From positions 1 to 64,000 of the forward strand of contig NZ_JACJPF010000048.1 in the NCBI RefSeq assembly GCF_014695915.1: a DNA stretch of 64,000 nucleotides. Direction: 5' to 3'. The notes under the pieces were generated by a model, which was given only the letters and a program-made list of their open reading frames with translations, was not told where the DNA came from and did no database searches. A program made the translations under genes and the position numbers. The stretch comes from Trichocoleus sp. FACHB-40. Its GTDB lineage: Bacteria; Cyanobacteriota; Cyanobacteriia; Cyanobacteriales; FACHB-T130. Below, in pieces: positions 1 through 64,000 of the stretch (its first letter is position 1; each line of letters opens with the position of its first letter).

Positions 1-1
1 T

Positions 2-127
2 GTAGAGTCGGCAGTAAAACAAATTGATAGAAGGTTGAAAATTTCAGGAGCGCAGTGGTTGATGAAAAATGTTAATCAAATGCTTAAGCTTCGGTGCGCC
101 TACCTTAACGGATCAATATCCGTTTGA
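2..127 (+). pseudogene. ISKra4-type transposase, C-terminal end only
   Basis: Frame 2 is open from the window edge to a TGA at 125-127. It reads as the C-terminus of a transposase with the motifs ESAVKQIDRR, ISGAQW and LRCAYLNG, which I recognise as the typical end of cyanobacterial ISKra4-family transposases. The left part lies outside the window, so the gene may be intact to the left or already truncated. It runs straight into the IS630-type fragment without a visible spacer, which suggests a deletion or insertion junction between two IS elements. The family call rests on motif memory and needs a database match. Confidence 0.6.
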
Positions 128-404
128 TGCTCAAAAGCGCAAAACCGGGATGCTCCCTGAGTATATCAAGAAGATTGAAGCAGAGATGCCGAATCTTCAT
201 TTAGAATTTCTTCCGGAATATAGCCCGGATTATAACTTAATTGAATTGGTATGGCATTCTACAAAAGAATATGTGGCTAATCGACTATTCAAATCAGTTG
301 AGGAGCTAGAGTATTTATTACATCGGCTTTTAAATGAAGGAGAGCTGGTTATTAAGTGGGGACGAAAGCTCAAAAACAAAGGTAATGCTTTTATCACAAT
401 TTAA
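128..404 (+). pseudogene. IS630-family transposase, C-terminal fragment
   Basis: About 90 codons ending in a TAA at 402-404 encode the end of a DDE transposase of the IS630/Tc1 type. The core motif FLPEYSPDYNLIELVWHSTKE holds the final catalytic Glu of the DDE triad (the E of NLIE), followed by the usual helix and short tail. The N-terminal half with the first two acidic residues is absent. The reading frame continues upstream into the overlapping ISKra4-type tail, so the ATG at 69 is not a genuine start. This is a dead fragment, with no sign of a complete element. Confidence 0.7.
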
Positions 405-659
405 ATGCACAACAGCTTAGACATCTTGTAACGCCAAAACAATTGGGAGTCTTTTGTCGTAAAGTAACCCTGCTAAAGATAGCGGCATAAACTTAAAGGA
501 AAATGTATTTCAATAGATAGAGATTTTTTCTGGAAACTGTACTGTCTTGCCTTGTCAAACGCAAAAATCTTATCCAGACTTCCTCGGAAATTGAGAAGCC
601 TGAATGAAGTTGATAATTTTGCGCTCTTAAGGAAGCAATGCCAGCCTGGAAGGTGGCAA

Positions 660-2372
<1,713 letters not shown>

Positions 2373-2566
2373 ACGTTTTATTGCGAACAATTAGCACTTG
2401 ATTGAGTAAAGTAAGATGCCAAGTAGCAAATGTCAAGTGAAAAGTCCAAAGATAGGATTTTGCCCGCTTCACTTAACAAGCCTCATAAGTTAGGCTCCGT
2501 GGGGCTTTCCGCCCATTTAATATTGGTTAATAAAACTTTTTTTGCTAAGTATAGGCTAAGATTGCT

Positions 2567-2581
2567 TGACATTAATTGTCA
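2567..2581. promoter_or_regulatory. AT-rich palindrome between the TonB-like gene and exbB, possible operator
   Basis: TGACA-TTAAT-TGTCA is a near-perfect dyad in the 309-bp divergent intergenic region, and it overlaps a TTGACA hexamer at 2566-2571. Ton systems are often under Fur control and cyanobacterial FurA sites are AT-rich, so FurA binding is conceivable. This is inference only. A second hairpin-like stretch lies at about 2483-2515 (AGCCT-8 nt-AGGCT). I see nothing else in this gap. Confidence 0.3.
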
Positions 2582-2681
2582 TTAGCCTTATTTTTTTTTG
2601 AGAACTTATATCAGTTTTGCCAGTCAAGGACGCTGATAGACTTTCGCTGCTTCCTTTATTGCCTTAGAGACAGTAAAAGTA

Positions 2682-3332
2682 ATGGAAATTAATAAAATTT
2701 TTGCGGCGGGCGGCGTGGTAATGTGGCCGTTGCTGGCGTTTTCTGTGGCTGCGATCGCGTTAGTTGCAGAACGTACTGCCTTCTGGTTTCGCATCAATCA
2801 ACGGCAACGCCGTGTGGTGCGCGATGTCCTATCTCTGTATCAGCACGACACAGCAGCAGCTTTGCAAAAGCTCAAAGCCAATGCGGATCTACCCATTGCG
2901 CGAATCTTTTTAGCAGCAATGGAACTGGAGGAACCCACCCCAGAAGAATTTAGATTAGCCCTAGAAAGTGAATCTCAGGCAGAAATACCTGTACTCAAGC
3001 GGTTCAATACCGTCTTTGACACAATTATCAGCCTTTCCCCCCTGCTGGGTTTGCTGGGAACAGTTTTAGGCTTGATTAATTCCTTTGCCTCACTACGCTT
3101 GGGTGATGTCGGGGGTACTCAAACTACTAACGTTACAGCTGGTATCAGTGAAGCGTTGGTTTCCACCGCCGCCGGATTAGTTGTTGCTATTTTTACACTT
3201 TTGTTTGCCAATGCCTTTCGGGGATTCTATCTGCGACAGATAGCATTAATTCAAGAGTACGGTGGTCAGCTAGAACTGCTCTACCGTCGTCGATATGAAA
3301 AAGGAATATCTCAGTATGCGCCTACCCGATGA
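2682..3332 (+). CDS. exbB: ExbB/TolQ-type proton channel protein
   Basis: 216 aa, close to the family's usual size. It has an N-terminal membrane helix (about residues 10-30), a cytoplasmic helical region and two more helices near 110-135 and 155-180. The conserved segments LSPLLGLLGTVLGLI and ISEALVSTAAGLVVAI form the ion-conducting core of the MotA/TolQ/ExbB family. It couples proton flow to TonB through ExbD in the inner membrane. It overlaps exbD by 17 bp, so the two are translated together, and it is divergent from the TonB-like gene. The ATG at 2682 has no strong Shine-Dalgarno sequence. Confidence 0.93.
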   Translation: MEINKIFAAGGVVMWPLLAFSVAAIALVAERTAFWFRINQRQRRVVRDVLSLYQHDTAAALQKLKANADLPIARIFLAAMELEEPTPEEFRLALESESQAEIPVLKRFNTVFDTIISLSPLLGLLGTVLGLINSFASLRLGDVGGTQTTNVTAGISEALVSTAAGLVVAIFTLLFANAFRGFYLRQIALIQEYGGQLELLYRRRYEKGISQYAPTR

Positions 3333-3717
3333 ACCAGATATCCCAGCTCAGATCAACATCGTACCGATGATCGATGTGATCTTTGCAATCTTGACTTTTT
3401 TCATCATGTCAACCCTGTTTCTCACCCGTTCTCAAGGGTTGCCTGTGAACTTACCCCAAGCAACAACCGCTAAAGCTCAACCTTCAACTCAAATTACCGT
3501 AACGATTAGCCCCCAAGGACAAATTGCACTCAACCGCAACTTAATTCCCGTCGAGGCGTTGCAGGGTGAGGTGCGACAACTAATTCCACAAAATCAAGAA
3601 GCGCTAGTAATTGTGAATGCTGATGCAGCAGTCGATCACGGTCAAGTCGTCGCCGTCATGGATCAGTTGCGTCAAATTCCCGGTGCCAAGTTAGCGATCG
3701 CTACCCAAAGACCATAA
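3316..3717 (+). CDS. exbD: ExbD/TolR-type protein
   Basis: 133 aa. The ATG at 3316 is preferred because AAGGAA lies 9 nt upstream and because the start MRLPDEPDIPAQINIVPMID fits the family; an in-frame ATG at 3295 would add 7 residues. There is a single membrane helix at about residues 16-38 with the conserved Asp20, the proton-carrying residue of ExbD/TolR, followed by a periplasmic domain. It overlaps the exbB 3' end. It partners with ExbB and the divergent TonB-like protein to energise outer-membrane transport. A TolQR-like role cannot be excluded. Confidence 0.92.
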   Translation: MRLPDEPDIPAQINIVPMIDVIFAILTFFIMSTLFLTRSQGLPVNLPQATTAKAQPSTQITVTISPQGQIALNRNLIPVEALQGEVRQLIPQNQEALVIVNADAAVDHGQVVAVMDQLRQIPGAKLAIATQRP

Positions 3718-3734
3718 ACCACAAACCGCAACCA

Positions 3735-3768
3735 TAGGGTGTGTTAGCGATCGCCTAACGCACCTATC
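3735..3768. terminator. Hairpin after exbD
   Basis: The sequence TAGGGTGTGTTAG, a CGATCG centre, then CCTAACGCACCTA form an imperfect hairpin with G-U pairs. No T-tract follows, so termination is uncertain. Similar GGTGCGTTAG palindromes are common repeats between cyanobacterial genes. Confidence 0.4.
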
Positions 3769-3833
3769 CTGGCGTTTTGATATTTGCGTGATATCATCGC
3801 AATATCAACCGAAGCAAAATCCTAGGAGTAAAT

Positions 3834-4769
3834 ATGGAGCGGATCAGAGAAGTTCCGGCGTTTAAAGTCAACGGCTTCGCGGTTCTTATCGTCCTTCTAG
3901 CCTTAGCCATATTTGGCGTATGGGAAGCGTGGCATAGCATACAGGGATTAGCAGAAATATTAGGCAGAAGCCTTAGAGTAGGAGATTTTTTCGGAGACGA
4001 TATAACCGCAGAAGTCGGCGCAACTTTAGGAGCAACACTAATAGCAGTAGTAATTCCCTCCGTGTCTGGCTTCTTTACAGTTGAGCCAAACCAAGCAGTA
4101 GTGCTAGTCTTTTTAGGGCGTTACGTCGGTACTGTTCGAGAAGCGGGGTTTTGGTGGAGTAACCCCTTTGCCAGTAAACGGAAGATTTCTTTACGAGTTC
4201 GCAACTTTAACAGCAAGCAACTCAAAGTCAATGATGCCCAAGGCAGTCCAATTGAGATTGGTGCTGTAGTAGTTTGGCAAGTAGTAGACTCAGCCAAGTC
4301 TCAATTTGATGTTGATGACTACGAAGAATTTATCGCTATCCAAAGCGAGACAGCCATTCGAGCCTTAGCAATTCGCTACCCTTATGACGCGCCTGATGAA
4401 TCGTCTATTCCTTCCCTGCGAGGAATTCCTGACGAAATCGCCAACGCACTCCAGAAAGAATTGCAAAGTCGATTAGAAGTTGCTGGAATCGAAGTGTTAG
4501 AAGCCAGACTCTCCCACCTAGCCTATGCTCCCGAAATTGCCCAAGTAATGCTGCGTCGCCAACAAGCCAAAGCGATTATTGATGCGCGACGACAAATTGT
4601 TGAAAGTGCAGTGGGAATGGTTGATGAAGCGTTAAAGCGGCTAAGCCAACAGCAAATTGTTGAATTGGACGAAGAACGCAAAGCCGCTATGATAAACAAT
4701 CTGTTGGTAATTTTAACCTCAGATCAGAACGCCCAGCCTGTAATTAACACTGGCAGCCTTTACACCTAA
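3834..4769 (+). CDS. SPFH/Band 7 (stomatin-prohibitin) membrane protein
   Basis: 311 aa. AGGAG at 3822-3826 supports the ATG at 3834. Two hydrophobic segments (about residues 13-30 and 57-78) precede an SPFH domain (about 80-270), recognisable from [28 protein letters not shown] and the later [30 protein letters not shown] motif. SPFH proteins oligomerise in membranes as scaffolds, often with proteases or nodulation-efficiency (NfeD) partners, none of which is present here. Only 3 bp separate it from a ribbon-helix-helix gene, so the two very likely form an operon. The function in this organism is unknown. Confidence 0.85.
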
Positions 4770-4772
4770 CAC

Positions 4773-4976
4773 ATGACCCAGAAAAAGCGGTTTTTGCTGC
4801 GTTTAGACAACAAACTTTACGAAATCCTTGAGAAATGGTCTGCTGACGAGTTGAGGAGCGTGAATGGCCAAATTGAATATCTTTTGACAGAAGCAGCGCG
4901 TAAGCAGGGAAGATGGAAAGAAGATAAGCAGCAAAAAGTTGTCGATGAACAGAAAACTGAGACGGAGGATACTTGA
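4773..4976 (+). CDS. Arc-type ribbon-helix-helix small protein
   Basis: 67 aa. The N-terminal pattern [38 protein letters not shown] is typical of an Arc/MetJ-like ribbon-helix-helix: a short beta strand with alternating hydrophobic and basic residues, then two helices, the second beginning SVNGQIE. A charged disordered tail follows. It starts 4 bp after the SPFH stop, so the pair appears translationally coupled. A dimeric DNA-binding regulator is the default reading, but there is no adjacent toxin gene. It may autoregulate the pair or act with the SPFH protein at the membrane. Confidence 0.75.
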
Positions 4977-5010
4977 GTTTTGAGACTTGAGTTTTGAGAT
5001 TTGACTTAAT
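4974..5010. repeat. Short degenerate tandem repeat (TTGAGTTTTGAGA type)
   Basis: ACTTGAGTTTTGAG is repeated directly just after the ribbon-helix-helix stop codon. It resembles the short tandem heptamer repeats seen elsewhere in this window and belongs to no gene. Confidence 0.6.
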
Positions 5011-5103
5011 AGGTTATACCCAATTGAAATAACTTTTATTTTGAGCAACACCAAGTAACTCAACACTCCGGAGACGCTTCGCCTGTGGCTCTGCAAAACT
5101 CTT

Positions 5104-5955
5104 TTATTGACCTCCACTTCCAGCAACAGGAGAGCAACCAGTAAGCGTTCCCGCAGGGATAACTTCTTTATTTCTAGCCATATTTTGTAATCGTCCCCGA
5201 TACGTTACCAATTGCTCCCGCACTCCTCCTGACTTAGGTGCCATATTTATCATTTGGTTAACTGTTGTCACGGCTTGCGACCAATTTTGATTGCAAACTG
5301 CTTGTTTCAGCTTGGCGTTAAGCTGTTCTTGGACAACCTTGGGCGAAACTGTAGGTTTCTTAACTTTGCGGCTCTTTGGCGATGCTGCTGGTTTATTAAT
5401 CACTTGGAATGAATTTAAAAAACCATTAATACTTTTAGATAAACTTTCTTCTTTTTTTGTTACCGCTAATGTCTGATAAAGCCGTTGCTTGACCAAATAC
5501 ATCCGACTTTTAGCAGTAGCACCTCCGAATATCTGAACTTTTATTTCTCTTCCCGGATAAGTACCCAACTTAATATTTCGTTGACTTACCACACTACCTT
5601 GAACGCTCTGTGCAAAACCCTGAATGGTTCCGTTAAATAAATCATTGACATCCTTAGGAGTTTTTATAATTTTACTAGGTACATCAGAGTAAGTAACCCC
5701 ATACACTGCTTCGTTCGGTCGGATAGATCGAAACCCATACACAGTAATTTTTCCCGCTTCAGTGTTTACAATCCGCTTCAATTGGCTTGTTTGACCAGGC
5801 ATCAATACTTTAAAGTTACCTTTACTTGAAGAAAACTGTTTCCATATCGACTGAGCTGCTTGAGTCGGTTGACTTTGTTGAAAGGCATCAATTGCTAAAT
5901 ATCCACCTACTAACACAGTTGTTAGGAAGAATGGTAAAATGATTTTATTGTTCAT
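5104..5955 (-). CDS. Exported protein of unknown function, PsbP/Mog1-like segment suspected
   Basis: 283 aa with an N-terminal hydrophobic signal or anchor (about residues 5-22). The central region (about 40-190) begins SSSKGNFKVLMPG and has alternating strands, which resembles the PsbP/Mog1-like 'FxVxxP' proteins of cyanobacteria, but I cannot assign it firmly. A basic linker (SPKSRKVKKPTVSPK) leads to a C-terminal helical module (about 210-283) with two cysteines. It lies alone between the SPFH pair and a methyltransferase gene. Location is probably thylakoid lumen, periplasm or membrane-attached. Confidence 0.6.
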   Translation of the reverse strand: MNNKIILPFFLTTVLVGGYLAIDAFQQSQPTQAAQSIWKQFSSSKGNFKVLMPGQTSQLKRIVNTEAGKITVYGFRSIRPNEAVYGVTYSDVPSKIIKTPKDVNDLFNGTIQGFAQSVQGSVVSQRNIKLGTYPGREIKVQIFGGATAKSRMYLVKQRLYQTLAVTKKEESLSKSINGFLNSFQVINKPAASPKSRKVKKPTVSPKVVQEQLNAKLKQAVCNQNWSQAVTTVNQMINMAPKSGGVREQLVTYRGRLQNMARNKEVIPAGTLTGCSPVAGSGGQ

Positions 5956-6132
5956 AAATATTTACTCGTTTCCTAGTGGTAGATCATAACTTTAAGCTAA
6001 AGCCTACCACAAGAGTATTTTCCCGTAATTAACTAAGTTTCACAAAAAACTTTTACCTGGGATTGGCAATTTGTAGTTGGGAGGCAAAGGATAAAACGTC
6101 AAGTCCTCTTTTTTCCCTCCTCCCCAATCCCT

Positions 6133-6756
6133 TCATTTTTGAGCCTGAATCACCTGGAGACTTCCACCAGCATACAATTCTGGTTTGCACGCCTGAAAAC
6201 CGACCGCCTCTAGCAACCCAGGTAAATCAGTTTGTAGCAACTGCCAAGATGTATGTGTTTCAAACAACCATAGAAATATAGACACACCAGGCAAAAATAG
6301 GGGATTCGTGGGACGATGAAAATCAACTAAGGCGAAGATACCGCCCGGTTTCAGCACTCGGTACACTTCTCGGAAAATTTTCCTTAGTTGTTCGGGTTCC
6401 ATTTCGTGCATTGCCACACTGGTATGTACTATGTCAAACTGATGATCTGGAAACGGCATTTCTTCAGCCAAAGCTTCTACATATTTCGCTAGGGGGACGT
6501 TGTTCTGCGCTCTAGCGAGAGAAACTGGTGAGATATCCAAACCTGTGACATCCTGGGAATATTGCACTAAAAATTGAGTTGCCTGACCGCTGCCACAACA
6601 GAGGTCTAGAACTTTGGTTTCTGAGTCAATGGTTAAACCTTTCAAAGGCAGTTGGCGAAATCTTGCCTCTCCACCTACACTCACAGCAGCAAGACGCGCG
6701 ATCGCATCATACAACCACTGATACTGATAACTCCACGTTCTTAAAATAGTAGCCAT
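6133..6756 (-). CDS. Class I SAM-dependent methyltransferase (UbiE/COQ5-like)
   Basis: 207 aa, starting at the ATG at 6756 after GGTGGAG. Motif I is VLDLCCGSGQATQFL (about residues 49-63); the acidic end of strand 2 is GLDIS; motif II/post-II includes EMPFPDHQFDIVHTSVAMHE and motif III RVLKPGGIFALVD. This is the Methyltransf_11 arrangement. The C-terminal part carries hydrophobic segments (PLFLPGVSIFLWLFE) that may bind a lipid or quinone-like substrate. It is divergent from hemH, with 111 bp to the chosen hemH start, but no functional link can be read from that. The substrate is unknown. Confidence 0.8.
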   Translation of the reverse strand: MATILRTWSYQYQWLYDAIARLAAVSVGGEARFRQLPLKGLTIDSETKVLDLCCGSGQATQFLVQYSQDVTGLDISPVSLARAQNNVPLAKYVEALAEEMPFPDHQFDIVHTSVAMHEMEPEQLRKIFREVYRVLKPGGIFALVDFHRPTNPLFLPGVSIFLWLFETHTSWQLLQTDLPGLLEAVGFQACKPELYAGGSLQVIQAQK

Positions 6757-6867
6757 TGCTCCACCTCGAATTAAGATGTGTATCCCTTGTTGCAGACCTA
6801 AACCGTTGAAAGCATATTATTGTTAAAATCAGTAACGAAAATGAAAGATTGGGAAACAGAAACCGCT

Positions 6868-8031
6868 ATGGGTCGTGTAGGAGTTTTGCTGCTAAATCTG
6901 GGTGGGCCGGATGAATTAGACGATGTTGGGCCGTTTTTGTTTAATTTATTTTCTGACCCAGAAATTATTCGCATACCCTTTCGCGGTTTACAAAAACCCT
7001 TGGCGTGGCTGATTTCCACGCTGCGAACAAAAAAATCTCAAGAGAACTATCGGCAAATTGGCGGCGGCTCGCCTCTACGACGAATTACAGAAGCGCAGGG
7101 TCAAGCACTACAAGAACAATTAAACTCAAAAGGAGAAGACGCTAGGATTTACATAGGGATGCGTTATTGGCATCCTTTTACAGAAGAAGCGATCGCTCGC
7201 CTCAAACGCGATGCCATAGATCGTCTGGTAATTCTACCCCTGTATCCCCAATTCTCTATCAGCACCAGCGGTTCCAGCTTCCGCCTTTTGGAAAGACTCT
7301 GGCAAGAAGATCCAGCACTCAACAAAATTGAATACACTGTTATTCCATCTTGGTATCAACAACCAGGATACCTCCAGGCAATGGCTCAGCTGATTGCCCA
7401 AGAACTCGACTCTTTACCGAATCCCGACCAAGTTCATATCTTCTTTAGCGCCCACGGTGTCCCCGTAAGCTACGTTGAAGAAGCTGGCGATCCTTATCAA
7501 AAAGAAATCGAGGATTGCACAGCCCTGATTATGCAGACTCTCAATCGACCAAATCCTCACACCTTAGCTTATCAGAGTCGTGTAGGCCCGGTGGAATGGC
7601 TCAAGCCCTACACCGAAGATGCTATCAAAGAATTGGGAGCCTCAGGAATCGAAAATTTGCTCGTAGTGCCAGTTAGCTTTGTCTCTGAGCATATCGAAAC
7701 TTTAGAAGAAATTGACATCGAATATCGAGAAATAGCAGAAGAAGCTGGTATCCACAACTTTAACCGCGTACCAGCTTTAAATACGCATCCAGTATTCATT
7801 GAAGCCTTGGCGGATCTAGTCGTTGATGCCCTGAATGCCCCCAGTTTAAAGCTGTCTCAGGTTACACAACTCAAGAAAAAAGTCAAAATGTACCCACAAG
7901 AAAGTTGGGAGTGGGGCATGACCACAACCGCAGAAGTCTGGAATGGGCGGCTGGCAATGCTTGGCTTTCTTGCCTTGATATTAGAGTTAATTAGCGGTCA
8001 CGGCCCTCTGCACTTTGTGGGACTGCTGTAG
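6868..8031 (+). CDS. hemH: Ferrochelatase with C-terminal CAB/Hlip tail
   Basis: Inserts Fe2+ into protoporphyrin IX in the last step of heme synthesis. The start at 6868 ([14 protein letters not shown]) follows the family N-terminus; upstream in-frame ATG (6841) and TTG (6820) codons would add 9-16 residues that do not look conserved. The length is then 387 aa. The catalytic His196 lies in SAHGVPVSY and the conserved Glu277 in SEHIETL. The last 40 residues ([29 protein letters not shown]) form the single chlorophyll a/b-binding-like helix found on cyanobacterial and plastid FeCh, which ties the enzyme to the thylakoid membrane and pigments. A bidirectional hairpin follows. Confidence 0.96.
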
Positions 8032-8042
8032 AGGAATTTGAG

Positions 8043-8088
8043 AGTAAGGAGTGAGCAGTTATTAATTCAAAACTGTTTACTCCTTACT
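8043..8088. terminator. Bidirectional terminator between hemH and the DUF4126 gene
   Basis: AGTAAGGAGT pairs with ACTCCTTACT and an inner CAGTT with AACTG, followed by TTTTT on the plus strand. It sits between convergent genes, as expected of a shared terminator. Confidence 0.75.
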
Positions 8089-8090
8089 TT

Positions 8091-8669
8091 TTAGTCTGGT
8101 TCCTGATAGCCCTTTCTAGAAGGTTTTCGTCCTCGATACCAGCGATACCAGTCCTTAGAACTGCGAAGGGCTAGCCATAACAAAATTAAAGCAATTAATC
8201 CTCCCTGCTCAGGCGCGTCAAAGGCGAAGATGACTAGGAAAATGCACAAAGCATCTTCGATAAAGACAGCCCACAAGGGTAAACCACGCAAACGATAGAA
8301 CCAACCAACCTGAACTAGCTGGAGTACGAAAGCTAATAAGCCACCGACCACAGCAACTATCCAGAGTAACCATGTTGAAGTGCCAGTAATTTGAGCAACG
8401 GCGATGCCCAGAATTGCTCCGACAATTGGGCTAAAGACTAGCTGCATAACTTGCAATACGCGCTGTCCCAGAAGCTTTTTAGAGGCAAAAAGCTCAAATA
8501 ACGACCAGCTGGTAAGCACTCCGATTACCACCGGGGGAGGAAAGCGTGACAAAATTGGTACGCTAGCCCAGAGACTGGTGTTCGGCAATATGCCAATGAC
8601 TAGCAGGGGCAGAGCTATTCTCATCCCTGCCGCCGACGAAGCAGAGAGCGCGGCGAGGATTTCAACCAT
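8091..8669 (-). CDS. DUF4126 family integral membrane protein
   Basis: 192 aa with about five hydrophobic helices and a basic C-terminal tail (KDWYRWYRGRKPSRKG). The N-terminus, MVEILAALSASSAAGMRIALPLLVIGIL, and the motif FPPPVVIGVLTSWSLFELFASK are characteristic of the DUF4126 family, which is widespread in cyanobacteria and other bacteria and has no established function. It is convergent with hemH over a shared terminator. Nothing in the neighbourhood suggests a partner. Confidence 0.8.
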   Translation of the reverse strand: MVEILAALSASSAAGMRIALPLLVIGILPNTSLWASVPILSRFPPPVVIGVLTSWSLFELFASKKLLGQRVLQVMQLVFSPIVGAILGIAVAQITGTSTWLLWIVAVVGGLLAFVLQLVQVGWFYRLRGLPLWAVFIEDALCIFLVIFAFDAPEQGGLIALILLWLALRSSKDWYRWYRGRKPSRKGYQEPD

Positions 8670-9203
8670 AAGACACTTCAGCCGAGGAAGGGAAACTTAT
8701 TGCTTGACTTTAGGACTCGCTTTTAGGGAGTCTCTATGCTTCTAGTGTCACACTCCTGCATTAAGAACAGCCACTAATCTCCAAGATATTGTATGGATTG
8801 CGATCGCATAAGGGGGCTTTCTCCCCCATTCCGATTTTTGTAGCTTTTTGTTAATTTGTTACTTATGCTACAGCGAATCTCGTGTTTTAATGAGTGATAG
8901 GAGATGTAAAATCCCAAGATAAGGAATTGATTGCGATACGTGTGAAGCATAGCAAAGCGGCTGCTAACGCAGCATCGCTTAATAAGTAGGTCGTCAAAAT
9001 ATTCCCAAAATATCCCCAAACCTGAGAAACCCGCGTACTGGCCAAAAGAAGAAACGGGTTGGGAGAATTTTTGTATGTTTTTCACCTATTTATTAACGAC
9101 CATAGCCAAAGCAATTCATTTCTACTTCCGTGAATCTACTTAGGAAGGAAGTTAAATTTGCATCTGCATACCAACCCAATCGTACAAGAGGAGAAATAGT
9201 GGG
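8670..9203. other. Gap upstream of gdhA with two hairpins
   Basis: Two structures are visible: GGGGG-6 nt-CCCCC at 8812-8827, followed 7 nt later by TTTTT (8836-8840), which could terminate a short transcript; and a compound hairpin at 8955-8980 (AAGCG-GCTGC-TAAC-GCAGC-AT-CGCTT). The latter lies 224 nt before the gdhA start and could be part of its leader. I looked for an NtcA box (GTA-N8-TAC) in the gdhA promoter and did not find one. GAGGAG at 9188-9193 is the gdhA ribosome site. Confidence 0.5.
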
Positions 9204-10502
9204 ATGTCAGATTCATTATTTGCTGATGCTAGTCAAAGATTGGAACAAGCCTTGAAATATGTTTCTCTTTCCGACGATGCAACGGAACACCTAAAATATC
9301 CTAAAGCAAGTTTAGCCGTTTCAATTCCCGTCCGGATGGACAATGGCACTTTGAGAATTTTTCAAGGTTATCGGGTTCGGTACGACGATACTAGAGGGCC
9401 AACCAAAGGAGGCGTGCGTTATCATCCCAATGTATCAATGGATGAAGTGCAATCATTAGCGTTTTGGATGACCTTTAAATGTGCAGTGCTGAATCTACCT
9501 TTTGGCGGTGCGAAAGGGGGAATAACGCTAAATCCCAAAGAACTCTCGAAAATGGAATTAGAAAGGTTAAGTCGAGGTTATGTGGATGCGATCGCAGATT
9601 TTATTGGCCCTGACATAGACATTCCCGCACCCGACGTTTACACCAACCCAATGATTATGGGTTGGATGATGGATCAATACAATATCATCCGCCGTCAAAT
9701 TACCCCCGCCGTTGTCACCGGAAAACCCCTATCAATGGGCGGTAGTTTGGGTAGAGATGCCGCCACAGCCACAGGTGCTTTCTTTGTAATAGAAAGCATT
9801 ATGAGCAAACTTAATCGCCCACCCCAAGAAACAACAGTAGCCGTTCAAGGATTTGGCAATGCTGGCGCAGAAATAGCCGAATTACTCTCCAAAGCAGGTT
9901 ATAAAATCGTTGCAGTGAGTGATTCTCAAGGTGGCATCTATACCAAACAAGGATTAGATATTCCCAGCATCAGACAATACAAAAGATCCAGCCAAGGAAT
10001 CAAAGCCATCTACTGCAAAGGCACAGTTTGCAACATCCACGAACACGAAGTAATCACCAATGAGGAACTTTTGGCGTTAGATGTTGACATTCTGATTCCC
10101 GCAGCTTTGGAAAATCAAATTACTGAAGCCAACGTGCAGGACATCAAAGCCAAATATATCTTTGAACTTGCTAACGGCCCAATTAACTCAGTAGCTGATA
10201 AAATTCTCGAACAACGGGGAATCCATGTGTTTCCTGATATTTTAGTCAATGCAGGCGGGGTCACGGTCAGCTACTTTGAATGGGTGCAAAATCGCAGCGG
10301 ACTCTATTGGACACTAGAGGCAGTAAATCAACAATTAAAAGAGAAAATTGTCAAAGAAACTGAGCAAATTTGGGCAATTTCTCAAACATTAGCCATTTCA
10401 ATGCGAACAGCCGCTTATGTCCATGCCTTAAACAGATTGGGAGAAGCCATCAACGCCAAAGGTACGCGAGACTACTACATTAACGGTCGAGTTTACGGGT
10501 AG
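9204..10502 (+). CDS. gdhA: Glutamate dehydrogenase (NAD(P)+)
   Basis: 432 aa, the usual size of hexameric GDH. It catalyses reversible reductive amination of 2-oxoglutarate. GAGGAG lies about 10 nt upstream of the ATG. The substrate-binding part contains RGPTKGGVRYHP and PFGGAKGGI, with the catalytic-region lysine K104, then DIPAPDVYT. The Rossmann part begins with VAVQGFGNAGAEIAELL (about residues 213-229), and the C-terminal ILVNAGGVTVSYFEW motif is intact. Cyanobacteria assimilate ammonium mainly by GS-GOGAT, so the enzyme is usually auxiliary, anaplerotic or catabolic. The Lys/Asp pattern at the cofactor site does not let me decide between NAD and NADP. A strong terminator follows. Confidence 0.94.
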   Translation: MSDSLFADASQRLEQALKYVSLSDDATEHLKYPKASLAVSIPVRMDNGTLRIFQGYRVRYDDTRGPTKGGVRYHPNVSMDEVQSLAFWMTFKCAVLNLPFGGAKGGITLNPKELSKMELERLSRGYVDAIADFIGPDIDIPAPDVYTNPMIMGWMMDQYNIIRRQITPAVVTGKPLSMGGSLGRDAATATGAFFVIESIMSKLNRPPQETTVAVQGFGNAGAEIAELLSKAGYKIVAVSDSQGGIYTKQGLDIPSIRQYKRSSQGIKAIYCKGTVCNIHEHEVITNEELLALDVDILIPAALENQITEANVQDIKAKYIFELANGPINSVADKILEQRGIHVFPDILVNAGGVTVSYFEWVQNRSGLYWTLEAVNQQLKEKIVKETEQIWAISQTLAISMRTAAYVHALNRLGEAINAKGTRDYYINGRVYG

Positions 10503-10530
10503 CAAGTAGTTGAGTTAAACAGAACCTTCA

Positions 10531-10563
10531 GAAATAGGGCAGGGAATTTCCCTGCCCTATTTC
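10531..10563. terminator. Terminator after gdhA
   Basis: GAAATAGGGCAGGGAA is followed by its exact reverse complement with one central base, giving a 16-bp perfect stem (a loop of about 3-5 nt in practice). AT-rich sequence follows on both sides. It is one of the strongest hairpins in the window. Confidence 0.8.
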
Positions 10564-10651
10564 ATTGATACAATTCATCTGATAACCACAGCAACTCCCC
10601 AAAAGCCAGCCTTACTCTACTTAGAGGATGTTTGAAAAGTGTTTTCTCTAA

Positions 10652-10660
10652 CGTTACAGG
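10652..10660. repeat. Target-site duplication, left copy
   Basis: CGTTACAGG directly precedes the left inverted repeat of the insertion sequence and is repeated exactly after the right end. Nine to about eleven bp is typical of IS4-family elements. Confidence 0.93.
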
Positions 10661-11841
10661 CAGAAATGTTGAATGTTAAGAAAGTCTCAACAAAAATACC
10701 CCAAGATTTGTTATATGTTGGGGTATAAATCTAAGTATATCTGTTGATAATGATTATAAATTCATTCCCGAAGATTGTCAAAGGTATCCTGAGAGGACTA
10801 CCAAAAAATGATTATCCAGTGTTGAACAGTCGTCTGTTCTTTGAGTGTTGGCTATCTTCTGCCCTGGATAACAGCTTAACGAGTATGCGGGATTTATTTA
10901 AAAGATTAAATAACACAGGGTTTGAAGTAGATATTTCTACATTTTCTAAGGCGAGTTCTCACCGGAACCAGGAACATTTTCAAGAAATTTATCAGAAATT
11001 GAATAAATTAGTGCAGAAGAAACCCTATAAAAAAATACATGGTGAATATGCTATTTGTCCAATTGATTCAACAATTATTACTTTAACAAGTAAATTGTTG
11101 TGGTTCCTGGGTCATAATCAGGTTAAACTTTTTAGTTCTCTGAATTTATCTACAGGGAGTCTTGAAAATAACTTCATCAATTTTGGGCATAAGCATGATT
11201 ATAATTTTGGTGCAAAAATGATGTCCAGTTTACCAACAAATGCTGTTGGCATAATGGATAGGGGATTTGCAGGATTAAAATTCATTCAAGATTTAGTACA
11301 AGAAAATAAATACTTTGTTTTGCGGATAAAAAACAATTGGAAGCTAGAATTTCACGAGTCAAATGAATTAGTGAAAATTGGTGCAGCTAACGATGCTCAA
11401 GCATATAGAGTGATTAGTTTTTGTGCTCTGGAAACCCGAAGTGAATTCCGGTTAGTGACTAATTTACCAGCAGCAGGAGATGCAGCAGTTAGTGATAATG
11501 ACATTAGGGATATTTATCGACTCCGTTGGGGGGTTGAATTATTATGGAAATTTTTAAAGATGCACTTAAAACTTGATAAATTAATTACTAAAAACCTCAA
11601 TGGTATTACTATACAAATTTACGTTAGTTTGATAGCTTATCTAATTTTACAGCTTTTATCTATTCCCGAAAAATGGGGTCATACACTATTAGATAAATTC
11701 CGCTATTTGCAATGTTGTATGTGTCAAAAAATTAGTTATGTCCATTGGTTTGAGGAGATGATGTTATGTTGACTAATTTATGCTTTTTAGACTTAGTATA
11801 ACTAACTATGTAAAGTTTTGTATCAGCATTCAACACTTCTG
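10661..11841 (+). mobile_element. Complete IS4-family-like insertion sequence, 1181 bp
   Basis: Terminal inverted repeats CAGAAATGTTGAATG (left, 10661-10675) and the complement of CAGAAGTGTTGAATG (right, 11827-11841) differ at one position. They are flanked by identical 9-bp repeats CGTTACAGG at 10652-10660 and 11842-11850, the target duplication. The element contains a single full-length DDE transposase gene. Intact ends, an exact target duplication and an uninterrupted gene indicate a recent insertion, and the element could still be active. Confidence 0.93.
10750..11772 (+). CDS. IS4-family DDE transposase
   Basis: 340 aa from the ATG at 10750 (a TTG two codons upstream is less likely). 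The DDE residues can be placed as the Asp of CPIDSTIITL, the Asp of GIMDRGFAGLKF and the Glu of DIYRLRWGVELLWKFLK. The last is the Y-(2)-R-(3)-E-(6)-K signature of IS4-type transposases. No frameshift or stop interrupts it. The gene is AT-richer than its neighbours, which fits a mobile origin. Start and stop lie well inside the element ends. Confidence 0.92.
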   Translation: MIINSFPKIVKGILRGLPKNDYPVLNSRLFFECWLSSALDNSLTSMRDLFKRLNNTGFEVDISTFSKASSHRNQEHFQEIYQKLNKLVQKKPYKKIHGEYAICPIDSTIITLTSKLLWFLGHNQVKLFSSLNLSTGSLENNFINFGHKHDYNFGAKMMSSLPTNAVGIMDRGFAGLKFIQDLVQENKYFVLRIKNNWKLEFHESNELVKIGAANDAQAYRVISFCALETRSEFRLVTNLPAAGDAAVSDNDIRDIYRLRWGVELLWKFLKMHLKLDKLITKNLNGITIQIYVSLIAYLILQLLSIPEKWGHTLLDKFRYLQCCMCQKISYVHWFEEMMLC

Positions 11842-11850
11842 CGTTACAGG
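11842..11850. repeat. Target-site duplication, right copy
   Basis: CGTTACAGG follows the right inverted repeat, identical to the left copy. Removing the element and one copy would rejoin TCTAA-CGTTACAGG-TTAAAG. Confidence 0.93.
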
Positions 11851-12244
11851 TTAAAGATCCCGCTAAATCGGGAGCATCCCGTATTTGCAAATCGCCAGGG
11901 AATGATTTCCTTTTTTATTGTGGAATCCTTTTACTAAGCTACTTGAGCCATTGCGGTACGAAAAATCAGGAGAATCGACTTTTAATTTTTATTTAGATGA
12001 TGAGGCAACAATTATCTCACCTGCTTGTTGGCGAGAAAAGTAACATCAGCAGAACGTAGGGAATCGCCCTTGGAACGAAACTTAATATCCCGTAAACAAG
12101 AGCAAGTTTTTGGGTTTCCAAACGGTAATCGCTACCTACAAATTACTGGAACCCTGAATAATAGAAGTCTTGCCATAGTTGGATAGCCACAACTAACTGT
12201 CTCTGCAATCATTAAGGTAGACCCATAGAGCCTAAGTAATTGCA
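11851..12244. other. Gap between the IS and the ABC gene, probable relic DNA
   Basis: No confident gene. A small hairpin TCCCG-CTAAAT-CGGGA lies at about 11868-11883. One frame is open from about 11904 to a stop at about 12041 and ends in FNFYLDDEATIISPACWREK, without a convincing start codon or ribosome site. It may be the tail of a degraded gene. I do not recognise it. Confidence 0.35.
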
Positions 12245-13225
12245 ATGCCCATAGTCTCGGTTGAAAACCTGAGCAAAGTCTATCCCGTAGCTGTAAAAGA
12301 ACCTGGACTCAAGGGAACGTTACAGCACTTTGTGCGCCGCACTTACCGCCAAGTTAAAGCTGTGCAAGATGTTTCCTTCCACATTGAAACAGGAGAAGTG
12401 GTGGGGTTTTTGGGTGCCAATGGTGCGGGAAAGACTACTACACTGAAAATGCTCACAGGGTTGATTCATCCCTCGGCGGGTGTTGTGAGAGTAGCTGGAC
12501 ACGTTCCCTTTCGCCGTCAAGCGCCTTTTTTACAACAAATAACCTTGGTTATGGGGCAAAAGCAGCAGCTACTTTGGGACTTGCCAGCGATGGACTCATT
12601 GAGAATAAATGCTGCTGTTTATGACATCCCCGATAAACAGTTTCGGCGTATCTTGGGAGAACTGACCGAGATGCTTTCGCTAGAAGGGAAGCTGACTCAA
12701 CCTGTGCGGAAACTTTCCTTGGGGGAACGGATGAAGGCTGAGTTAATGGCAGCACTTTTGCACCAACCCAAGGTACTGTTTTTAGATGAGCCGACGCTGG
12801 GATTGGATGTGAATGCACAGGTGGGGGTGCGGGAATTTTTACGCGAGTACAATCAGCGATATCAGGCTACTGTACTTTTAACCAGCCATTACATGGCAGA
12901 TATTACAGCACTTTGCCAGCGGGTGCTGTTAATTCACCAAGGACAGCTGATTTACGATGGTAGTTTGGATGGACTGCTGGAACGTTTTGCACCCTGTCGC
13001 GAGGTTAAGGTGGAATTGGCGCATCCTCTACCTGAATCTGAATTGCCTTATGGCGAAATCAAAGCTTTGAATGGTCAATCTGTGCGTTTCTTGGTGCGTC
13101 GGGAGTTGCTGACTCGCACGGTGGCAAAGATGTTGGCAGAATTGGAGGTGCTGGATTTGACGGTGACTGAACCGCCTATCGAAGAAGTTATTGGTCAAGT
13201 GTTTCGGGCGGGAGAGGTTGTATAA
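12245..13225 (+). CDS. ABC-2 exporter ATP-binding protein
   Basis: 326 aa. The Walker A motif is GFLGANGAGKTTT (about residues 55-67), the signature LSLGERMKAEL (with Leu in place of the first Gly of LSGGQ), Walker B KVLFLDEPTLGLDV and the switch His LLTSHYMAD. The roughly 80-residue C-terminal extension after the nucleotide-binding domain is typical of the COG4586-type ATPases that pair with two distinct permeases. The permeases at 13362 and 15413 complete the exporter, although an unrelated gene now separates them. The transported substrate is unknown. The ATG has no obvious ribosome site. Confidence 0.88.
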   Translation: MPIVSVENLSKVYPVAVKEPGLKGTLQHFVRRTYRQVKAVQDVSFHIETGEVVGFLGANGAGKTTTLKMLTGLIHPSAGVVRVAGHVPFRRQAPFLQQITLVMGQKQQLLWDLPAMDSLRINAAVYDIPDKQFRRILGELTEMLSLEGKLTQPVRKLSLGERMKAELMAALLHQPKVLFLDEPTLGLDVNAQVGVREFLREYNQRYQATVLLTSHYMADITALCQRVLLIHQGQLIYDGSLDGLLERFAPCREVKVELAHPLPESELPYGEIKALNGQSVRFLVRRELLTRTVAKMLAELEVLDLTVTEPPIEEVIGQVFRAGEVV

Positions 13226-13231
13226 AATACC

Positions 13232-13340
13232 CGACGACTGTTGGCGGAGCCTGCGCTCTTTTCGCTTAGTCGTGGCTAAACAAACAAAGCCCGCCTGCGC
13301 GGGTTAAGAAATAAGTGCGGCTATACAAATAAATAAAGCC
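13232..13340. repeat. Dispersed palindromic repeat (GCGGCTACA / CCGCCTGCGCGG family)
   Basis: Contains GCCCGCCTGCGCGGG and two GTGGCTA/GTGCGGCTA cores with AACAAACAAAG spacers. Related copies lie at about 17260-17365, 32865-32965 and 47366-47450. It separates the ATPase and first permease genes and may fold into hairpins in the operon transcript. Confidence 0.7.
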
Positions 13341-13361
13341 GCGCACTAAGAAATAAGAAAT

Positions 13362-14153
13362 ATGATGAGTTCATTTGTCAGAAAATCTCAAGTTTTGCTC
13401 TTGACGTACTACGCTCATATGGTGGAGTACCGGGCGGAGTTATTTTTGTGGGCGCTGTCGGGTTCTGTACCTTTTATCTTGATGGGTATCTGGATGGAAG
13501 CGGCACAAGGGGGGAGGTTTGGGCTGTCACCTGTGGATTTTGCCCGCTATTTTATTGCGGCTTTTCTTGTTAGGCAATTTACGGTAGTTTGGGTGATTTG
13601 GGAGTTTGAAAAGGAGGTGGTGCAGGGGAAGTTGTCGCCGCGACTTTTGCAACCTTTAGATCCGGTGTGGCATCACGTTGCTGCCCATATTTCCGAACGC
13701 TTTGCCCGGTTGCCGTTTATTGTGGGGCTGGTGATATTATTTTTCACGCTTTACCCGAAGGCTTTGTGGTTTCCTGGTGTGGGGAGAATTTTGTTGTTTT
13801 TTGTGGTGGTAGCGATCGCTTTCACTCTTCGCTTTCTCATACAATACACTTTTGCTCTGTTCGCCTTTTGGACGGAACGCGCTAGCGCGATTGAACAATT
13901 CTGGTTTCTGCTGTATCTATTTCTCTCTGGTATTGTTGCACCCCTAGAAGTTTTTCCGCCAGCTGTGCGCGAAGTGGTGCTGTGGACACCGTTCCCGTAT
14001 TTGATTCATTTCCCGGCGGCATTGTTGGTGGGTTTACCAGTGGATTTAGGGCGGGGTTTGTTGGCAATGTTTGGTTGGAGTTTGCTATTTTTTGTGTGGA
14101 ATCGTTGGATGTGGAAGCAAGGTTTGAAGCAGTATTCGGGGATGGGGGCGTAG
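13362..14153 (+). CDS. ABC-2 exporter permease (COG4587-like)
   Basis: 263 aa with six predicted membrane helices. The opening MVEYRAELFLWALSGSVPFILMGIWMEA and the segment QGKLSPRLLQPLDPVWHHVAAHISERFARLP are typical of the DUF990/ABC-2 permease group. It follows the ATPase gene after 136 bp of repeat-containing spacer and should form a heteromeric channel with the permease at 15413. Two start codons (13362, 13365) lie in tandem; the first is used here. Confidence 0.85.
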   Translation: MMSSFVRKSQVLLLTYYAHMVEYRAELFLWALSGSVPFILMGIWMEAAQGGRFGLSPVDFARYFIAAFLVRQFTVVWVIWEFEKEVVQGKLSPRLLQPLDPVWHHVAAHISERFARLPFIVGLVILFFTLYPKALWFPGVGRILLFFVVVAIAFTLRFLIQYTFALFAFWTERASAIEQFWFLLYLFLSGIVAPLEVFPPAVREVVLWTPFPYLIHFPAALLVGLPVDLGRGLLAMFGWSLLFFVWNRWMWKQGLKQYSGMGA

Positions 14154-14189
14154 GAAGGCAAAATGCAAAATAAAGATGATTTATCTAAT

Positions 14190-14375
14190 TTGAGAGTTGA
14201 TAATTTCTCCGACTACTATGTCGAGAATCTGTGTTGCCCATTTCGCCTAAGTGTTGGGTGAGAGACTTAATTAATCGTTTGCTGTTGATATCTGAGGCTT
14301 TGTCATAGTTGGGTAGAGATTACTTCTGCTGTAGTTATTAAACCGCAGAGGCGCAGAGGGCGCAGAGGAAGAGAG
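14190..14375 (-). pseudogene. Decayed copy of the 5' end of the Rpn-like gene
   Basis: This stretch aligns with the beginning and upstream region of the gene at 14398-15276. Shared blocks include GAATCTGTGTTGCCCATTTC, GAGACT-AATTAA-CGTTTGCT and GATATCTG, then the promoter-side CGCAGAGGCGCAGAGG. One missing base near the start codon shifts the frame (ATGACAAAGC against ATGCCAAAAGC), and stops follow within a dozen codons. It is a truncated paralogue left by a tandem duplication, and it encodes nothing now. Confidence 0.8.
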
Positions 14376-14397
14376 GGAATAGTGCGATCGCGTTTAC

Positions 14398-15276
14398 TCA
14401 ATGGAGTTGCCTATCTATTGACCCAATTGACTGATAGATTTGCCGCAATTCATCTATAGTGTTCACACTCATCACTCCCCGCTGAATTGCTTTTAATAAC
14501 TCTAAGTCCGAAATCTGAGATATTTCTGGCATTAGCTGTAACCCCTCAGTGCCGAATTTTACCTCTAAACCGAGTTCAATACTTGCTAGCCGGTCTTGGC
14601 GTATCCCCTTTTGCTCGCCCTGTTGTAAAATTTCTTGATACCAAGGAGATTCTTGTAATACTGCCATATCCCACCTCATTATTTGCTGGACTAAACTACT
14701 TCCTAATACGAAAGTAGCAAAAAATGCCATGACTGTTTCAAAATCGCTCAATCGCTCATCGGCACGTAAAACTTGTAATGCTCTTTGTATTGTGGATTCG
14801 TCTGAACCATTCTTCAGTACGGGTACAAAGGGGATGAGAGGTAAAGATGGTTCGGTAAATGCTACTTCAGCATCGACTTCCCAAAGATTTATTACGCGGT
14901 AGTCTTGACGTGCCTGCAAGCCTGCAAATTCTGACTCGTAGCGAGTGGGAATTTCAACGTCACCTTCTTTTATGATATTAACCAGTACGGGATAGGTGGG
15001 TAGGTTGTATTTTTCTTCTGCCAGTGCTGCATAAGCCCGCATTCGTTTGGGCATAGTAGGCTTGTAACGCAGTTGTATCTCGTTAAGTACCAAGAAGTCG
15101 CCATACTCGACACTTTTTGCTTTGATTAGCGCGTCATTCTCGCGGCTTATCCACTGGAATTCGGAGTTAAGAATCTCTCCGGCTATTATGTCAGGAATCT
15201 GTGTTGCCCATTTCACCCAGATTTCTGGTGCGAGACTAATTAAACGTTTGCTACTGATATCTGCGGCTTTTGGCAT
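14398..15276 (-). CDS. Rpn/PD-(D/E)XK-type putative transposase/nuclease family protein
   Basis: 292 aa. The N-terminal half (about residues 1-150) has the features of Rpn/DUF4351-related cyanobacterial proteins: FLVLNEIQLRYKP supplies an ExQ-like nuclease motif, followed by the usual YNLPTYPVLVNII and YRVINLWEVDAE strands. The C-terminal part (about 200-292) is the charged WYQEILQQGEQKGIRQDRLASIELGLEVKFG segment ending in a helical tail. Members are linked to recombination-promoting nucleases and are highly multicopy in large cyanobacterial genomes. It runs antisense between two ABC permease genes, so it probably arrived after that operon formed. The active-site assignment is tentative. Confidence 0.7.
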   Translation of the reverse strand: MPKAADISSKRLISLAPEIWVKWATQIPDIIAGEILNSEFQWISRENDALIKAKSVEYGDFLVLNEIQLRYKPTMPKRMRAYAALAEEKYNLPTYPVLVNIIKEGDVEIPTRYESEFAGLQARQDYRVINLWEVDAEVAFTEPSLPLIPFVPVLKNGSDESTIQRALQVLRADERLSDFETVMAFFATFVLGSSLVQQIMRWDMAVLQESPWYQEILQQGEQKGIRQDRLASIELGLEVKFGTEGLQLMPEISQISDLELLKAIQRGVMSVNTIDELRQIYQSIGSIDRQLH

Positions 15277-15412
15277 AAGAGTAGATGCGATCGCTTCTGT
15301 TGTAGTTTATGGGTAAACGAACCACAGAGGCGCAGAGGAGTGCGATCGCGCGATGGTGGTGAGGATGCGATCGCGTTATCTTCAAAATGGCAGATTTTAA
15401 CAACTTAAGAAG

Positions 15413-16195
15413 ATGCAACGATATTTGAGGGTACTGGGGTTATTTTGGAATACAGCGATCGCTGCTGAACTTGAATATCGAGTAAACTTTGTCTTGGCAG
15501 CATTCAGCAGTTTGGGAAACCTCGCCGGGAGTATGTTCGGGTTGTCCTTGTTCTACAGCAACGGTTACACTTTTGACGGATGGAGTTGGGAAGAAGCTTT
15601 GGTGGTGTTGGGAATTTTTACACTTTTACAAGGCTTTTCGGCTACTTTCCTAGTTCCTAATTTAAACCGCATTGTGGATCTGGTTCAGCAAGGAACTTTA
15701 GATTTTGTACTTTTAAAGCCAATTAGCAGCCAATTTTGGCTTTCTACTCGCACAATTTCCCCTTGGGGTTTGCCGGATTTATTATTTGGAATTATTGTAA
15801 TTGCTTATGCTGGTTTCAAGTTAGGTTTGCATAGTGGCGACTATTTTCTAAGTGCAGTTCCGCTACTATTTGGTTTTGCAATTCTCTATAGTTTGTGGTT
15901 TATGCTAGGTGCGACTAGCATCTGGTTTGTGAAAATCTACAATGTTACTGAGGTACTGAGAGGTTTTCTGGAAGCTGGGCGGTTTCCGATGGTTGCTTAT
16001 CCTACTGCTTATCGTTTCTTTTTTACCTTTATAGTGCCAGTAGCATTTTTAACAACTATACCAGCGGAGACGATGCTAGGACGTGGCGAACTTAGTTGGA
16101 TAGTAAGTGCAGGTGTGTTGGCGTTGGTGCTGTTAGTTGCTTCGCATTTTTTGTGGCGGTTTGCGTTGCGTTTTTATACCAGTGCTTCGAGTTAG
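15413..16195 (+). CDS. ABC-2 exporter second permease (COG3694-like)
   Basis: 260 aa with six hydrophobic helices. It is an ABC-2 permease, with AELEYRVNFVLAAFSSLGNLAGSMFGLSLFY near the N-terminus and the coupling-region segment NRIVDLVQQGTLDFVLLKPISSQFW, the counterpart of QGKLSPRLLQPLDP in the first permease. It is distinct in sequence from that protein, as expected for the COG4586/COG4587/COG3694 trio. The antisense Rpn-like gene lies between the two permeases, so it probably now needs its own promoter. Confidence 0.85.
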   Translation: MQRYLRVLGLFWNTAIAAELEYRVNFVLAAFSSLGNLAGSMFGLSLFYSNGYTFDGWSWEEALVVLGIFTLLQGFSATFLVPNLNRIVDLVQQGTLDFVLLKPISSQFWLSTRTISPWGLPDLLFGIIVIAYAGFKLGLHSGDYFLSAVPLLFGFAILYSLWFMLGATSIWFVKIYNVTEVLRGFLEAGRFPMVAYPTAYRFFFTFIVPVAFLTTIPAETMLGRGELSWIVSAGVLALVLLVASHFLWRFALRFYTSASS

Positions 16196-16357
16196 AATTG
16201 CCCTCTTAGACGTAGAAACACAACAATACCGTGTCTCTACAGGGTATTGATAGACAGAATTTGCGATCGCGTGTTGAGAACTAACCGTCAGACAGACGAT
16301 TTCTATCCGCGGATCTTCAATCAATTGAAGGGTAGAAGACGAAAGCAAGGTTTAACG

Positions 16358-17227
16358 ATGCAAACGAAAGAACTGGGAAATACTGGTGTAAAAATAAGCG
16401 CGATCGCACTCGGTGGAATGCCAATGTCTTTAAGTAGCAGACCGCCGGAATCAGAATCAATCAAAGTTATCCATCGCGCCCTCGATTTGGGTGTCACAAT
16501 GATTGATACTGCTGATTCTTACTGCAAAGATGAATCAGACAAACACCACAACGAACGACTAATTAGTAAAGCGCTTTCATCTTATGGCGATAACAGTAAT
16601 GTCATCGTTGCTACTAAAGGGGGACTGATGCGCCCGGATGGTAGCTGGACTCGCAACGGCGACCCGAAACATTTGCGGGAGACGATTAAGATTAGTTTTG
16701 AAGCTTTGGGTGGCAAGAAGCCGATTGATGTTTGGCAGTATCACGCACCAGACACAGATTATACCATTGAAGAGTCGCTAAAGCCAGCAAAAGAAGCTGT
16801 GGATGAAGGTTTAATCCGGTTTGTCGGCGTTTCCAACTTTTCGGTCGAACAAATTAAACGCGCCCGTGAGGTTGTTGATATTGTCTCGGTGCAGAATCAG
16901 TACAATCCTTGGTATCGTCAGCCAGAGTTTGATGGTGTGCTGGAATATTGCGAGAAGGAAAAGCTGACGTTTTTGCCTTGGAGTCCGCTTGGTGGTAGTC
17001 GGCGGGTGGGGAATTTGGAAGATATAAAAGCGATCGCTACCTTATCCCAAGAAAAAGGCGTATCAGTTTACTGTATTGTCTTGGCGTGGTTGCGAGCAAA
17101 GTCTCCAGTTGTTGTACCTATTCCGGGCGCGAGTAAAGTTTCCAGCATTGAAGACTCGGTGCGTGCTGTCGATGTGCAACTATCTGATGAGGAAGTAGCA
17201 AAAATTGACAGCGCTACAGCATCTTGA
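16358..17227 (+). CDS. Aldo/keto reductase
   Basis: 289 aa starting at MQTKELGNTGVKIS (ATG 16358, AAGG just upstream). An open frame 37 codons further 5' has no conserved sequence. The catalytic tetrad is complete: Asp50 (MIDTADSY), Tyr55, Lys87 (ATKGG) and His129 (WQYHAPD). The C-terminal segment PIPGASKVSSIEDSVRA binds the adenosine phosphate of NADPH in this family. It resembles general bacterial AKRs that reduce aldehydes, perhaps stress-derived carbonyls. The physiological substrate is unknown. Confidence 0.9.
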   Translation: MQTKELGNTGVKISAIALGGMPMSLSSRPPESESIKVIHRALDLGVTMIDTADSYCKDESDKHHNERLISKALSSYGDNSNVIVATKGGLMRPDGSWTRNGDPKHLRETIKISFEALGGKKPIDVWQYHAPDTDYTIEESLKPAKEAVDEGLIRFVGVSNFSVEQIKRAREVVDIVSVQNQYNPWYRQPEFDGVLEYCEKEKLTFLPWSPLGGSRRVGNLEDIKAIATLSQEKGVSVYCIVLAWLRAKSPVVVPIPGASKVSSIEDSVRAVDVQLSDEEVAKIDSATAS

Positions 17228-17257
17228 GACTTATTTTTTAGCACCAGGCGATGTTCG

Positions 17258-17365
17258 TAATCGCGGCTACACAGACAAAACCTGCCTTCGCAGGTTGTAA
17301 AGACACGAAATTTCACGTCTCTACATAAGTCCGCGTAGGCGGACTTTGTTCGTGTAGCCGCGATT
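17258..17365. repeat. Dispersed palindromic repeat (GCGGCTACA family)
   Basis: Bounded by TCGCGGCTACAC and its inverted form GTGTAGCCGCGA. Inside are AACCTGCCTTCGCAGGTT and AGTCCGCGTAGGCGGACT, both hairpins. It belongs to the same family as the copies near 13232, 32863 and 47366. Its right end passes into the 40-bp tandem array. Confidence 0.8.
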
Positions 17366-17465
17366 TCAATCGCCAGGGCTAAGCTTAGTTCGTGTAGCCG
17401 CGATTTCAATCGCCAGGGCTAAGCTTAGTTCGTGTAGCCGCGATTTCAATCGCCAGGGCTAAGCT
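17348..17465. repeat. 40-bp tandem repeat, three copies, reaching into the ferritin-like gene stop
   Basis: The unit, beginning GTTCGTGTAGCCGCGATTTC and ending GCCAGGGCTAAGCTTA, occurs at 17348-17387, 17388-17427 and 17428-17465 (the last lacks two bases). Copies appear identical. The last seven bases of the array are the stop codon and final codons of the minus-strand gene at 17459, so the array seems to have grown by copying the 3' junction of that gene. Confidence 0.93.
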
Positions 17466-18217
17466 GCGGCTAGTTCTGACTCTTCCTCAGACTCTTCTGT
17501 AGGAACGCCATCCTGAACCAGTGAAGACATCTTTCCGCTTTTCTGCATCATATTACTCACCATTGCCAGCAGCGCGTTTACCTTACGAGTCCGCCATTCA
17601 TCCACAATCTGTTGCACAGTCGCCTCTGGGAAACGACGCTTTAACGCCTCGTAAAGATAAGCTGCGTGTCCGGTTTCGTCGTCGGCGATGCTGAGAAGTC
17701 CCTTTTTCAAGGCGACACTGTTCGAGTCATCCTCTGGCAATACGTTAGCCATGCGAACGAAGTCTTTGCTGGCATCTAGTTCTAGGATATAAGTGCTTGC
17801 CATGAACACCGTCCAGTCAATATTTTCTGGTTTTATGGCTTCTGGCGGATATCCCTGAAAGTAAGCCTCGAAGAAGGGACTGCGACGACGTTCGTCTGGC
17901 TTTCCTTCGGTTGTGGTTTTGGGAATACTCTTAAAGTCGATGACTTGCTTGTTGATTCGCTTCAGGGCCTGGGCGAAAATTTGACCGTGACGCTTTTCGT
18001 CGGAGGCGTGACGGGCAAGTTTTTCAGCTAACCAAGTATCGCCTTCTGCGGCGGCGCGATCGCTTAAAGCTTGCAGAAACGGAACTGAACCAGATTCAGC
18101 TAGTTGAAATCCAGCGATAACGTTGGGGCGCGTCAGCGGATCGCGGATCTGGCTGGCACCAATATAAGCGCTGGCGCTGGAACCAGCTAGGTGTAAAAGG
18201 TAAGTAAAGAAGTTCAT
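17459..18217 (-). CDS. Di-iron ferritin-like protein
   Basis: 252 aa. A four-helix bundle is predicted with two EX(n)EXXH-type iron motifs: Glu41 (LAESGSVPF), Glu74/His77 (SDEKRHGQ), Glu146 (STYILELDAS) and Glu181/His184 (DDETGHAA). This is the pattern of a di-iron carboxylate site, as in ferritin-like oxidases and hydroxylases. The acidic C-terminal tail (PTEESEEESELAAA) is probably flexible. Such proteins are conserved in cyanobacteria, but I cannot name the reaction. Iron oxidation or storage, peroxide handling or a membrane-lipid hydroxylation are all possible. It is divergent from the ggt gene. Confidence 0.8.
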   Translation of the reverse strand: MNFFTYLLHLAGSSASAYIGASQIRDPLTRPNVIAGFQLAESGSVPFLQALSDRAAAEGDTWLAEKLARHASDEKRHGQIFAQALKRINKQVIDFKSIPKTTTEGKPDERRRSPFFEAYFQGYPPEAIKPENIDWTVFMASTYILELDASKDFVRMANVLPEDDSNSVALKKGLLSIADDETGHAAYLYEALKRRFPEATVQQIVDEWRTRKVNALLAMVSNMMQKSGKMSSLVQDGVPTEESEEESELAAA

Positions 18218-18325
18218 TCGTAAATTTCGTTGATTATGAGGAAGCTACAAATGCGATCTTATCGTTGCCAATAGCAATTAGCTATTGGCTTATTGCTAAT
18301 GTTCCAAGCAAAAGGGTGTGAGGTG

Positions 18326-19921
18326 ATGTTAGAAAATTTGACTGATTATCCTTATTCTTCTGCCCGACGAGTCGTAATGGGGCAGCGGGGCGCTGTGGCC
18401 ACTAGCCAGCCTCAAGCGGCGATCGCAGGGATGGAAATGCTGTTGGCTGGGGGAAATGCGGTCGATGCGGCTGTAGCGATGGCGATCGCACTTACAGTTG
18501 TCGAACCTACTTCCAATGGCATTGGTTCCGATGCCTTTGCTTTAGTCTGGGATGGGCAATTACACGGTTTGAATGCTTCTGGTAAAAGTCCCCAAACCTT
18601 GTCGCCGGAACATTTTGCTGGGATGCCGCAAATTCCTTCTTTGGGTTGGTTGACTGTAACTGTGCCTGGTGCTGTGTCAGCTTGGCGGAAATTATCGGAA
18701 CGTTGGGGAAAGTTACCTTTTGAGCAATTATTTGCACCAGCAATTCGCTATGCCGAAGAAGGTTTTCCGGTGTCGCCGGAGACGGCACGAGCTTGGAAAC
18801 GGGCGGCTGATATTTATCTACCTCTAACTGCGCCAGAATTTCAACCGTTTAAAGAGGTATTTTTCCCTTCCGGTCGCGCACCTGCGGCTGGAGAAATTTG
18901 GCGCAGTCAAGTTCATGCCAAAACGCTGAAAGCGATCGCGCAAACTGGCGGCGAAAGTTTCTATCGCGGCGAACTAGCAGAAGCGATCGCGTCCTTCGCC
19001 GCCAACACAGGTGGCATTGTGTCAAAATCTGACTTAGCCGCCCATCAAGCCGACTGGGTGCAGCCAATTTCTACCAATTATCGCGGCGTTACCGTCTGGG
19101 AAATTCCCCCCAACACTCAAGGTATCGCCACATTAATTGCTTTAAATATCCTTGAAGGTTACGACTTATCCCAGTATCCCCGCGAATCAGCTTCTAGCTA
19201 CCATCGGCAAATTGAAGCGATGAAGTTAGCTTTTGCCGATATCCACCGCTACGTTGCAGATTCTAACTTTATGGATATGCCTGTCGAACACCTTTTAGAT
19301 AAAGCTTATGCGGGTCAACGTCGAAGTTTAATTGGGAAAAATGCGATCGCGCTAGCCGAACCTGGGCTACCCAAAGGCGGAACCGTATATCTTGCCGCCG
19401 CTGACTCAGAACTGATGGTTTCCTTCATCCAATCCAACTATAGTGGCTTTGGCAGCGGCATCCTCATCCCCGGTACAGGCATCGCCCTGCAAAACCGAGC
19501 ATCGGGATTCACCTTAGAGGCGGGACACCCAAATCAAGTAGCAGCAGCTAAACGTCCCTTTCACACCATTATTCCCGGCTTTTTGACGCAAGACAACCAA
19601 CCCCTCGGCCCATTTGGTGTCATGGGCGCACCGATGCAACCGCAGGGACATCTACAAGTCGTGGCTAACTTGGTGGACTATGGAATGAACCCCCAAGCCG
19701 CACTCGATGCCCCTAGATGGCGGTTTATCGCCGGAAATACGGTGCTTTTAGAGCAAGCGATATCCCGGAATATAGCACTGGCTTTGGCTGAGTGCGGTCA
19801 CAATGTGCAAATTAGCGCGGAATCTGGAATGTTTGGTAAAGGTCAGATTATTTTACGGCGAGGCGGGGTACTTGTCGCCGCCTCCGAACCTCGTGCTGAT
19901 GGTTTGGCTCTAGCGTGGTAA
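18326..19921 (+). CDS. ggt: Gamma-glutamyltransferase family hydrolase
   Basis: 531 aa from the ATG at 18326, with AAGGG about 10 nt upstream; earlier in-frame TTG/ATG codons (18293, 18299) are less convincing. It is an N-terminal nucleophile hydrolase: the chain would be cleaved before Thr353 (PKGGTVYLAAAD), the future N-terminus of the small subunit. The large-subunit motifs GNAVDAAVAMAIALTVVEP and NGIGSDAF are present, and so is NYSGFGSGILIPGTGIALQNR around the oxyanion region. It cleaves glutathione or other gamma-glutamyl compounds. No clear signal peptide is visible, so a cytoplasmic place is likely. Some relatives act as cephalosporin acylases. Confidence 0.9.
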   Translation: MLENLTDYPYSSARRVVMGQRGAVATSQPQAAIAGMEMLLAGGNAVDAAVAMAIALTVVEPTSNGIGSDAFALVWDGQLHGLNASGKSPQTLSPEHFAGMPQIPSLGWLTVTVPGAVSAWRKLSERWGKLPFEQLFAPAIRYAEEGFPVSPETARAWKRAADIYLPLTAPEFQPFKEVFFPSGRAPAAGEIWRSQVHAKTLKAIAQTGGESFYRGELAEAIASFAANTGGIVSKSDLAAHQADWVQPISTNYRGVTVWEIPPNTQGIATLIALNILEGYDLSQYPRESASSYHRQIEAMKLAFADIHRYVADSNFMDMPVEHLLDKAYAGQRRSLIGKNAIALAEPGLPKGGTVYLAAADSELMVSFIQSNYSGFGSGILIPGTGIALQNRASGFTLEAGHPNQVAAAKRPFHTIIPGFLTQDNQPLGPFGVMGAPMQPQGHLQVVANLVDYGMNPQAALDAPRWRFIAGNTVLLEQAISRNIALALAECGHNVQISAESGMFGKGQIILRRGGVLVAASEPRADGLALAW

Positions 19922-20054
19922 ATCTCGTTCCCAGCCCCCAACTGGGAATGAATGGATTCTGTCCTACTCTGCCCCTTCTTGGGGCAGAAAAATAAGGCTT
20001 AAACGAGGTAGAACCTCATTCAAGGCATTGCCAGTCGGAGACTGGGAACGAGAG
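19922..20054. repeat. Large dispersed palindrome (CTCGTTCCCAG...CTGGGAACGAG)
   Basis: TCTCGTTCCCAG at 19923 has its inverted form CTGGGAACGAGA at about 20042-20053, with internal hairpins (CTGCCCC-TTCTT-GGGGCAG; GAGGTAGAACCTC). Related sequence occurs near 37575-37640 and 44990-45120. It is probably a MITE-like or REP-like element, and it may also end ggt transcription. Confidence 0.8.
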
Positions 20055-20158
20055 ACGAACTTTTAACTCTCTCTCTTTTGGCTGAGTACATTACTCAATT
20101 TATCTATTAAGTTTTGTTAACAAGCTATTTAACTTATCTTTACAACCACAGGTAATCC

Positions 20159-20827
20159 ATGAAAGCAAGCAAACAGATTTTAGGAAAACTTTTGTTCAGT
20201 GTTCTTGGTGTTGGTAGCCTTGTAGCTCTGTCTGCCTGCGGCAACCCAGAGACAACAGCCACAGCTCCTACTAGCGAGTCTCCCGTTGCAGAAGCTCCCG
20301 TAACTACAGAATCACCAATTGCGGAAGCTCCTACAGCTACAGAATCACCCGCAGCTACAACTGAAGACAAAAACCTCGGAGAACTTGCACAATCAGCAGC
20401 TAGTGCTGGTTCCTTCACGACGCTAACCAAAGCAGTGCAAGCAGCAGGCTTGACTGAAAACCTGACTGGTACCACTCCTTACACAGTATTTGCTCCGACT
20501 GATGCAGCTTTCGCCGCCTTACCAGCAGGGGTTTTAGACAAGCTACTGCTGCCAGAAAACAAACCAGCGCTAGTGGAGCTTCTGAGCTACCATGTGGTGC
20601 CTGGGAAAGTCTCTTCTAGCGAACTGAAAGCTGGAGAAGTGAAAACAGTTGAAGGCACTCCCGTCACCGTCGCGATTGATAGTTCCACCAATGAGATCAC
20701 GGTGAACAATGCCAAGGTGATCCAGCCAAATATCCCAGCCAGCAACGGCATTATCCACGTCGTTGACAAGGTAATTCTGCCTCCCGATGTGCAAGCAGGT
20801 CTTGACGCTCCCAAGACGGCACAGTAA
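20159..20827 (+). CDS. Fasciclin (FAS1) domain lipoprotein
   Basis: 222 aa. The signal peptide ends in a lipobox (LSAC, Cys at about residue 27), so the protein should be lipid-anchored outside the cytoplasm. A Thr/Pro/Ala-rich linker with repeated EAP-TTESP-like units (residues 30-72) is followed by one FAS1 domain (about 74-215) with both conserved boxes, TPYTVFAPTDAAFAALP and NGIIHVVDKVILPP. FAS1 proteins mediate adhesion or surface interactions, and cyanobacteria carry several secreted ones. A clear terminator follows. Confidence 0.92.
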   Translation: MKASKQILGKLLFSVLGVGSLVALSACGNPETTATAPTSESPVAEAPVTTESPIAEAPTATESPAATTEDKNLGELAQSAASAGSFTTLTKAVQAAGLTENLTGTTPYTVFAPTDAAFAALPAGVLDKLLLPENKPALVELLSYHVVPGKVSSSELKAGEVKTVEGTPVTVAIDSSTNEITVNNAKVIQPNIPASNGIIHVVDKVILPPDVQAGLDAPKTAQ

Positions 20828-20870
20828 GCGATCGCTTGACGCTTTGTCACTAAATTCATCAAACTCTTGA

Positions 20871-20895
20871 AGGGTGGGCAATGCCCGCCCTTTTT
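20871..20895 (+). terminator. Terminator after the fasciclin gene
   Basis: AGGGTGGGC-AAT-GCCCGCCCT with one G-U pair is followed by TTTTT. This is a standard intrinsic terminator. Confidence 0.88.
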
Positions 20896-21024
20896 GGCTG
20901 TCCCTTGTAAGAATTCTTAACACCATTTCTCATGAAATCGGTCTACTGTAACGTTTTAGGTGCTTTTTCAGCCTTTTGAAAAAAAGTTACGCTCCTCAGT
21001 AGACATTAGGGACAAAAATTTAGC

Positions 21025-21744
21025 ATGAGCAGCAATTTAGCAACAAAATTGCGTGTGGGAACCAAAAAATCTCACACAATGGCAGAAAACGTTGGTTTTG
21101 TCAAGTGCTTTTTAAAAGGAGTAGTTGAAAAGAACTCCTACCGGAATCTAGTAGGCAACCTCTACTTTGTCTATTCAGCAATGGAAGAAGAGATGGAACG
21201 GCATCGCCAGCACCCGCTTCTCTCCAAGATTTACTTCCAAGAGCTGAACCGGAAAAAGAGCCTGGAACAAGACCTCAGCTACTACTACGGAACCAACTGG
21301 CGCGAGCAAGTCTCTGCCTCACCAGCCGCAGAAGAATACGTCAGCCGGATTCGGGAAGTATCTGCTAACTCGCCAGAATTATTAATCGCCCACTCCTACA
21401 CCCGCTACCTGGGCGACTTATCCGGCGGTCAAATTCTCAAGGGAATTGCTCAACGGGGGATGAACCTCAGCGAAGGGCAAGGCACCGCTTTCTATGAGTT
21501 CAACGACATTCCCGATGAGAAGGAGTTCAAAGCAACCTATCGCCAAGCGATGAACGACCTGCCGATTGATGATGCCACCGCAGATAAAATTGTGGACGAA
21601 GCCAATGCTGCTTTTGCCATGAACATGAAAATGTTCCAAGAACTGAATGGCAACTTGATCAAAGCAGTTGGTCAAATGCTGTTTAACTCAATTACACGCC
21701 GTCGCACTCGCGGTAGCACGGAACTAGCAACTTCCGAAGGATAA
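21025..21744 (+). CDS. ho1: Heme oxygenase (biliverdin-producing)
   Basis: 239 aa, the usual size for cyanobacterial HO-1. It opens heme to biliverdin IXalpha, CO and Fe2+ with ferredoxin as electron donor, the first step towards phycobilins. The proximal heme ligand is His17 (KKSHTMAENV). The distal helix motif YLGDLSGGQILKGIAQR is intact, including the glycines that let substrate in. No membrane anchor is present, as in other bacterial enzymes. Nothing else for bilin synthesis is adjacent. A long hairpin lies 92 bp downstream. Confidence 0.95.
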   Translation: MSSNLATKLRVGTKKSHTMAENVGFVKCFLKGVVEKNSYRNLVGNLYFVYSAMEEEMERHRQHPLLSKIYFQELNRKKSLEQDLSYYYGTNWREQVSASPAAEEYVSRIREVSANSPELLIAHSYTRYLGDLSGGQILKGIAQRGMNLSEGQGTAFYEFNDIPDEKEFKATYRQAMNDLPIDDATADKIVDEANAAFAMNMKMFQELNGNLIKAVGQMLFNSITRRRTRGSTELATSEG

Positions 21745-21836
21745 AGCATCAGGAATGAAGGAATTTATTCTTTCTTCCAAATAGCCTTTACTTCTGAATT
21801 GAGTTCTGATTTATAGACAATATCTCATTTTTTCAA

Positions 21837-21893
21837 ACAATCCTGAAAACTTGGTGATGGTGGTGCCATTATCATCAAGTTTTCAGGATTGTC
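21837..21893. terminator. Long hairpin downstream of the heme oxygenase gene
   Basis: ACAATCCTGAAAACTTGGTGAT pairs with ATCATCAAGTTTTCAGGATTGT (one G-T mismatch), a 22-bp stem. There is no immediate T-run on the plus strand, so it may be a bidirectional terminator shared with the convergent DUF4332 gene, or a mobile-element relic. Confidence 0.65.
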
Positions 21894-21975
21894 TGCTTTA
21901 ATTCAATAATTGTAGGTTGGGTTAAAGGACAGTGAAACTCAACAAATGCTTCAACAGAGCGACAACTTGACATTT

Positions 21976-22413
21976 TTAAGTGCTTAGAAGACGTGCTTGT
22001 TGAATCCATTGCACTATTTCGCCTCTTGATGGGCATAAATCCCGGCGTTGCATTGTTGCCACTTGCAGGCGCAAAATTTGTTGATGTACCTTGTGGATGT
22101 GCATTTGAGCTAGTTGCGCGGTGGAAGCAATGCCAGCATGAAGCAGTAACCCGCAATATTGACAACCTACACTAGGAATGCGGGATAAATCGGACAGAGC
22201 CACCCATTTAGAAACGTGGTGAATATGAACTTGTAACTTCTCTGATAAGGCGTGTTTTTGCTCTTGGTTATGGCATTGCTGTAATAGTTGCAATGTAGTT
22301 GTAATTCCACACTCTATCAGTCGAGCTTGATCTTCAGAACTTATTCCAGGCAATTGCTCAATTCGCCAATTAGTTGGTTTCAAGCGATTTTGAACAGAAC
22401 GATGAGTATTCAT
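21976..22413 (-). CDS. DUF4332 family protein (helix-hairpin-helix type)
   Basis: 145 aa from the ATG at 22413 (MNTHRSVQNRLKP). The open frame extends 52 more codons upstream through a Cys-rich, unlikely sequence, so the start is uncertain. Two helical repeats with IEQLPGISSEDQARLIECGI and LSRIPSVGCQYCGLLLHAGI have the helix-hairpin-helix appearance of the DUF4332 family, related to DNA-repair type HhH folds. Two Cys (CQYC) are notable. Function is unknown; nucleic acid binding is a structural guess. It faces the heme oxygenase gene over the hairpin at 21837. Confidence 0.7.
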   Translation of the reverse strand: MNTHRSVQNRLKPTNWRIEQLPGISSEDQARLIECGITTTLQLLQQCHNQEQKHALSEKLQVHIHHVSKWVALSDLSRIPSVGCQYCGLLLHAGIASTAQLAQMHIHKVHQQILRLQVATMQRRDLCPSRGEIVQWIQQARLLST

Positions 22414-22757
22414 TTTTCTTGCATCACAGCTGATGGACTTTTCGAGGGGCATACAACAATTGTAGGTACTGCAAGCAAGACAATAGCAACGTCCGACCTC
22501 AGCAACCACTGTATCAAAACTTCTACACCCAAAAAAGCCACAACCTACCTGTAATTTAAGAATATACACTCTATCAGATACTAATTATCGAAGCAACTGA
22601 CAGCAGTATTATCTCTTGAGTTCATCCCAAAACTTAGTATAAAATATTTCCCTCTGCGGAGAGAAGCACAACAAAAATTTATTTTTTAAAGTAACTAAAG
22701 CTGAAGTTTTCTTACTCAGCAAACCAACTTTATTAGTTTTACTTGGAGGAGTTTCTC

Positions 22758-23180
22758 ATGGAGTCACATCACCCTTTCTTAGAAAAAGTCAGACAAAAGG
22801 CTGATTTGAAGGATCTGGATGAAGCTCGCCGTGCCACAGAGGTACTGTTTCGCACCATGCGCGATGTAATGACCAATGAAGCAGTAGAGCGAGTAGAAGA
22901 AGAACTGGATAAAAATCCAGCCTCCGATGAAGTAGAAGAGCTTTGGGAAGATACTAACCCCATCGTCAATTTTTTGAGCAAAATTAGACCCCAGTTAAAA
23001 ATTAAGCCAGAAAACTTTTTAGTAAGACTGAGACAAGAAGGAAATTTACCAGGAGCTGACGCAGAAAAAATTATTAAAGCAATATTTTCTGCTACAAAAG
23101 AAGAGTTATCTCCTGAACGTATGCAGGAAGTTGCTAGCTTTCTACCCGGTGAAATTGGCGAAATGTGGGAGCAAGCTTAA
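22758..23180 (+). CDS. DUF2267 family protein
   Basis: 140 aa. GGAGGAG at 22745-22751 fixes the ATG at 22758, not the TTG at 22743. Two similar all-helical halves (residues about 5-70 and 75-138), each with the DUF2267 pattern (ARRATEVLFRTMRDVM; AEKIIKAIFSATKEELS) and a conserved LP-EI-E-W ending (FLPGEIGEMW). The family is common in cyanobacteria and halophiles, and its role is unknown. It is acidic and soluble. It is a single-gene unit with its own terminator. Confidence 0.82.
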   Translation: MESHHPFLEKVRQKADLKDLDEARRATEVLFRTMRDVMTNEAVERVEEELDKNPASDEVEELWEDTNPIVNFLSKIRPQLKIKPENFLVRLRQEGNLPGADAEKIIKAIFSATKEELSPERMQEVASFLPGEIGEMWEQA

Positions 23181-23231
23181 TTAGCCTTCCATAGGAAAGC
23201 CTAAGTAGGTAAAAGTAAATACACCGAACTC

Positions 23232-23256
23232 TAAGGTGGGCTTTTGGCCCGCCTTA
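23232..23256 (+). terminator. Terminator after the DUF2267 gene
   Basis: TAAGGTGGGC-TTTTG-GCCCGCCTTA forms a 10-bp stem with one G-U pair. The following T content is weak, so efficiency is uncertain. Confidence 0.7.
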
Positions 23257-23354
23257 ATTGATCAGACAGTATTTTAAGCTTGTGTTAATAATCCCAATTG
23301 TGCTAATTTAGAAAGCTATTGATTACAAGTTACTAATTTAAACTTTTTCAAAAA

Positions 23355-24401
23355 ATGGCTACAAAACTCCCCGTAACAGTAATCACTGGCTTTCTAGGCA
23401 GTGGCAAAACAACTTTGATTCGCCATCTACTACAAAATAACCAAGGACGACGCATTGCCGTTTTGGTGAATGAATTTGGTGAATTAGGTATTGATGGCGA
23501 ATTACTGCGTTCTTGTGGCTACTGTCCAGAAGATGGGGACAGCAGCAGTAATATTGTTGAATTGACGAATGGTTGTCTGTGCTGCACGGTGCAGGAAGAA
23601 TTTTTGCCGACGATGCTAGAGTTGCTGAAGCGGCGAGATAAACTCGATTGCATCTTAATTGAAACATCGGGACTGGCGTTACCAAAGCCGTTGGTGAAGG
23701 CGTTTCGCTGGCCGGAAATTCGCAATGCGGCTACTGTGGATGCTGTAATTACAGTCGTTGATTGTGAGGCCGTGGCTGCTGGAACTTTTGCTAGTGATCC
23801 AGATGCGGTAAATGTACAGCGTCAAGCAGATCCGAATTTGGAACACGAAACGCCTTTGCAAGAATTGTTTGAAGATCAGCTGGCGTGTGCAGATTTGGTG
23901 GTGTTGAATAAAACTGATTTGGTGGATGCTACGCAGCAAGCTGGGGTGGTGGATTTGATTAAAGGAGAGTTGTCGAGAGCTGTTAAGATTGTGGAAAGCA
24001 ATAGATCGCAACTCGATCCCTCTGTTATTCTTGGCTTGCAAGCGGCTGTAGAAGACAACTTAGATGCGCGTCCCAGTCATCACGACACGGAAGAAGACCA
24101 CGACCACGATGAGGAAATTTCTTCTGCTCACGTTATTTTAAACCGTGCTTTTGATCCCCAGCAGTTGCAAAAACAATTAGAAGCACTGGTGCAACAACAG
24201 GAAATTTACAGAATCAAGGGTTTTGTTGCTGTTCCCAATAAAGCGATGCGCTTAGTATTGCAAGGTGTGGGAACAAGATTTGATCAATTTTACGATAGAC
24301 CTTGGCAACCAGAAGAGAATCGGCAAACTCAGTTAGTCTTTATTGGTCAAAAACTCAATCAAGTTGAAATTGAATCGCAGTTGGCAGCATTAGCTGGGTG
24401 A
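23355..24401 (+). CDS. cobW: CobW-type G3E GTPase metallochaperone
   Basis: 348 aa. P-loop GFLGSGKTT (residues 12-20), the metal-binding CLCC motif at Cys74-Cys77 (NGCLCCTV), the IETSGLALP switch and the base-specificity NKTD are all present. A His/Asp-rich stretch (HHDTEEDHDHDEE, about residues 240-252) precedes the CobW C-terminal domain (about 258-346). The sequence fits the CobW of cyanobacterial cobalamin synthesis better than a Zn-chaperone paralogue, but no cob genes or cobalamin riboswitch are adjacent. It binds GTP and probably delivers Co2+ or Zn2+. It starts 98 bp after the DUF2267 terminator. Confidence 0.87.
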   Translation: MATKLPVTVITGFLGSGKTTLIRHLLQNNQGRRIAVLVNEFGELGIDGELLRSCGYCPEDGDSSSNIVELTNGCLCCTVQEEFLPTMLELLKRRDKLDCILIETSGLALPKPLVKAFRWPEIRNAATVDAVITVVDCEAVAAGTFASDPDAVNVQRQADPNLEHETPLQELFEDQLACADLVVLNKTDLVDATQQAGVVDLIKGELSRAVKIVESNRSQLDPSVILGLQAAVEDNLDARPSHHDTEEDHDHDEEISSAHVILNRAFDPQQLQKQLEALVQQQEIYRIKGFVAVPNKAMRLVLQGVGTRFDQFYDRPWQPEENRQTQLVFIGQKLNQVEIESQLAALAG

Positions 24402-24602
24402 AATTTATTGTAAGCGATCGCATCCACCACATCTTACTCTTGTTAACCCGATAAGCGATCGCTACTGCCATAAATTATTCGATTGCTTAGATAATGCTTG
24501 CAAATATTTCTGTTGAATCTTCTAGGTGCAAGACATTCTAGCCAAAAAAGCCCTCAAGTCGTATAATCCAACTTTTGCCTTCTTAAAAGTAGCAAATTCT
24601 AT

Positions 24603-24968
24603 TTAGCAATACGACTGAATATCCAGCCCACACCGATCTACTAAATAGCACAGAGCGCGAAAACGCAAGCCTACTAGTTGCTCGTAAAGTGGATTCAGCT
24701 TGCACAGTGGGGGAATATGCGCGATTATGCGACCAAAAATCTTGATATCGCGTTCAAAAGGACACTGTGCAGGAATAGCCTTGGCGAGGAAATGAGCCAT
24801 CTTAGGGGTACGAATCTCTATCCCATCCAGCCATTGACGCAATGGTTGCAAGATATCAAATTGTCGCTTTTGTAATTTCGCCGGCTTAGCGGCGTGTACG
24901 CTTTGTGCTGAAGCTATTGCTAAAGCTTGTAGAGCGCTAGGTTCTTCTTTCGTGCATATCCTACTCAT
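24603..24968 (-). CDS. Mo-dependent nitrogenase C-terminal family protein
   Basis: 121 aa from the ATG at 24968, which has AAGGTG about 7 nt upstream. The open frame runs 52 codons further 5' but that part is unlikely. The segment PFERDIKIFGRIIAHIPPLCKLNPLYEQLVGLRFRALCYL identifies the 'Mo-nitro_C' family. This short protein is frequent in cyanobacteria, including species without nitrogen fixation, and its role is not established. No nif gene is nearby. A C-terminal Cys in DIQSYC is present. Confidence 0.78.
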   Translation of the reverse strand: MSRICTKEEPSALQALAIASAQSVHAAKPAKLQKRQFDILQPLRQWLDGIEIRTPKMAHFLAKAIPAQCPFERDIKIFGRIIAHIPPLCKLNPLYEQLVGLRFRALCYLVDRCGLDIQSYC

Positions 24969-25533
24969 AAGTTCACCTTGTTGATATCCGGTTAGTTGAG
25001 TGATTTGCTCATCTCTATTTACCACGGTACAAACCTTAAAGAATAGTGTGGTAAAAGTCTGAACAAAGTTTCTGATAATTTCATAAAGTTTTAATGAAGT
25101 AACCAGAAATTCAATATGACACATAAAAATAGCTAAGGCAAGCTTTTCCTAGCAAATTTCTGCTTTTATTTTCAGGAGTGGTTAATATTGATAAGCGCTA
25201 TTTATAGCTACGTTAAAATTAGCGTCAGTTAAATGAGAGTTGAGAAGACACTTATTTAACCTCAGTTAGCCACTAGCTTTTATTTATTGCGTCTATAAGT
25301 TTATTCAAACGTGGCAAGCCGCGAAATCATAAGTACCCAACGGAGTAATTTTTTTTACCTCAATTGGTGCATTTTATGACTAAAGATTGATAGCTGTATC
25401 CAAAGCTACAATTCTCTAGAAATTACCGACAATTATTAGGAAAGTCAATTTTTACTAGATAACTATAACACTCTATTGTAGGTTGGGTGAGGTTCCTCAA
25501 GCCAACCTACAGAATGTACTATTTGGGTTAAAT
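24969..25533. other. Gap between the Mo-nitro_C family gene and mfd
   Basis: 565 bp, AT-rich. The only clear feature is the hairpin at 25477-25511 annotated separately. I see no gene, RNA or promoter I could defend. Confidence 0.5.
25477..25511 (-). terminator. Hairpin after mfd
   Basis: TGTAGGTTGG and CCAACCTACA form a perfect 10-bp stem around a 15-nt loop, placed just downstream of the mfd stop. The TGTAGGTTGGGT core is also a common dispersed cyanobacterial repeat and recurs at 21910. Confidence 0.55.
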
Positions 25534-28500
25534 TTAAACGAGTGCGGGTTCTGGCAATGCTCCCTGCATTTTACCCAACCAAGTTATCAGACTTTCCATC
25601 TGTTGATCGGCGCTTAAGGCACCTAAACCGCGAACAGTGACTTTACCAGGGGTATAGACAAAACGAGTTTTCAGGTGTTCTGGCAGATTTGCTCGGATAA
25701 GGTTCCAGGCGGGTTCCTCCATTGGTGTCTCTAAGATAACGTGTTGTTTGCCTTCGGGTTTGATGCGACTGAAGCCTAGAGACTTGGCTATTTGTTTAAG
25801 TTCCATTACCCGCAACAACTGAGTAGCAGATTTAGGGATGTTACCATAGCGATCGCTCCACTCTGCGGCAATACTTACTAATTCTTCCTTAGAACGAGCC
25901 GCAGCAACAGAGCGGTAGGCACTCATCTTTTGATCCAAATCTGTGATGTAGTCAGCGGGGATGAATGCAGTCAGAGCCAAGTCAATCTGAGTATCATCAA
26001 CTTGGGGAATTTCCTGTCCGCGAATTTCTTTAATGGATTCTTCCAACATTTCCATGTAAAGGTCGAAACCAATTGCATCCATTTGACCAGATTGTTCTGC
26101 ACCCAACAAGTTCCCGACACCGCGAATTTCCATATCCCGCATCGCCAGTTGATAACCAGAACCCAACTGAGTAAACTCCTGAATTGCTCGTAAGCGTTGC
26201 CGGGCGGCATCAGATAGGGCCTTGTGTTTGGGATAAAATAACCATGCGTGAGCTTGGATTCCCGCACGTCCAACTCTTCCTCGCAATTGGTAAAGTTGCG
26301 ATAAACCAAATTTCTGCGCGTCTTCTATTAAAATTGTGTTGACTCTGGGGATATCCAAACCGGATTCAATGATGGTGGTACACAGGAGGATATCTGCTTC
26401 GCCAGCACTGAAAGCAAGCATCGTCGCTTCTAGTTCAGATTCGTCTAGCTGACCGTGCGCGATCGCTAGTTTAACTCCCGGCACCATTTCCCGCAAAGCG
26501 GTGGCAGTTTCTTCAATTCCCTCAACTCGCGGAACCACGTAAAACACTTGTCCCCCTCTGTCAAGTTCTTGGCGAATTGCAGTGCGTACCGCATCAGGAT
26601 CGTATCCAGCTAGGTGAGTTTTAATCGGACGACGAGAAGGCGGCGGCGTGGTAATTAAACTCATTTCCCGAATTCCCGAAAGTGCCATATAAAGTGTGCG
26701 GGGAATCGGAGTGGCGCTGAGAGTTAGCACATCAACTTGAGTTCTGAGAGACTTTATTTTCTCCTTTTGATTAACGCCGAAACGCTGTTCTTCGTCCACC
26801 ACCAACAACCCTAAATCTCGCACCTGAATATCCTTACTAAGTAGCTGGTGAGTACCAACGACTATATCTAGTTCACCCGTCGCCAGCCGCTTAATAATGT
26901 TGCGACGTTCCTCAGCGCTGCGGAAACGGTTAAGCAAGCCAACTTCGATCGGGTAAGGAGCGAAACGCTCTTTTAAAGTATGGTAGTGTTGCTGAGTCAG
27001 GATAGTAGTAGGGGCGAGAAAGGCAACTTGCTTTCCGGCGGTAACAGCTTTAAAAATTGCTCTAATAGCGACTTCCGTTTTACCAAAACCGACATCACCG
27101 CACACCAAACGATCCATTGGGCGATCGCTTTCCATTTCCCGCTTCACATCTTGAGTCGCCTTCAACTGATCCGGCGTTGGTTGATAGGGGAAAGAATCCT
27201 CCATTTCCTCTTGCCAAGGCGAATCAGCTGGATAAGTGAAACCTTGCTGTTGCGCTCTTTGAGCATACAATTTCAGCAAATCAACCGCGAGTTTTTTAAT
27301 CGCCTTGCGGACTTTATTCTTAGTATTTTCCCAAGCCTTACCGGACATTTTATTAAGTTCCGGCGCTTTCCCATCCGTGGCGCGAAACCGGGATAGAGAA
27401 CCCAGCTGATCCGCCACGACTCGCAGCAAACCATCAGCATACTGCACCACCAAATATTCGCGGGTTTCGTTGCTGACAGTCATACTTTCCAACTTGACAA
27501 ACTTGCCAACGCCGTGATTTCTGTGAACCACATAATCGCCAGGACGCAGTTTGTTGGGGTCAATTTGCTTAGAAGCAGCGCGGCGACGCTTTCTGATATA
27601 ACTGGGAGTTGTCAGAGAATGCTGTCCAAAAAACTCCCGATCCGTCACCACGACCAACCGGAAAGTTGGCAGAATGAAACCTTCGAGTTCCGCAACCCCA
27701 GAATACTTAAGTGCAATGGGAGTCTTGTGAATTTGCAACTTATCAATTGCCGGGAAATCGCGAGGATTAGGGACAAACTGCGCCGGACAATCGTGTTCTT
27801 GCAGCAAAGCCACAGAACGCGAAGGTTGAGCAGAAACAATCCAAACCGCAAAACCGCGATCGCGTTCCTGACGCATAGTTTCAGCAATTTTCGCAAACTG
27901 ATGAGGAGTCACCGGAACTGGACGACTAGCAAGATTTAACCCCTGACCTTCCTCAACCAACTCCGATAAATACAACCGCTGAAAAGCTTCTGTCGCCGCC
28001 AGAGATTCATCAAAAGAACGGTGAATTTTTGGTAATGGGGAAGAATCTTCCTCAGCCAATTTCCACTGTTCCTGAGCATGTTCCACCCAGCGATCGCTAT
28101 GAGCGCGACACTGATCCGGTTCATCAATCGCAACTAAAGTATTCTCAGGCAAATAATCCAACAAAGAAGCAGGTTGCTCAAAAGCTACCCCCAGCAACCG
28201 CCGCGTACTCCTCTGGTCTTCCCCCGCGTCTAAAGAGTGGTTTTTCCCTTCCAAAGCCGCCTGCACAATCGGACTAAAATCAGTAGGAGTCAAAACCAGA
28301 CGCTCAATCTTATCAAGCGATCGCTGAGTAGCCGGATCGAACTCCCGCATCTGGTCTAACTCATCCCCGAACCACTCCAGACGCACAGGCAACTCAGCCG
28401 AAACCGGGAACACATCAATAATATCCCCGCGCCGACTCCATTGCCCCTCCATTTCCACCAAAGGAACCCGCGCATAACCCAGAGTCGCCACCTTCTTACT

Positions 28501-29031
28501 GAACGCTCCCAAATCCCCGATCCCCTCTTGATCCCCCCTTATTAAGGGGGAGTTGGCGGAGATCGTTACGCAGTAAGGCTTAAAAGCTTCAGGGGGCGGT
28601 AAATGCGGTTGTAGGGCGCGTTCCGTTGCTACAATTGCTAATCGTCCGTTGTCAGTTGCCAGCTGTCCGTTGTTCGTTGGCACTGACGGCTGACCGTTGA
28701 CCAAATCTGCCAACACCTGCATCTGCCCCCAAATCATCTCGGATTCTGGGTCAAAAGGCTCGTAGGGTGACGCTTCCGAAGTTGGATAAAAATGAACCGT
28801 CGCGAAGCCCATCGCTTCCAGAGCCGCGCAACAACGGCTAGCTTCCTCAAGGGTGGCACACACCACAAACAAATTTTGCCCAGAGGCTTGTGCCAGGGCG
28901 GATGCCACTAAATTTTTTGGCAGGCGAGGAATACCGTTGAGCTGGAGATAGCGCTGACGGTTTAGCTTAGAGACCAGTTCTGTAGTGAGAGGCGATCGCC
29001 CCAAGGCACGAATAATAGAAGAAAATGCCAT
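25534..29031 (-). CDS. mfd: Transcription-repair coupling factor Mfd
   Basis: 1165 aa from the ATG at 29031 ([15 protein letters not shown]); an earlier ATG at 29097 would add 22 residues. Removes RNA polymerase stalled at DNA lesions and recruits UvrA. In order: UvrB-like N-terminal module, RNA-polymerase interaction domain ([17 protein letters not shown]), translocase with Walker [20 protein letters not shown] box and [10 protein letters not shown], then TRCF C-terminal domain (LDQKMSAYR onward). Two stretches in the N-terminal module look like repeat DNA kept in frame: about residues 109-130 ([17 protein letters not shown]) and 155-174 ([15 protein letters not shown]). Both fall between conserved blocks. 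Confidence 0.95.
28510..28566. repeat. Repeat-like insertion in mfd (CCCCCCTTATTAAGGGGGAGTT type)
   Basis: The palindrome CCCCCTTATTAAGGGGG (28536-28552) with GATCCCC flanks is a widespread intergenic repeat in cyanobacteria. Here it is translated as [13 protein letters not shown] within Mfd. The frame is kept. Confidence 0.65.
28640..28705. repeat. Repeat-like insertion in mfd (GTCCGTTGTCAGTTG type)
   Basis: Imperfect repeats of GTCCGTTGT, GTTCGTTGG and CAGTTGCCAGCTG occur, similar to intergenic short repeats. They encode a Gln/Asn/Thr-rich segment unlikely to be part of the ancestral protein. The frame is kept. Confidence 0.55.
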
Positions 29032-29264
29032 TAGTTGGAGGAAATACTTAATTCGTTCTGACAAAACAGCAGGAGTATATCTCCCTACCTTCATCATTTT
29101 AGAAGGCAGATCAAATCGAGACTGGTCTACAGGCAGATTTCTGCTCTACCGAATCTGCTAATTTCTCTATAGCCACCGTTTTTTTCGGGGAACCGATGTT
29201 CCCATACAAAGCTGGCGTCCATCTTAGGCACCGTTAGCCAATACTACTGGCATTACAAATACAA

Positions 29265-30590
29265 ATGTCCCCAACTACCGAAATTCTAATTATTTTCCTG
29301 CTTACCATCCTCAATGGCATCTTTGTTATGTCAGAGTTGGCGATCGTCTCCGCACGGAAAATACGACTGCAACAGCTGGCCGATCGGGGAGATGTCAAAG
29401 CTCGCGCTGCGTTGGAACTAGCTAATGCTCCGAATCAATTTTTAGCTATCGTTCAGGTGGGGATTACGCTGATTGTCATTCTGTCCGGTGCTTTTGGCGA
29501 AGGAACGATCGCCAGAAGACTGGTACCTGCGTTAGGTTTAATCCCCTGGTTAGCACCATATAAAGAAGCGATCGCATCCGCGGTCGCCATTTTGATCATT
29601 ACCTATCTAACGCTGATTATTGGCGAACTGGTGCCGAAGCGCTTGGCGTTAAACTACCCAGAACGTATTGCATCTGCCGTTGCTATCCCAATGCGGATGT
29701 TAGCTGCCATTGCTTCCCCGATCGTTTATGTATTGAGCGCTTCTACTGATATGGTGGTGCGGATGTTGGGCATCAAACCCTCCACAGAGCCATTGGTTAC
29801 AGAAAGAGATATCACAGACTTGATCGAGCAAGGCACCGAAGCGGGAACCTTTGAGGAAGCCGAACAAGACATGGTAGAGCGAGTTTTTGGCTTAGGAGAC
29901 AAACCCGTAAGCGCCTTGATGACACCACGACCGGATATTACCTGGCTCGATTTGGAAGACTCCCCGGACGAAAACCAACAAAAGATTATAAATAGTACCT
30001 ATTCTCGATTTCCAGTCTGCCAGGATAGCCTTGACCACGTTCTGGGAGTGATTCCAGTCTCAGACTTATTAGCCCGCAGTCTATCGGGACAACCGCTTGA
30101 CCTGACAGTTTCCTTGCAACAGCCCGTTTTTGTGCCAGAAAGCATGGGAGGATTGAAAGTCCTAGAGTTGTTCAAGCAAACTGGCACTCACATGGCGCTA
30201 GTTGTAGACGAATACGGTGTCACTCAGGGATTGCTCACTCTCAACGACATCTTTGTAGAAATCGTTGGTGACGTTCCCTCAGCCGATGAGGCAGAAGATC
30301 CCCCAATCGTACAACGTGAGGATGGTTCGTGGTTGGTGGATGGGATGTTGCCTGTGCAAGAATTGTTTGAACTGTTAGACATCGAGGAGTTGCCTGGAGA
30401 ACAAAAGGGTAACTATCACACAATGGGCGGCTTCGTAATGACGCATCTAGGGAAAATTCCTACTGCTGCCGACCATTTTGAATTAGGCAGCTTCCGCTTT
30501 GAAGTAATGGATATGGATGGCAACCGAGTTGATAAAGTGCTAGTGATGCCCATACCCACAGAATCAATTGATTCTGAATCTGGCGATTAA
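29265..30590 (+). CDS. CNNM/HlyC-CorC family transporter (DUF21 + CBS pair)
   Basis: 441 aa. The N-terminal DUF21/CNNM membrane domain has four helices (about residues 1-180; LIIFLLTILNGIFVMSELAIVSARK at the start and GELVPKRLALNYPE near 125). Next comes a CBS pair (about 205-330; VSALMTPRPDITWL and ALVVDEYGVTQGLLTLNDI) and a CorC_HlyC domain (about 345-430; DGSWLVDGMLPVQEL). Relatives export Mg2+ or related divalent cations, with nucleotide sensing by the CBS pair. 'Hemolysin' labels are historical. It is a single gene divergent from mfd, followed by a short hairpin. Confidence 0.9.
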   Translation: MSPTTEILIIFLLTILNGIFVMSELAIVSARKIRLQQLADRGDVKARAALELANAPNQFLAIVQVGITLIVILSGAFGEGTIARRLVPALGLIPWLAPYKEAIASAVAILIITYLTLIIGELVPKRLALNYPERIASAVAIPMRMLAAIASPIVYVLSASTDMVVRMLGIKPSTEPLVTERDITDLIEQGTEAGTFEEAEQDMVERVFGLGDKPVSALMTPRPDITWLDLEDSPDENQQKIINSTYSRFPVCQDSLDHVLGVIPVSDLLARSLSGQPLDLTVSLQQPVFVPESMGGLKVLELFKQTGTHMALVVDEYGVTQGLLTLNDIFVEIVGDVPSADEAEDPPIVQREDGSWLVDGMLPVQELFELLDIEELPGEQKGNYHTMGGFVMTHLGKIPTAADHFELGSFRFEVMDMDGNRVDKVLVMPIPTESIDSESGD

Positions 30591-30610
30591 TTAATAGTTA
30601 GTAGTTAAAA

Positions 30611-30633
30611 GTTAGGGTATCATCCTAATTTTT
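30611..30633 (+). terminator. Short terminator after the CNNM/CBS gene
   Basis: TTAGG-GTATCAT-CCTAA followed by TTTTTT. The stem is only 5-6 bp but the T-run is good. Confidence 0.5.
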
Positions 30634-30814
30634 TAAATTGCTTGTACGAAGTGCAGACATCTTTGTCTGGGAGTCTAATGTATAACAGCTCACTCAAATG
30701 CGCCATTTAAAATGCCAGCCTAGGGATAGAAGGAGTCAAGCTGTATTAATTAGTGAAATGGAATAGAAAAGGGTGCTTTACTTTCCATAAAAGCTTTAGG
30801 GAATATAATAATTG

Positions 30815-31516
30815 ATGCTACACACAAAGAATGATGTGAAAGACGATGAAGACGATCCCTTCGAGATGGTAGTTAGTGGTCTGGAAGTGGGAGCGATTCA
30901 AGAAGACTATTACCCAATCGCACTGGTGACAAGCCGTGGCAAGGTAGAGTGTCGCTACTACCCAGTGGATGGTGCGAAGTGCGGTGCGATTTACGTCGGC
31001 GGTGTTGGCGGTGGTTGGGATACACCAGCCAAGGGGCTGTATCCCCAGTTGTGCCAAGAACTCACCGGTGAAGCGATCGCTTCTTTAAGAGTGCGATTCC
31101 GGCACCCCACAATACTTGCGGAATCAGTTCTCGACGTTCTAGCAGGCATCAGCTATCTAGAAAGCGAAGGTATTGATACCGTTGCTTTGATAGGTCACTC
31201 CTTTGGCGGTGCTGTCGTTATTCAAGCGGCTTTCCTCTCCCAAGCTGTTCGCAGCATCGTGACACTCGCCAGCCAAAGCTACGGTGCTGCGCCTGCTTCC
31301 CAGTTAGCACCACGATGCTCAATCTTGCTGATTCACGGTAAACGCGACAAGGTACTTTCACCGTCCTGTTCACAGTACATCTACAGCCTCAGCCGCGAAC
31401 CCAAGCACCTCATCCTCTACGATGGTGCCGATCATGGTCTTGATGAAGTTGCCGAAGAAGTTCACCAGGAGGTTCGCCCGTGGATTGTAGAGAAGCTGAA
31501 GGAGGTTTTAGTTTAG
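30815..31516 (+). CDS. Alpha/beta hydrolase (dienelactone hydrolase-like)
   Basis: 233 aa from the ATG at 30815; an overlapping TTG at 30812 is less likely. The nucleophile elbow GHSFGGA is at about residue 130, the acidic residue probably in HGKRDKVLSPS and the catalytic His in DGADHGLDE. An Asp/Glu-rich N-terminus (residues 5-20) precedes the beta strands. There is no signal peptide. The last bases of its stop codon overlap, tail to tail, the stop of a porin relic on the other strand. The substrate is unknown. Confidence 0.82.
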   Translation: MLHTKNDVKDDEDDPFEMVVSGLEVGAIQEDYYPIALVTSRGKVECRYYPVDGAKCGAIYVGGVGGGWDTPAKGLYPQLCQELTGEAIASLRVRFRHPTILAESVLDVLAGISYLESEGIDTVALIGHSFGGAVVIQAAFLSQAVRSIVTLASQSYGAAPASQLAPRCSILLIHGKRDKVLSPSCSQYIYSLSREPKHLILYDGADHGLDEVAEEVHQEVRPWIVEKLKEVLV

Positions 31517-31680
31517 AAATTAAAGGTAGTTCGGATGGTGCCAAGAACAATGTTTAAATTGTTTTCGTTGTGATTCGGTGCGGTGAGCCAAATAATACCG
31601 GGAGTAATAGCAATATTATCTGTCAACTGGTATTTGTAAAAGCTTTCACCAAGGCTTAGGAGGAAAGGGAGAAGTTCATA
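31513..31680 (-). pseudogene. C-terminal relic of a cyanobacterial outer-membrane porin (OprB/iron-uptake porin type)
   Basis: On the minus strand, up to a TAA at 31513-31515, the sequence encodes a tail containing ESFYKYQLTDNIAITPG, IIWLTAP and LGTIRTTFNF with a terminal Phe. These are the last beta strands of SLH/OprB-type cyanobacterial porins, where the closing sequence is normally ITPG-x-WLT...GxIRTTFxF. The frame loses resemblance upstream of about 31680 and no further porin sequence follows. The gene was therefore truncated, and only about 45-50 codons survive next to the hydrolase gene. Confidence 0.8.
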
Positions 31681-31736
31681 AATAAGTTAGGATTGCTATA
31701 GATATGATAGGCTACCTAAAATATTGCCCTACATCT

Positions 31737-32798
31737 TCAAGATCCATAAACTCCTTCTTTCGCGTTCTCACAATACCTCCGTGCTGCCTCAATAAAAGCA
31801 GAGATATCCTCCTCTTTCGTATTAAAAGCAGTCACCAACCGCACCGTAGATTTAGATTCTTCCTCCCAACGGTAAAACCGAAAACCCTCAGCAATAAGCC
31901 CTTGAGTAACTAACTCTGGCAGCTCGATAAAAATTTCATTTGCCTCAACTGGGTGACACAATCTCACCCCTGGCAAATCTGATAAACTATGTGCTAATTT
32001 TTGAGCCATATTATTAGCGTGGGCAGCATTTCTCAACCACAAATTATCTTTAATATAAGCTTCTAACTGTGCTGACAAAAAACGCATCTTGGAAAATAAA
32101 TGACCGCTGCGTTTACGACGATAGCCGAAAGTTTTTGCCAATTCTTGATTAAAAAATATCACTGCTTCCGCTGCGATCGCGCCATTTTTAGTTGCCCCAA
32201 ACGACAGCACATCTACCCCAACTCGCCAAGTAATATCGGCAGGAGAACAACCCAAACTTGCCACAGCATTAGCGAAACGCGCCCCATCCATTTGTAATCC
32301 TAAATTATGGGTACGGGCAATCTCGGCAATTTGAGAAATTTCCTCTGGTTTATACACACATCCCGCTTCAGTTGCCTGAGTCAAACTGACAGCGGCAGGT
32401 TGTACGTGATGCACAACGCCAGCACCAGCTTTATTTAGCACATTTGCCAAGTCAGCAGCGTAAATTTTGCCATCTGCGCCTGGAAGTGTCACCAATTTCG
32501 CACCCCCAGTATAGAATTCTGGTGCGCCGCATTCATCGACATTAATATGGGATTGGCTGTGGCAGTAAATTGCCCCAAAAGGTGGTGTCATTACAGACAA
32601 TGCGAGGGCATTAGCAGCAGAACCCGTTTCTACGGGAAAAACAATTAAATCTGTCTCAAATAATTCCTGTAACTGTGTTGACAAGCGCTGAGTATATTCA
32701 TCATCACCATAGGGCATAGCTGCACCTTCGTTGGCAGCAACTACTGCTTCCATGATTTCCGGCGAAACTCCGCTGACATTATCGCTGCAAAAGTTCAT
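31737..32798 (-). CDS. ltaE: Low-specificity L-threonine aldolase
   Basis: 353 aa. A PLP enzyme that splits L-threonine or allo-threonine to glycine and acetaldehyde. It opens NFCSDNVSGVSPEIMEAV. The GSAANALAL motif holds the cofactor phosphate, LQMDGARFANA carries the Asp pairing with the PLP ring nitrogen, and the Schiff-base Lys is in SFGATKNGA. All are intact and length is typical for the beta-eliminating lyase/threonine aldolase family. A single gene between the porin relic and repeat DNA. Confidence 0.92.
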   Translation of the reverse strand: MNFCSDNVSGVSPEIMEAVVAANEGAAMPYGDDEYTQRLSTQLQELFETDLIVFPVETGSAANALALSVMTPPFGAIYCHSQSHINVDECGAPEFYTGGAKLVTLPGADGKIYAADLANVLNKAGAGVVHHVQPAAVSLTQATEAGCVYKPEEISQIAEIARTHNLGLQMDGARFANAVASLGCSPADITWRVGVDVLSFGATKNGAIAAEAVIFFNQELAKTFGYRRKRSGHLFSKMRFLSAQLEAYIKDNLWLRNAAHANNMAQKLAHSLSDLPGVRLCHPVEANEIFIELPELVTQGLIAEGFRFYRWEEESKSTVRLVTAFNTKEEDISAFIEAARRYCENAKEGVYGS

Positions 32799-33194
32799 AT
32801 TTCTTATGTTTACCTATACTTATTTCTATCCTAATCATCTCTAAGGAAATCCCCACATTAAGTCTGTGGCTACACAAACAAAACTTGTCAAGGGAAAGTC
32901 TTAATAAAGTCCGCACACCATCTGGACGATAATTTGTGTAGCCGATACCCTAAAAGGTGCGGCTACAAATCGAGTATTATATAGCAACCCTATTTAAGTT
33001 GTGAACGAGTATTCGCCCTGGTATAGGGACACGGGGCAGTGCCGTGTCCCAACAGAGGTTCACGAATCATTTAGGATTGCTATAGCGTTTCTCAAGTTGG
33101 GTGAATATATCGCGGTTCTGACGTTCGCGCTACCTTGGGAAGGACATGGTATTGCCATGTCCCTACAGATGTATTACACCCAATCATTGAATTG
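32799..33194. repeat. Gap filled by dispersed palindromes
   Basis: 32863-32965 is a copy of the GTGGCTACACAAACAAA / TTTGTGTAGCC palindromic family. 32981-33078 has outer inverted repeats ATAGCAACCCTATTTA...and AAATGATT-type/TTTAGGATTGCTATAG arms around the hairpin GGGACACGGGGCAGTGCCGTGTCCC. A second GGACATGGTATTGCCATGTCC hairpin lies at 33141-33163. A short open frame across this DNA (33001-33198) is not a gene. Confidence 0.75.
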
Positions 33195-33923
33195 TTAGGT
33201 AGCTTTTGCTGGAAAAAATTGCTTTGTCTTAAACCCAAAAATCGGGGCTAACAAAACATTAGGAAATTGGTTAACTTTCTGATTGTAATTTTGCACAGTT
33301 TGGTTATAACGCATCCTTTCAACAGCAATGCGATTTTCTGTTCCTGCTATCTCATATTGTAAATTAATAAAAGCTTGAGAAGATTGCAACTGAGGATTTT
33401 TAGCCGCATAACTTCGGAAACGTTCTATAGCTTGAGAAACTTCTGCCGCCGCTGCGGCTTTTTCGGTGGAGGTATCAGCTTGTAGATAGTTTTGTCGAGA
33501 TTTTGTCAGTAAATCTGCAAGTTGATATTCTTGTTTAGCGTAAGCTTGAGTAATGGTCACTAAATTAGGAATTAAATCGGCACGTCGAGAAAGCTGATTT
33601 TCTAATTGCGCCTGGGCTGCATCTACTCTAGATTCAGCACCGGAAAGAATATTGTAAGTCACGATTCCCCAGAGTGCGATCGCGCCCGCCACAGCAGCGC
33701 CAATTATCTTCACCCTTTTTTGCCGCTTTTCTTCTTGTATCTTTCTTTGGCGTACCTCTTGTACCGCTTGTTCAATAAACTCTGGTGGAATGTCTACCTC
33801 TGCACCCGCCTCCTTTAATTCCTGCATCGAATAACTTTGATTTTTCTCTGCATACAAGCGAGAAGCAATTTCCAAAACTTCCGGTGCAATTTCTTCAGGA
33901 ATATTAGGGTTTGATTGGTTCAT
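33195..33923 (-). CDS. lemA: LemA family membrane protein
   Basis: 242 aa. The N-terminal 65 residues form a charged helical region with a short domain (PEEIAPEVLEIASRLYAEKN...) not found in minimal LemA proteins. A single membrane helix follows (about 72-90), then the LemA coiled-coil domain (about 92-235) with the hallmark RRADLIPNLVTITQAYA, ENRIAVERMRYNQTVQNYN and the closing FPNVLLAPIFGFKTKQFF. It is divergent from the TPM-domain gene across 282 bp. LemA and TPM genes are often neighbours, which suggests a joint membrane-associated role, still unclear. Confidence 0.88.
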   Translation of the reverse strand: MNQSNPNIPEEIAPEVLEIASRLYAEKNQSYSMQELKEAGAEVDIPPEFIEQAVQEVRQRKIQEEKRQKRVKIIGAAVAGAIALWGIVTYNILSGAESRVDAAQAQLENQLSRRADLIPNLVTITQAYAKQEYQLADLLTKSRQNYLQADTSTEKAAAAAEVSQAIERFRSYAAKNPQLQSSQAFINLQYEIAGTENRIAVERMRYNQTVQNYNQKVNQFPNVLLAPIFGFKTKQFFPAKAT

Positions 33924-34205
33924 AAATTTACATAAATATAATTAACTTAAAACTTCTTCTCTTCCTTAACGTTCTATAACCCTAACGCGCATGGCGAGAG
34001 CTAGTGCGCCTTGGCAGTTAATTTTTTTTCAACATTTTTAGTGTTAAATGCTATTTTACCTATTCTCTACTATCTAAAGATATACTAAAAAAAAGAATGA
34101 ACTGCAACGACGGAAAGGAAGGACAAGTAGAGGAGAGGAGTTGATACAATGAGGTAGTCGGGGGAGAAAAGCATACCTAACAACAGGCGTAAAAAGAAAG
34201 CAGTT

Positions 34206-35411
34206 ATGCAATGGGTAGCACTTAAACTAAAGCAAAGTTTGTGCGCGTGCGGCTTGAGTGTCGCAGTTCTGGGTTTCGCACCGTCGAGTTTAGCCATAAC
34301 GGTAGAAGAAGTTCCCAACCCCCGACAAGTAAATGGCGGTTGGGTGACAGATATGGCGCAGGTGCTGACTCCCCAGACGGAAGCACAAGTCAACGAAATT
34401 ATCTCCAAATTAGAAGCTGACAATGGCAGTGAAATTGTCCTTGTGACAGTGGCAGAAACAGCACCTTCTGCTACGCCCAAAGAATTTGCTACATCCCTGT
34501 TTAATCGCTGGAAAATTGGGAAAAAGGGAAAAGATAACGGCGTGTTGTTGTTAATTTCTAAGGGCGATCGCCGAGTAGAAATTGAAACTGGATACGGCGT
34601 AGAATCCCTATTGCCGGATGCAAAAGCGGGTAGCATTATCCAACAAGAAATCACCCCAAGATTCAAAGAAAACAATTTTGATGGCGGTACGCTGGCTGGA
34701 ACCAAAGCGATAATTGTAGCTTTGCAAACAAATGAACCGTCTACAACTTCTCCTAACACGAACGTACCCGAAACAGCTTATAACGCTGATGCACTGACTG
34801 ATAACGATAACGCTGGTACACCCGGTTGGTTGTTAGCGGGGATAGGCGGTATAGGCGGTATAGGCGCGATCGCGTATACCCTATCTCGCCGTCCAGTGTA
34901 CATCGAACCGAAAGGGCGATCGCAAAGTGACAGTTGGTTTCCAGGACGTTTTCATTGTGCTAATTGCAAACAACCGTTGCAACACTTAAAGCCAGATTTA
35001 TTGTTACCTTATTTGAGTAAAGGTGAGCAAGTTGCACAAAATATTGGCAGCATCCAATTTGAAGCTTGGCAGTGTCCAACCTGTAGTAAAACTCTCAGCG
35101 AACCAGCTTTTCATATCCGCGCCGATATTAACAACTTAGGTGAATTTAGCAATTGCCCCAAGTGTCAAGAATACACAGTCATCCGCAACGAAAAAACTCT
35201 TAGGCACGCTACAACTTTTTCTGATGGTATACGCCTGATTACTTACGACTGCCAATATTGTTCCGATCATCGGGAGGAAGAAGAAATTATCCCTCGCCTT
35301 CCGCCACCGCCACCCCCTAGCAGTGGAGGTAGCAGCAGCGGCGGTAGCAGCAGTGGCAGTAGTGGCGGCGGCGGGAGTAGTGGCGGCGGCGGGGCAGGCG
35401 GCAGCTGGTAA
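34206..35411 (+). CDS. TPM-domain (YgcG-like) secreted/membrane protein with zinc-ribbon pairs
   Basis: 401 aa. Signal peptide to about residue 30 (cleavage near SLA-ITVEE). TPM/phosphatase-like domain at about 35-180, with VNGGWVTDMAQVLTP, DNGSEIVLVTV and RRVEIETGYGVESLLPD. A membrane helix with repeated GIGG follows (about 200-218). The C-terminal region has four CxxC pairs (CANCKQPL, CPTCSKTL, CPKCQEY, CQYCSDH), enough for two zinc ribbons, and ends in a Ser/Gly-rich tail. The family includes the TLP18.3-type thylakoid repair phosphatase, but the catalytic role is unproven. Facing lemA. Confidence 0.82.
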   Translation: MQWVALKLKQSLCACGLSVAVLGFAPSSLAITVEEVPNPRQVNGGWVTDMAQVLTPQTEAQVNEIISKLEADNGSEIVLVTVAETAPSATPKEFATSLFNRWKIGKKGKDNGVLLLISKGDRRVEIETGYGVESLLPDAKAGSIIQQEITPRFKENNFDGGTLAGTKAIIVALQTNEPSTTSPNTNVPETAYNADALTDNDNAGTPGWLLAGIGGIGGIGAIAYTLSRRPVYIEPKGRSQSDSWFPGRFHCANCKQPLQHLKPDLLLPYLSKGEQVAQNIGSIQFEAWQCPTCSKTLSEPAFHIRADINNLGEFSNCPKCQEYTVIRNEKTLRHATTFSDGIRLITYDCQYCSDHREEEEIIPRLPPPPPPSSGGSSSGGSSSGSSGGGGSSGGGGAGGSW

Positions 35412-35719
35412 AAGGATCTGTTGCACCTTGCTAAGAGCAAAAAAATACACCTTATGGCAGGTCTGCGTAACCAAAATTAAATATATCCTTGGAACGGTTA
35501 TTATTTAAAACTTCAGTAGTTAAGAGCCAGAAGCCATAATTCAGAATAATCTTAAAAAATCTGATATGTAAAAGGCTAAATTCTGAATAATCTAATAACT
35601 GTCACAGGAAAAATTGTGGGTACTGGTATTATTCAATTTACCTATAAAATTAGGCTTGAATAATGCCAGTGCATTTTCTTAAAAAGCCAGGTGTTTATTA
35701 ACAGTGAGGCTAATTTAAA
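35412..35719. other. treZ leader region with long inverted repeat
   Basis: 35623-35636 (CTGGTATTATTCAA) and 35656-35669 (TTGAATAATGCCAG) form a 14-bp inverted repeat with one mismatch around a 19-nt loop, 50 nt before the treZ start codon. It may be an operator or an mRNA structure controlling treZ. Imperfect direct repeats TTCAGAATAATCT / TTCTGAATAATCT lie at about 35540-35593. No gene is visible. Confidence 0.5.
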
Positions 35720-37546
35720 GTGAGAATTGGCGCTTGTTACTTGGGCAACGGAAATTGTGAATTTACCGTTTGGTCTCCCACTCTCAAAGAAGTAGCCGTA
35801 CAAATTGTTGCTCCGGAACAACGTCTCATTCCCATGCAACAAGATGAGGAAGGCTATTGGAAAGTAAAAGCATCAGGCATTGAACCAGGAACGCTTTACT
35901 TCTATAAACTTGAAGGAAACAAAGATAGACCAGACCCTGCCTCAAAATTTCAACCACAGGGAGTACATGGCCCTTCTCAAGTAATTGATACCAATACTTT
36001 CGCCTGGGATGATACTAATTGGTCTGGCATACCCCTAGATGAAACGATAATCTATGAATTGCACGTTGGCACCTTCACCACGGAAGGCACCTTTGAGGCA
36101 ATGATTCCCCGACTTAGTACCTTGCGAGATTTGGGAGTTAATGCCATTGAAATTATGCCAATTGCCCAATTTCCAGGTGAAAGAAACTGGGGATACGATG
36201 GCGTTTATCTCTTTGCTGCACAGGATTCTTATGGTGGGCCGGAAGGATTCAAAAAACTCGTCAATGCCTGTCACCAACATGGGATCTCAGTAATTCTTGA
36301 TGTCGTCTATAACCACCTTGGCCCCGAAGGCAATTACCTATCTGAATTTGGCCCCTACTTCACATCCAAATATCATGGTCATTGGGGAGACGCTTTGAAT
36401 TTGGATGATAAATATAGCGACGGGGTGAGGAATTTTTGTCTAGAAAACGCCCTTTTCTGGCTTAGAGAATATCACGTAGATGCCTTGAGATTAGATGCAA
36501 TCCAAGGCATCTACGATTTGGGTGCTAAACACTTTTTACAGGAACTAGCAGAATTAGTTGATGAATTCTCTCAAGCTAATGGCCGTAAATGTTATATAAC
36601 AGCCGAAAGCGATTTAAATGATGTTCGAGTAATTCGACCCAAAGAATTAGGTGGATGTGGAATAGATGCCCAGTGGAATGACGATTTCCATCACGCACTA
36701 CACACCTTACTAACAGGGGAAAATGACAGGTATTATCAAGATTTTGGCAAGATTGAACAACTAGAAAAATCCTTCCGCGAAGGCTTCGTTTATTCCGGAC
36801 AATACGCCCCTCATAGAAAACGCCGTTATGGTAGTAATTCTAAAGAGGAACCCGGATATCGATTCATTGTCTTTTCCCAGACTCACGACCAGATAGGAAA
36901 TCGCGTTCTGGCGGAAAGATTATCTAAGCTTGTTTCTCTTGAAGGGCTAAAGCTTGCTGCTGGTGCTGTCTTTTTTTCTCCCTTCATTCCCTTTCTTTTT
37001 ATGGGGGAAGAATACGGTGAAGAAGCACCTTTTTTCTACTTTGTCAGTCACTCAGACCAAGACTTAATTGAAGCCATCCGCAAGAGTAAAGAAGAAGAAT
37101 TTAAAGTATTTGCCGGACGAGGCGAGATGCAAGACCCCCAGAGTCCTGACACCTTCCATAAGTGCCAGCTTAACTGGGAACAACGAAAAGAAGGAAAACA
37201 CAAAATTTTGTGGGAATTTTATCAACAACTACTTCAGCTACGTCGGACAATTCCAGCATTAAGAAAGCTGGATAAGAAAAGTCTAGAAGTATCCAGCGTA
37301 GAATCGGATAAAATCCTGTTCCTACGGCGATGGAATGATGATAATCAGATATTTTGCATTATGAATTTTAACGATAAAGATGTCGCTTTTACGCCTCCTG
37401 CGCCGAGTGGCAACTGGCAAAAGATTTTAGATTCTGCTGATACAAAGTGGATGGGTTCTGGTTCCACATTACCTGATAAACTCACACTAGAGAGAGAATT
37501 GACAATCAAACCCCAAAGTCTCGCCCTCTACGAAATAGCAGGATAA
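35720..37546 (+). CDS. treZ: Malto-oligosyltrehalose trehalohydrolase
   Basis: 608 aa, GTG start. It releases trehalose from maltooligosyl-trehalose made by TreY. An N-terminal beta domain (RIGACYLGNGNCEFTVWSPTLKEV) is followed by a GH13 barrel: nucleophile Asp near residue 258 (ALRLDAIQGIYD), acid/base Glu in ITAESDLND, and the third Asp in QTHDQIGNR. DVVYNHLGPEGNYL is conserved region I. It stands at the head of treZ-treY-NUDIX-methyltransferase-treH, all on one strand, with treY 126 bp downstream across repeat DNA. The inverted repeat upstream may regulate it. Confidence 0.95.
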   Translation: MRIGACYLGNGNCEFTVWSPTLKEVAVQIVAPEQRLIPMQQDEEGYWKVKASGIEPGTLYFYKLEGNKDRPDPASKFQPQGVHGPSQVIDTNTFAWDDTNWSGIPLDETIIYELHVGTFTTEGTFEAMIPRLSTLRDLGVNAIEIMPIAQFPGERNWGYDGVYLFAAQDSYGGPEGFKKLVNACHQHGISVILDVVYNHLGPEGNYLSEFGPYFTSKYHGHWGDALNLDDKYSDGVRNFCLENALFWLREYHVDALRLDAIQGIYDLGAKHFLQELAELVDEFSQANGRKCYITAESDLNDVRVIRPKELGGCGIDAQWNDDFHHALHTLLTGENDRYYQDFGKIEQLEKSFREGFVYSGQYAPHRKRRYGSNSKEEPGYRFIVFSQTHDQIGNRVLAERLSKLVSLEGLKLAAGAVFFSPFIPFLFMGEEYGEEAPFFYFVSHSDQDLIEAIRKSKEEEFKVFAGRGEMQDPQSPDTFHKCQLNWEQRKEGKHKILWEFYQQLLQLRRTIPALRKLDKKSLEVSSVESDKILFLRRWNDDNQIFCIMNFNDKDVAFTPPAPSGNWQKILDSADTKWMGSGSTLPDKLTLERELTIKPQSLALYEIAG

Positions 37547-37569
37547 CGCAATTCTTCGGGGCAGTCGCC

Positions 37570-37640
37570 TGGGAATGCAGTTGGGAGGCAGAGTCTCTAC
37601 TGTTCTCGTTACTAGGCTGAGCCTGGTAACGAGGATTAAT
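37570..37640. repeat. Dispersed palindromic repeat between treZ and treY
   Basis: CTGGGAATGCAGTTGGGAGGCAGAG and the inverted CTCGTTAC-TAGGCTGAGCCTG-GTAACGAG hairpin belong to the CTCGTTCCCAG family seen at 19922 and 44990. It lies inside the presumed trehalose operon. Confidence 0.7.
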
Positions 37641-37672
37641 CGAACAGGTTATTTAGGAGTAAAAACTAAATC

Positions 37673-40459
37673 ATGCGGATTCCAACAGCAACATATAGAC
37701 TTCAATTCAATTCTGGTTTCAAATTTGAAGAAGCAAAAAAAATTATTGCTTATCTGGCTGAATTAGGAATTTCTGATCTTTATGCTTCGCCTATTTTTAA
37801 AGCCAGACAAGGCAGCACTCACGGCTATGATGTCGTTGATCATAACCAAATAAATCCTGAACTAGGAACACAAGAAAACTTTGAAGCGCTGGTGAATGAA
37901 GTACAGCATTACGACATGGGATGGGTGCAAGATATTGTGCCTAATCATATGGCTTATGATAGCCAAAACCAGTTGTTAATGGACGTGATGGAAAATGGTT
38001 CTAATTCCGAATCTTTCGACTACTTCGACATTGAATGGAATCACCCTTATGAAGCTATCAGAGGAAGAGTGCTTACGCCTCTACTAGGAAATTATTATGG
38101 AGATTGCTTGGAAAATGGCGAAATTCAACTAAAGTATGATCACTCTGGACTAAGCGTTAATTACTATAGCCTGAGACTACCCGTAAAAATAGAATCTTAT
38201 GCTAAGTTTGTCACTCTTAATTTGGGTAAATTAACTAAAGCGTTGGGAAGGTATCATCCAGATTTCGTAAAGCTACTTGGTATTCTTTATCTGCTTAAAA
38301 ATCCTTCTGAGGAACCAAGAGGGAAAGAAAGATACGACCAGATAGCTTTTGTTAAAGGACTGCTTTGGGAACTTTATACACAAAATCCGGAAGTCAAAGA
38401 ATTTATTGACAGCAACATAGAGTTTTTTAATGGAGAAAAGGGCAAGCCTGAAAGTTTTAATCCTTTAGATAGTTTACTTTCAGAACAGTTTTATCGTCTT
38501 TCTTTCTGGAAAGTAGGAGCGGAAGAACTTAACTACAGAAGATTTTTTACTGTTAATGAGTTGATTTCTGTCAAAGTTGAAGAACTAAAAGTTTTCCATA
38601 AAACTCATACTTTAATCGGTCAATTAATTGAATCAGGAAAGATAACCGGACTCAGAATTGACCACATAGACGGACTCTACGATCCAACCGAGTATCTGCA
38701 AAGACTCAGAGACAAAACCGGAGATGTTTACATCACGGTCGAGAAAATCTTGGAACATAAAGAAGATTTGCCTGATTACTGGCCGATTGAGGGAACCAGT
38801 GGCTATGATTTCTTAAACTACGTTAACGGTATTTTCTGTAAAACTGAAAGCGAACAGCAGCTAAAAGAAATTTATTCCAGATTGACGGGTTTTGAGGCTC
38901 CCTATGAACAGCTTTTTCGGGATAAAAAGAAGCTGATTGTAGAGAGAAATATGGCAGGGGATGTAGATAATTTAGCTTACCTTTTGAAAAGAGTATCAGG
39001 TCATTCCAGAGTAGGGAGTGATTTTACCCAGCACGGTCTACAAAGAGCCTTGACGGAGGTGCTAACGCTCTTCCCAGTGTACCGAACTTACATCAATCAA
39101 GAGGGTTTGAGAGAAAGCGATCGCTCCTACGTCAAGGAAGTTATCCAAAAAGCCAAAGAGCAAGTCCCATTGCTTTTAAAGGAACTTAATTATATCGAAA
39201 AGTTACTTCTTCTGGAAGATGAAGAGTTTGTAACCCCAGAACAAAAAGAGTTACAGCGTCACTTTGTAATGCGGCTTCAGCAGTTAACTGGGCCGCTGAT
39301 GGCGAAAGGAATTGAGGATACACTTTTATATGTGTATAATCGCCTGATATCGCTCAATGAAGTAGGCGGCGATCCTAGCCAATTTGGAATTACAGTTGCA
39401 GACTTTCACGAGTTTAATAAAAGACAGCAAGAACGCTGGCCTTATAAAATGAATGCTACCGCAACTCACGACACCAAACGCGGTGAAGATGTCAGGACAC
39501 GAATTAATGTAATTTCAGAAATTCCCGAAGTGTGGGAAAAACAGGTAAAAACTTGGAGCGAGATTAACGCCTCGAAAAAGCGGAAATTGGATACTCGGAC
39601 TGTTCCTGAGAAGAATGATGAATACTTGTTTTATCAGACGCTTGTTGGAGCTTTTCCGTTTGAGGAGAGCGAACTTCCAGAATTTGTGGATCGGGTGAAA
39701 GAGTATGCGATTAAGGCTGTCAGAGAAGCTAAAGTCCATACAGCTTGGCTCAGGCCAGACACCGATTATGAAAATGGTTTTGTTGCCTTTATTGAAGAGG
39801 CGATGAAACCGTCGAAAGATAACCAATTTTTGCAGGAATTTCTGCCTTTTCAAAAGTTGATATCTTATTATGGAATATTCAATTCACTCTCACAAACACT
39901 CCTGAAAGTAACGGCTTCTGGCGTACCTGATTTTTATCAGGGAACGGAATTATGGGAGCTGAGTTTGGTAGACCCTGATAACCGTCGTCCGGTTGATTTT
40001 GAGCGGCGGTTAGAGTTTTTGAAAGACATCAAACAAAGAGCGCAGACAGATATCTTAAAGTTGATTGAGGAATTATTAGCCAATAAGGAAGATGGCAGGG
40101 TTAAGCTTTTCCTAACCGCTAGAATCCTAGAGGCGAGAAAACAAAATTTTGAACTCTTCAAAGAAGGGGATTATTTGCCTCTAGAGGTAGTTGGAAAGTT
40201 TAAAGATTGTATTGTTGCTTTTGCGAGGAAGTATGAAAATAGTGTGGCAATTACTATTGCGCCACGATTTTTGACAAGTGTTGTCAAGCAAGGAGAATAT
40301 CCGCTTGGCGAACAATGGGATGATACCCGGATTAAGTTGGCGCAAGGAATGCCGTCTGAGTGGAAAGATGCGATCGCATCCCAATCCATCAAAGCTAATG
40401 GTACAGTGTTAATTGGTGATGCCTTGAAATACTTTCCTGTGGCATTACTTCTTAACTAA
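37673..40459 (+). CDS. treY: Malto-oligosyltrehalose synthase
   Basis: 928 aa. It isomerises the terminal alpha-1,4 bond of maltodextrins to the alpha,alpha-1,1 bond of trehalose. AGGAG lies upstream of the ATG. GH13 signature residues are Asp in GLRIDHIDGLYDP (about residue 330), Glu in ITVEKILEHKEDLP and Asp in ATHDTKRGEDVR (about 600). It begins with the family's MRIPTATYRLQFN. With TreZ it makes trehalose from glycogen, an osmolyte and desiccation protectant in terrestrial cyanobacteria. A decayed copy of its 3' end occurs at 41141-41226, beyond the NUDIX gene. Confidence 0.95.
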   Translation: MRIPTATYRLQFNSGFKFEEAKKIIAYLAELGISDLYASPIFKARQGSTHGYDVVDHNQINPELGTQENFEALVNEVQHYDMGWVQDIVPNHMAYDSQNQLLMDVMENGSNSESFDYFDIEWNHPYEAIRGRVLTPLLGNYYGDCLENGEIQLKYDHSGLSVNYYSLRLPVKIESYAKFVTLNLGKLTKALGRYHPDFVKLLGILYLLKNPSEEPRGKERYDQIAFVKGLLWELYTQNPEVKEFIDSNIEFFNGEKGKPESFNPLDSLLSEQFYRLSFWKVGAEELNYRRFFTVNELISVKVEELKVFHKTHTLIGQLIESGKITGLRIDHIDGLYDPTEYLQRLRDKTGDVYITVEKILEHKEDLPDYWPIEGTSGYDFLNYVNGIFCKTESEQQLKEIYSRLTGFEAPYEQLFRDKKKLIVERNMAGDVDNLAYLLKRVSGHSRVGSDFTQHGLQRALTEVLTLFPVYRTYINQEGLRESDRSYVKEVIQKAKEQVPLLLKELNYIEKLLLLEDEEFVTPEQKELQRHFVMRLQQLTGPLMAKGIEDTLLYVYNRLISLNEVGGDPSQFGITVADFHEFNKRQQERWPYKMNATATHDTKRGEDVRTRINVISEIPEVWEKQVKTWSEINASKKRKLDTRTVPEKNDEYLFYQTLVGAFPFEESELPEFVDRVKEYAIKAVREAKVHTAWLRPDTDYENGFVAFIEEAMKPSKDNQFLQEFLPFQKLISYYGIFNSLSQTLLKVTASGVPDFYQGTELWELSLVDPDNRRPVDFERRLEFLKDIKQRAQTDILKLIEELLANKEDGRVKLFLTARILEARKQNFELFKEGDYLPLEVVGKFKDCIVAFARKYENSVAITIAPRFLTSVVKQGEYPLGEQWDDTRIKLAQGMPSEWKDAIASQSIKANGTVLIGDALKYFPVALLLN

Positions 40460-40499
40460 AGCAATCGTACAATCGTAAAAAATAAAAAGGAAAAATATT

Positions 40500-41117
40500 G
40501 TGGATCTGAAGTGGCTTGAATGGGCAAAGAAACTACAAGCGATCGCTCAAACGGGTCTGACATACACTACAAACCCTTTTGACATTGAGCGGTACAAGTT
40601 AATCCGCGAGATTGCTGCTGAGATAGTGGCTACTTATTCAGAGGGGAATCCACAATATGTCCTCAATCTTTTTGCAGGCGAAGTAGGATATGCCACTCCT
40701 AAAGTTGATGTACGAGGAGCCGTATTTCGCGATAATACTCTCTTGCTGGTGAAAGAACGCTCGGATGGTGGTTGGACGCTACCTGGTGGATGGGCTGATG
40801 TGGGCGAAAGTCCCAGTGAGTGTATTGAAAAAGAAGTGTATGAAGAATCTGGATTTCATACTCGCGCTGTCAAATTATTAGCTGTCTATGACAGAAACAG
40901 ACACCCGCATCCACCCATTCCAGAGTATGTTTACAAACTCTTTTTTCAGTGCGAGCTATTGAGCGGCTCTCCATCATTGAGTATAGAGACAAGTGACGTG
41001 GCATTCTTTGCTGAAAACGAAATTCCAGAGTTATCTCTCAGTCGCGTTACACCTACTCAGATAGCCAAAGTCTTCGAGTATTCTCGACATCCAGATTGGC
41101 CTACAGCCTTTGATTAG
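40500..41117 (+). CDS. NUDIX hydrolase with N-terminal helical domain
   Basis: 205 aa, GTG start with AAAAGG about 9 nt upstream. The first 60 residues (MDLKWLEWAKKLQAIAQTGL...YSEGNPQY) match the helical N-terminal domain of one NUDIX branch. The NUDIX box, at about residues 97-120 (GGWADVGESPSECIEKEVYEESGF), has Lys in place of the usual Arg of the REUXEEXG core. That branch includes ADP-ribose and nucleotide-sugar pyrophosphatases, so a link with ADP- or UDP-glucose in the trehalose/glycogen context is plausible but unproven. It sits between treY and a decayed treY tail, which suggests it was inserted. Confidence 0.85.
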   Translation: MDLKWLEWAKKLQAIAQTGLTYTTNPFDIERYKLIREIAAEIVATYSEGNPQYVLNLFAGEVGYATPKVDVRGAVFRDNTLLLVKERSDGGWTLPGGWADVGESPSECIEKEVYEESGFHTRAVKLLAVYDRNRHPHPPIPEYVYKLFFQCELLSGSPSLSIETSDVAFFAENEIPELSLSRVTPTQIAKVFEYSRHPDWPTAFD

Positions 41118-41140
41118 GAGCATTTAACCACCCTTTAGAT

Positions 41141-41226
41141 GATGCGAGCATCCAAATCACTCAGAGCTAATGCTACGTTGTTAGTTTGGGAAACCTAGAA
41201 ATATTTTCCTGTGGCTTTACTTATTA
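41141..41226 (+). pseudogene. Decayed duplicate of the treY 3' end
   Basis: About 86 bp align with treY 40368-40459: GATGCG, CATCC-AATC, GCTAATG-TAC, GTGTTA/GTTGTTA, then GAAATA-TTTCCTGTGGC-TTACTT. The last bases would encode KYFPVALL as in TreY. Small deletions shift the frame and stops are present. It lies directly after the NUDIX gene, so the NUDIX gene is flanked by two copies of this tail. Confidence 0.8.
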
Positions 41227-41288
41227 GCCACGCAACAACTGAGTACAAAAAAAACAGTTTCTCAACCAAATTGAGGAGAATATCTTAA

Positions 41289-42110
41289 ATGCTCAGTCTG
41301 GCGGAAAAAGATAATTTCAAGCAGCAATTGGCTGCTTTCTTCAATGGGAGAACTAACTACGATAAAGAAAGTGATTTTCACCCTCGTCTTGCTAATCGAC
41401 TGCTTGAAATTTCCCAGCTACACAGGGGGCAAAAGATACTGGATGTGGCAACTGGTACTGGTTTAGTTGCCATCCCTGCTGCAAAAATCGTTGCTCCTGA
41501 AGGCAAAGTAATTGGGGTAGATATTTCCACAGGAATGCTCAGCCAAGCGCAACAAAAAATTGATGCCGAAGGTTTGCAGAATATAGAACTTATTGAAGCA
41601 GATGCCGACAAGTTAAACTTCAGTAATAATAGCTTTGATGCGATATTATGTTCTTCAGCGATAGTATGGTTTACTGACATACCTAGTGTTTTGCGCTTAT
41701 GGCATCGCTTTCTAAAAAAAGGTGGGGTAGTAGTATTCTCTACTTTTTCTGACACATCCTTTACTACATATGCACTGATTAAAAAAATAGCTCAAAAATA
41801 TGGCATTTTTATTTCAGATGTGAAAGAACCGCTTGGTAGCCCTGGTAAGTGTCACAAAATGTTACACGAGGCAGGATTTGTAGATATTGAAGTCAAAATT
41901 GAGCAGTTTGGTGGATATCTTAATCGCAGTCATGTGGAAAAGGCATGGAAAGAAAACTGGAAGACTCCTGGCGGTAATCCGGTATTGCAGATGGAACCCC
42001 AAAAATTAAAACAATTTGAGCCGGAATACATGGCAGAAGTTGAGGTGTTAGCAACAGACCAAGGAATATGGAATGATATTACAACTTTCTTTGTACTAGC
42101 TCGAAAGTGA
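41289..42110 (+). CDS. Class I SAM-dependent methyltransferase
   Basis: 273 aa. Motif I is ILDVATGTGLVAIPAAKIV, followed by VIGVDIS at strand 2, NNSFDAILCSSAIVWF at motif II and RFLKKGGVVVFSTFSD at motif III. This is the Methyltransf_11/25 group. TTGAGGAG stands about 12 nt before the ATG. It lies in the trehalose cluster between the NUDIX gene and treH, all on the plus strand. Known sugar O-methyltransferases can look like this, so methylated trehalose or glucan is an open possibility, but the sequence does not show the substrate. Confidence 0.8.
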   Translation: MLSLAEKDNFKQQLAAFFNGRTNYDKESDFHPRLANRLLEISQLHRGQKILDVATGTGLVAIPAAKIVAPEGKVIGVDISTGMLSQAQQKIDAEGLQNIELIEADADKLNFSNNSFDAILCSSAIVWFTDIPSVLRLWHRFLKKGGVVVFSTFSDTSFTTYALIKKIAQKYGIFISDVKEPLGSPGKCHKMLHEAGFVDIEVKIEQFGGYLNRSHVEKAWKENWKTPGGNPVLQMEPQKLKQFEPEYMAEVEVLATDQGIWNDITTFFVLARK

Positions 42111-42178
42111 GTAGACTTCCGCCGCAGGGCGGACAGAATGCCCACGCTACAAGAAATATTAAAAGTTAAGGATAAACC

Positions 42179-43705
42179 GTGAATAGTCAAGATTTAACTC
42201 AAAAAGAAGCTTTTCTAGCTCCAGAAAAAATTAAGGCAGTGAGAGCCTATATCAAGGAAACTTGGAAGACACTATCTCGTTCTCACGAACATATTTTAGA
42301 TGCTGCCCGCGATCCAAAAATTGACCATTTTCCAGGAAAAAAGTGGCCTATATATATATCGCAAAAAGAAGAGCGATCGCAAATAGAAGCATCTCTACGA
42401 AAAGTCCTCAGTCAGGAAGAATTTAATCAAATCGAAATTAGAACTTTACCAGCCGAAGTTGAGCAAATTGAAGAACATGGGTTGCTCTATTTACCTCATG
42501 AATATGTAGTTCCTGGCGGTCGCTTTAATGAAATGTATGGCTGGGATAGTTATTTCATCCAATTAGGATTACTACGGGATGGAGAACTAGAATTAGCGAA
42601 AAGTTTGGTGGAACAGTTAATATATGAAATTGTGCATTACGGGACGATTTTAAATGCAAATCGGACGTATATGCTGACGCGATCGCAACCACCTGTATTA
42701 ACACCAATGATTCTGGCACTCTATCAACACACTCAGGATAAGGAGTGGCTGCAATCTGTATTGTCAGCAACAGAAAGTTTTTATTACTACTGGACTTTGC
42801 CACCACACTTGAATCAGGCGACAGGACTTTCTCGCTATTTTGCTTTAGGTGAAGGGCCAGCCCCAGAAGTGCTTATTTCCGAACGGGATGAGGAGGGAAG
42901 AACTCATTATGACCGGGTACGAGAATATTATCGTAAATTTGAAGTCGAAGCTTATGATGTTAGTTTGTATTACGACCGAGAGAGCGATCGCTTAACTGAT
43001 TTATTCTACAAAGGCGATAGGACAATGCGAGAGTCTGGTTTCGACCCATCTTATCGTTTTGGCCCTTTCAATGTAGATATTATTCATTATGCTCCCGTTT
43101 GCCTGAACGTTTTGATTTACAAAATGGAGGAAGATATAGCAGAAATTAACGATATTTTAGGATACAAAGAAATTGCCCATCAATGGCGCGATCGCGCTGC
43201 ATCCCGCCGCCAATTAATTGACAAATTTCTCTGGGATGAAGAAGCCGGACTTTACTTTGATTACAACTTTCACACTGGCAAACGTCGCAACTATGAATTT
43301 GCCACAACATTTTATCCTTTGTGGGCAGGTATCGCATCCGAAGAACAAGCAAAAAGAGTTGTAGAAAATTTGCCCGACTTTGAGGCCCCCGGAGGATTAC
43401 TCACCAGTACCCGCGTCACCGGAAGTCAATGGGATGCTCCCTTTGGTTGGGCGCCATTACAATTAATTGCAGTTCAAGGATTGCTGCGATATGGTTACGA
43501 AGAAGATGCTAAACGTTTAGCGCGAAACTTTATATCTTTGTTAGTTCAAGAGTTTGAAAGAACTGGAACACTCCTAGAGAAATACGACGTTTATAACTGT
43601 TCAGCCGATGTTTCTGATGAAATCCACTTCGGCTACAGTTCCAATGAAATTGGTTTTGGTTGGACAAATGCAGTTTTTCTGGAACTATTAGCCATTTTGG
43701 ATTAA
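42179..43705 (+). CDS. treH: Alpha,alpha-trehalase (GH37)
   Basis: 508 aa, GTG start with AAGGA 8 nt upstream. It hydrolyses trehalose to two glucoses. Both GH37 signatures are present: PGGRFNEMYGWDSYFIQLG at about residue 111 and QWDAPFGWAPLQ at about 417. The NRTYMLTRSQPPVL segment is also typical. There is no signal peptide, so the enzyme is cytoplasmic and turns over internal trehalose. Its position after treZ and treY matches the arrangement known in Nostoc/Anabaena, where synthesis and hydrolysis genes are linked, except for the NUDIX and methyltransferase genes between. Confidence 0.94.
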   Translation: MNSQDLTQKEAFLAPEKIKAVRAYIKETWKTLSRSHEHILDAARDPKIDHFPGKKWPIYISQKEERSQIEASLRKVLSQEEFNQIEIRTLPAEVEQIEEHGLLYLPHEYVVPGGRFNEMYGWDSYFIQLGLLRDGELELAKSLVEQLIYEIVHYGTILNANRTYMLTRSQPPVLTPMILALYQHTQDKEWLQSVLSATESFYYYWTLPPHLNQATGLSRYFALGEGPAPEVLISERDEEGRTHYDRVREYYRKFEVEAYDVSLYYDRESDRLTDLFYKGDRTMRESGFDPSYRFGPFNVDIIHYAPVCLNVLIYKMEEDIAEINDILGYKEIAHQWRDRAASRRQLIDKFLWDEEAGLYFDYNFHTGKRRNYEFATTFYPLWAGIASEEQAKRVVENLPDFEAPGGLLTSTRVTGSQWDAPFGWAPLQLIAVQGLLRYGYEEDAKRLARNFISLLVQEFERTGTLLEKYDVYNCSADVSDEIHFGYSSNEIGFGWTNAVFLELLAILD

Positions 43706-43727
43706 AACGCTCTCGGTACGTAAAGGG

Positions 43728-43759
43728 ACGCAGAGTTAAATATTTCTCTGCGTTGTTTT
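43728..43759 (+). terminator. Terminator after treH
   Basis: ACGCAGAG-TTAAATATTT-CTCTGCGT followed by TGTTTTTTG. This marks the likely end of the trehalose operon. Confidence 0.8.
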
Positions 43760-44196
43760 TTGTTTGCCTTTTTAATAAAGGTGCGATCGCGCCTTTCCCT
43801 GAAGGGAGTTTCTGAAGATAAAGAAAAGCTTCTGTCTGTTAGGTAAAGAAGCTAAAAAATTTTATAAAGGGTAGTTATTACTAAGAAAAAATACTTATTC
43901 TGCATTAGCCAACCCTGCCTTCACTGCGTATGTCTTTATCTTTACAAACCAAATACCAGCAGCGTGTATAACTTGTAACCGACTGATTTAACAATAAATC
44001 AACTCTTCAGGTACAAGCAAGCCACCAACATTAGTAGCTAACTTGAAATTATATAAACAAAGTGTTTGTTAGGGCAGTGCTGGAAACGCGATCGCAAAGC
44101 GTTGCGTTTTCATCAGCATAACAATTAACAATCTACAGCTAACCGCTTTGATTAGAGCTGTAGATTGAGAAATTGAGTTAGAACAGGGGATAGACC
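43760..44196. other. Gap upstream of the UbiG-like methyltransferase gene, with leader hairpin
   Basis: The hairpin at 44130-44166 (AATCTACAGCT-15 nt-AGCTGTAGATT) is a perfect 11-bp inverted repeat about 30 nt before the start codon, placed to affect translation or to act as an operator. A minus-strand frame ending at about 43990 (TNVGGLLVPEELIYC) may be a gene relic; I do not recognise it. Nothing else is supported. Confidence 0.5.
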
Positions 44197-44955
44197 ATGA
44201 TTAAAAATGATTTGGAATACTATAACTTGAATGCTGATAAATGGTGGAAGGAAGATGAGGTATTATATCTGCCTGACCATTTAAACAAATCTAGGTTTGA
44301 ATTTTTTAATAGCTATGTCCCCAATTGGAAAGGACTCAAAGTTTTGGATGTGGGTTGCGGAGGTGGATTAGCCTGCGAATTCCTAGCCAAGCGAGGAGCT
44401 AATGTATCTGGTATAGATTTATCTTTCACCTCAATTAAAGCAGCACAAGAACACGCCCAAAAGAGCGACCTACTAATTGACTACAAATGGGGAACTGCTG
44501 AAGACCTCCCTTATGAGGAAAATACATTTGATGCCGTTGTGTGTTTTGATGTTTTAGAGCATATCGCCGATTTGGAAAAAGTTATCTCAGAAGCTTACAG
44601 AGTATTAAAGAAAAATGGAATGTTTTTATTTGATACAATCAACAGAACTTTTAAGTCAAAAGTGATAATGATTTGGCTTTTGGAGGATATTTTAAAGCAA
44701 ATACCGCGAGGGCTTCACGACTGGAATAAATTTATTAAACCCAATGAATTAATTGATTTAATGGAAACAACTGGTTTCAAAAATCTTGAAATTAAGGGGT
44801 TTGATCTGACTGATGGCACTAATTTTAAAACGCTGAGAAATATGGTATTTAAAGGGTTAAATAGTCGCAGACATGGGGACAGGGCAGAGTTATTTAACAT
44901 CCAAATTAACGATGACACTTCTGTATGCTATATCGGCAAAGCTGTTAAGCTATGA
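44197..44955 (+). CDS. UbiG-like SAM-dependent O-methyltransferase
   Basis: 252 aa with the UbiG/Coq3 pattern: NKSRFEFFNSYVPNWKGLKVLDVGCGGGLACEFLAKRG, then VSGIDLS, FDAVVCFDVLEHI and MFLFDTINRTFKSK. Cyanobacteria do not make ubiquinone, so the UbiG label describes the fold, not the substrate. The gene is AT-richer than treH and has few close clues from context. It comes 491 bp after treH, behind a terminator, so it is probably transcribed separately. It could modify a quinone, a secondary metabolite or a glycolipid. Confidence 0.82.
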   Translation: MIKNDLEYYNLNADKWWKEDEVLYLPDHLNKSRFEFFNSYVPNWKGLKVLDVGCGGGLACEFLAKRGANVSGIDLSFTSIKAAQEHAQKSDLLIDYKWGTAEDLPYEENTFDAVVCFDVLEHIADLEKVISEAYRVLKKNGMFLFDTINRTFKSKVIMIWLLEDILKQIPRGLHDWNKFIKPNELIDLMETTGFKNLEIKGFDLTDGTNFKTLRNMVFKGLNSRRHGDRAELFNIQINDDTSVCYIGKAVKL

Positions 44956-44984
44956 TGCTAAGGCTGAGGGAATAGGGTTTTATT

Positions 44985-45135
44985 CTACTTACTCTCTCAT
45001 TCCCAGAACTGGAAATGTAAAGAGGAGGCTGGAGCCTCCTCTTGAGCTGAAATCTGTTTGGATTGGAAACGAGAGACAGAGCTTTATTCATGCGTTCCCA
45101 GGCCACAGCCTGAGAAGGAGAAAAGGTATGCTAAG
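44985..45135. repeat. Dispersed palindromic repeat (CTCGTTCCCAG family)
   Basis: Contains CTCATTCCCAGAACTGG, the hairpin GAGGAGGCT-GG-AGCCTCCTC (45020-45040), GGAAACGAGAGACAG and CGTTCCCAGGC. A frame across it is not a gene. It separates convergent genes. Confidence 0.75.
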
Positions 45136-45197
45136 GTAATCGTTCTAAGTAGCAAATGTACCTTTTTTTGCCTTTTTGCCTCTTACTCTTTATCTTG

Positions 45198-47126
45198 TTA
45201 AGACTCGCGTCCTGTCGCCCATTTGTCGCGCCATTTTACCGTCCCTTCGTTGGCAATAACCCAACGACGACCGACGTTATTTTCGCGTAATGGTGACTGA
45301 CCTTCACGCCACAGCGCGTATTTATAAGTAATCAACTTTCCAGCACTTTCGTTAAAGGGAATTTCCCCAAACCAAGTGTTAGTGTTGATGTATTCCAGAG
45401 GGTAAGCTTTGGATATATCCCAATTACCTAACTCCGGACAATCTCCCATTACCACAACAGTTTCTCCAGGCTTTGTTTCTACAGCATTGAGTTGTACGCG
45501 CACAATGGTTTGCCCTTTGATGCGTTCCCCAACGTGACTGATGACAATTACATCCTGTGCTTCTAGTTCTAAGTTTTGTAACTCTCCGTCTTTAACTTCA
45601 AATTTGCGCCGCGACAAAATATCGGTATGTTCTCCTTCTGGTAATTCTGTATCAACTGATTCCAGCTTAACAGCTTCACCACGATTCATCGCCACAAAAA
45701 GTATAGAATCTCGGTAACGACGAACGTAACAATAAACATCAGGTGTCAGATATTTTTGCCACTGACTCCCCATAGATACCGCAGGATTTAGTCGTCGCAA
45801 ACCTGAGAGTAACCGGATATCTCGATAAAGGGGTGAATTGGTATCCCACTGAGTCATCATGGGGCGATTGTAGGGGTCATTACCGCCGTTTGTATCGTCG
45901 TGGAGATACTGTTCTGTGCCGTAATAGATGCAGGGAATGCCGCGAGAGGTCATAATGAAAGCGATCGCTACCCTGAGCATCTCTGGATGGGGATTCAAAG
46001 ACTGGAATCGGGGCATATCGTGATTATCAATAAATGTAATCAACTCAGTCGCCCCGTAATAGCGATGATCCAAATCTAGAACATCCTGCATCAGGTGAAA
46101 TCCACCTTCAGCGCCTTGCGCCAAAGCTGCTCGAATTGCTAAACAAAGACCAAAGTCTAGAATTGTCATCCCAGACTCATTGGCAAATTCCACCGAAAGT
46201 TCACTTCGAGGGTCGCTAAAAATCCACTCGCCAAAGATGAAAACATCCGGCTTGTGGGTTACAATATCAGCGTTAAATTCTTGCCAAAACCAGATAGGCA
46301 TATGCTTAACGGTATCCACCCGCAAAGCATCAACTCCCCGGTCTAACCATTGTTTAATTGCTGATTTAATGTAGTTTCGGTACTCGACATTATTTTCGTT
46401 GAAGGTGGCTAAACCAGACAGTTCACAGTTTTGAACTTGCCACTCATCTTCCCAGTTTTTTACTTCACCATAGTGGTGATACCAGCCATTTTTGTCATCA
46501 TTAAAATCAGCAATTTTCACTCCATCGTCGTAAAGTTCACCCTTCTTACCGCTGAAGTCTGGGTTGCTGTGGTTACACACAATATCCAGCACCAGTTTCA
46601 TTTTCCGGAGGTGTAATTCAGCAACTAATTTATCAAAAATTGTATTTCTAGTTTCTTGGGTCTTGTTGAGTGAAGGTTCTTCATCTTTGCCAATAAAGCG
46701 AGGGTTGATGCGTTTAAAATCTTTTGTCCAGTAGCCATGAATTGCGGCTTGTTCAACAAATAATGCTTCAACTTGCTCGAATAAGGGAGTCAGCCAAAGT
46801 GCTGTAACTCCCATATCTTTTAAATAATCGAGTTTATCAATAATTCCCTGTAAATCTCCACCCCAATATTTTCCCCAATCCTTTGATTCTGGGTCGAAAA
46901 GTTCAGGATTTGGGCCTTCGCTGTTGTCAGGATCACCGTCATAAAAGCGGTCTACAACGATGAAATAAATGGTTTCTTGGCGAAATTCAATATCTCTGGT
47001 ATAAAGAAATTCTAAATCTATTTCGCTGTCCGGTTTAGTTTCCGAGACTATAACTTCAACTTCTGCTGTTGGATCGGTAACTTCATATTGACTTGATGAA
47101 GCTTGAGATGGAGGAGTTGATACCAT
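45198..47126 (-). CDS. Alpha-amylase family glycosidase with C-terminal CBM20
   Basis: 642 aa. GH13 barrel at about residues 45-440, with LVLDIVCNHS (region I), DALRVDTVKHMP (nucleophile Asp near 268), FGEWIFSDPR (acid/base Glu near 299) and FIDNHDMPRF (third Asp near 368). A beta domain follows. The last roughly 105 residues, VRVQLNAVETKPGETVVVMGDCPELGNWDISKA, form a CBM20 starch-binding module. The N-terminal 40 residues are Ser/Glu-rich without a signal peptide, which points to intracellular action on glycogen. Its products could feed TreY. Convergent with the upstream methyltransferase gene. Confidence 0.92.
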   Translation of the reverse strand: MVSTPPSQASSSQYEVTDPTAEVEVIVSETKPDSEIDLEFLYTRDIEFRQETIYFIVVDRFYDGDPDNSEGPNPELFDPESKDWGKYWGGDLQGIIDKLDYLKDMGVTALWLTPLFEQVEALFVEQAAIHGYWTKDFKRINPRFIGKDEEPSLNKTQETRNTIFDKLVAELHLRKMKLVLDIVCNHSNPDFSGKKGELYDDGVKIADFNDDKNGWYHHYGEVKNWEDEWQVQNCELSGLATFNENNVEYRNYIKSAIKQWLDRGVDALRVDTVKHMPIWFWQEFNADIVTHKPDVFIFGEWIFSDPRSELSVEFANESGMTILDFGLCLAIRAALAQGAEGGFHLMQDVLDLDHRYYGATELITFIDNHDMPRFQSLNPHPEMLRVAIAFIMTSRGIPCIYYGTEQYLHDDTNGGNDPYNRPMMTQWDTNSPLYRDIRLLSGLRRLNPAVSMGSQWQKYLTPDVYCYVRRYRDSILFVAMNRGEAVKLESVDTELPEGEHTDILSRRKFEVKDGELQNLELEAQDVIVISHVGERIKGQTIVRVQLNAVETKPGETVVVMGDCPELGNWDISKAYPLEYINTNTWFGEIPFNESAGKLITYKYALWREGQSPLRENNVGRRWVIANEGTVKWRDKWATGRES

Positions 47127-47576
47127 AAATTTTAGTGGTACTGTAAGAGTAAGAGTCTAGCCTTTCGATAGACGTTTTTTAAATTTAACGAGTTATGTCC
47201 TTTTTTGTATATCTGCCTTAAGGCAGTGTTCAGAAATGGTAAAGCTATGGTATAGGAACTTAGTTTTAGAAATAATTGTGTATTTGGGTGAACTAACATC
47301 AATTGCCCAAAATATTGCAGCGTTTAAATAAAATTTTATTAAAATAAGCTCCTGTGAATGTAATTTGCGGCTACAGAAACTTTCGTCCGCCTGCGCGGAT
47401 TAAAACCTTGAAAGCCTGCGTAAAGCAAGCTTTGTTCGCGTAGCGCCACCATCGGAGGGTAAACGCACTAACGAAAGACTATTTTAGGGTTTACGCACGT
47501 CAACACGCTGTAAGGGCATTGCGATGCCCTTACAACAGAATCAGGCATTCACTAATTAACTGCGTAAGTCCTGTAT
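47127..47576. other. Gap between the amylase and YciI genes, with palindromic repeat
   Basis: 47366-47450 carries GCGGCTACAGAAACTTTCGTCCGCCTGCGCGGA and AGCCTGCGTAAAGCAAGCT, members of the GCGGCTACA repeat family. 47505-47532 is the hairpin TAAGGGCATTGCGATGCCCTTA. I see no gene. Confidence 0.65.
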
Positions 47577-47846
47577 TTAAAAAGCTTGAATCCATTCGCG
47601 GACATCGTATTCTGTCCAAATGCCGTTTTGCCAGTAAGGATCGGCTTCGATTAACTGACGGACAGTGGCTTCGTCTTCGGCTTCGTAGATACCAAAGACT
47701 TTGGTGAGATCCTTAGTAGGGCCAATGGTAATTAAAACACCGGATTCTTTTTGGGCTGCAAGACCATCTAGATGTGCTTGGCGATAAGGCGATCGCTTCT
47801 CTAAAACATCCTCGCAATAACTTCCCCACATCACATATTTAGTCAT
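47577..47846 (-). CDS. YciI-like protein
   Basis: 89 aa, standard length. The conserved His is in YRQAHLDGL and the conserved Asp in EADPYWQNGIW, the family's putative active-site pair. The fold is a dimeric alpha+beta barrel (ferredoxin-like). Function is not settled; some members are dehalogenase- or muconolactone-isomerase-like. It is followed on the same strand side by pheT (upstream in coordinates), 74 bp away across a heptamer repeat, in the order pheT then YciI for transcription. Confidence 0.85.
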   Translation of the reverse strand: MTKYVMWGSYCEDVLEKRSPYRQAHLDGLAAQKESGVLITIGPTKDLTKVFGIYEAEDEATVRQLIEADPYWQNGIWTEYDVREWIQAF

Positions 47847-47898
47847 GGCTAATGGCTAATGGCTAATGGCTAATGGTTAATTGCTAATGGCTAATATA
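47845..47898. repeat. Heptamer tandem repeat (ATGGCTA)
   Basis: ATGGCTA recurs about six times, mostly perfectly, covering the start region of the YciI gene and the spacer to pheT. An inverted copy (ATTAGCCATTAGC) follows at 47903-47915. This is a typical short tandemly repeated repetitive sequence of cyanobacteria. Confidence 0.88.
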
Positions 47899-47920
47899 AA
47901 TAATTAGCCATTAGCAAAAC

Positions 47921-50500
47921 TTAACTTCTCAGACTGACACTAAATTTCTCGACCAGGGCTTCTCGAATTTTTTGATGTACTGGTTCGACATCTTCATCGG
48001 TGAGAGTGCGATCGCTGGCGCGGTAAACTAACCGAAACGCCAAACTTCGCTGTCCCTCTGGGACATTTTGACCGCGATATTCATCAAACAATTCCACCGA
48101 TTCCAGTAAAGCACCGCCAGCAGACGCGATCGCTCGTTTAATTTCCGCTACAGAAATTTTAGTCGAGGCAAATAAAGCCAAATCCCGGTTAGCACCAGGG
48201 AAAGTCGAGAAAGGTTTGAACACAGGTATCAGGTTTTCATCCCGATCCAGGTAGTCTAAGACCACATCCAAATCCATCTCAAAAACGTAGACAGCATCTG
48301 GCAAACCCCGCTGTTGCCTCATCTGGGGATGCAGTTGCCCAAACGTACCCAAACGATCACCCTGCAACCACAAAGAAGCTGTGCGTCCCGGATGCAGGCG
48401 CGGATCGCGTCGGTCTGGTTGATATTCTACAGGCATTCCCAGCCGTGCAAACAAACTTTCCAGCACTCCCTTAGCTTCAAACCAAGTTATCGGTTGTAAT
48501 GCGCCTCCCCGCGTCCAAGTACCTTGAGTGGGGTCGCCGCCGATAATTCCCGCCACCGAGTCAGCTTCTATTAGTCCGTCCTCTTCCCGCCAGAATACCC
48601 GACCAATCTCAAAGGCGTTCAAGGAACCGTTGCCTTGCTCCAAATTGTACTGGAAAGCATTAATTAAGGCAGATACCAACTCAGTTCGCAGCGATGAGTA
48701 TTCTGCGAACATCGGATTAGCGATCGCTACGTCTCGATCGTCCTCTGTCTTCGCCACAGAGTAAGAGTAGTGCATTACTTCTGTCAATCCTGCTCCCCGC
48801 AAAGCTTCCCTCAGCTTGCGCGTCAGCATTTGGTCGGAGGAAAGATACCCAGGTTCAGTTTTATCTGGTAGAGTGTCGCAGAAATTATCGTAGCCGTAAA
48901 GACGGGCGATTTCTTCAATCAAGTCAATTTCCCGCTCTAAGTCTCGGTAACGATAGGGTGGTACTTTCACCATCCAGACTGGGGATTGGGAATTGGGGAT
49001 TGGGGATTGGGAATTGGGGATTGGGGATTGGGAATTGGGAATTGGGGATTGGGGATTGGGACTCCCGTGTCTCCCTTCCCCAGTCCCCAGTCCCTTGTCC
49101 CCAGTCCCCAGTCCCTTGTCCCCAGTCCCCAGCGTTAGTTCACATCCCAGCGCAGTCAAGATCCGCTGCACATCTTCCGGTTGAATTTCACCAGTAGCAT
49201 CTCCCAACTCTACAGGCCCTAGAACCTGGTTTATCCGGTCAAGACGCAGCTCAATCGAACGCATCCAAGCGGAAGGGTCAGGACGAGTATCGGCAACTTC
49301 CTGAGCCACAGGAGTGCCACTAGCGAACTGGGTCAAAAGCGCGATCGCCCTCTGACAAGCCACCCCCAATTCTGCCTGATTCACCCCCCGTTCGTAGCGT
49401 CCAGAGGCTTCCGTCCTTAAATTCTGGTTGCGAGCAGATCGTCGAATTGCTACCGGGTCAAACAAAGCCGCTTCTAAAACTAAATTCTCAGTACCCTGAT
49501 AAACTTCTGTTTCCTCACCGCCCATCACCCCCGCCAAAGCCACAGGCTTGTCATTGGCAGTAATCAGCAGATTTTGGGGTTGCAAGGTGCGAGTTTGTCC
49601 ATCCAGCGTTTTCAGGGATTCTCCGCCATTGGCAAAGCGCACGCCGATAGTCAAGGTGTCGCCCCCTGCAATCTGTTGTAAGCGATCGCGATCGAAAGCG
49701 TGTAGCGGCTGCCCCCATTCCAGCAAAATGTAGTTAGTAATATCCACCACATTGTTAATCGGGCGCACCCCAGCCGCTTGTAATCGCTGCTGCAACCACG
49801 CCGGAGAAGGCGCAATTTTTACCTTTTCAATTACCGTCCCAATATAGGCGGGGCAAGCTTGCCGCTCCGAAATTCGCACACTTAAACCTGCACTTCCCTC
49901 TGGGATAGACACAGAGCTAACTTCTGGTAGTCGGAGAGCCGCACCAGTCAGCGCCGCCACCTCCCGCGCCACGCCCACCATACTCAGAGCATCAGCACGA
50001 TTCGCTGTAGAAGTCAAGTCTAAAATTACATCATCTAAACCGAGAAGCGATCGCACATCGCTACCCAACTGCGGATTCTCCAGCTCAAAAATATGAATCC
50101 CAGCCGATTCCTTCGCCAAACCCAACTCCGCCAAAGAGCAGATCATCCCAGCCGAAGGCACACCTCGGAGTTTAGCCGGTTTAATCTTCAACTCAACAGC
50201 AGGCAGATAAGTCCCCACAGTTGCCACAGGCACATAAATATCAACCCGCGCATTCGATGCCCCGCAGACGATATTCAAAGGAGACGCTGCCCCCACATCC
50301 ACAGTACAGACCCGGAGCTTATCCGCATTCGGGTGGGGTTGAATCTCCACAATTTTCCCCACCACCACCCCATCAGCCCAAGTCCGGCGGTCTTCAATGT
50401 CTTCCACCTCAAACCCAGCCATAGTCAGCGTGTCCGCCAACTGGGTTGGGGTCATCGTCAAATCAACTAATTCTCGCAGCCAGTTGAGAGAGATACGCAT
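47921..50500 (-). CDS. pheT: Phenylalanyl-tRNA synthetase beta subunit
   Basis: 859 aa, longer than the usual 790-810 aa. In order: N-terminal B1 domain with the tRNA-binding OB fold ([27 protein letters not shown]), B3/B4 ([25 protein letters not shown]), B5, catalytic-like core and C-terminal anticodon-binding FDX-ACB domain ([12 protein letters not shown]...). About residues 457-507 are a repeat-encoded insert rich in Gly-Thr-Gly-Asp-Lys and Ser-Pro-Ile-Pro-Asn units, in or beside B5, which accounts for the extra length. The frame is maintained, and the synthetase must tolerate a flexible loop there. Confidence 0.95.
48979..49131. repeat. Heptamer repeat array inside the pheT coding sequence
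   Basis: Alternating GGGGATT/GGGAATT heptamers (about thirteen) run to 49059. After a short unique stretch comes a set of CCCCAGTCCC / CCCTTGTCC units to 49131. The total is 153 bp, exactly 51 codons, and no stop arises in the pheT frame. The same heptamers occur between genes at 58575-58710. Confidence 0.93.
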
Positions 50501-50904
50501 TTACTCTATGTTTTTACCTAGTTCACCCCGATCATTTTACCGCTCAACCCTATAACTACCCTCATTACCTTATCTTGATTAAGTTTGAAGGGTAAAACCA
50601 TTCACCTAAGACTGCTTCCGGATGTGCTATCAAAGAAATGGAAACAGTTCTTGTTGCCATGCACCCTAACCTTTATTAGCCCGTTGGTTTGATTACATTT
50701 TTATACCTCCTCTTCTGCAATGATGGAAAAACATCCTGAAATTTGCAGCTACCCCCGCTTAGCAAATTCTTTATAGGAAGATAAACCATCTTCAGGCACT
50801 CTTTAAAGAATTGTCCGTATAATCAACATTCTTATTGTCCTTTAATGCCTGGATAATTTAAGTTAGGGTAGCAATATCCGGTTGCAGCATCCCGGTGAGT
50901 CTGA
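50501..50904. other. Gap between pheT and the kinase gene (divergent)
   Basis: 404 bp presumably holding both divergent promoters. I found no hairpin, RNA or small gene that I could defend. Confidence 0.45.
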
Positions 50905-52524
50905 ATGAGCTACTGCCTTAATCCCGCTTGTCCTAGTCCTCAAAACATCAAACACGCCGAAATCTGTCGGGCGTGTGGTTCCAAACTCCTGCTGAGAAAG
51001 CGCTATCGAGTGCTGGACGCCTTAGGGCAAGGAGGTTTTGGAGCTACCTTCTTAGCTCATGATGAGTCTCTGCCTGGTGAGCCAAGTTGCGTCATCAAGC
51101 AACTGAGACCAGCAACTACCGTAGCCCAAGTCTTACAAATGGCACGCGAGCTATTTGAAAGAGAGGCACGAACCCTGGGAAAGATTGGCAATCATCCCCA
51201 GGTACCTCGCCTATTGGACTACTTTGAAGACAATCAGCAGTTTTATCTGGTACAGGAGTATATTAGCGGCTTAACTCTACAGCAGGAAGTGAAAGGATCT
51301 GGCCCCTTGAGCGAAGCTGGGGTCAAGCAATTCTTGAGCGAAATCCTGCCTGTGATGCAATATATCCATAGCCAGCAGGTAATTCACCGAGACATCAAAC
51401 CAGCTAACTTGATTCGCCGCGAACAAGACCGCAAACTGGTTCTGATTGACTTTGGAGCGGTGAAAAACCAAGTCAACCAGGCAGCAAGCAGTTCTGAGCA
51501 AACAGCTTTAACAGCTTACGCAATTGGCACACCTGGATTTGCGCCACCAGAACAGATGGCGATGCGCCCAGTTTATGCCAGCGATTTGTATGCTTTGGGT
51601 GTCACCTGCATTTATCTGCTGACCGGAAAATCGCCAAAAGACTTAGACTACAATCCGACAACGGGCGAAATGCTCTGGCAAAAGCACGTTCATATCAGCC
51701 CTCATTTCACCGACGTCCTCAAGAAAATGCTGGAGGTTTCAGTTCGTCATCGCTATCAGTCTTCCGAAGAAGTCTTGAGAGCGCTTGACCTTGAACCTTA
51801 TCTTGACACTTTGGCTCAAGGCTTGACAACAGGTAAAGCTACCCCGCAGCGACAACCAGGCGGCCGCTTCAACACCGGAGATTTAAGCTCTCCGACTTAC
51901 TCCTCATCCCCTTCGGCTGGTACGTCAACCTCAGAACGTCTGGCTATGGCAATTAAAGCGCGTCGAGCCAGGTTAGAAGCGAATGACCAGCAAACGGGGG
52001 GCGGTATTCATAGTCGGGCTTTGCCTGGTAATGGTTATACAACTACGCTGAAAAACAGCGATGCTACTGGTGGTTCTAAGGCAAAACTTCCGGCGAAGCT
52101 GGATGCAGTCAGCGTACTAAATTACTACACAAAAGGTAGAAGAGACTTTGCTTCGCAAGATTTGAGCTTGCTTAATCTTCAGCGGGTCAATCTATCGGGA
52201 GCGATTTTTCATCAGGCAAAGTTGAATAAAACCAACCTTCAGGGAGCTGACCTGTCTAATGCTGATTTTGGTAGGGCGAGTTTAACTGGGGCAATTCTGA
52301 AGGAGGCAAATTTAGGCAGGGCTTACTTTAGCACTGCTAATTTGGAAGGAGCTGACCTGCGTGGCGCAGATTTGAGCTTTGCTTATCTCAACCATGCTAA
52401 TCTCCGAGGGGCAAATCTATGCGGTGCTAATCTCACCGGGGCAAAAATTACCGAGGAGCAGCTGGCGCAGGCGAAGACGAATTGGGCAACAGTGCTACCG
52501 AGTGGGAAACGAGGGTTTTGGTAA
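50905..52524 (+). CDS. spkB: SpkB-like Ser/Thr protein kinase with Cys motif and pentapeptide repeats
   Basis: 539 aa. An N-terminal Cys motif, C4-x4-C9-x11-C21-x2-C24, probably binds zinc. The kinase domain (about 33-300) has GQGGFGATF (41-49), catalytic Lys65, HRDIKPAN (Asp163) and DFG at 182-184, so it should be active. An unstructured Ser/Gly/Thr linker (about 305-400) leads to pentapeptide repeats (about 418-525; A[DN]LXX units such as ANLQGADLSNADFG). This is the architecture I recall for SpkB of Synechocystis, linked to oxidative stress response. No membrane segment is visible. Confidence 0.87.
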   Translation: MSYCLNPACPSPQNIKHAEICRACGSKLLLRKRYRVLDALGQGGFGATFLAHDESLPGEPSCVIKQLRPATTVAQVLQMARELFEREARTLGKIGNHPQVPRLLDYFEDNQQFYLVQEYISGLTLQQEVKGSGPLSEAGVKQFLSEILPVMQYIHSQQVIHRDIKPANLIRREQDRKLVLIDFGAVKNQVNQAASSSEQTALTAYAIGTPGFAPPEQMAMRPVYASDLYALGVTCIYLLTGKSPKDLDYNPTTGEMLWQKHVHISPHFTDVLKKMLEVSVRHRYQSSEEVLRALDLEPYLDTLAQGLTTGKATPQRQPGGRFNTGDLSSPTYSSSPSAGTSTSERLAMAIKARRARLEANDQQTGGGIHSRALPGNGYTTTLKNSDATGGSKAKLPAKLDAVSVLNYYTKGRRDFASQDLSLLNLQRVNLSGAIFHQAKLNKTNLQGADLSNADFGRASLTGAILKEANLGRAYFSTANLEGADLRGADLSFAYLNHANLRGANLCGANLTGAKITEEQLAQAKTNWATVLPSGKRGFW

Positions 52525-52602
52525 ACTGATATTTTGCACTATTCGCAATAAGCTGGAGGCGACCGCCTCCTGACTGCTCAAATAAAGTTACACAATGTCA
52601 GT

Positions 52603-53847
52603 TTAGTTAATTTGTAAAACTTGCACTGGCTCTCCAGCTTTTATGGAAGCTTGACCTACTCTTAGAACTGCAAGACCGTTGGTTTGAGCTAGGTTAATTA
52701 AATTACCAGAACTGTGGCTACCACCTGCTTTCTGGAATTCGTAGGCACCGTTTACTAAATGTAGTTTGCCCCAAAGGTAGGTTTCTCGCTTGCCGTCTGA
52801 ATGCAAGTCCTGACGCGATCGCGCTTCCATAAATACAGGTTCCCATCCTGCGGCTAAACCTGCAAGTTTCTTGATGGCAGGTTGTACAAACCGCCAAAAA
52901 CTCACCAAAGATGACACGGGATTTCCCGGTAAACCAAAGTACAAAATCGGATGTTGGTTATTAGAAAACGTCGCGACAGTTAACGGTTTACCAGGTTTAA
53001 CTGCAACAGCACGAAGATGAATCTCTGCACCCAGTTGAGCGAGAATTTCATCCACATAATCATAATCGCCCACCGATACACCGCCGGAAGATAGTACCAT
53101 GTCAGCACTAGAGACAGCTTGGGCGATCGCATCCTTAAGAACTTCTGGCTCATCCGGTACAATTCCCAGCATCAGCGGTTCTCCGCCACTCTGCGCTACC
53201 AAAGCAGCCAAGGCATACTGATTTGAGTCTACAATTTGACCGGGTTTCAGGGGTTGGTCTGGTGTCACCAACTCGTCACCAGTGGACAAAATTGCCACAC
53301 GAGGGCGCCGGAAAACTGGCAACTCAGAACATTGAGCAGCTGCTAGAATAGCGATTTCTGGAGCGTTGAGAATTATTCCCGCTGTTAAAAGCGGCGTTCC
53401 CGCCTGGTAAAAAGATGCGCGATGACGCACAAAAGCTTGCGGTTCTGGGGAAGCTAAAATAAAGACTCGGTTTTCCTCTCGCCGTGTCACTTCCTGCATT
53501 ACCACTGTATCAGCACCGTCAGGCATAACCGCCCCGGTCAAAATTCGGGCAGCTTGTCTGGGTTCGAGCGATCGCTGTGGTTGATATCCAGCCGGAATTT
53601 CCTCTACAATTTCCAGCAAGGCTGGCTGTTCGGCGCTACAACCAGCGACATCAGCATATCGCACCGCATACCCATCCATCGCCGAATTGTCCCAGTGGGG
53701 AAAATCCAACTCGCTCGTTACCGCCGCCGCTAAAATGCGACCATTAGCAGCTAATAAATCTACAACCTCAGTATCCATCTCTCTATCCAGAGGTTGCACT
53801 AAATGGAAAATTATTGTCTCTGCTTGTTTAACCGACAGCATTGCCAT
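52603..53847 (-). CDS. moeA: Molybdopterin molybdenumtransferase
   Basis: 414 aa, normal length. It inserts molybdate into adenylated molybdopterin. Motifs: FPHWDNSAMDGYAVR in the N-terminal domain, RILTGAVMPDGADTVVMQE, the MoCF-like core LSTGDELV and LSSGGVSVGDYDYV, and the product-side PLTVATF...FGLPGNPVSS. All are intact. It would serve Mo enzymes such as nitrate reductase, none of which is adjacent. It is convergent with the kinase gene and divergent from the RDD gene. Confidence 0.94.
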   Translation of the reverse strand: MAMLSVKQAETIIFHLVQPLDREMDTEVVDLLAANGRILAAAVTSELDFPHWDNSAMDGYAVRYADVAGCSAEQPALLEIVEEIPAGYQPQRSLEPRQAARILTGAVMPDGADTVVMQEVTRREENRVFILASPEPQAFVRHRASFYQAGTPLLTAGIILNAPEIAILAAAQCSELPVFRRPRVAILSTGDELVTPDQPLKPGQIVDSNQYALAALVAQSGGEPLMLGIVPDEPEVLKDAIAQAVSSADMVLSSGGVSVGDYDYVDEILAQLGAEIHLRAVAVKPGKPLTVATFSNNQHPILYFGLPGNPVSSLVSFWRFVQPAIKKLAGLAAGWEPVFMEARSRQDLHSDGKRETYLWGKLHLVNGAYEFQKAGGSHSSGNLINLAQTNGLAVLRVGQASIKAGEPVQVLQIN

Positions 53848-53952
53848 AATGGATTAGTTGTCTAGGAAGCACAACGGACAAAAGCTTAATATAGAAATAG
53901 CCAGCATGAACTGCTTGCTTTGTCCCCTTCTCAGCAGTCAGCACTTCTTTTC

Positions 53953-54498
53953 ATGCCAAACGAACTAGCCACCAGCCGATTACCCAAAGTTCCGATTGAG
54001 CGACGGTGTGCTGCCTACGCGATTGATTTTGTGGCTATTTGGCTGATTAGTTTGCCCTTCGGCGGAAACACTCCCGGCCTAGTCCCGATCGCACAGATAG
54101 TAGTTTTTATTGTGGCATGGTTGGGTCTGCGGGTGCTTCTGCCAGCCAAAAATAAAGGGCAGAGTTTGGGACGTTGGGCAATGGATATGAAAGTTCTCGA
54201 CCCCAAATTCCGTAAGACACCCGGACTTTTTGAGCTAACCAAGCGGGAAGGCATTCTGGGACTTGCTAGTCTTTTGGCTATGATTGGACTGAGCATTGGC
54301 GTAACTAACGGACTATCTTTGCTGCTCTTGGTTACTCCCCTAGCAGTCGATTTTGGGGTGGCTGTTGCTGATGCCGAGTGGCAACAGGCATTCCATGACC
54401 GGGTAGCGCGAACCTGCATAGTGCAGACACGTCGAGGTTTCTCACTAGATATCCGACTAAAAAAAATAGTTGCTAAAGTGACGAATCGTATGAAATAA
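53953..54498 (+). CDS. RDD family membrane protein
   Basis: 181 aa from the ATG at 53953; a TTG at 53920 would add 11 residues. The RDD pattern is the Arg of VPIERRCAAYAIDFVAIWLISLPF with Asp in the first helix, and the later GQSLGRWAMDMKVLD loop. Three or so hydrophobic helices are seen, then a basic C-terminal tail. The family is of unknown function; some have been proposed as Na+/H+ or small-molecule transporters. It precedes rpmG by 53 bp on the same strand but is probably unrelated to ribosome function. Confidence 0.8.
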   Translation: MPNELATSRLPKVPIERRCAAYAIDFVAIWLISLPFGGNTPGLVPIAQIVVFIVAWLGLRVLLPAKNKGQSLGRWAMDMKVLDPKFRKTPGLFELTKREGILGLASLLAMIGLSIGVTNGLSLLLLVTPLAVDFGVAVADAEWQQAFHDRVARTCIVQTRRGFSLDIRLKKIVAKVTNRMK

Positions 54499-54551
54499 TA
54501 GTAATTTGTGGTTAAATTTGTTCAAACTCTGGATCTTGTAGAAATAGCATT

Positions 54552-54746
54552 ATGGCAAGTAAGAAGGGGGTTCGACTGATTGTGACGTTGGAATGCACCG
54601 AGTGTCGCACAAACCAAGCGAAGCGATCGCCAGGTGTTTCCCGCTACACAACCACGAAGAACCGCCGTAACACCACGGCAAGACTGGAACTGAAGAAGTT
54701 CTGCACCCACTGCAACACACACACGATTCACAAGGAAATCAAGTAA
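54552..54746 (+). CDS. rpmG: Ribosomal protein bL33
   Basis: 64 aa. It opens [19 protein letters not shown] and ends [17 protein letters not shown], with the two CxxC pairs of the zinc-type (C+) L33. Length and basic composition are as expected for cyanobacteria. rpsR follows 64 bp downstream, the conserved rpmG-rpsR order of cyanobacteria and plastids. Confidence 0.97.
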
Positions 54747-54810
54747 TCCTTGGCTAATCGGAAGAAAACAATCCTTGATTTCAACTGACCACTAACAAAT
54801 AAAATTACCG

Positions 54811-55026
54811 ATGACTTACTTCCGTCGCCGCCTTTCCCCCATTAAACCTGACGATCCAATTGACTACAAAGATGTCGAACTGTTGCGGAAATTTATCACC
54901 GAACGGGGTAAAATTCTGCCACGTCGCATTACAGGTCTAACGTCAAAGCAACAAAGAGACCTGACTGTGGCTATCAAACGCGCTCGCATTCTAGCTTTGT
55001 TACCTTTTATCAACGCCGAAGGGTAA
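54811..55026 (+). CDS. rpsR: Ribosomal protein bS18
   Basis: 71 aa, typical. Motifs: [52 protein letters not shown]. It binds 16S rRNA with S6 in the 30S platform. Cotranscribed with rpmG and probably with the downstream RNase gene, as is usual for cyanobacteria. Confidence 0.97.
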
Positions 55027-55039
55027 ATAAATTTAGGAT

Positions 55040-55142
55040 ACAAGGATTTTGGATTTTGGATTGAATGAATCTAAAATCATCGGAGGCGGAGAAACTGCTT
55101 CGCCCCCACAAAATCTAAAATCGCTACGCCGCTAAAATCGAA
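55040..55142. repeat. Short tandem repeats (GATTTTG / AAAATC type) with hairpin
   Basis: GGATTTTGGATTTTGGATT and the inverted AAAATCTAAAATC units flank GGAGGCGGAGAAACTGCTTCGCCCCC. This is repeat DNA between rpsR and the RNase gene, and a hairpin could weaken readthrough. Confidence 0.65.
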
Positions 55143-55186
55143 GATAGGCTGTCCGATGAACGATTACAGGGTAAGCCAAAAAACTT

Positions 55187-57247
55187 GTGGAGAAGGGAAC
55201 GTTAATAGAGTTTAGGCTGCATGGAGAGCGGCGTCTTGCTGTCACAGAACGTCCAGAGGGGAAAACGCACTGGATTGTGGTAGACGACAAAAATCAATCC
55301 CACACCATCCATCCCCGACAAATTACCTATGAGGTGGCAGGTCAAAGCTATAAGCCTGCACAGATTTCCAGTTTCCTGCAAGAGGTGCAGCGCTATCTAG
55401 ACCCAACAAGTATAGAAGTAGCATGGGAACTGTTGGTAGAGGATGGGACGACCGTTACTCCAATGGAAATGGCATCAGTGCTGTTTTCCGACCAAAGTCC
55501 GCCACTGGTGTACGCGGCTCACTGTTTGCTGTCTGAAGATAAACTGTATTTCAAGCAAAAGGGCGATCGCTATGAGCCTCGGAGCGCAACTCAAGTAGCC
55601 GACCTAAAGCATCAAGTAGAAGTCGAGCAAGAGCGGCGCACCTCGCGGCAAGAATTTATGGCACGCTTAACGAAAGCGATCGCAGGCGAGCAGGTGGAGT
55701 GGGATCGCCGCGATCGCCAACGCCTAGAAGCAATAGAAAAGTATGCCGCAGTGCTAGCAGATATGCTTCGTGCTGGCTTAAATCAAGAATCTCTGAACCG
55801 CGCCTATCCCCCGCCAGCCCCCGTTCTAGAAACCATGAACGATCTAGGACGACCCGGAACTCCTCAAGCTGCTTTTCAACTGCTGGTAGATTTGGGATTG
55901 TGGAGTCCGCACGAAAACCTGTATGTGCGGCGCAGTCAGATCCCAGTTCACTTTTCCGATAAGGTGTTAGACGTGGCGAAGCAATATGCTAAAGAAACGC
56001 CGAGCGATCTGGAAGACAACCGACTGGATCTGACTCATTTGAAGGTTTATACGATTGATGATGAAAGTACCAAAGAAATAGACGACGGTTTGAGTGTTGA
56101 ATACCTCGAAGATGGTCGTCAAAAGCTTTGGATACACATCGCAGACCCCTCGCGTTTGGTTTCTCCAGGCGACGAATTAGATTTGGAAGCCAGGCGGCGC
56201 ACCACTACGGTGTATTTACCGACGGGGATGATTCCGATGTTCCCGCCGGAACTGGCAACTGGGCCAATGAGTTTGGTTCAGGGAAAAATTTGTAGTGCGC
56301 TCTCGTTTGGGGTGATTTTGGATGAAGTCGGTGCAGTACAAGAATATGGCATCCAAGCCAGTATAATCAAGCCGACTTATCGCCTGACTTATGAAGACGT
56401 GGATGAGATGCTGCAACTGGGTATCCAGGGAGAACCGGAGATAGCAGCGATCGCTAAGTGGGCTAAACTGCGCCAGTTATGGCGACAGTCTCAAGGGGCG
56501 ATTAACATCCATATGCCAGAGGCGATGATTAAAGTTAATGGTGACGAAATCACCATTGACATTCTGGAAGACTCCCCAGCACGGCAACTCGTGGCAGAGA
56601 TGATGATTCTCACCGGGGAAGTTGCAGCTAAGTACGCCAAGGCTCACGATATTCCCCTGCCTTTCCGGAGTCAACCCCAACCGGAACTTCCCTCAGAAGA
56701 GGAATTGTTGCAACTGCCAGCAGGCCCAGTCCGGTATTGTGCCATGCGCGGGCGTATGCCTCGCAGTGAAATGAGTACCACGCCAGGAAGACACGCAGGT
56801 TTGGGATTGGAAACCTACACTCAGGTGACATCGCCAATTCGCCGCTACAGCGACTTGCTGGCTCACTTCCAGCTTAAGGCACACCTGCGCGGCGAACCAA
56901 CCCCATTTTCAGCCCAAGAGTTGCAAGAAGTCATGCTGGGTATCGGCACTGCGGCCCAAGAAGCAAGATTAGTGGAACGCCAGACAAATCGTTATTGGGG
57001 TCTGGAGTATCTGCGCCGTCACGCCGATCAGGTTTGGCAGGCGTTGATGTTGCGCTGGCTGCGAGAAGACGACAGGTTGGGATTAATTTTGTTAGAGGAT
57101 TTGGGCTTAGAGTTGGCAATGCGTTTCACCAAGTCGGTGAAATTGGGCGATCGCTTGTCCGTTAGTGTCAGCCACTCCGATCCTCGGCAAGATGTGATCC
57201 AGTTTCGGCAGTTGGTAGATCAAGAAGTTCAGCCAGCTGCAACTTAA
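55187..57247 (+). CDS. RNase II/R family 3'-5' exoribonuclease
   Basis: 686 aa, GTG start. The RNB catalytic domain starts near residue 270 with KVYTIDDESTKEIDDGLSVEYL, where the clustered Asp residues bind the catalytic metals. It continues with WIHIADPSRLVSPGDELD, LPTGMIPMFPPELA and the YTQVTSPIRRYSDLLAHFQL motif. The N-terminal region is long and helical and has no clear cold-shock pair. This matches the shorter cyanobacterial/plastid RNR1-like enzymes. It probably trims rRNA and mRNA. The position behind rpmG-rpsR is conserved. Confidence 0.92.
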   Translation: MEKGTLIEFRLHGERRLAVTERPEGKTHWIVVDDKNQSHTIHPRQITYEVAGQSYKPAQISSFLQEVQRYLDPTSIEVAWELLVEDGTTVTPMEMASVLFSDQSPPLVYAAHCLLSEDKLYFKQKGDRYEPRSATQVADLKHQVEVEQERRTSRQEFMARLTKAIAGEQVEWDRRDRQRLEAIEKYAAVLADMLRAGLNQESLNRAYPPPAPVLETMNDLGRPGTPQAAFQLLVDLGLWSPHENLYVRRSQIPVHFSDKVLDVAKQYAKETPSDLEDNRLDLTHLKVYTIDDESTKEIDDGLSVEYLEDGRQKLWIHIADPSRLVSPGDELDLEARRRTTTVYLPTGMIPMFPPELATGPMSLVQGKICSALSFGVILDEVGAVQEYGIQASIIKPTYRLTYEDVDEMLQLGIQGEPEIAAIAKWAKLRQLWRQSQGAINIHMPEAMIKVNGDEITIDILEDSPARQLVAEMMILTGEVAAKYAKAHDIPLPFRSQPQPELPSEEELLQLPAGPVRYCAMRGRMPRSEMSTTPGRHAGLGLETYTQVTSPIRRYSDLLAHFQLKAHLRGEPTPFSAQELQEVMLGIGTAAQEARLVERQTNRYWGLEYLRRHADQVWQALMLRWLREDDRLGLILLEDLGLELAMRFTKSVKLGDRLSVSVSHSDPRQDVIQFRQLVDQEVQPAAT

Positions 57248-57349
57248 AATAGTTCTGAATGTTGATTCAGGAGTAACGAGGAACTAATTAATAACTCAAA
57301 ACTTCTATTCAACACTCAGTTCTTTTTAGTTGGGCGAGAAGATCAAGCT

Positions 57350-58150
57350 ATGAAATCCATTTGCAGAAATATCGCCATTCTCTTAATCTCAACACTAATC
57401 GGTGGGCTTCCCTCTGCTGTCCGTGCCAATCCCTCTAGTCAGTTACTGAATGTCAATGAGATCGCCCAGACTCAAATGAGTGCTGTCGATTTCTATAATC
57501 GGGGCGTTGACAAACTAGATGCAGGTGACTTCAAAGGCGCGATCACAGATTTTGACGAATCTATCCGTCTTGCTCCCAACGATGTAGAGTCATACTACAA
57601 CCGGGGTTATGCTCGTCATATCCTGGGAGCTTACCAAGATGCAATAAAAGATTACACTGAAGCCTTGCGAATAAATCCGGATTATGCTAATGCCTACGGC
57701 AACCGGGCTTATTCCCACTATCTTCTAAAGAACTATCAAGAAGCGATCGCAGATTCTACGGAAGCGATTCGGCTCAATCCCAAAGATGCAAATGTTTATA
57801 TTAACCGGGGCAATGCCCGCGACGACCTAGGGGATACTAAAGCGGCAATTGAGGATTATAACGAAGCCTTACGTATTGACCCCAAGAGTGCTAGAGCTTA
57901 CTACAACAGAGGGTTAGCTTATAACCGTCTATCTGAAAATCAGAAAGCACTTAAAGATTACACTCAAACTCTTGCTTTAGATGGGAAATTTGCTGATGCT
58001 TACTATAACCGGGCAATTACCCACTCACGATTAGGAAACGGCAAATCAGCAGTTGCAGATTTGCAGAAAGCCGCAGATCTGTTCCGCGCCCAAGGAAGGA
58101 CAGAGAATTACCAGAATGCACTAGACGCTATGAAGAATATTCAGCTTTAA
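57350..58150 (+). CDS. Exported TPR-repeat protein
   Basis: 266 aa. The signal peptide (ISTLIGGLPSAVRA-NPSS) suggests cleavage near residue 27. Six tetratricopeptide repeats of 34 residues run from about residue 45 to 255, with repeat hallmarks such as SYYNRGYARHILGAYQDAIKDYTEALRINPDYA; Asn-Arg-Gly in helix A recurs in nearly every unit. TPR solenoids mediate protein contacts, and this one is periplasmic or lumenal. No partner can be read from the neighbourhood. Confidence 0.9.
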   Translation: MKSICRNIAILLISTLIGGLPSAVRANPSSQLLNVNEIAQTQMSAVDFYNRGVDKLDAGDFKGAITDFDESIRLAPNDVESYYNRGYARHILGAYQDAIKDYTEALRINPDYANAYGNRAYSHYLLKNYQEAIADSTEAIRLNPKDANVYINRGNARDDLGDTKAAIEDYNEALRIDPKSARAYYNRGLAYNRLSENQKALKDYTQTLALDGKFADAYYNRAITHSRLGNGKSAVADLQKAADLFRAQGRTENYQNALDAMKNIQL

Positions 58151-58264
58151 ACACGCGCCCAATCTAAGGTAAAAGGCAAAACAAAGAAACTCATTTTCTC
58201 TGTTTGGGGTTACTTTCCACTTTTGCCTTTCCTGCCCGTTCCTTGAAGGTGTAGGGGCGTAGGA

Positions 58265-58444
58265 TTAGCCTAAGTTGGATGCTGAAACAGCAACGAACAT
58301 TAAGCCGCCAAGCAGAGCGATCGCGCCGATGCTTAGGAAGAGGTAGTTGCGCTTTTGGGCTTCTGTTGGTGGTTCTGCTTTGTAAACTTTTGGCTCAACT
58401 GCAAAATTGTTCAAACGTCCGCCATCTTCGGTTGTGTATTTCAT
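58265..58444 (-). CDS. psb34: Psb34-like photosystem II assembly protein
   Basis: 59 aa from the ATG at 58444, with AAGGA 10 nt upstream; the longer open frame 5' of it is repeat-derived. The N-terminal KYTTEDGGRLNNFAVEPKVY and a single C-terminal membrane helix (NYLFLSIGAIALLGGLMFVAVSASNLG) match the small protein known from Synechocystis ssl1498, which binds the CP47 assembly module during photosystem II biogenesis, near high-light-inducible proteins. I rely on memory of that sequence. An 89-bp tandem duplication lies upstream. Confidence 0.88.
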   Translation of the reverse strand: MKYTTEDGGRLNNFAVEPKVYKAEPPTEAQKRNYLFLSIGAIALLGGLMFVAVSASNLG

Positions 58445-58536
58445 AGATGATATCCTTGGCTTTTTAAGTTTTAACAATTGTAACAATAAAAGCTGGATAA
58501 ACTTTCTAACTTTTGTAATATTTTTTAACAAAGTCA

Positions 58537-58712
58537 GATTTGAGAGGCTAGGGGCAGAGCAGAAGAGGATAATTCTCACTCCCCAGCCCCCAATCCCCAA
58601 TCCCCAATCCCCAATCCCTAGTTAGGATTTGAGAGGCTAGGGGCAGAGCAGAAGAGAAGAATTCTCACTCCCCAGCCCCCAATCCCCAATTCCCAATCCC
58701 TAATCACTAATC
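58537..58712. repeat. 89-bp tandem duplication carrying heptamer repeats, between psb34 and thiO/thiG
   Basis: Copy 1 (58537-58625) and copy 2 (58626-58712) both begin GATTTGAGAGGCTAGGGGC and contain ATTCTCACTCCCCAGCCCCCA followed by CCCAAT(CC) heptamers. Copy 2 includes the last codons and stop of the thiO/thiG gene on the minus strand. The copies differ by a few substitutions. Confidence 0.9.
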
Positions 58713-60727
58713 GTGCCGCTTAGGGGAGAACTGGCACTGGCGTAGACTTTCACAGGTATACGTCCAGCGAGGTTAGCCAGACGACCTGCTTGGACACCTA
58801 AACTCATGGCGCGAGCCATTGCCGCCGGATTTTTTGCCCCCGCGATCGCACTATTGATCAAAACCGCATCCGCCCCCATTTCCATAGCCTGAGAAGCCTC
58901 GCTGGGCGTTGCCAGCCCCGCATCCACCACCACCGGAATTCCGGCATTCTCAATGATAATTTGAATATTCGCCTCATTCTTAATCCCTTGTCCGGAACCA
59001 ATCGGCGAACCCAAAGGCATTACTGTTGCACAGCCAACCTCTTCCAAACGCTTTGCCAGCAACGGATCAGCATTAATGTAAGGCAGCACAGCAAAGCCTT
59101 CCTTAACCAGTTGTTCCGCTGCTTCCAAAGTGCCAATCGGGTCAGGTAGCAGATACTTCAAGTCAGGAATCACCTCTAACTTGACAAAATTATTCTCTTC
59201 CTGTCCCAACAACTTTGCCATCTCCCGTCCTAGACGCGCCACCCGAATCGCCTCTTCAGCAGTTTTACAGCCAGCAGTATTAGGTAGCATCCAGATTTTC
59301 GTCCAATCCAGCGCCTCCGCCAGCCCTTCGTGTCCCGGTGCCTTTGTTTGCACCCGACGCACCGCCACAGTCACAATCTCGCAGCCGCTAGCAATAACAC
59401 TTTGCTGCATTTCTTCTATGCTGCGATACTTGCCCGTTCCCGTCATCAGGCGAGATTTGAACGTGCGACCAGCGATTATTAAAGGGTCGGCTGGGAGATC
59501 CGAGGACTGATCCAGCTCAGAAGAAGTAGGACGGCTTAATTGAAGCATTTTTGGAGTTGCATTAACAAGTCTAGATCCAGCGTAGAACCTGGAGTAGTGA
59601 AAATGCTCTAGCAAGGGGTCAGACTTTTGCTGCCAAATTAGGTCTGCTAAAACGGAAGCAGTCACGGGAGCCAGCAAAATACCATTGCGGTAGTGACCAG
59701 CCGCGAGGGTTAAATTCTCGCAAGGGCTAGCGCCGAGAATTGGTAATTCATCGGGTGTCGCTGGCCGAAAACCCCACCAAAATTCTTGAATAGGAAAGTC
59801 TTTTAAGGCTGGATAAAGCCGAATAGCCCTTTCCAGCAAAGTTTTTATACCTGTCGGGGTGTTATGGGGTGTGAATCCTACATCCTCGCTGGTGGCTCCA
59901 ATTACAATTCTTCCATCCCGACGCGGCACGATGTAGATTTCCTCACCATACAGTACCCGACGTAATTCCCCAGCAACCAGCGGGGATGAAACGGATAGCA
60001 TTTGCCCTTTTTTTGGATGTACTGGTAGGGGTAACAATTCGTTAGACCACGCGCCAGTAGCTAAAACATAGTGTTGGGCGCGAAAATCACCCGCAGATGT
60101 TCTGACACCAGTTACTCGCCGATTTTGTTGCTGTATCGCCTCAGCTGCAACGCCTTCTTTGAGGGTTACGCCCAATTCCTGGGCGGCTATCCACAATGCT
60201 TGAGCTAATGCGCGATTGTCTACTTGACCATCTTCGGGATACCACCACCCACCGACAACTTCGGCACCTAATCCTGGTTGAATTTGATGAATTGCTTCTT
60301 TGTCTAGCCAAGTGCTGACGACTGACGACTGTGTGGACGGGTGAAGCGTTGTGGCGGATTCATCGCTTTTAGCAACGGATTCTAGCGGCAATGCTTTGCT
60401 GACCACCGCATCGCTTACGTTCCTACTAACATAAACTGGTGCCAAGATGCCGTTGGGCCAGTAGCCGATGGATCTGCCTGAGAGTTGTTCTAGTTTGCTG
60501 GCCCAGTCTGGATACATAGAGCGCGATCGCATACACAAATCTAGCATCGCACCAGGCGCGATACCTTCTGCCTGTGGTGCCAGCATCCCAGCAGCAGCAT
60601 GAGCAGCTGCTGATTTAAAGTCGCGACTCAGCACGGTGACGGTTGCACCCCGCAAGCGAAGTTCAACGGCGATGCTCAAAGCGATCGCGCCGCCGCCGAT
60701 GATGAGAATGTCACTTTCTGTGTTCAT
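58700..60727 (-). CDS. thiO/thiG: Bifunctional glycine oxidase / thiazole synthase (ThiO-ThiG fusion)
   Basis: 675 aa. The ThiO part (about residues 1-375) is an FAD-dependent oxidase with the dinucleotide motif [32 protein letters not shown] and the [10 protein letters not shown] signature; it makes iminoglycine. The ThiG part starts near 415 ([21 protein letters not shown]) and forms the thiazole ring, with the Schiff-base Lys in FVKLEVIPD and the phosphate site [28 protein letters not shown]. The fusion is usual in cyanobacteria. Residues near 125-140 ([17 protein letters not shown]) look like repeat-derived sequence in ThiO. No TPP riboswitch was found upstream. Confidence 0.94.
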
Positions 60728-61425
60728 TTTTAGTCGATTTACCTAGAATGCGATCGCAGGGCTACTAAATATAAATGCGTCTCCCGCATCCAAGAGTCCT
60801 ATATATATAAGGCTAGTTTCTTATCGTTAGGTTCAGCCTCTCCCTGACGATGAACCCAAACCCGATCTATTTAAAACTACTGCTGAAAACTTAACAAGTA
60901 TTCACGCTTATTCCGAATTCACTTACATCAGACTCTCAGCTCCTCTTAAAAAGCCATATTCTTCAGCCAGTTTAGCCGATTAGTCGAAGTCTATCCGACT
61001 TAGCACGCCTATTTAAGACTTTATCGCCCCTGCTGTTTGCCGACCGACCCCTCAATTGCCTGGTTTCTTTAGTTTCCGCCTTTGCTATAAACCTTTTAGA
61101 TCATCTATTTTTTTTGTTTATTGTACCGATTTACAAATATAAAATACATAAAATAGTTAAAAAGCTCTAATATAACTCTCAGGAGCCTTTGTGAATCTCA
61201 GAGAGCTTCATAAACTGCTATGCGTCTGAATAATCCTTATATTTATGTAAAGTATTCCAAGTAGCCCTTTCTTTTATTGGGCAATTGAACAATAATTCAC
61301 TTCATAACCTTCAAACAAAAGTAATCTACAGTTGACTTTCAAGAGGGCAGCCCCAAGATTCATGTACTGCCTTTCAGGGAAGACAACCATCCTGGTTTGA
61401 AATGAAACTATAGGAGACTAAGCGC
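60728..61425. other. Long divergent region between thiO/thiG and chlL
   Basis: 698 bp, AT-rich. It must hold the promoters of both transcription units. I see TATATATAAGG (60812) and GGAGACT before chlL, but no strong hairpin, RNA gene or conserved box. I could not exclude an unannotated small RNA. Confidence 0.4.
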
Positions 61426-62292
61426 GTGAAACTGTCAGTATACGGAAAAGGCGGAATCGGCAAATCCACAACCAGCTGTAATATTTCCGTGGCGCTAGCC
61501 AAGCGCGGCAAGAAAGTCCTGCAAATTGGCTGCGATCCGAAGCACGACAGCACCTTTACCCTCACAGGCTTCCTGATTCCCACAATTATCGACACGCTTC
61601 AGGAAAAGGACTACCACTATGAAGACGTGTGGGCGGAAGATGTCATCTACAAAGGCTATGGCGGCGTAGACTGCGTTGAAGCTGGCGGCCCCCCCGCGGG
61701 TGCGGGTTGCGGCGGTTACGTCGTCGGCGAAACAGTAAAGCTACTCAAGGAATTGAACGCCTTTGATGAGTACGATGTGATTTTGTTCGACGTGTTGGGT
61801 GACGTTGTGTGTGGCGGCTTTGCGGCTCCTCTCAACTATTCCGACTACTGCATGATTGTCACCGACAACGGTTTTGATGCTTTATTTGCCGCCAACCGTA
61901 TCGCCGCCTCAGTACGGGAAAAAGCTCGGACGCACCCCCTGCGTCTGGCCGGGTTGATTGGCAACCGCACATCCAAGCGCGACTTGATCGACAAATACAT
62001 TTCAGCAGTTCCGATGCCAGTGCTGGAAGTGTTGCCCCTAATTGAAGACATCCGCGTTTCCCGCGTCAAGGGCAAAACTCTGTTTGAAATGGCAGAAACT
62101 GACCCCTCGCTTAACTACGTCTGCGAATATTACCTAAATATTGCTGACCAAATTCTGGCGCTTCCAGAGGGCGTTGTACCTAATGATTCTCCAGATCGGG
62201 AGTTGTTCTCCTTGCTGTCTGACTTCTACCTCAATCCCACAAAGCCAAATGTGAAGACTGAGGACGAAGAACTTGATCTAATGATGGTTTGA
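61426..62292 (+). CDS. chlL: Light-independent protochlorophyllide reductase, iron protein ChlL
   Basis: 288 aa, GTG start, GGAG 11 nt upstream. It is the NifH-like ATPase that passes electrons to ChlN-ChlB for dark chlorophyll synthesis. P-loop [14 protein letters not shown] (residues 6-19); [4Fe-4S] ligands Cys95 (GAGCGGYVV) and Cys129 ([11 protein letters not shown]), shared by the two subunits of the dimer. The C-terminal tail (DEELDLMMV) is typical. It heads chlL-DUF5331-chlN. Oxygen-sensitive clusters make this system important in low oxygen and darkness. Confidence 0.97.
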
Positions 62293-62456
62293 AGGTTGTA
62301 GGTTAAATGTTGCAGGTTTGTTGTCATTGGTTATCAAACATTGGTCAAAAAGTCTCCAATTTAGTTATTGGCAAAGGACAAATGACGAATGAGGAAGAAA
62401 TAGAGACTGACGAGCAAGCTTGCAACTTGTCAACCTTCCAACTGTCCAATTATTCA

Positions 62457-62897
62457 ATGAATATCGAGCTGCTGCGTAAATCTATAAAAGTCAAGTGGCT
62501 GGACTATTACCAAGAAAATCGACCGTGGCTGGTGCAACTGGGAGTTTGGGTTAACAGTGAAGGGCAACGTCGTCCTTCTTCCAGTTTCATCTTGGCAACG
62601 CTGTCAATTTTGGAGCCACGGTTGACCGAGATGCTGCCCTTAATTGTCGATCTGAACAACGATCCGGATCGAATTGTGGAAGCTTTAGGGCTTAACTTCA
62701 ACCCTGATGTTGAGCTAAATAATACCCTTGTGCAAAGCGAAAAAGCGATCGCACCGCAGGATGGAAATAACGAGGAAGCTGTCAAAATGCTTCCCGGAGG
62801 TATGCAGGAAGCGAAATTAGAGCCACAGAGCCACGCTAGTAGCCTTCCATCCTTAATCGATGAGTCTTGTCGAGGGGTAAAACGCGATCGCGACTAA
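62457..62897 (+). CDS. DUF5331 family protein
   Basis: 146 aa from the ATG at 62457 (MNIELLRKSIKVKWLDYYQENRPWL). The frame is open for 50 more codons upstream but that sequence has repeat character. The conserved block is WLDYYQENRPWLVQLGVWVNSEGQRRPSSSFILATLSILEPRLTEMLPLIVDLNNDPDRIVEALGLNF; the C-terminal third is variable and polar. It is located between chlL and chlN on the same strand, an arrangement I recall from other cyanobacteria. That suggests a connection with protochlorophyllide reductase, but no function is known. Confidence 0.82.
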   Translation: MNIELLRKSIKVKWLDYYQENRPWLVQLGVWVNSEGQRRPSSSFILATLSILEPRLTEMLPLIVDLNNDPDRIVEALGLNFNPDVELNNTLVQSEKAIAPQDGNNEEAVKMLPGGMQEAKLEPQSHASSLPSLIDESCRGVKRDRD

Positions 62898-62944
62898 CAC
62901 CTAATATTGCCAATTTAAGAAATACCAGTTGGAGAGGAAAATAA

Positions 62945-64000
<1,056 letters not shown>

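Follow-up and report, generated by a model that had tools for sequence, protein, structure and literature searches.

The pheT gene of Trichocoleus sp. FACHB-40 carries, in the part that encodes the B5 domain, an in-frame array of G- and C-rich heptamers. We consider it likely, with a probability of roughly 85%, that such arrays are copies of a dispersed repeat that is tolerated in exposed loops and kept in frame by purifying selection. The comparison within the genus rests on two genomes of one species, namely that of FACHB-40 itself (G000, a draft assembly of 6.38 Mb in 126 contigs) and a sister genome (G001); four genomes of other genera in the same family (G002-G005) were compared as well.

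The pheT gene and its insert

The features considered lie in the window, the stretch of 64,000 nucleotides of contig NZ_JACJPF010000048.1 that was analysed:

47921..50500, minus strand: pheT, phenylalanine--tRNA ligase beta subunit (ORF of 859 aa, profile match, single copy)
49127..49141, minus strand: B5 beta-strand (residues 454-458) leading into the insert, AlphaFold2 model
49077..49132, minus strand: 5' arm in the mRNA, G-rich heptamers CTGGGGA/CAAGGGA
49061..49076, minus strand: spacer between the arms, without a core such as TAGGTAAGACTTTTTCCCA
48980..49060, minus strand: 3' arm in the mRNA, C-rich heptamers TCCCCAA/TTCCCAA
48965..48979, minus strand: B5 beta-strand (residues 508-512) after the insert, AlphaFold2 model; Pfam B5 match from residue 504
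58537..58709, no strand assigned: same heptamer class in a tandemly duplicated 89-bp unit (the unit ends in heptamers), elsewhere in the window and outside pheT

The protein matches TIGR00472 (pheT_bact) with 768.6 bits (cut-off 402.65), the profile match being broken at residue 456, and it contains the Pfam tRNA-binding, B3/4, B5, CLM and FDX-ACB (anticodon-binding) domains. The Pfam B5 match covers profile positions 35-67 only (residues 504-537) and lies past the insert. A single place in the genome matches the C-terminal 351 aa of PheT (6 of 6 candidates scored), indicating that the gene is present in one copy. Two inverted heptamer arrays in codon register (49132-48980) encode residues 457-507 of the 859, which bears out an earlier note on this DNA that had placed an in-frame insert in or beside the B5 domain. 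TRF reported 11.6 copies of TGGGGAT at 48980-49060 and 8 copies of TCCCCAG at 49077-49132, both with period 7/21 (21-nt scores of 148 and 112, respectively), so that a clear 21-nt higher-order period is present. The units found are TGGGGAT, TGGGAAT, TGGGGAC and AAGGGAC, the G-rich arm has more than four G-tracts, and both flanks of the insert are continuous with pheT. The arms are inverted repeats (76% complementary across 51 nt), and folding of the mRNA predicts a single long hairpin for them (MFE of -92.4 kcal/mol, z = -4.64; none of 200 shuffled sequences folded as well).

In an AlphaFold2 model made from 36 PheT sequences the pLDDT is below 50 at residues 460-504 and about 30 at 461-500, between the strands 454-458 and 508-512, and the insert is thus predicted to be a disordered loop at the turn of the B5 beta-hairpin. 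The flexibility that the earlier note had assumed is in line with this prediction. The model has a mean pLDDT of 76 and a pTM of 0.55, at which the placement of domains is unreliable, and it has other weak stretches too; in a Foldseek search with it, bacterial PheRS beta chains ranked first.

The array of the same kind that had been pointed out elsewhere in the window was recovered at 58537-58709. Other repeats in the window are about seven ATGGCTA heptamers at 47845-47895, between genes just downstream of pheT, and three 40-bp copies (98% identity) at 17344-17465, of which the unit opens with CTTAG and closes with CTAAG.

Codon properties of the heptamers

As 7 and 3 are coprime, three units make up 21 nt or 7 codons, and all three frames of a strand read the same cycle. 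Each main unit indeed gives a single 7-residue cycle in all frames of a strand, the cycles of the two strands of TGGGGAT, for instance, being LGIGDWG and SPIPNPQ. TGGGGAC, TGGGGAT and TGGGAAT are free of stops in all six frames, and an array of them can therefore sit in a gene if its total length is a multiple of three. This property is shared by about half of all heptamers (8,264 of 16,384 are stop-free in tandem in all six frames). The variant unit TAGGGAT has a TAG on the G-rich strand only, and the ATGGCTA unit of the array beside pheT gives a stop in every frame. Selection for the 21-nt higher-order repeat across genes is not claimed, as the lag test was merely suggestive (lag-3 match in 52 of 91 cases in genes vs 71 of 144 outside; lag-6 match in 29 of 43 vs 23 of 61).

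The insert in relatives and in a sister strain

Eighty named loci matched the C-terminal part of PheT, all of the named relatives being cyanobacterial, and 79 of them were readable (L088 was not parsed). Heptamers were found in the B5 loop of PheT in none of these 79 relatives and in none of the four same-family genomes of other genera (G002-G005). The strain specificity that the earlier note had left to an alignment thus became a specificity for the lineage, since the array is present in the sister genome as well. In Cyanobacteria bacterium QS_4_48_99 (L085) the loop holds an unrelated, long and repeat-rich insert. The FACHB-40 insert overlies the short native loop of relatives, with a net gain of 44 codons vs G003 and 42 codons vs G002, and of only 26 codons vs G004, whose own loop is longer.

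In the sister genome the pheT array lies at the same place and is 21 bp (7 codons) shorter; the unit order is changed and the frame is kept. The layout with two arms is the same in both strains, and the units, the arm lengths and the spacer differ. Residues 457-507 are array-encoded, as expected from the "exactly 51 codons" of the earlier note, but the size is not fixed: the sister genome has 44 codons, so 51 is not a constrained number. As the sister genome carries its own in-frame allele, the insert is no assembly slip, and taken together with the short loops of the relatives it is not universal either. Outside the array the two pheT alleles differ by 51 synonymous and 13 non-synonymous codons, a comparison of sequences that suggests purifying selection on pheT on either side of the insert. 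No raised substitution was seen in 100-nt bins beside the array between the two alleles, although the few codons that touch the array do differ.

Twenty genomes of the order with a long PheT open frame (>840 aa) were taken from the listed part of 371 matching genomes, and none of these 20 has heptamers in the PheT loop; two contain a short element with inverted ends. A frame of this length did not prove a useful sign of an insert, as 13 of the 20 were explained by an open frame upstream of an MRIS start (811-827 aa from the start); the other seven (843-874 aa) were long mainly for reasons outside the B5 loop. An insert common to all PheT proteins is ruled out by the loops of the named relatives, of G002-G005 and of these order genomes.

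Distribution of the repeat over the genome

A 27-nt heptamer pattern gave 349 overlapping matches in FACHB-40 and 376 in its sister, against 0 in either genome for the reversed pattern, so the abundance of the heptamers is not due to chance. The heptamer belongs to the GGGGA(C/T)T class already described in cyanobacteria. Within the order, long perfect SPIPNPQ arrays have a patchy distribution (7 of 120 genomes at E <= 1e-10).

We collected loci around arrays (60 from FACHB-40 and 57 from the sister genome, beside which two further sister-genome stretches flank pheT). Arrays were called from at least four heptamer units, calls were merged, and an array was regarded as in-gene when its ORF had at least 70 codons on both sides. 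The loci were picked by similarity to the pheT array among the matches listed and the sample is therefore non-random; in this sample 20 of 58 merged arrays of FACHB-40 (window included) and 19 of 62 of the sister genome were in-gene. The other 38 of the 58 lie outside long ORFs, so that the majority of the sampled arrays is intergenic; random 30-bp spots in the same FACHB-40 loci met the in-gene rule in 651 of 1,200 cases. With about a third of the sampled arrays in genes, pheT is not a singular case.

Arrays with two arms are common: 51 such matches were found in the 135 loci of the two genomes plus the window. The spacer of 29 of these contains GGTAAGA, often inside a core such as TAGGTAAGACTTTTTCCCA. 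A 17-nt part of the core (at most two mismatches) has 45 sites in FACHB-40 and 50 in the sister genome (reversed control 1 and 1), and 1-5 sites in each of 14 other genomes (control 0-5). This recurrence makes many arrays of the genus look copied and not only slipped, and it suggests the mobility that the earlier note had named beside slippage. The pheT copy itself fits that description less well, because the core is absent from the pheT spacers of both genomes and its kinship to the dispersed element is carried by the arms. A guessed core, GGGAAAGAGTCCTTCC, had no match in 274 loci.

An origin of the pheT array that has nothing to do with the dispersed repeat, in which codons of the native loop gave rise to it de novo through slippage, is unlikely, although worth weighing. 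Such an origin would account for the lack in pheT of a core that 29 of the 51 two-arm matches have, and unrelated repeats do occur in the same loop of other cyanobacteria. Both pheT arms, however, use the common units of the genome in the same two-arm order, and the short loops of the relatives contain no evident seed.

Other genes with arrays

In total 27 genes, pheT included, have an array in one genome or in both (sampled loci and later pairing). By Pfam and NCBIfam matches their products include TilS, RsmB, QueA, magnesium chelatase subunit H (chlH), CobN, MutS2 and MutL, and further an LD-carboxypeptidase, CheB, a P-type ATPase, a chorismate-binding enzyme, a glycosyltransferase, an SNF2 helicase and eight sensor-kinase-like proteins; one gene (L120) had no Pfam or NCBIfam match. 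An array in a UPF0102 gene of the sister genome (L231:2497-2531) is a further in-gene case, outside the comparison of the two genomes. Kinases look over-represented among the array genes, in counts that are not normalised for gene number or length (FACHB-40 has 93 HisKA matches). Judged by eye, the arrays of three kinase paralogs (L142, L169 and L198) share one loop of the ATPase domain, just after an NAI(D/E)A motif.

The in-gene arrays that the unit rule scores as single-arm, ten in FACHB-40 and ten in the sister genome, are without exception C-rich in the mRNA; the two sets overlap by descent, and in some of these arrays the rule overlooks a degenerate G-rich arm.

The loops in question can be short or can hold other repeats elsewhere. 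The RsmB loop consists of 3 residues in G003 and G004 vs 61-68 in the window species. In G004 the ortholog of the L120 gene has a different heptamer (TCAGTCC, unit by eye) in the same loop and the CobN ortholog has an insert resembling an inverted repeat, and the MutS2 loop of G003 contains ATCCAAA heptamers (unit by eye). In G094 and G140, two genomes of another family (L100 and L102), the PheT B5 turn is occupied by a short element whose inverted ends measure 7 bp (CGCTCCC...GGGAGCG); the turn of G078 (L101), of the same genus, lacks this element.

Two of the array genes, mutL (L136) and mutS2 (L171), carry in-frame arrays that are of equal length and 7 codons apart, respectively, in the two genomes. 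Slippage of the array in mutL, a mismatch-repair gene, could produce a switchable mutator. Contig C58 of G003 (L253) contains a MutL segment that is 92% identical to that of the window species and has the same array remnant, as well as an exact copy of the core at C58:2741; this would reflect gene transfer or contamination of that assembly.

Length differences between the two genomes

For all 20 in-gene arrays of FACHB-40 the ortholog in the sister genome has an array or a short remnant of one and reads on beyond it without a change of frame, and for 14 of the 20 the length differs (range -30 to +29 codons). Of seven more genes found starting from the sister genome, four differ in length but stay in frame, one has the same length and two change frame. 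Among genes open in at least one of the two genomes, which was the rule for entering this test, 18 of the 20 non-zero in-gene differences are divisible by three. Among the remaining paired arrays this holds for 6 of 20 (BLAST anchors; Fisher p = 0.0002) or 7 of 20 (exact 16-mer anchors; p = 0.0008); the two measures disagree at 11 of the 23 non-gene loci and both give about one third. The constraint to whole codons that the earlier note had expected for pheT thus appears as a bias across the array genes.

Of the 18 differences that keep the frame, 6 correspond to a multiple of 7 codons and 12 do not (e.g. -2, +1 and +5), indicating that most in-gene changes are not simple steps of whole units. 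Outside genes, 14 of the 21 non-zero differences are multiples of seven bases (16-mer anchors, L133 still included). When in-gene pairs were measured by anchors, 10 of 11 (BLAST; the exception was L126, at 115) and 11 of 11 (16-mers; L126 at 87) were multiples of three, and for L126 we used the difference of 29 codons from the protein comparison. One locus, L133, was moved from the non-gene set to the frameshifted genes; before this move, and with zeros counted, multiples of three made up 8 of 23 (BLAST) or 9 of 23 (16-mers) non-gene pairs. A third candidate for a frameshifted gene, L182/L164, was left with the non-gene pairs as its 323 aa have no Pfam match, although L182 is among the 19 in-gene arrays of the sister genome. 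In the BLAST pairing 24 of the 58 merged FACHB-40 arrays had no counterpart, because loci in the sister genome were taken only around its own arrays; nine of these are in genes and were paired later, and 15 stay unpaired.

Both exceptions to the frame test are sensor kinases that are frameshifted in FACHB-40. In the first (L133:2380-2800, contig C25) the frame leading into the array stops directly behind it and a different frame encodes the response-regulator part, whereas a single frame runs through in the counterpart (L191, contig C7 of the sister genome). The difference amounts to 77 nt by two methods and 49 by one, neither of which is divisible by three. The second (L267, contig C110) is split likewise and has an intact counterpart in L198 (contig C12 of the sister genome). 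Frame breaks do occur, then, and were seen here only in genes that are probably dispensable.

Origin and maintenance of the insert

The most likely course of events is that a copy of the dispersed heptamer repeat of this species came to lie in the hairpin turn of the PheT B5 domain, where the array would be translated into a Gly- and Pro-rich, probably disordered loop. Arrays would keep changing in length, often by whole units and presumably through slippage or recombination. Purifying selection on the enzyme would then weed out frame-breaking lengths, and net steps like the 21 bp between the two pheT alleles would be left. The loop would accordingly be tolerated, probably without being of benefit.

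That the insert is instead functional, with an mRNA hairpin or quadruplex or a disordered loop tuning the production or the contacts of PheT and the array being kept for that reason, seems improbable to us. The predicted long hairpin of the arms (z = -4.64), the two-arm layout kept in both strains and the very stable quadruplexes that (GGGGACT)4 DNA oligonucleotides make in vitro, according to sections of PMC4692102, would all suit such a role. Nevertheless, the units, arm lengths and spacer vary between the strains, the same layout is found at many unrelated loci and close relatives manage without an array. The single-arm arrays in genes, moreover, are all C-rich in the mRNA, which would fit an avoidance of G-rich mRNA or of its variant units with a stop.

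An artefact of assembly or sequencing at a low-complexity repeat is very improbable, for although repeats collapse easily in a draft of 126 contigs and the exact copy number could be off, the sister genome has an array with another in-frame length at the same place, and the flanks are continuous with pheT.

The tolerated, dispersed repeat that we favour may be part of a wider phenomenon, for which we hold a tentative view, with the odds somewhat against it: stop-free arrays might act as frame-agnostic linker DNA that colonises genes and builds disordered loops, with exposed loops being retaken by unrelated repeats and sensor kinases undergoing phase variation. If so, the PheT B5 turn would have been occupied more than once, namely by heptamers in this species, by the short element with inverted ends in G094 and G140, and in a third lineage by an insert rich in GGGGAGC. 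One loop would have been taken in all three histidine-kinase paralogs, and changes in array length would switch sensor kinases off and perhaps on again.

The arrays amount to a natural experiment on how length-variable repeats survive in essential genes, in which unit size, stop content and position in a loop seem decisive. They show how bacteria might acquire disordered segments in their proteins, provide length-polymorphic markers in core genes and point to heptamer-driven on/off switching of sensor kinases.

Comparison with known repeat systems

Short tandem repeats with heptamer units, the STRR sequences, occur in heterocystous cyanobacteria. Among the titles and abstract openings seen we recognised no report of in-frame heptamer arrays in cyanobacterial core genes, which is weak evidence of absence.

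In Nostoc sp. PCC 7120, 89 arrays of a GGGGA(C/T)T heptamer have been described, 68% of them intergenic (Rehm et al. 2015, PMC4692102), and the unit forms a quadruplex in vitro, the CD data in the sections consulted being on the unit only. The Nostoc repeats resemble those found here in unit, in genome-wide spread, in their intergenic majority (68% vs 38 of 58) and in the under-representation of the G-rich strand as coding strand. Few inverted pairs are reported in those sections, whereas two-arm copies are common here and 29 of the 51 share a core motif. In the same sections we found no treatment of the reading frame, the codon cycle or a strain comparison of in-gene arrays.

A table in PMC8430993 lists gluten-like peptides in a Fischerella aspartate kinase and a Nostoc RND permease, which match the translation of this heptamer; repeat DNA is not mentioned in the text around these peptides.

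The Rickettsia palindromic elements (RPEs) are in-frame repeat inserts of about 150 bp in ten families, as described in part of PMC10969869. Going by that description, they are alike in being short repeat DNA in frame inside unrelated genes, and they differ in being elements of about 150 bp of ten families, whereas the arms found here are open-ended tandem heptamers.

Tandem repeats within ORFs of Borgs, according to sections of PMC9879509, are translated into repetitive protein segments that are commonly disordered, as is predicted here. The unit lengths in Borg ORFs are all divisible by three and the units virtually all unique, in contrast to the 7-nt unit found here, of which a single family recurs throughout the genome.

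The repeat class and its presence in genes were thus already known. What is added here is frame-agnostic coding in practice, the breadth of core genes entered within the genus, a strain-level test of the frame, in which two genuine breaks turned up, and the finding that other repeats have used the same loops again.
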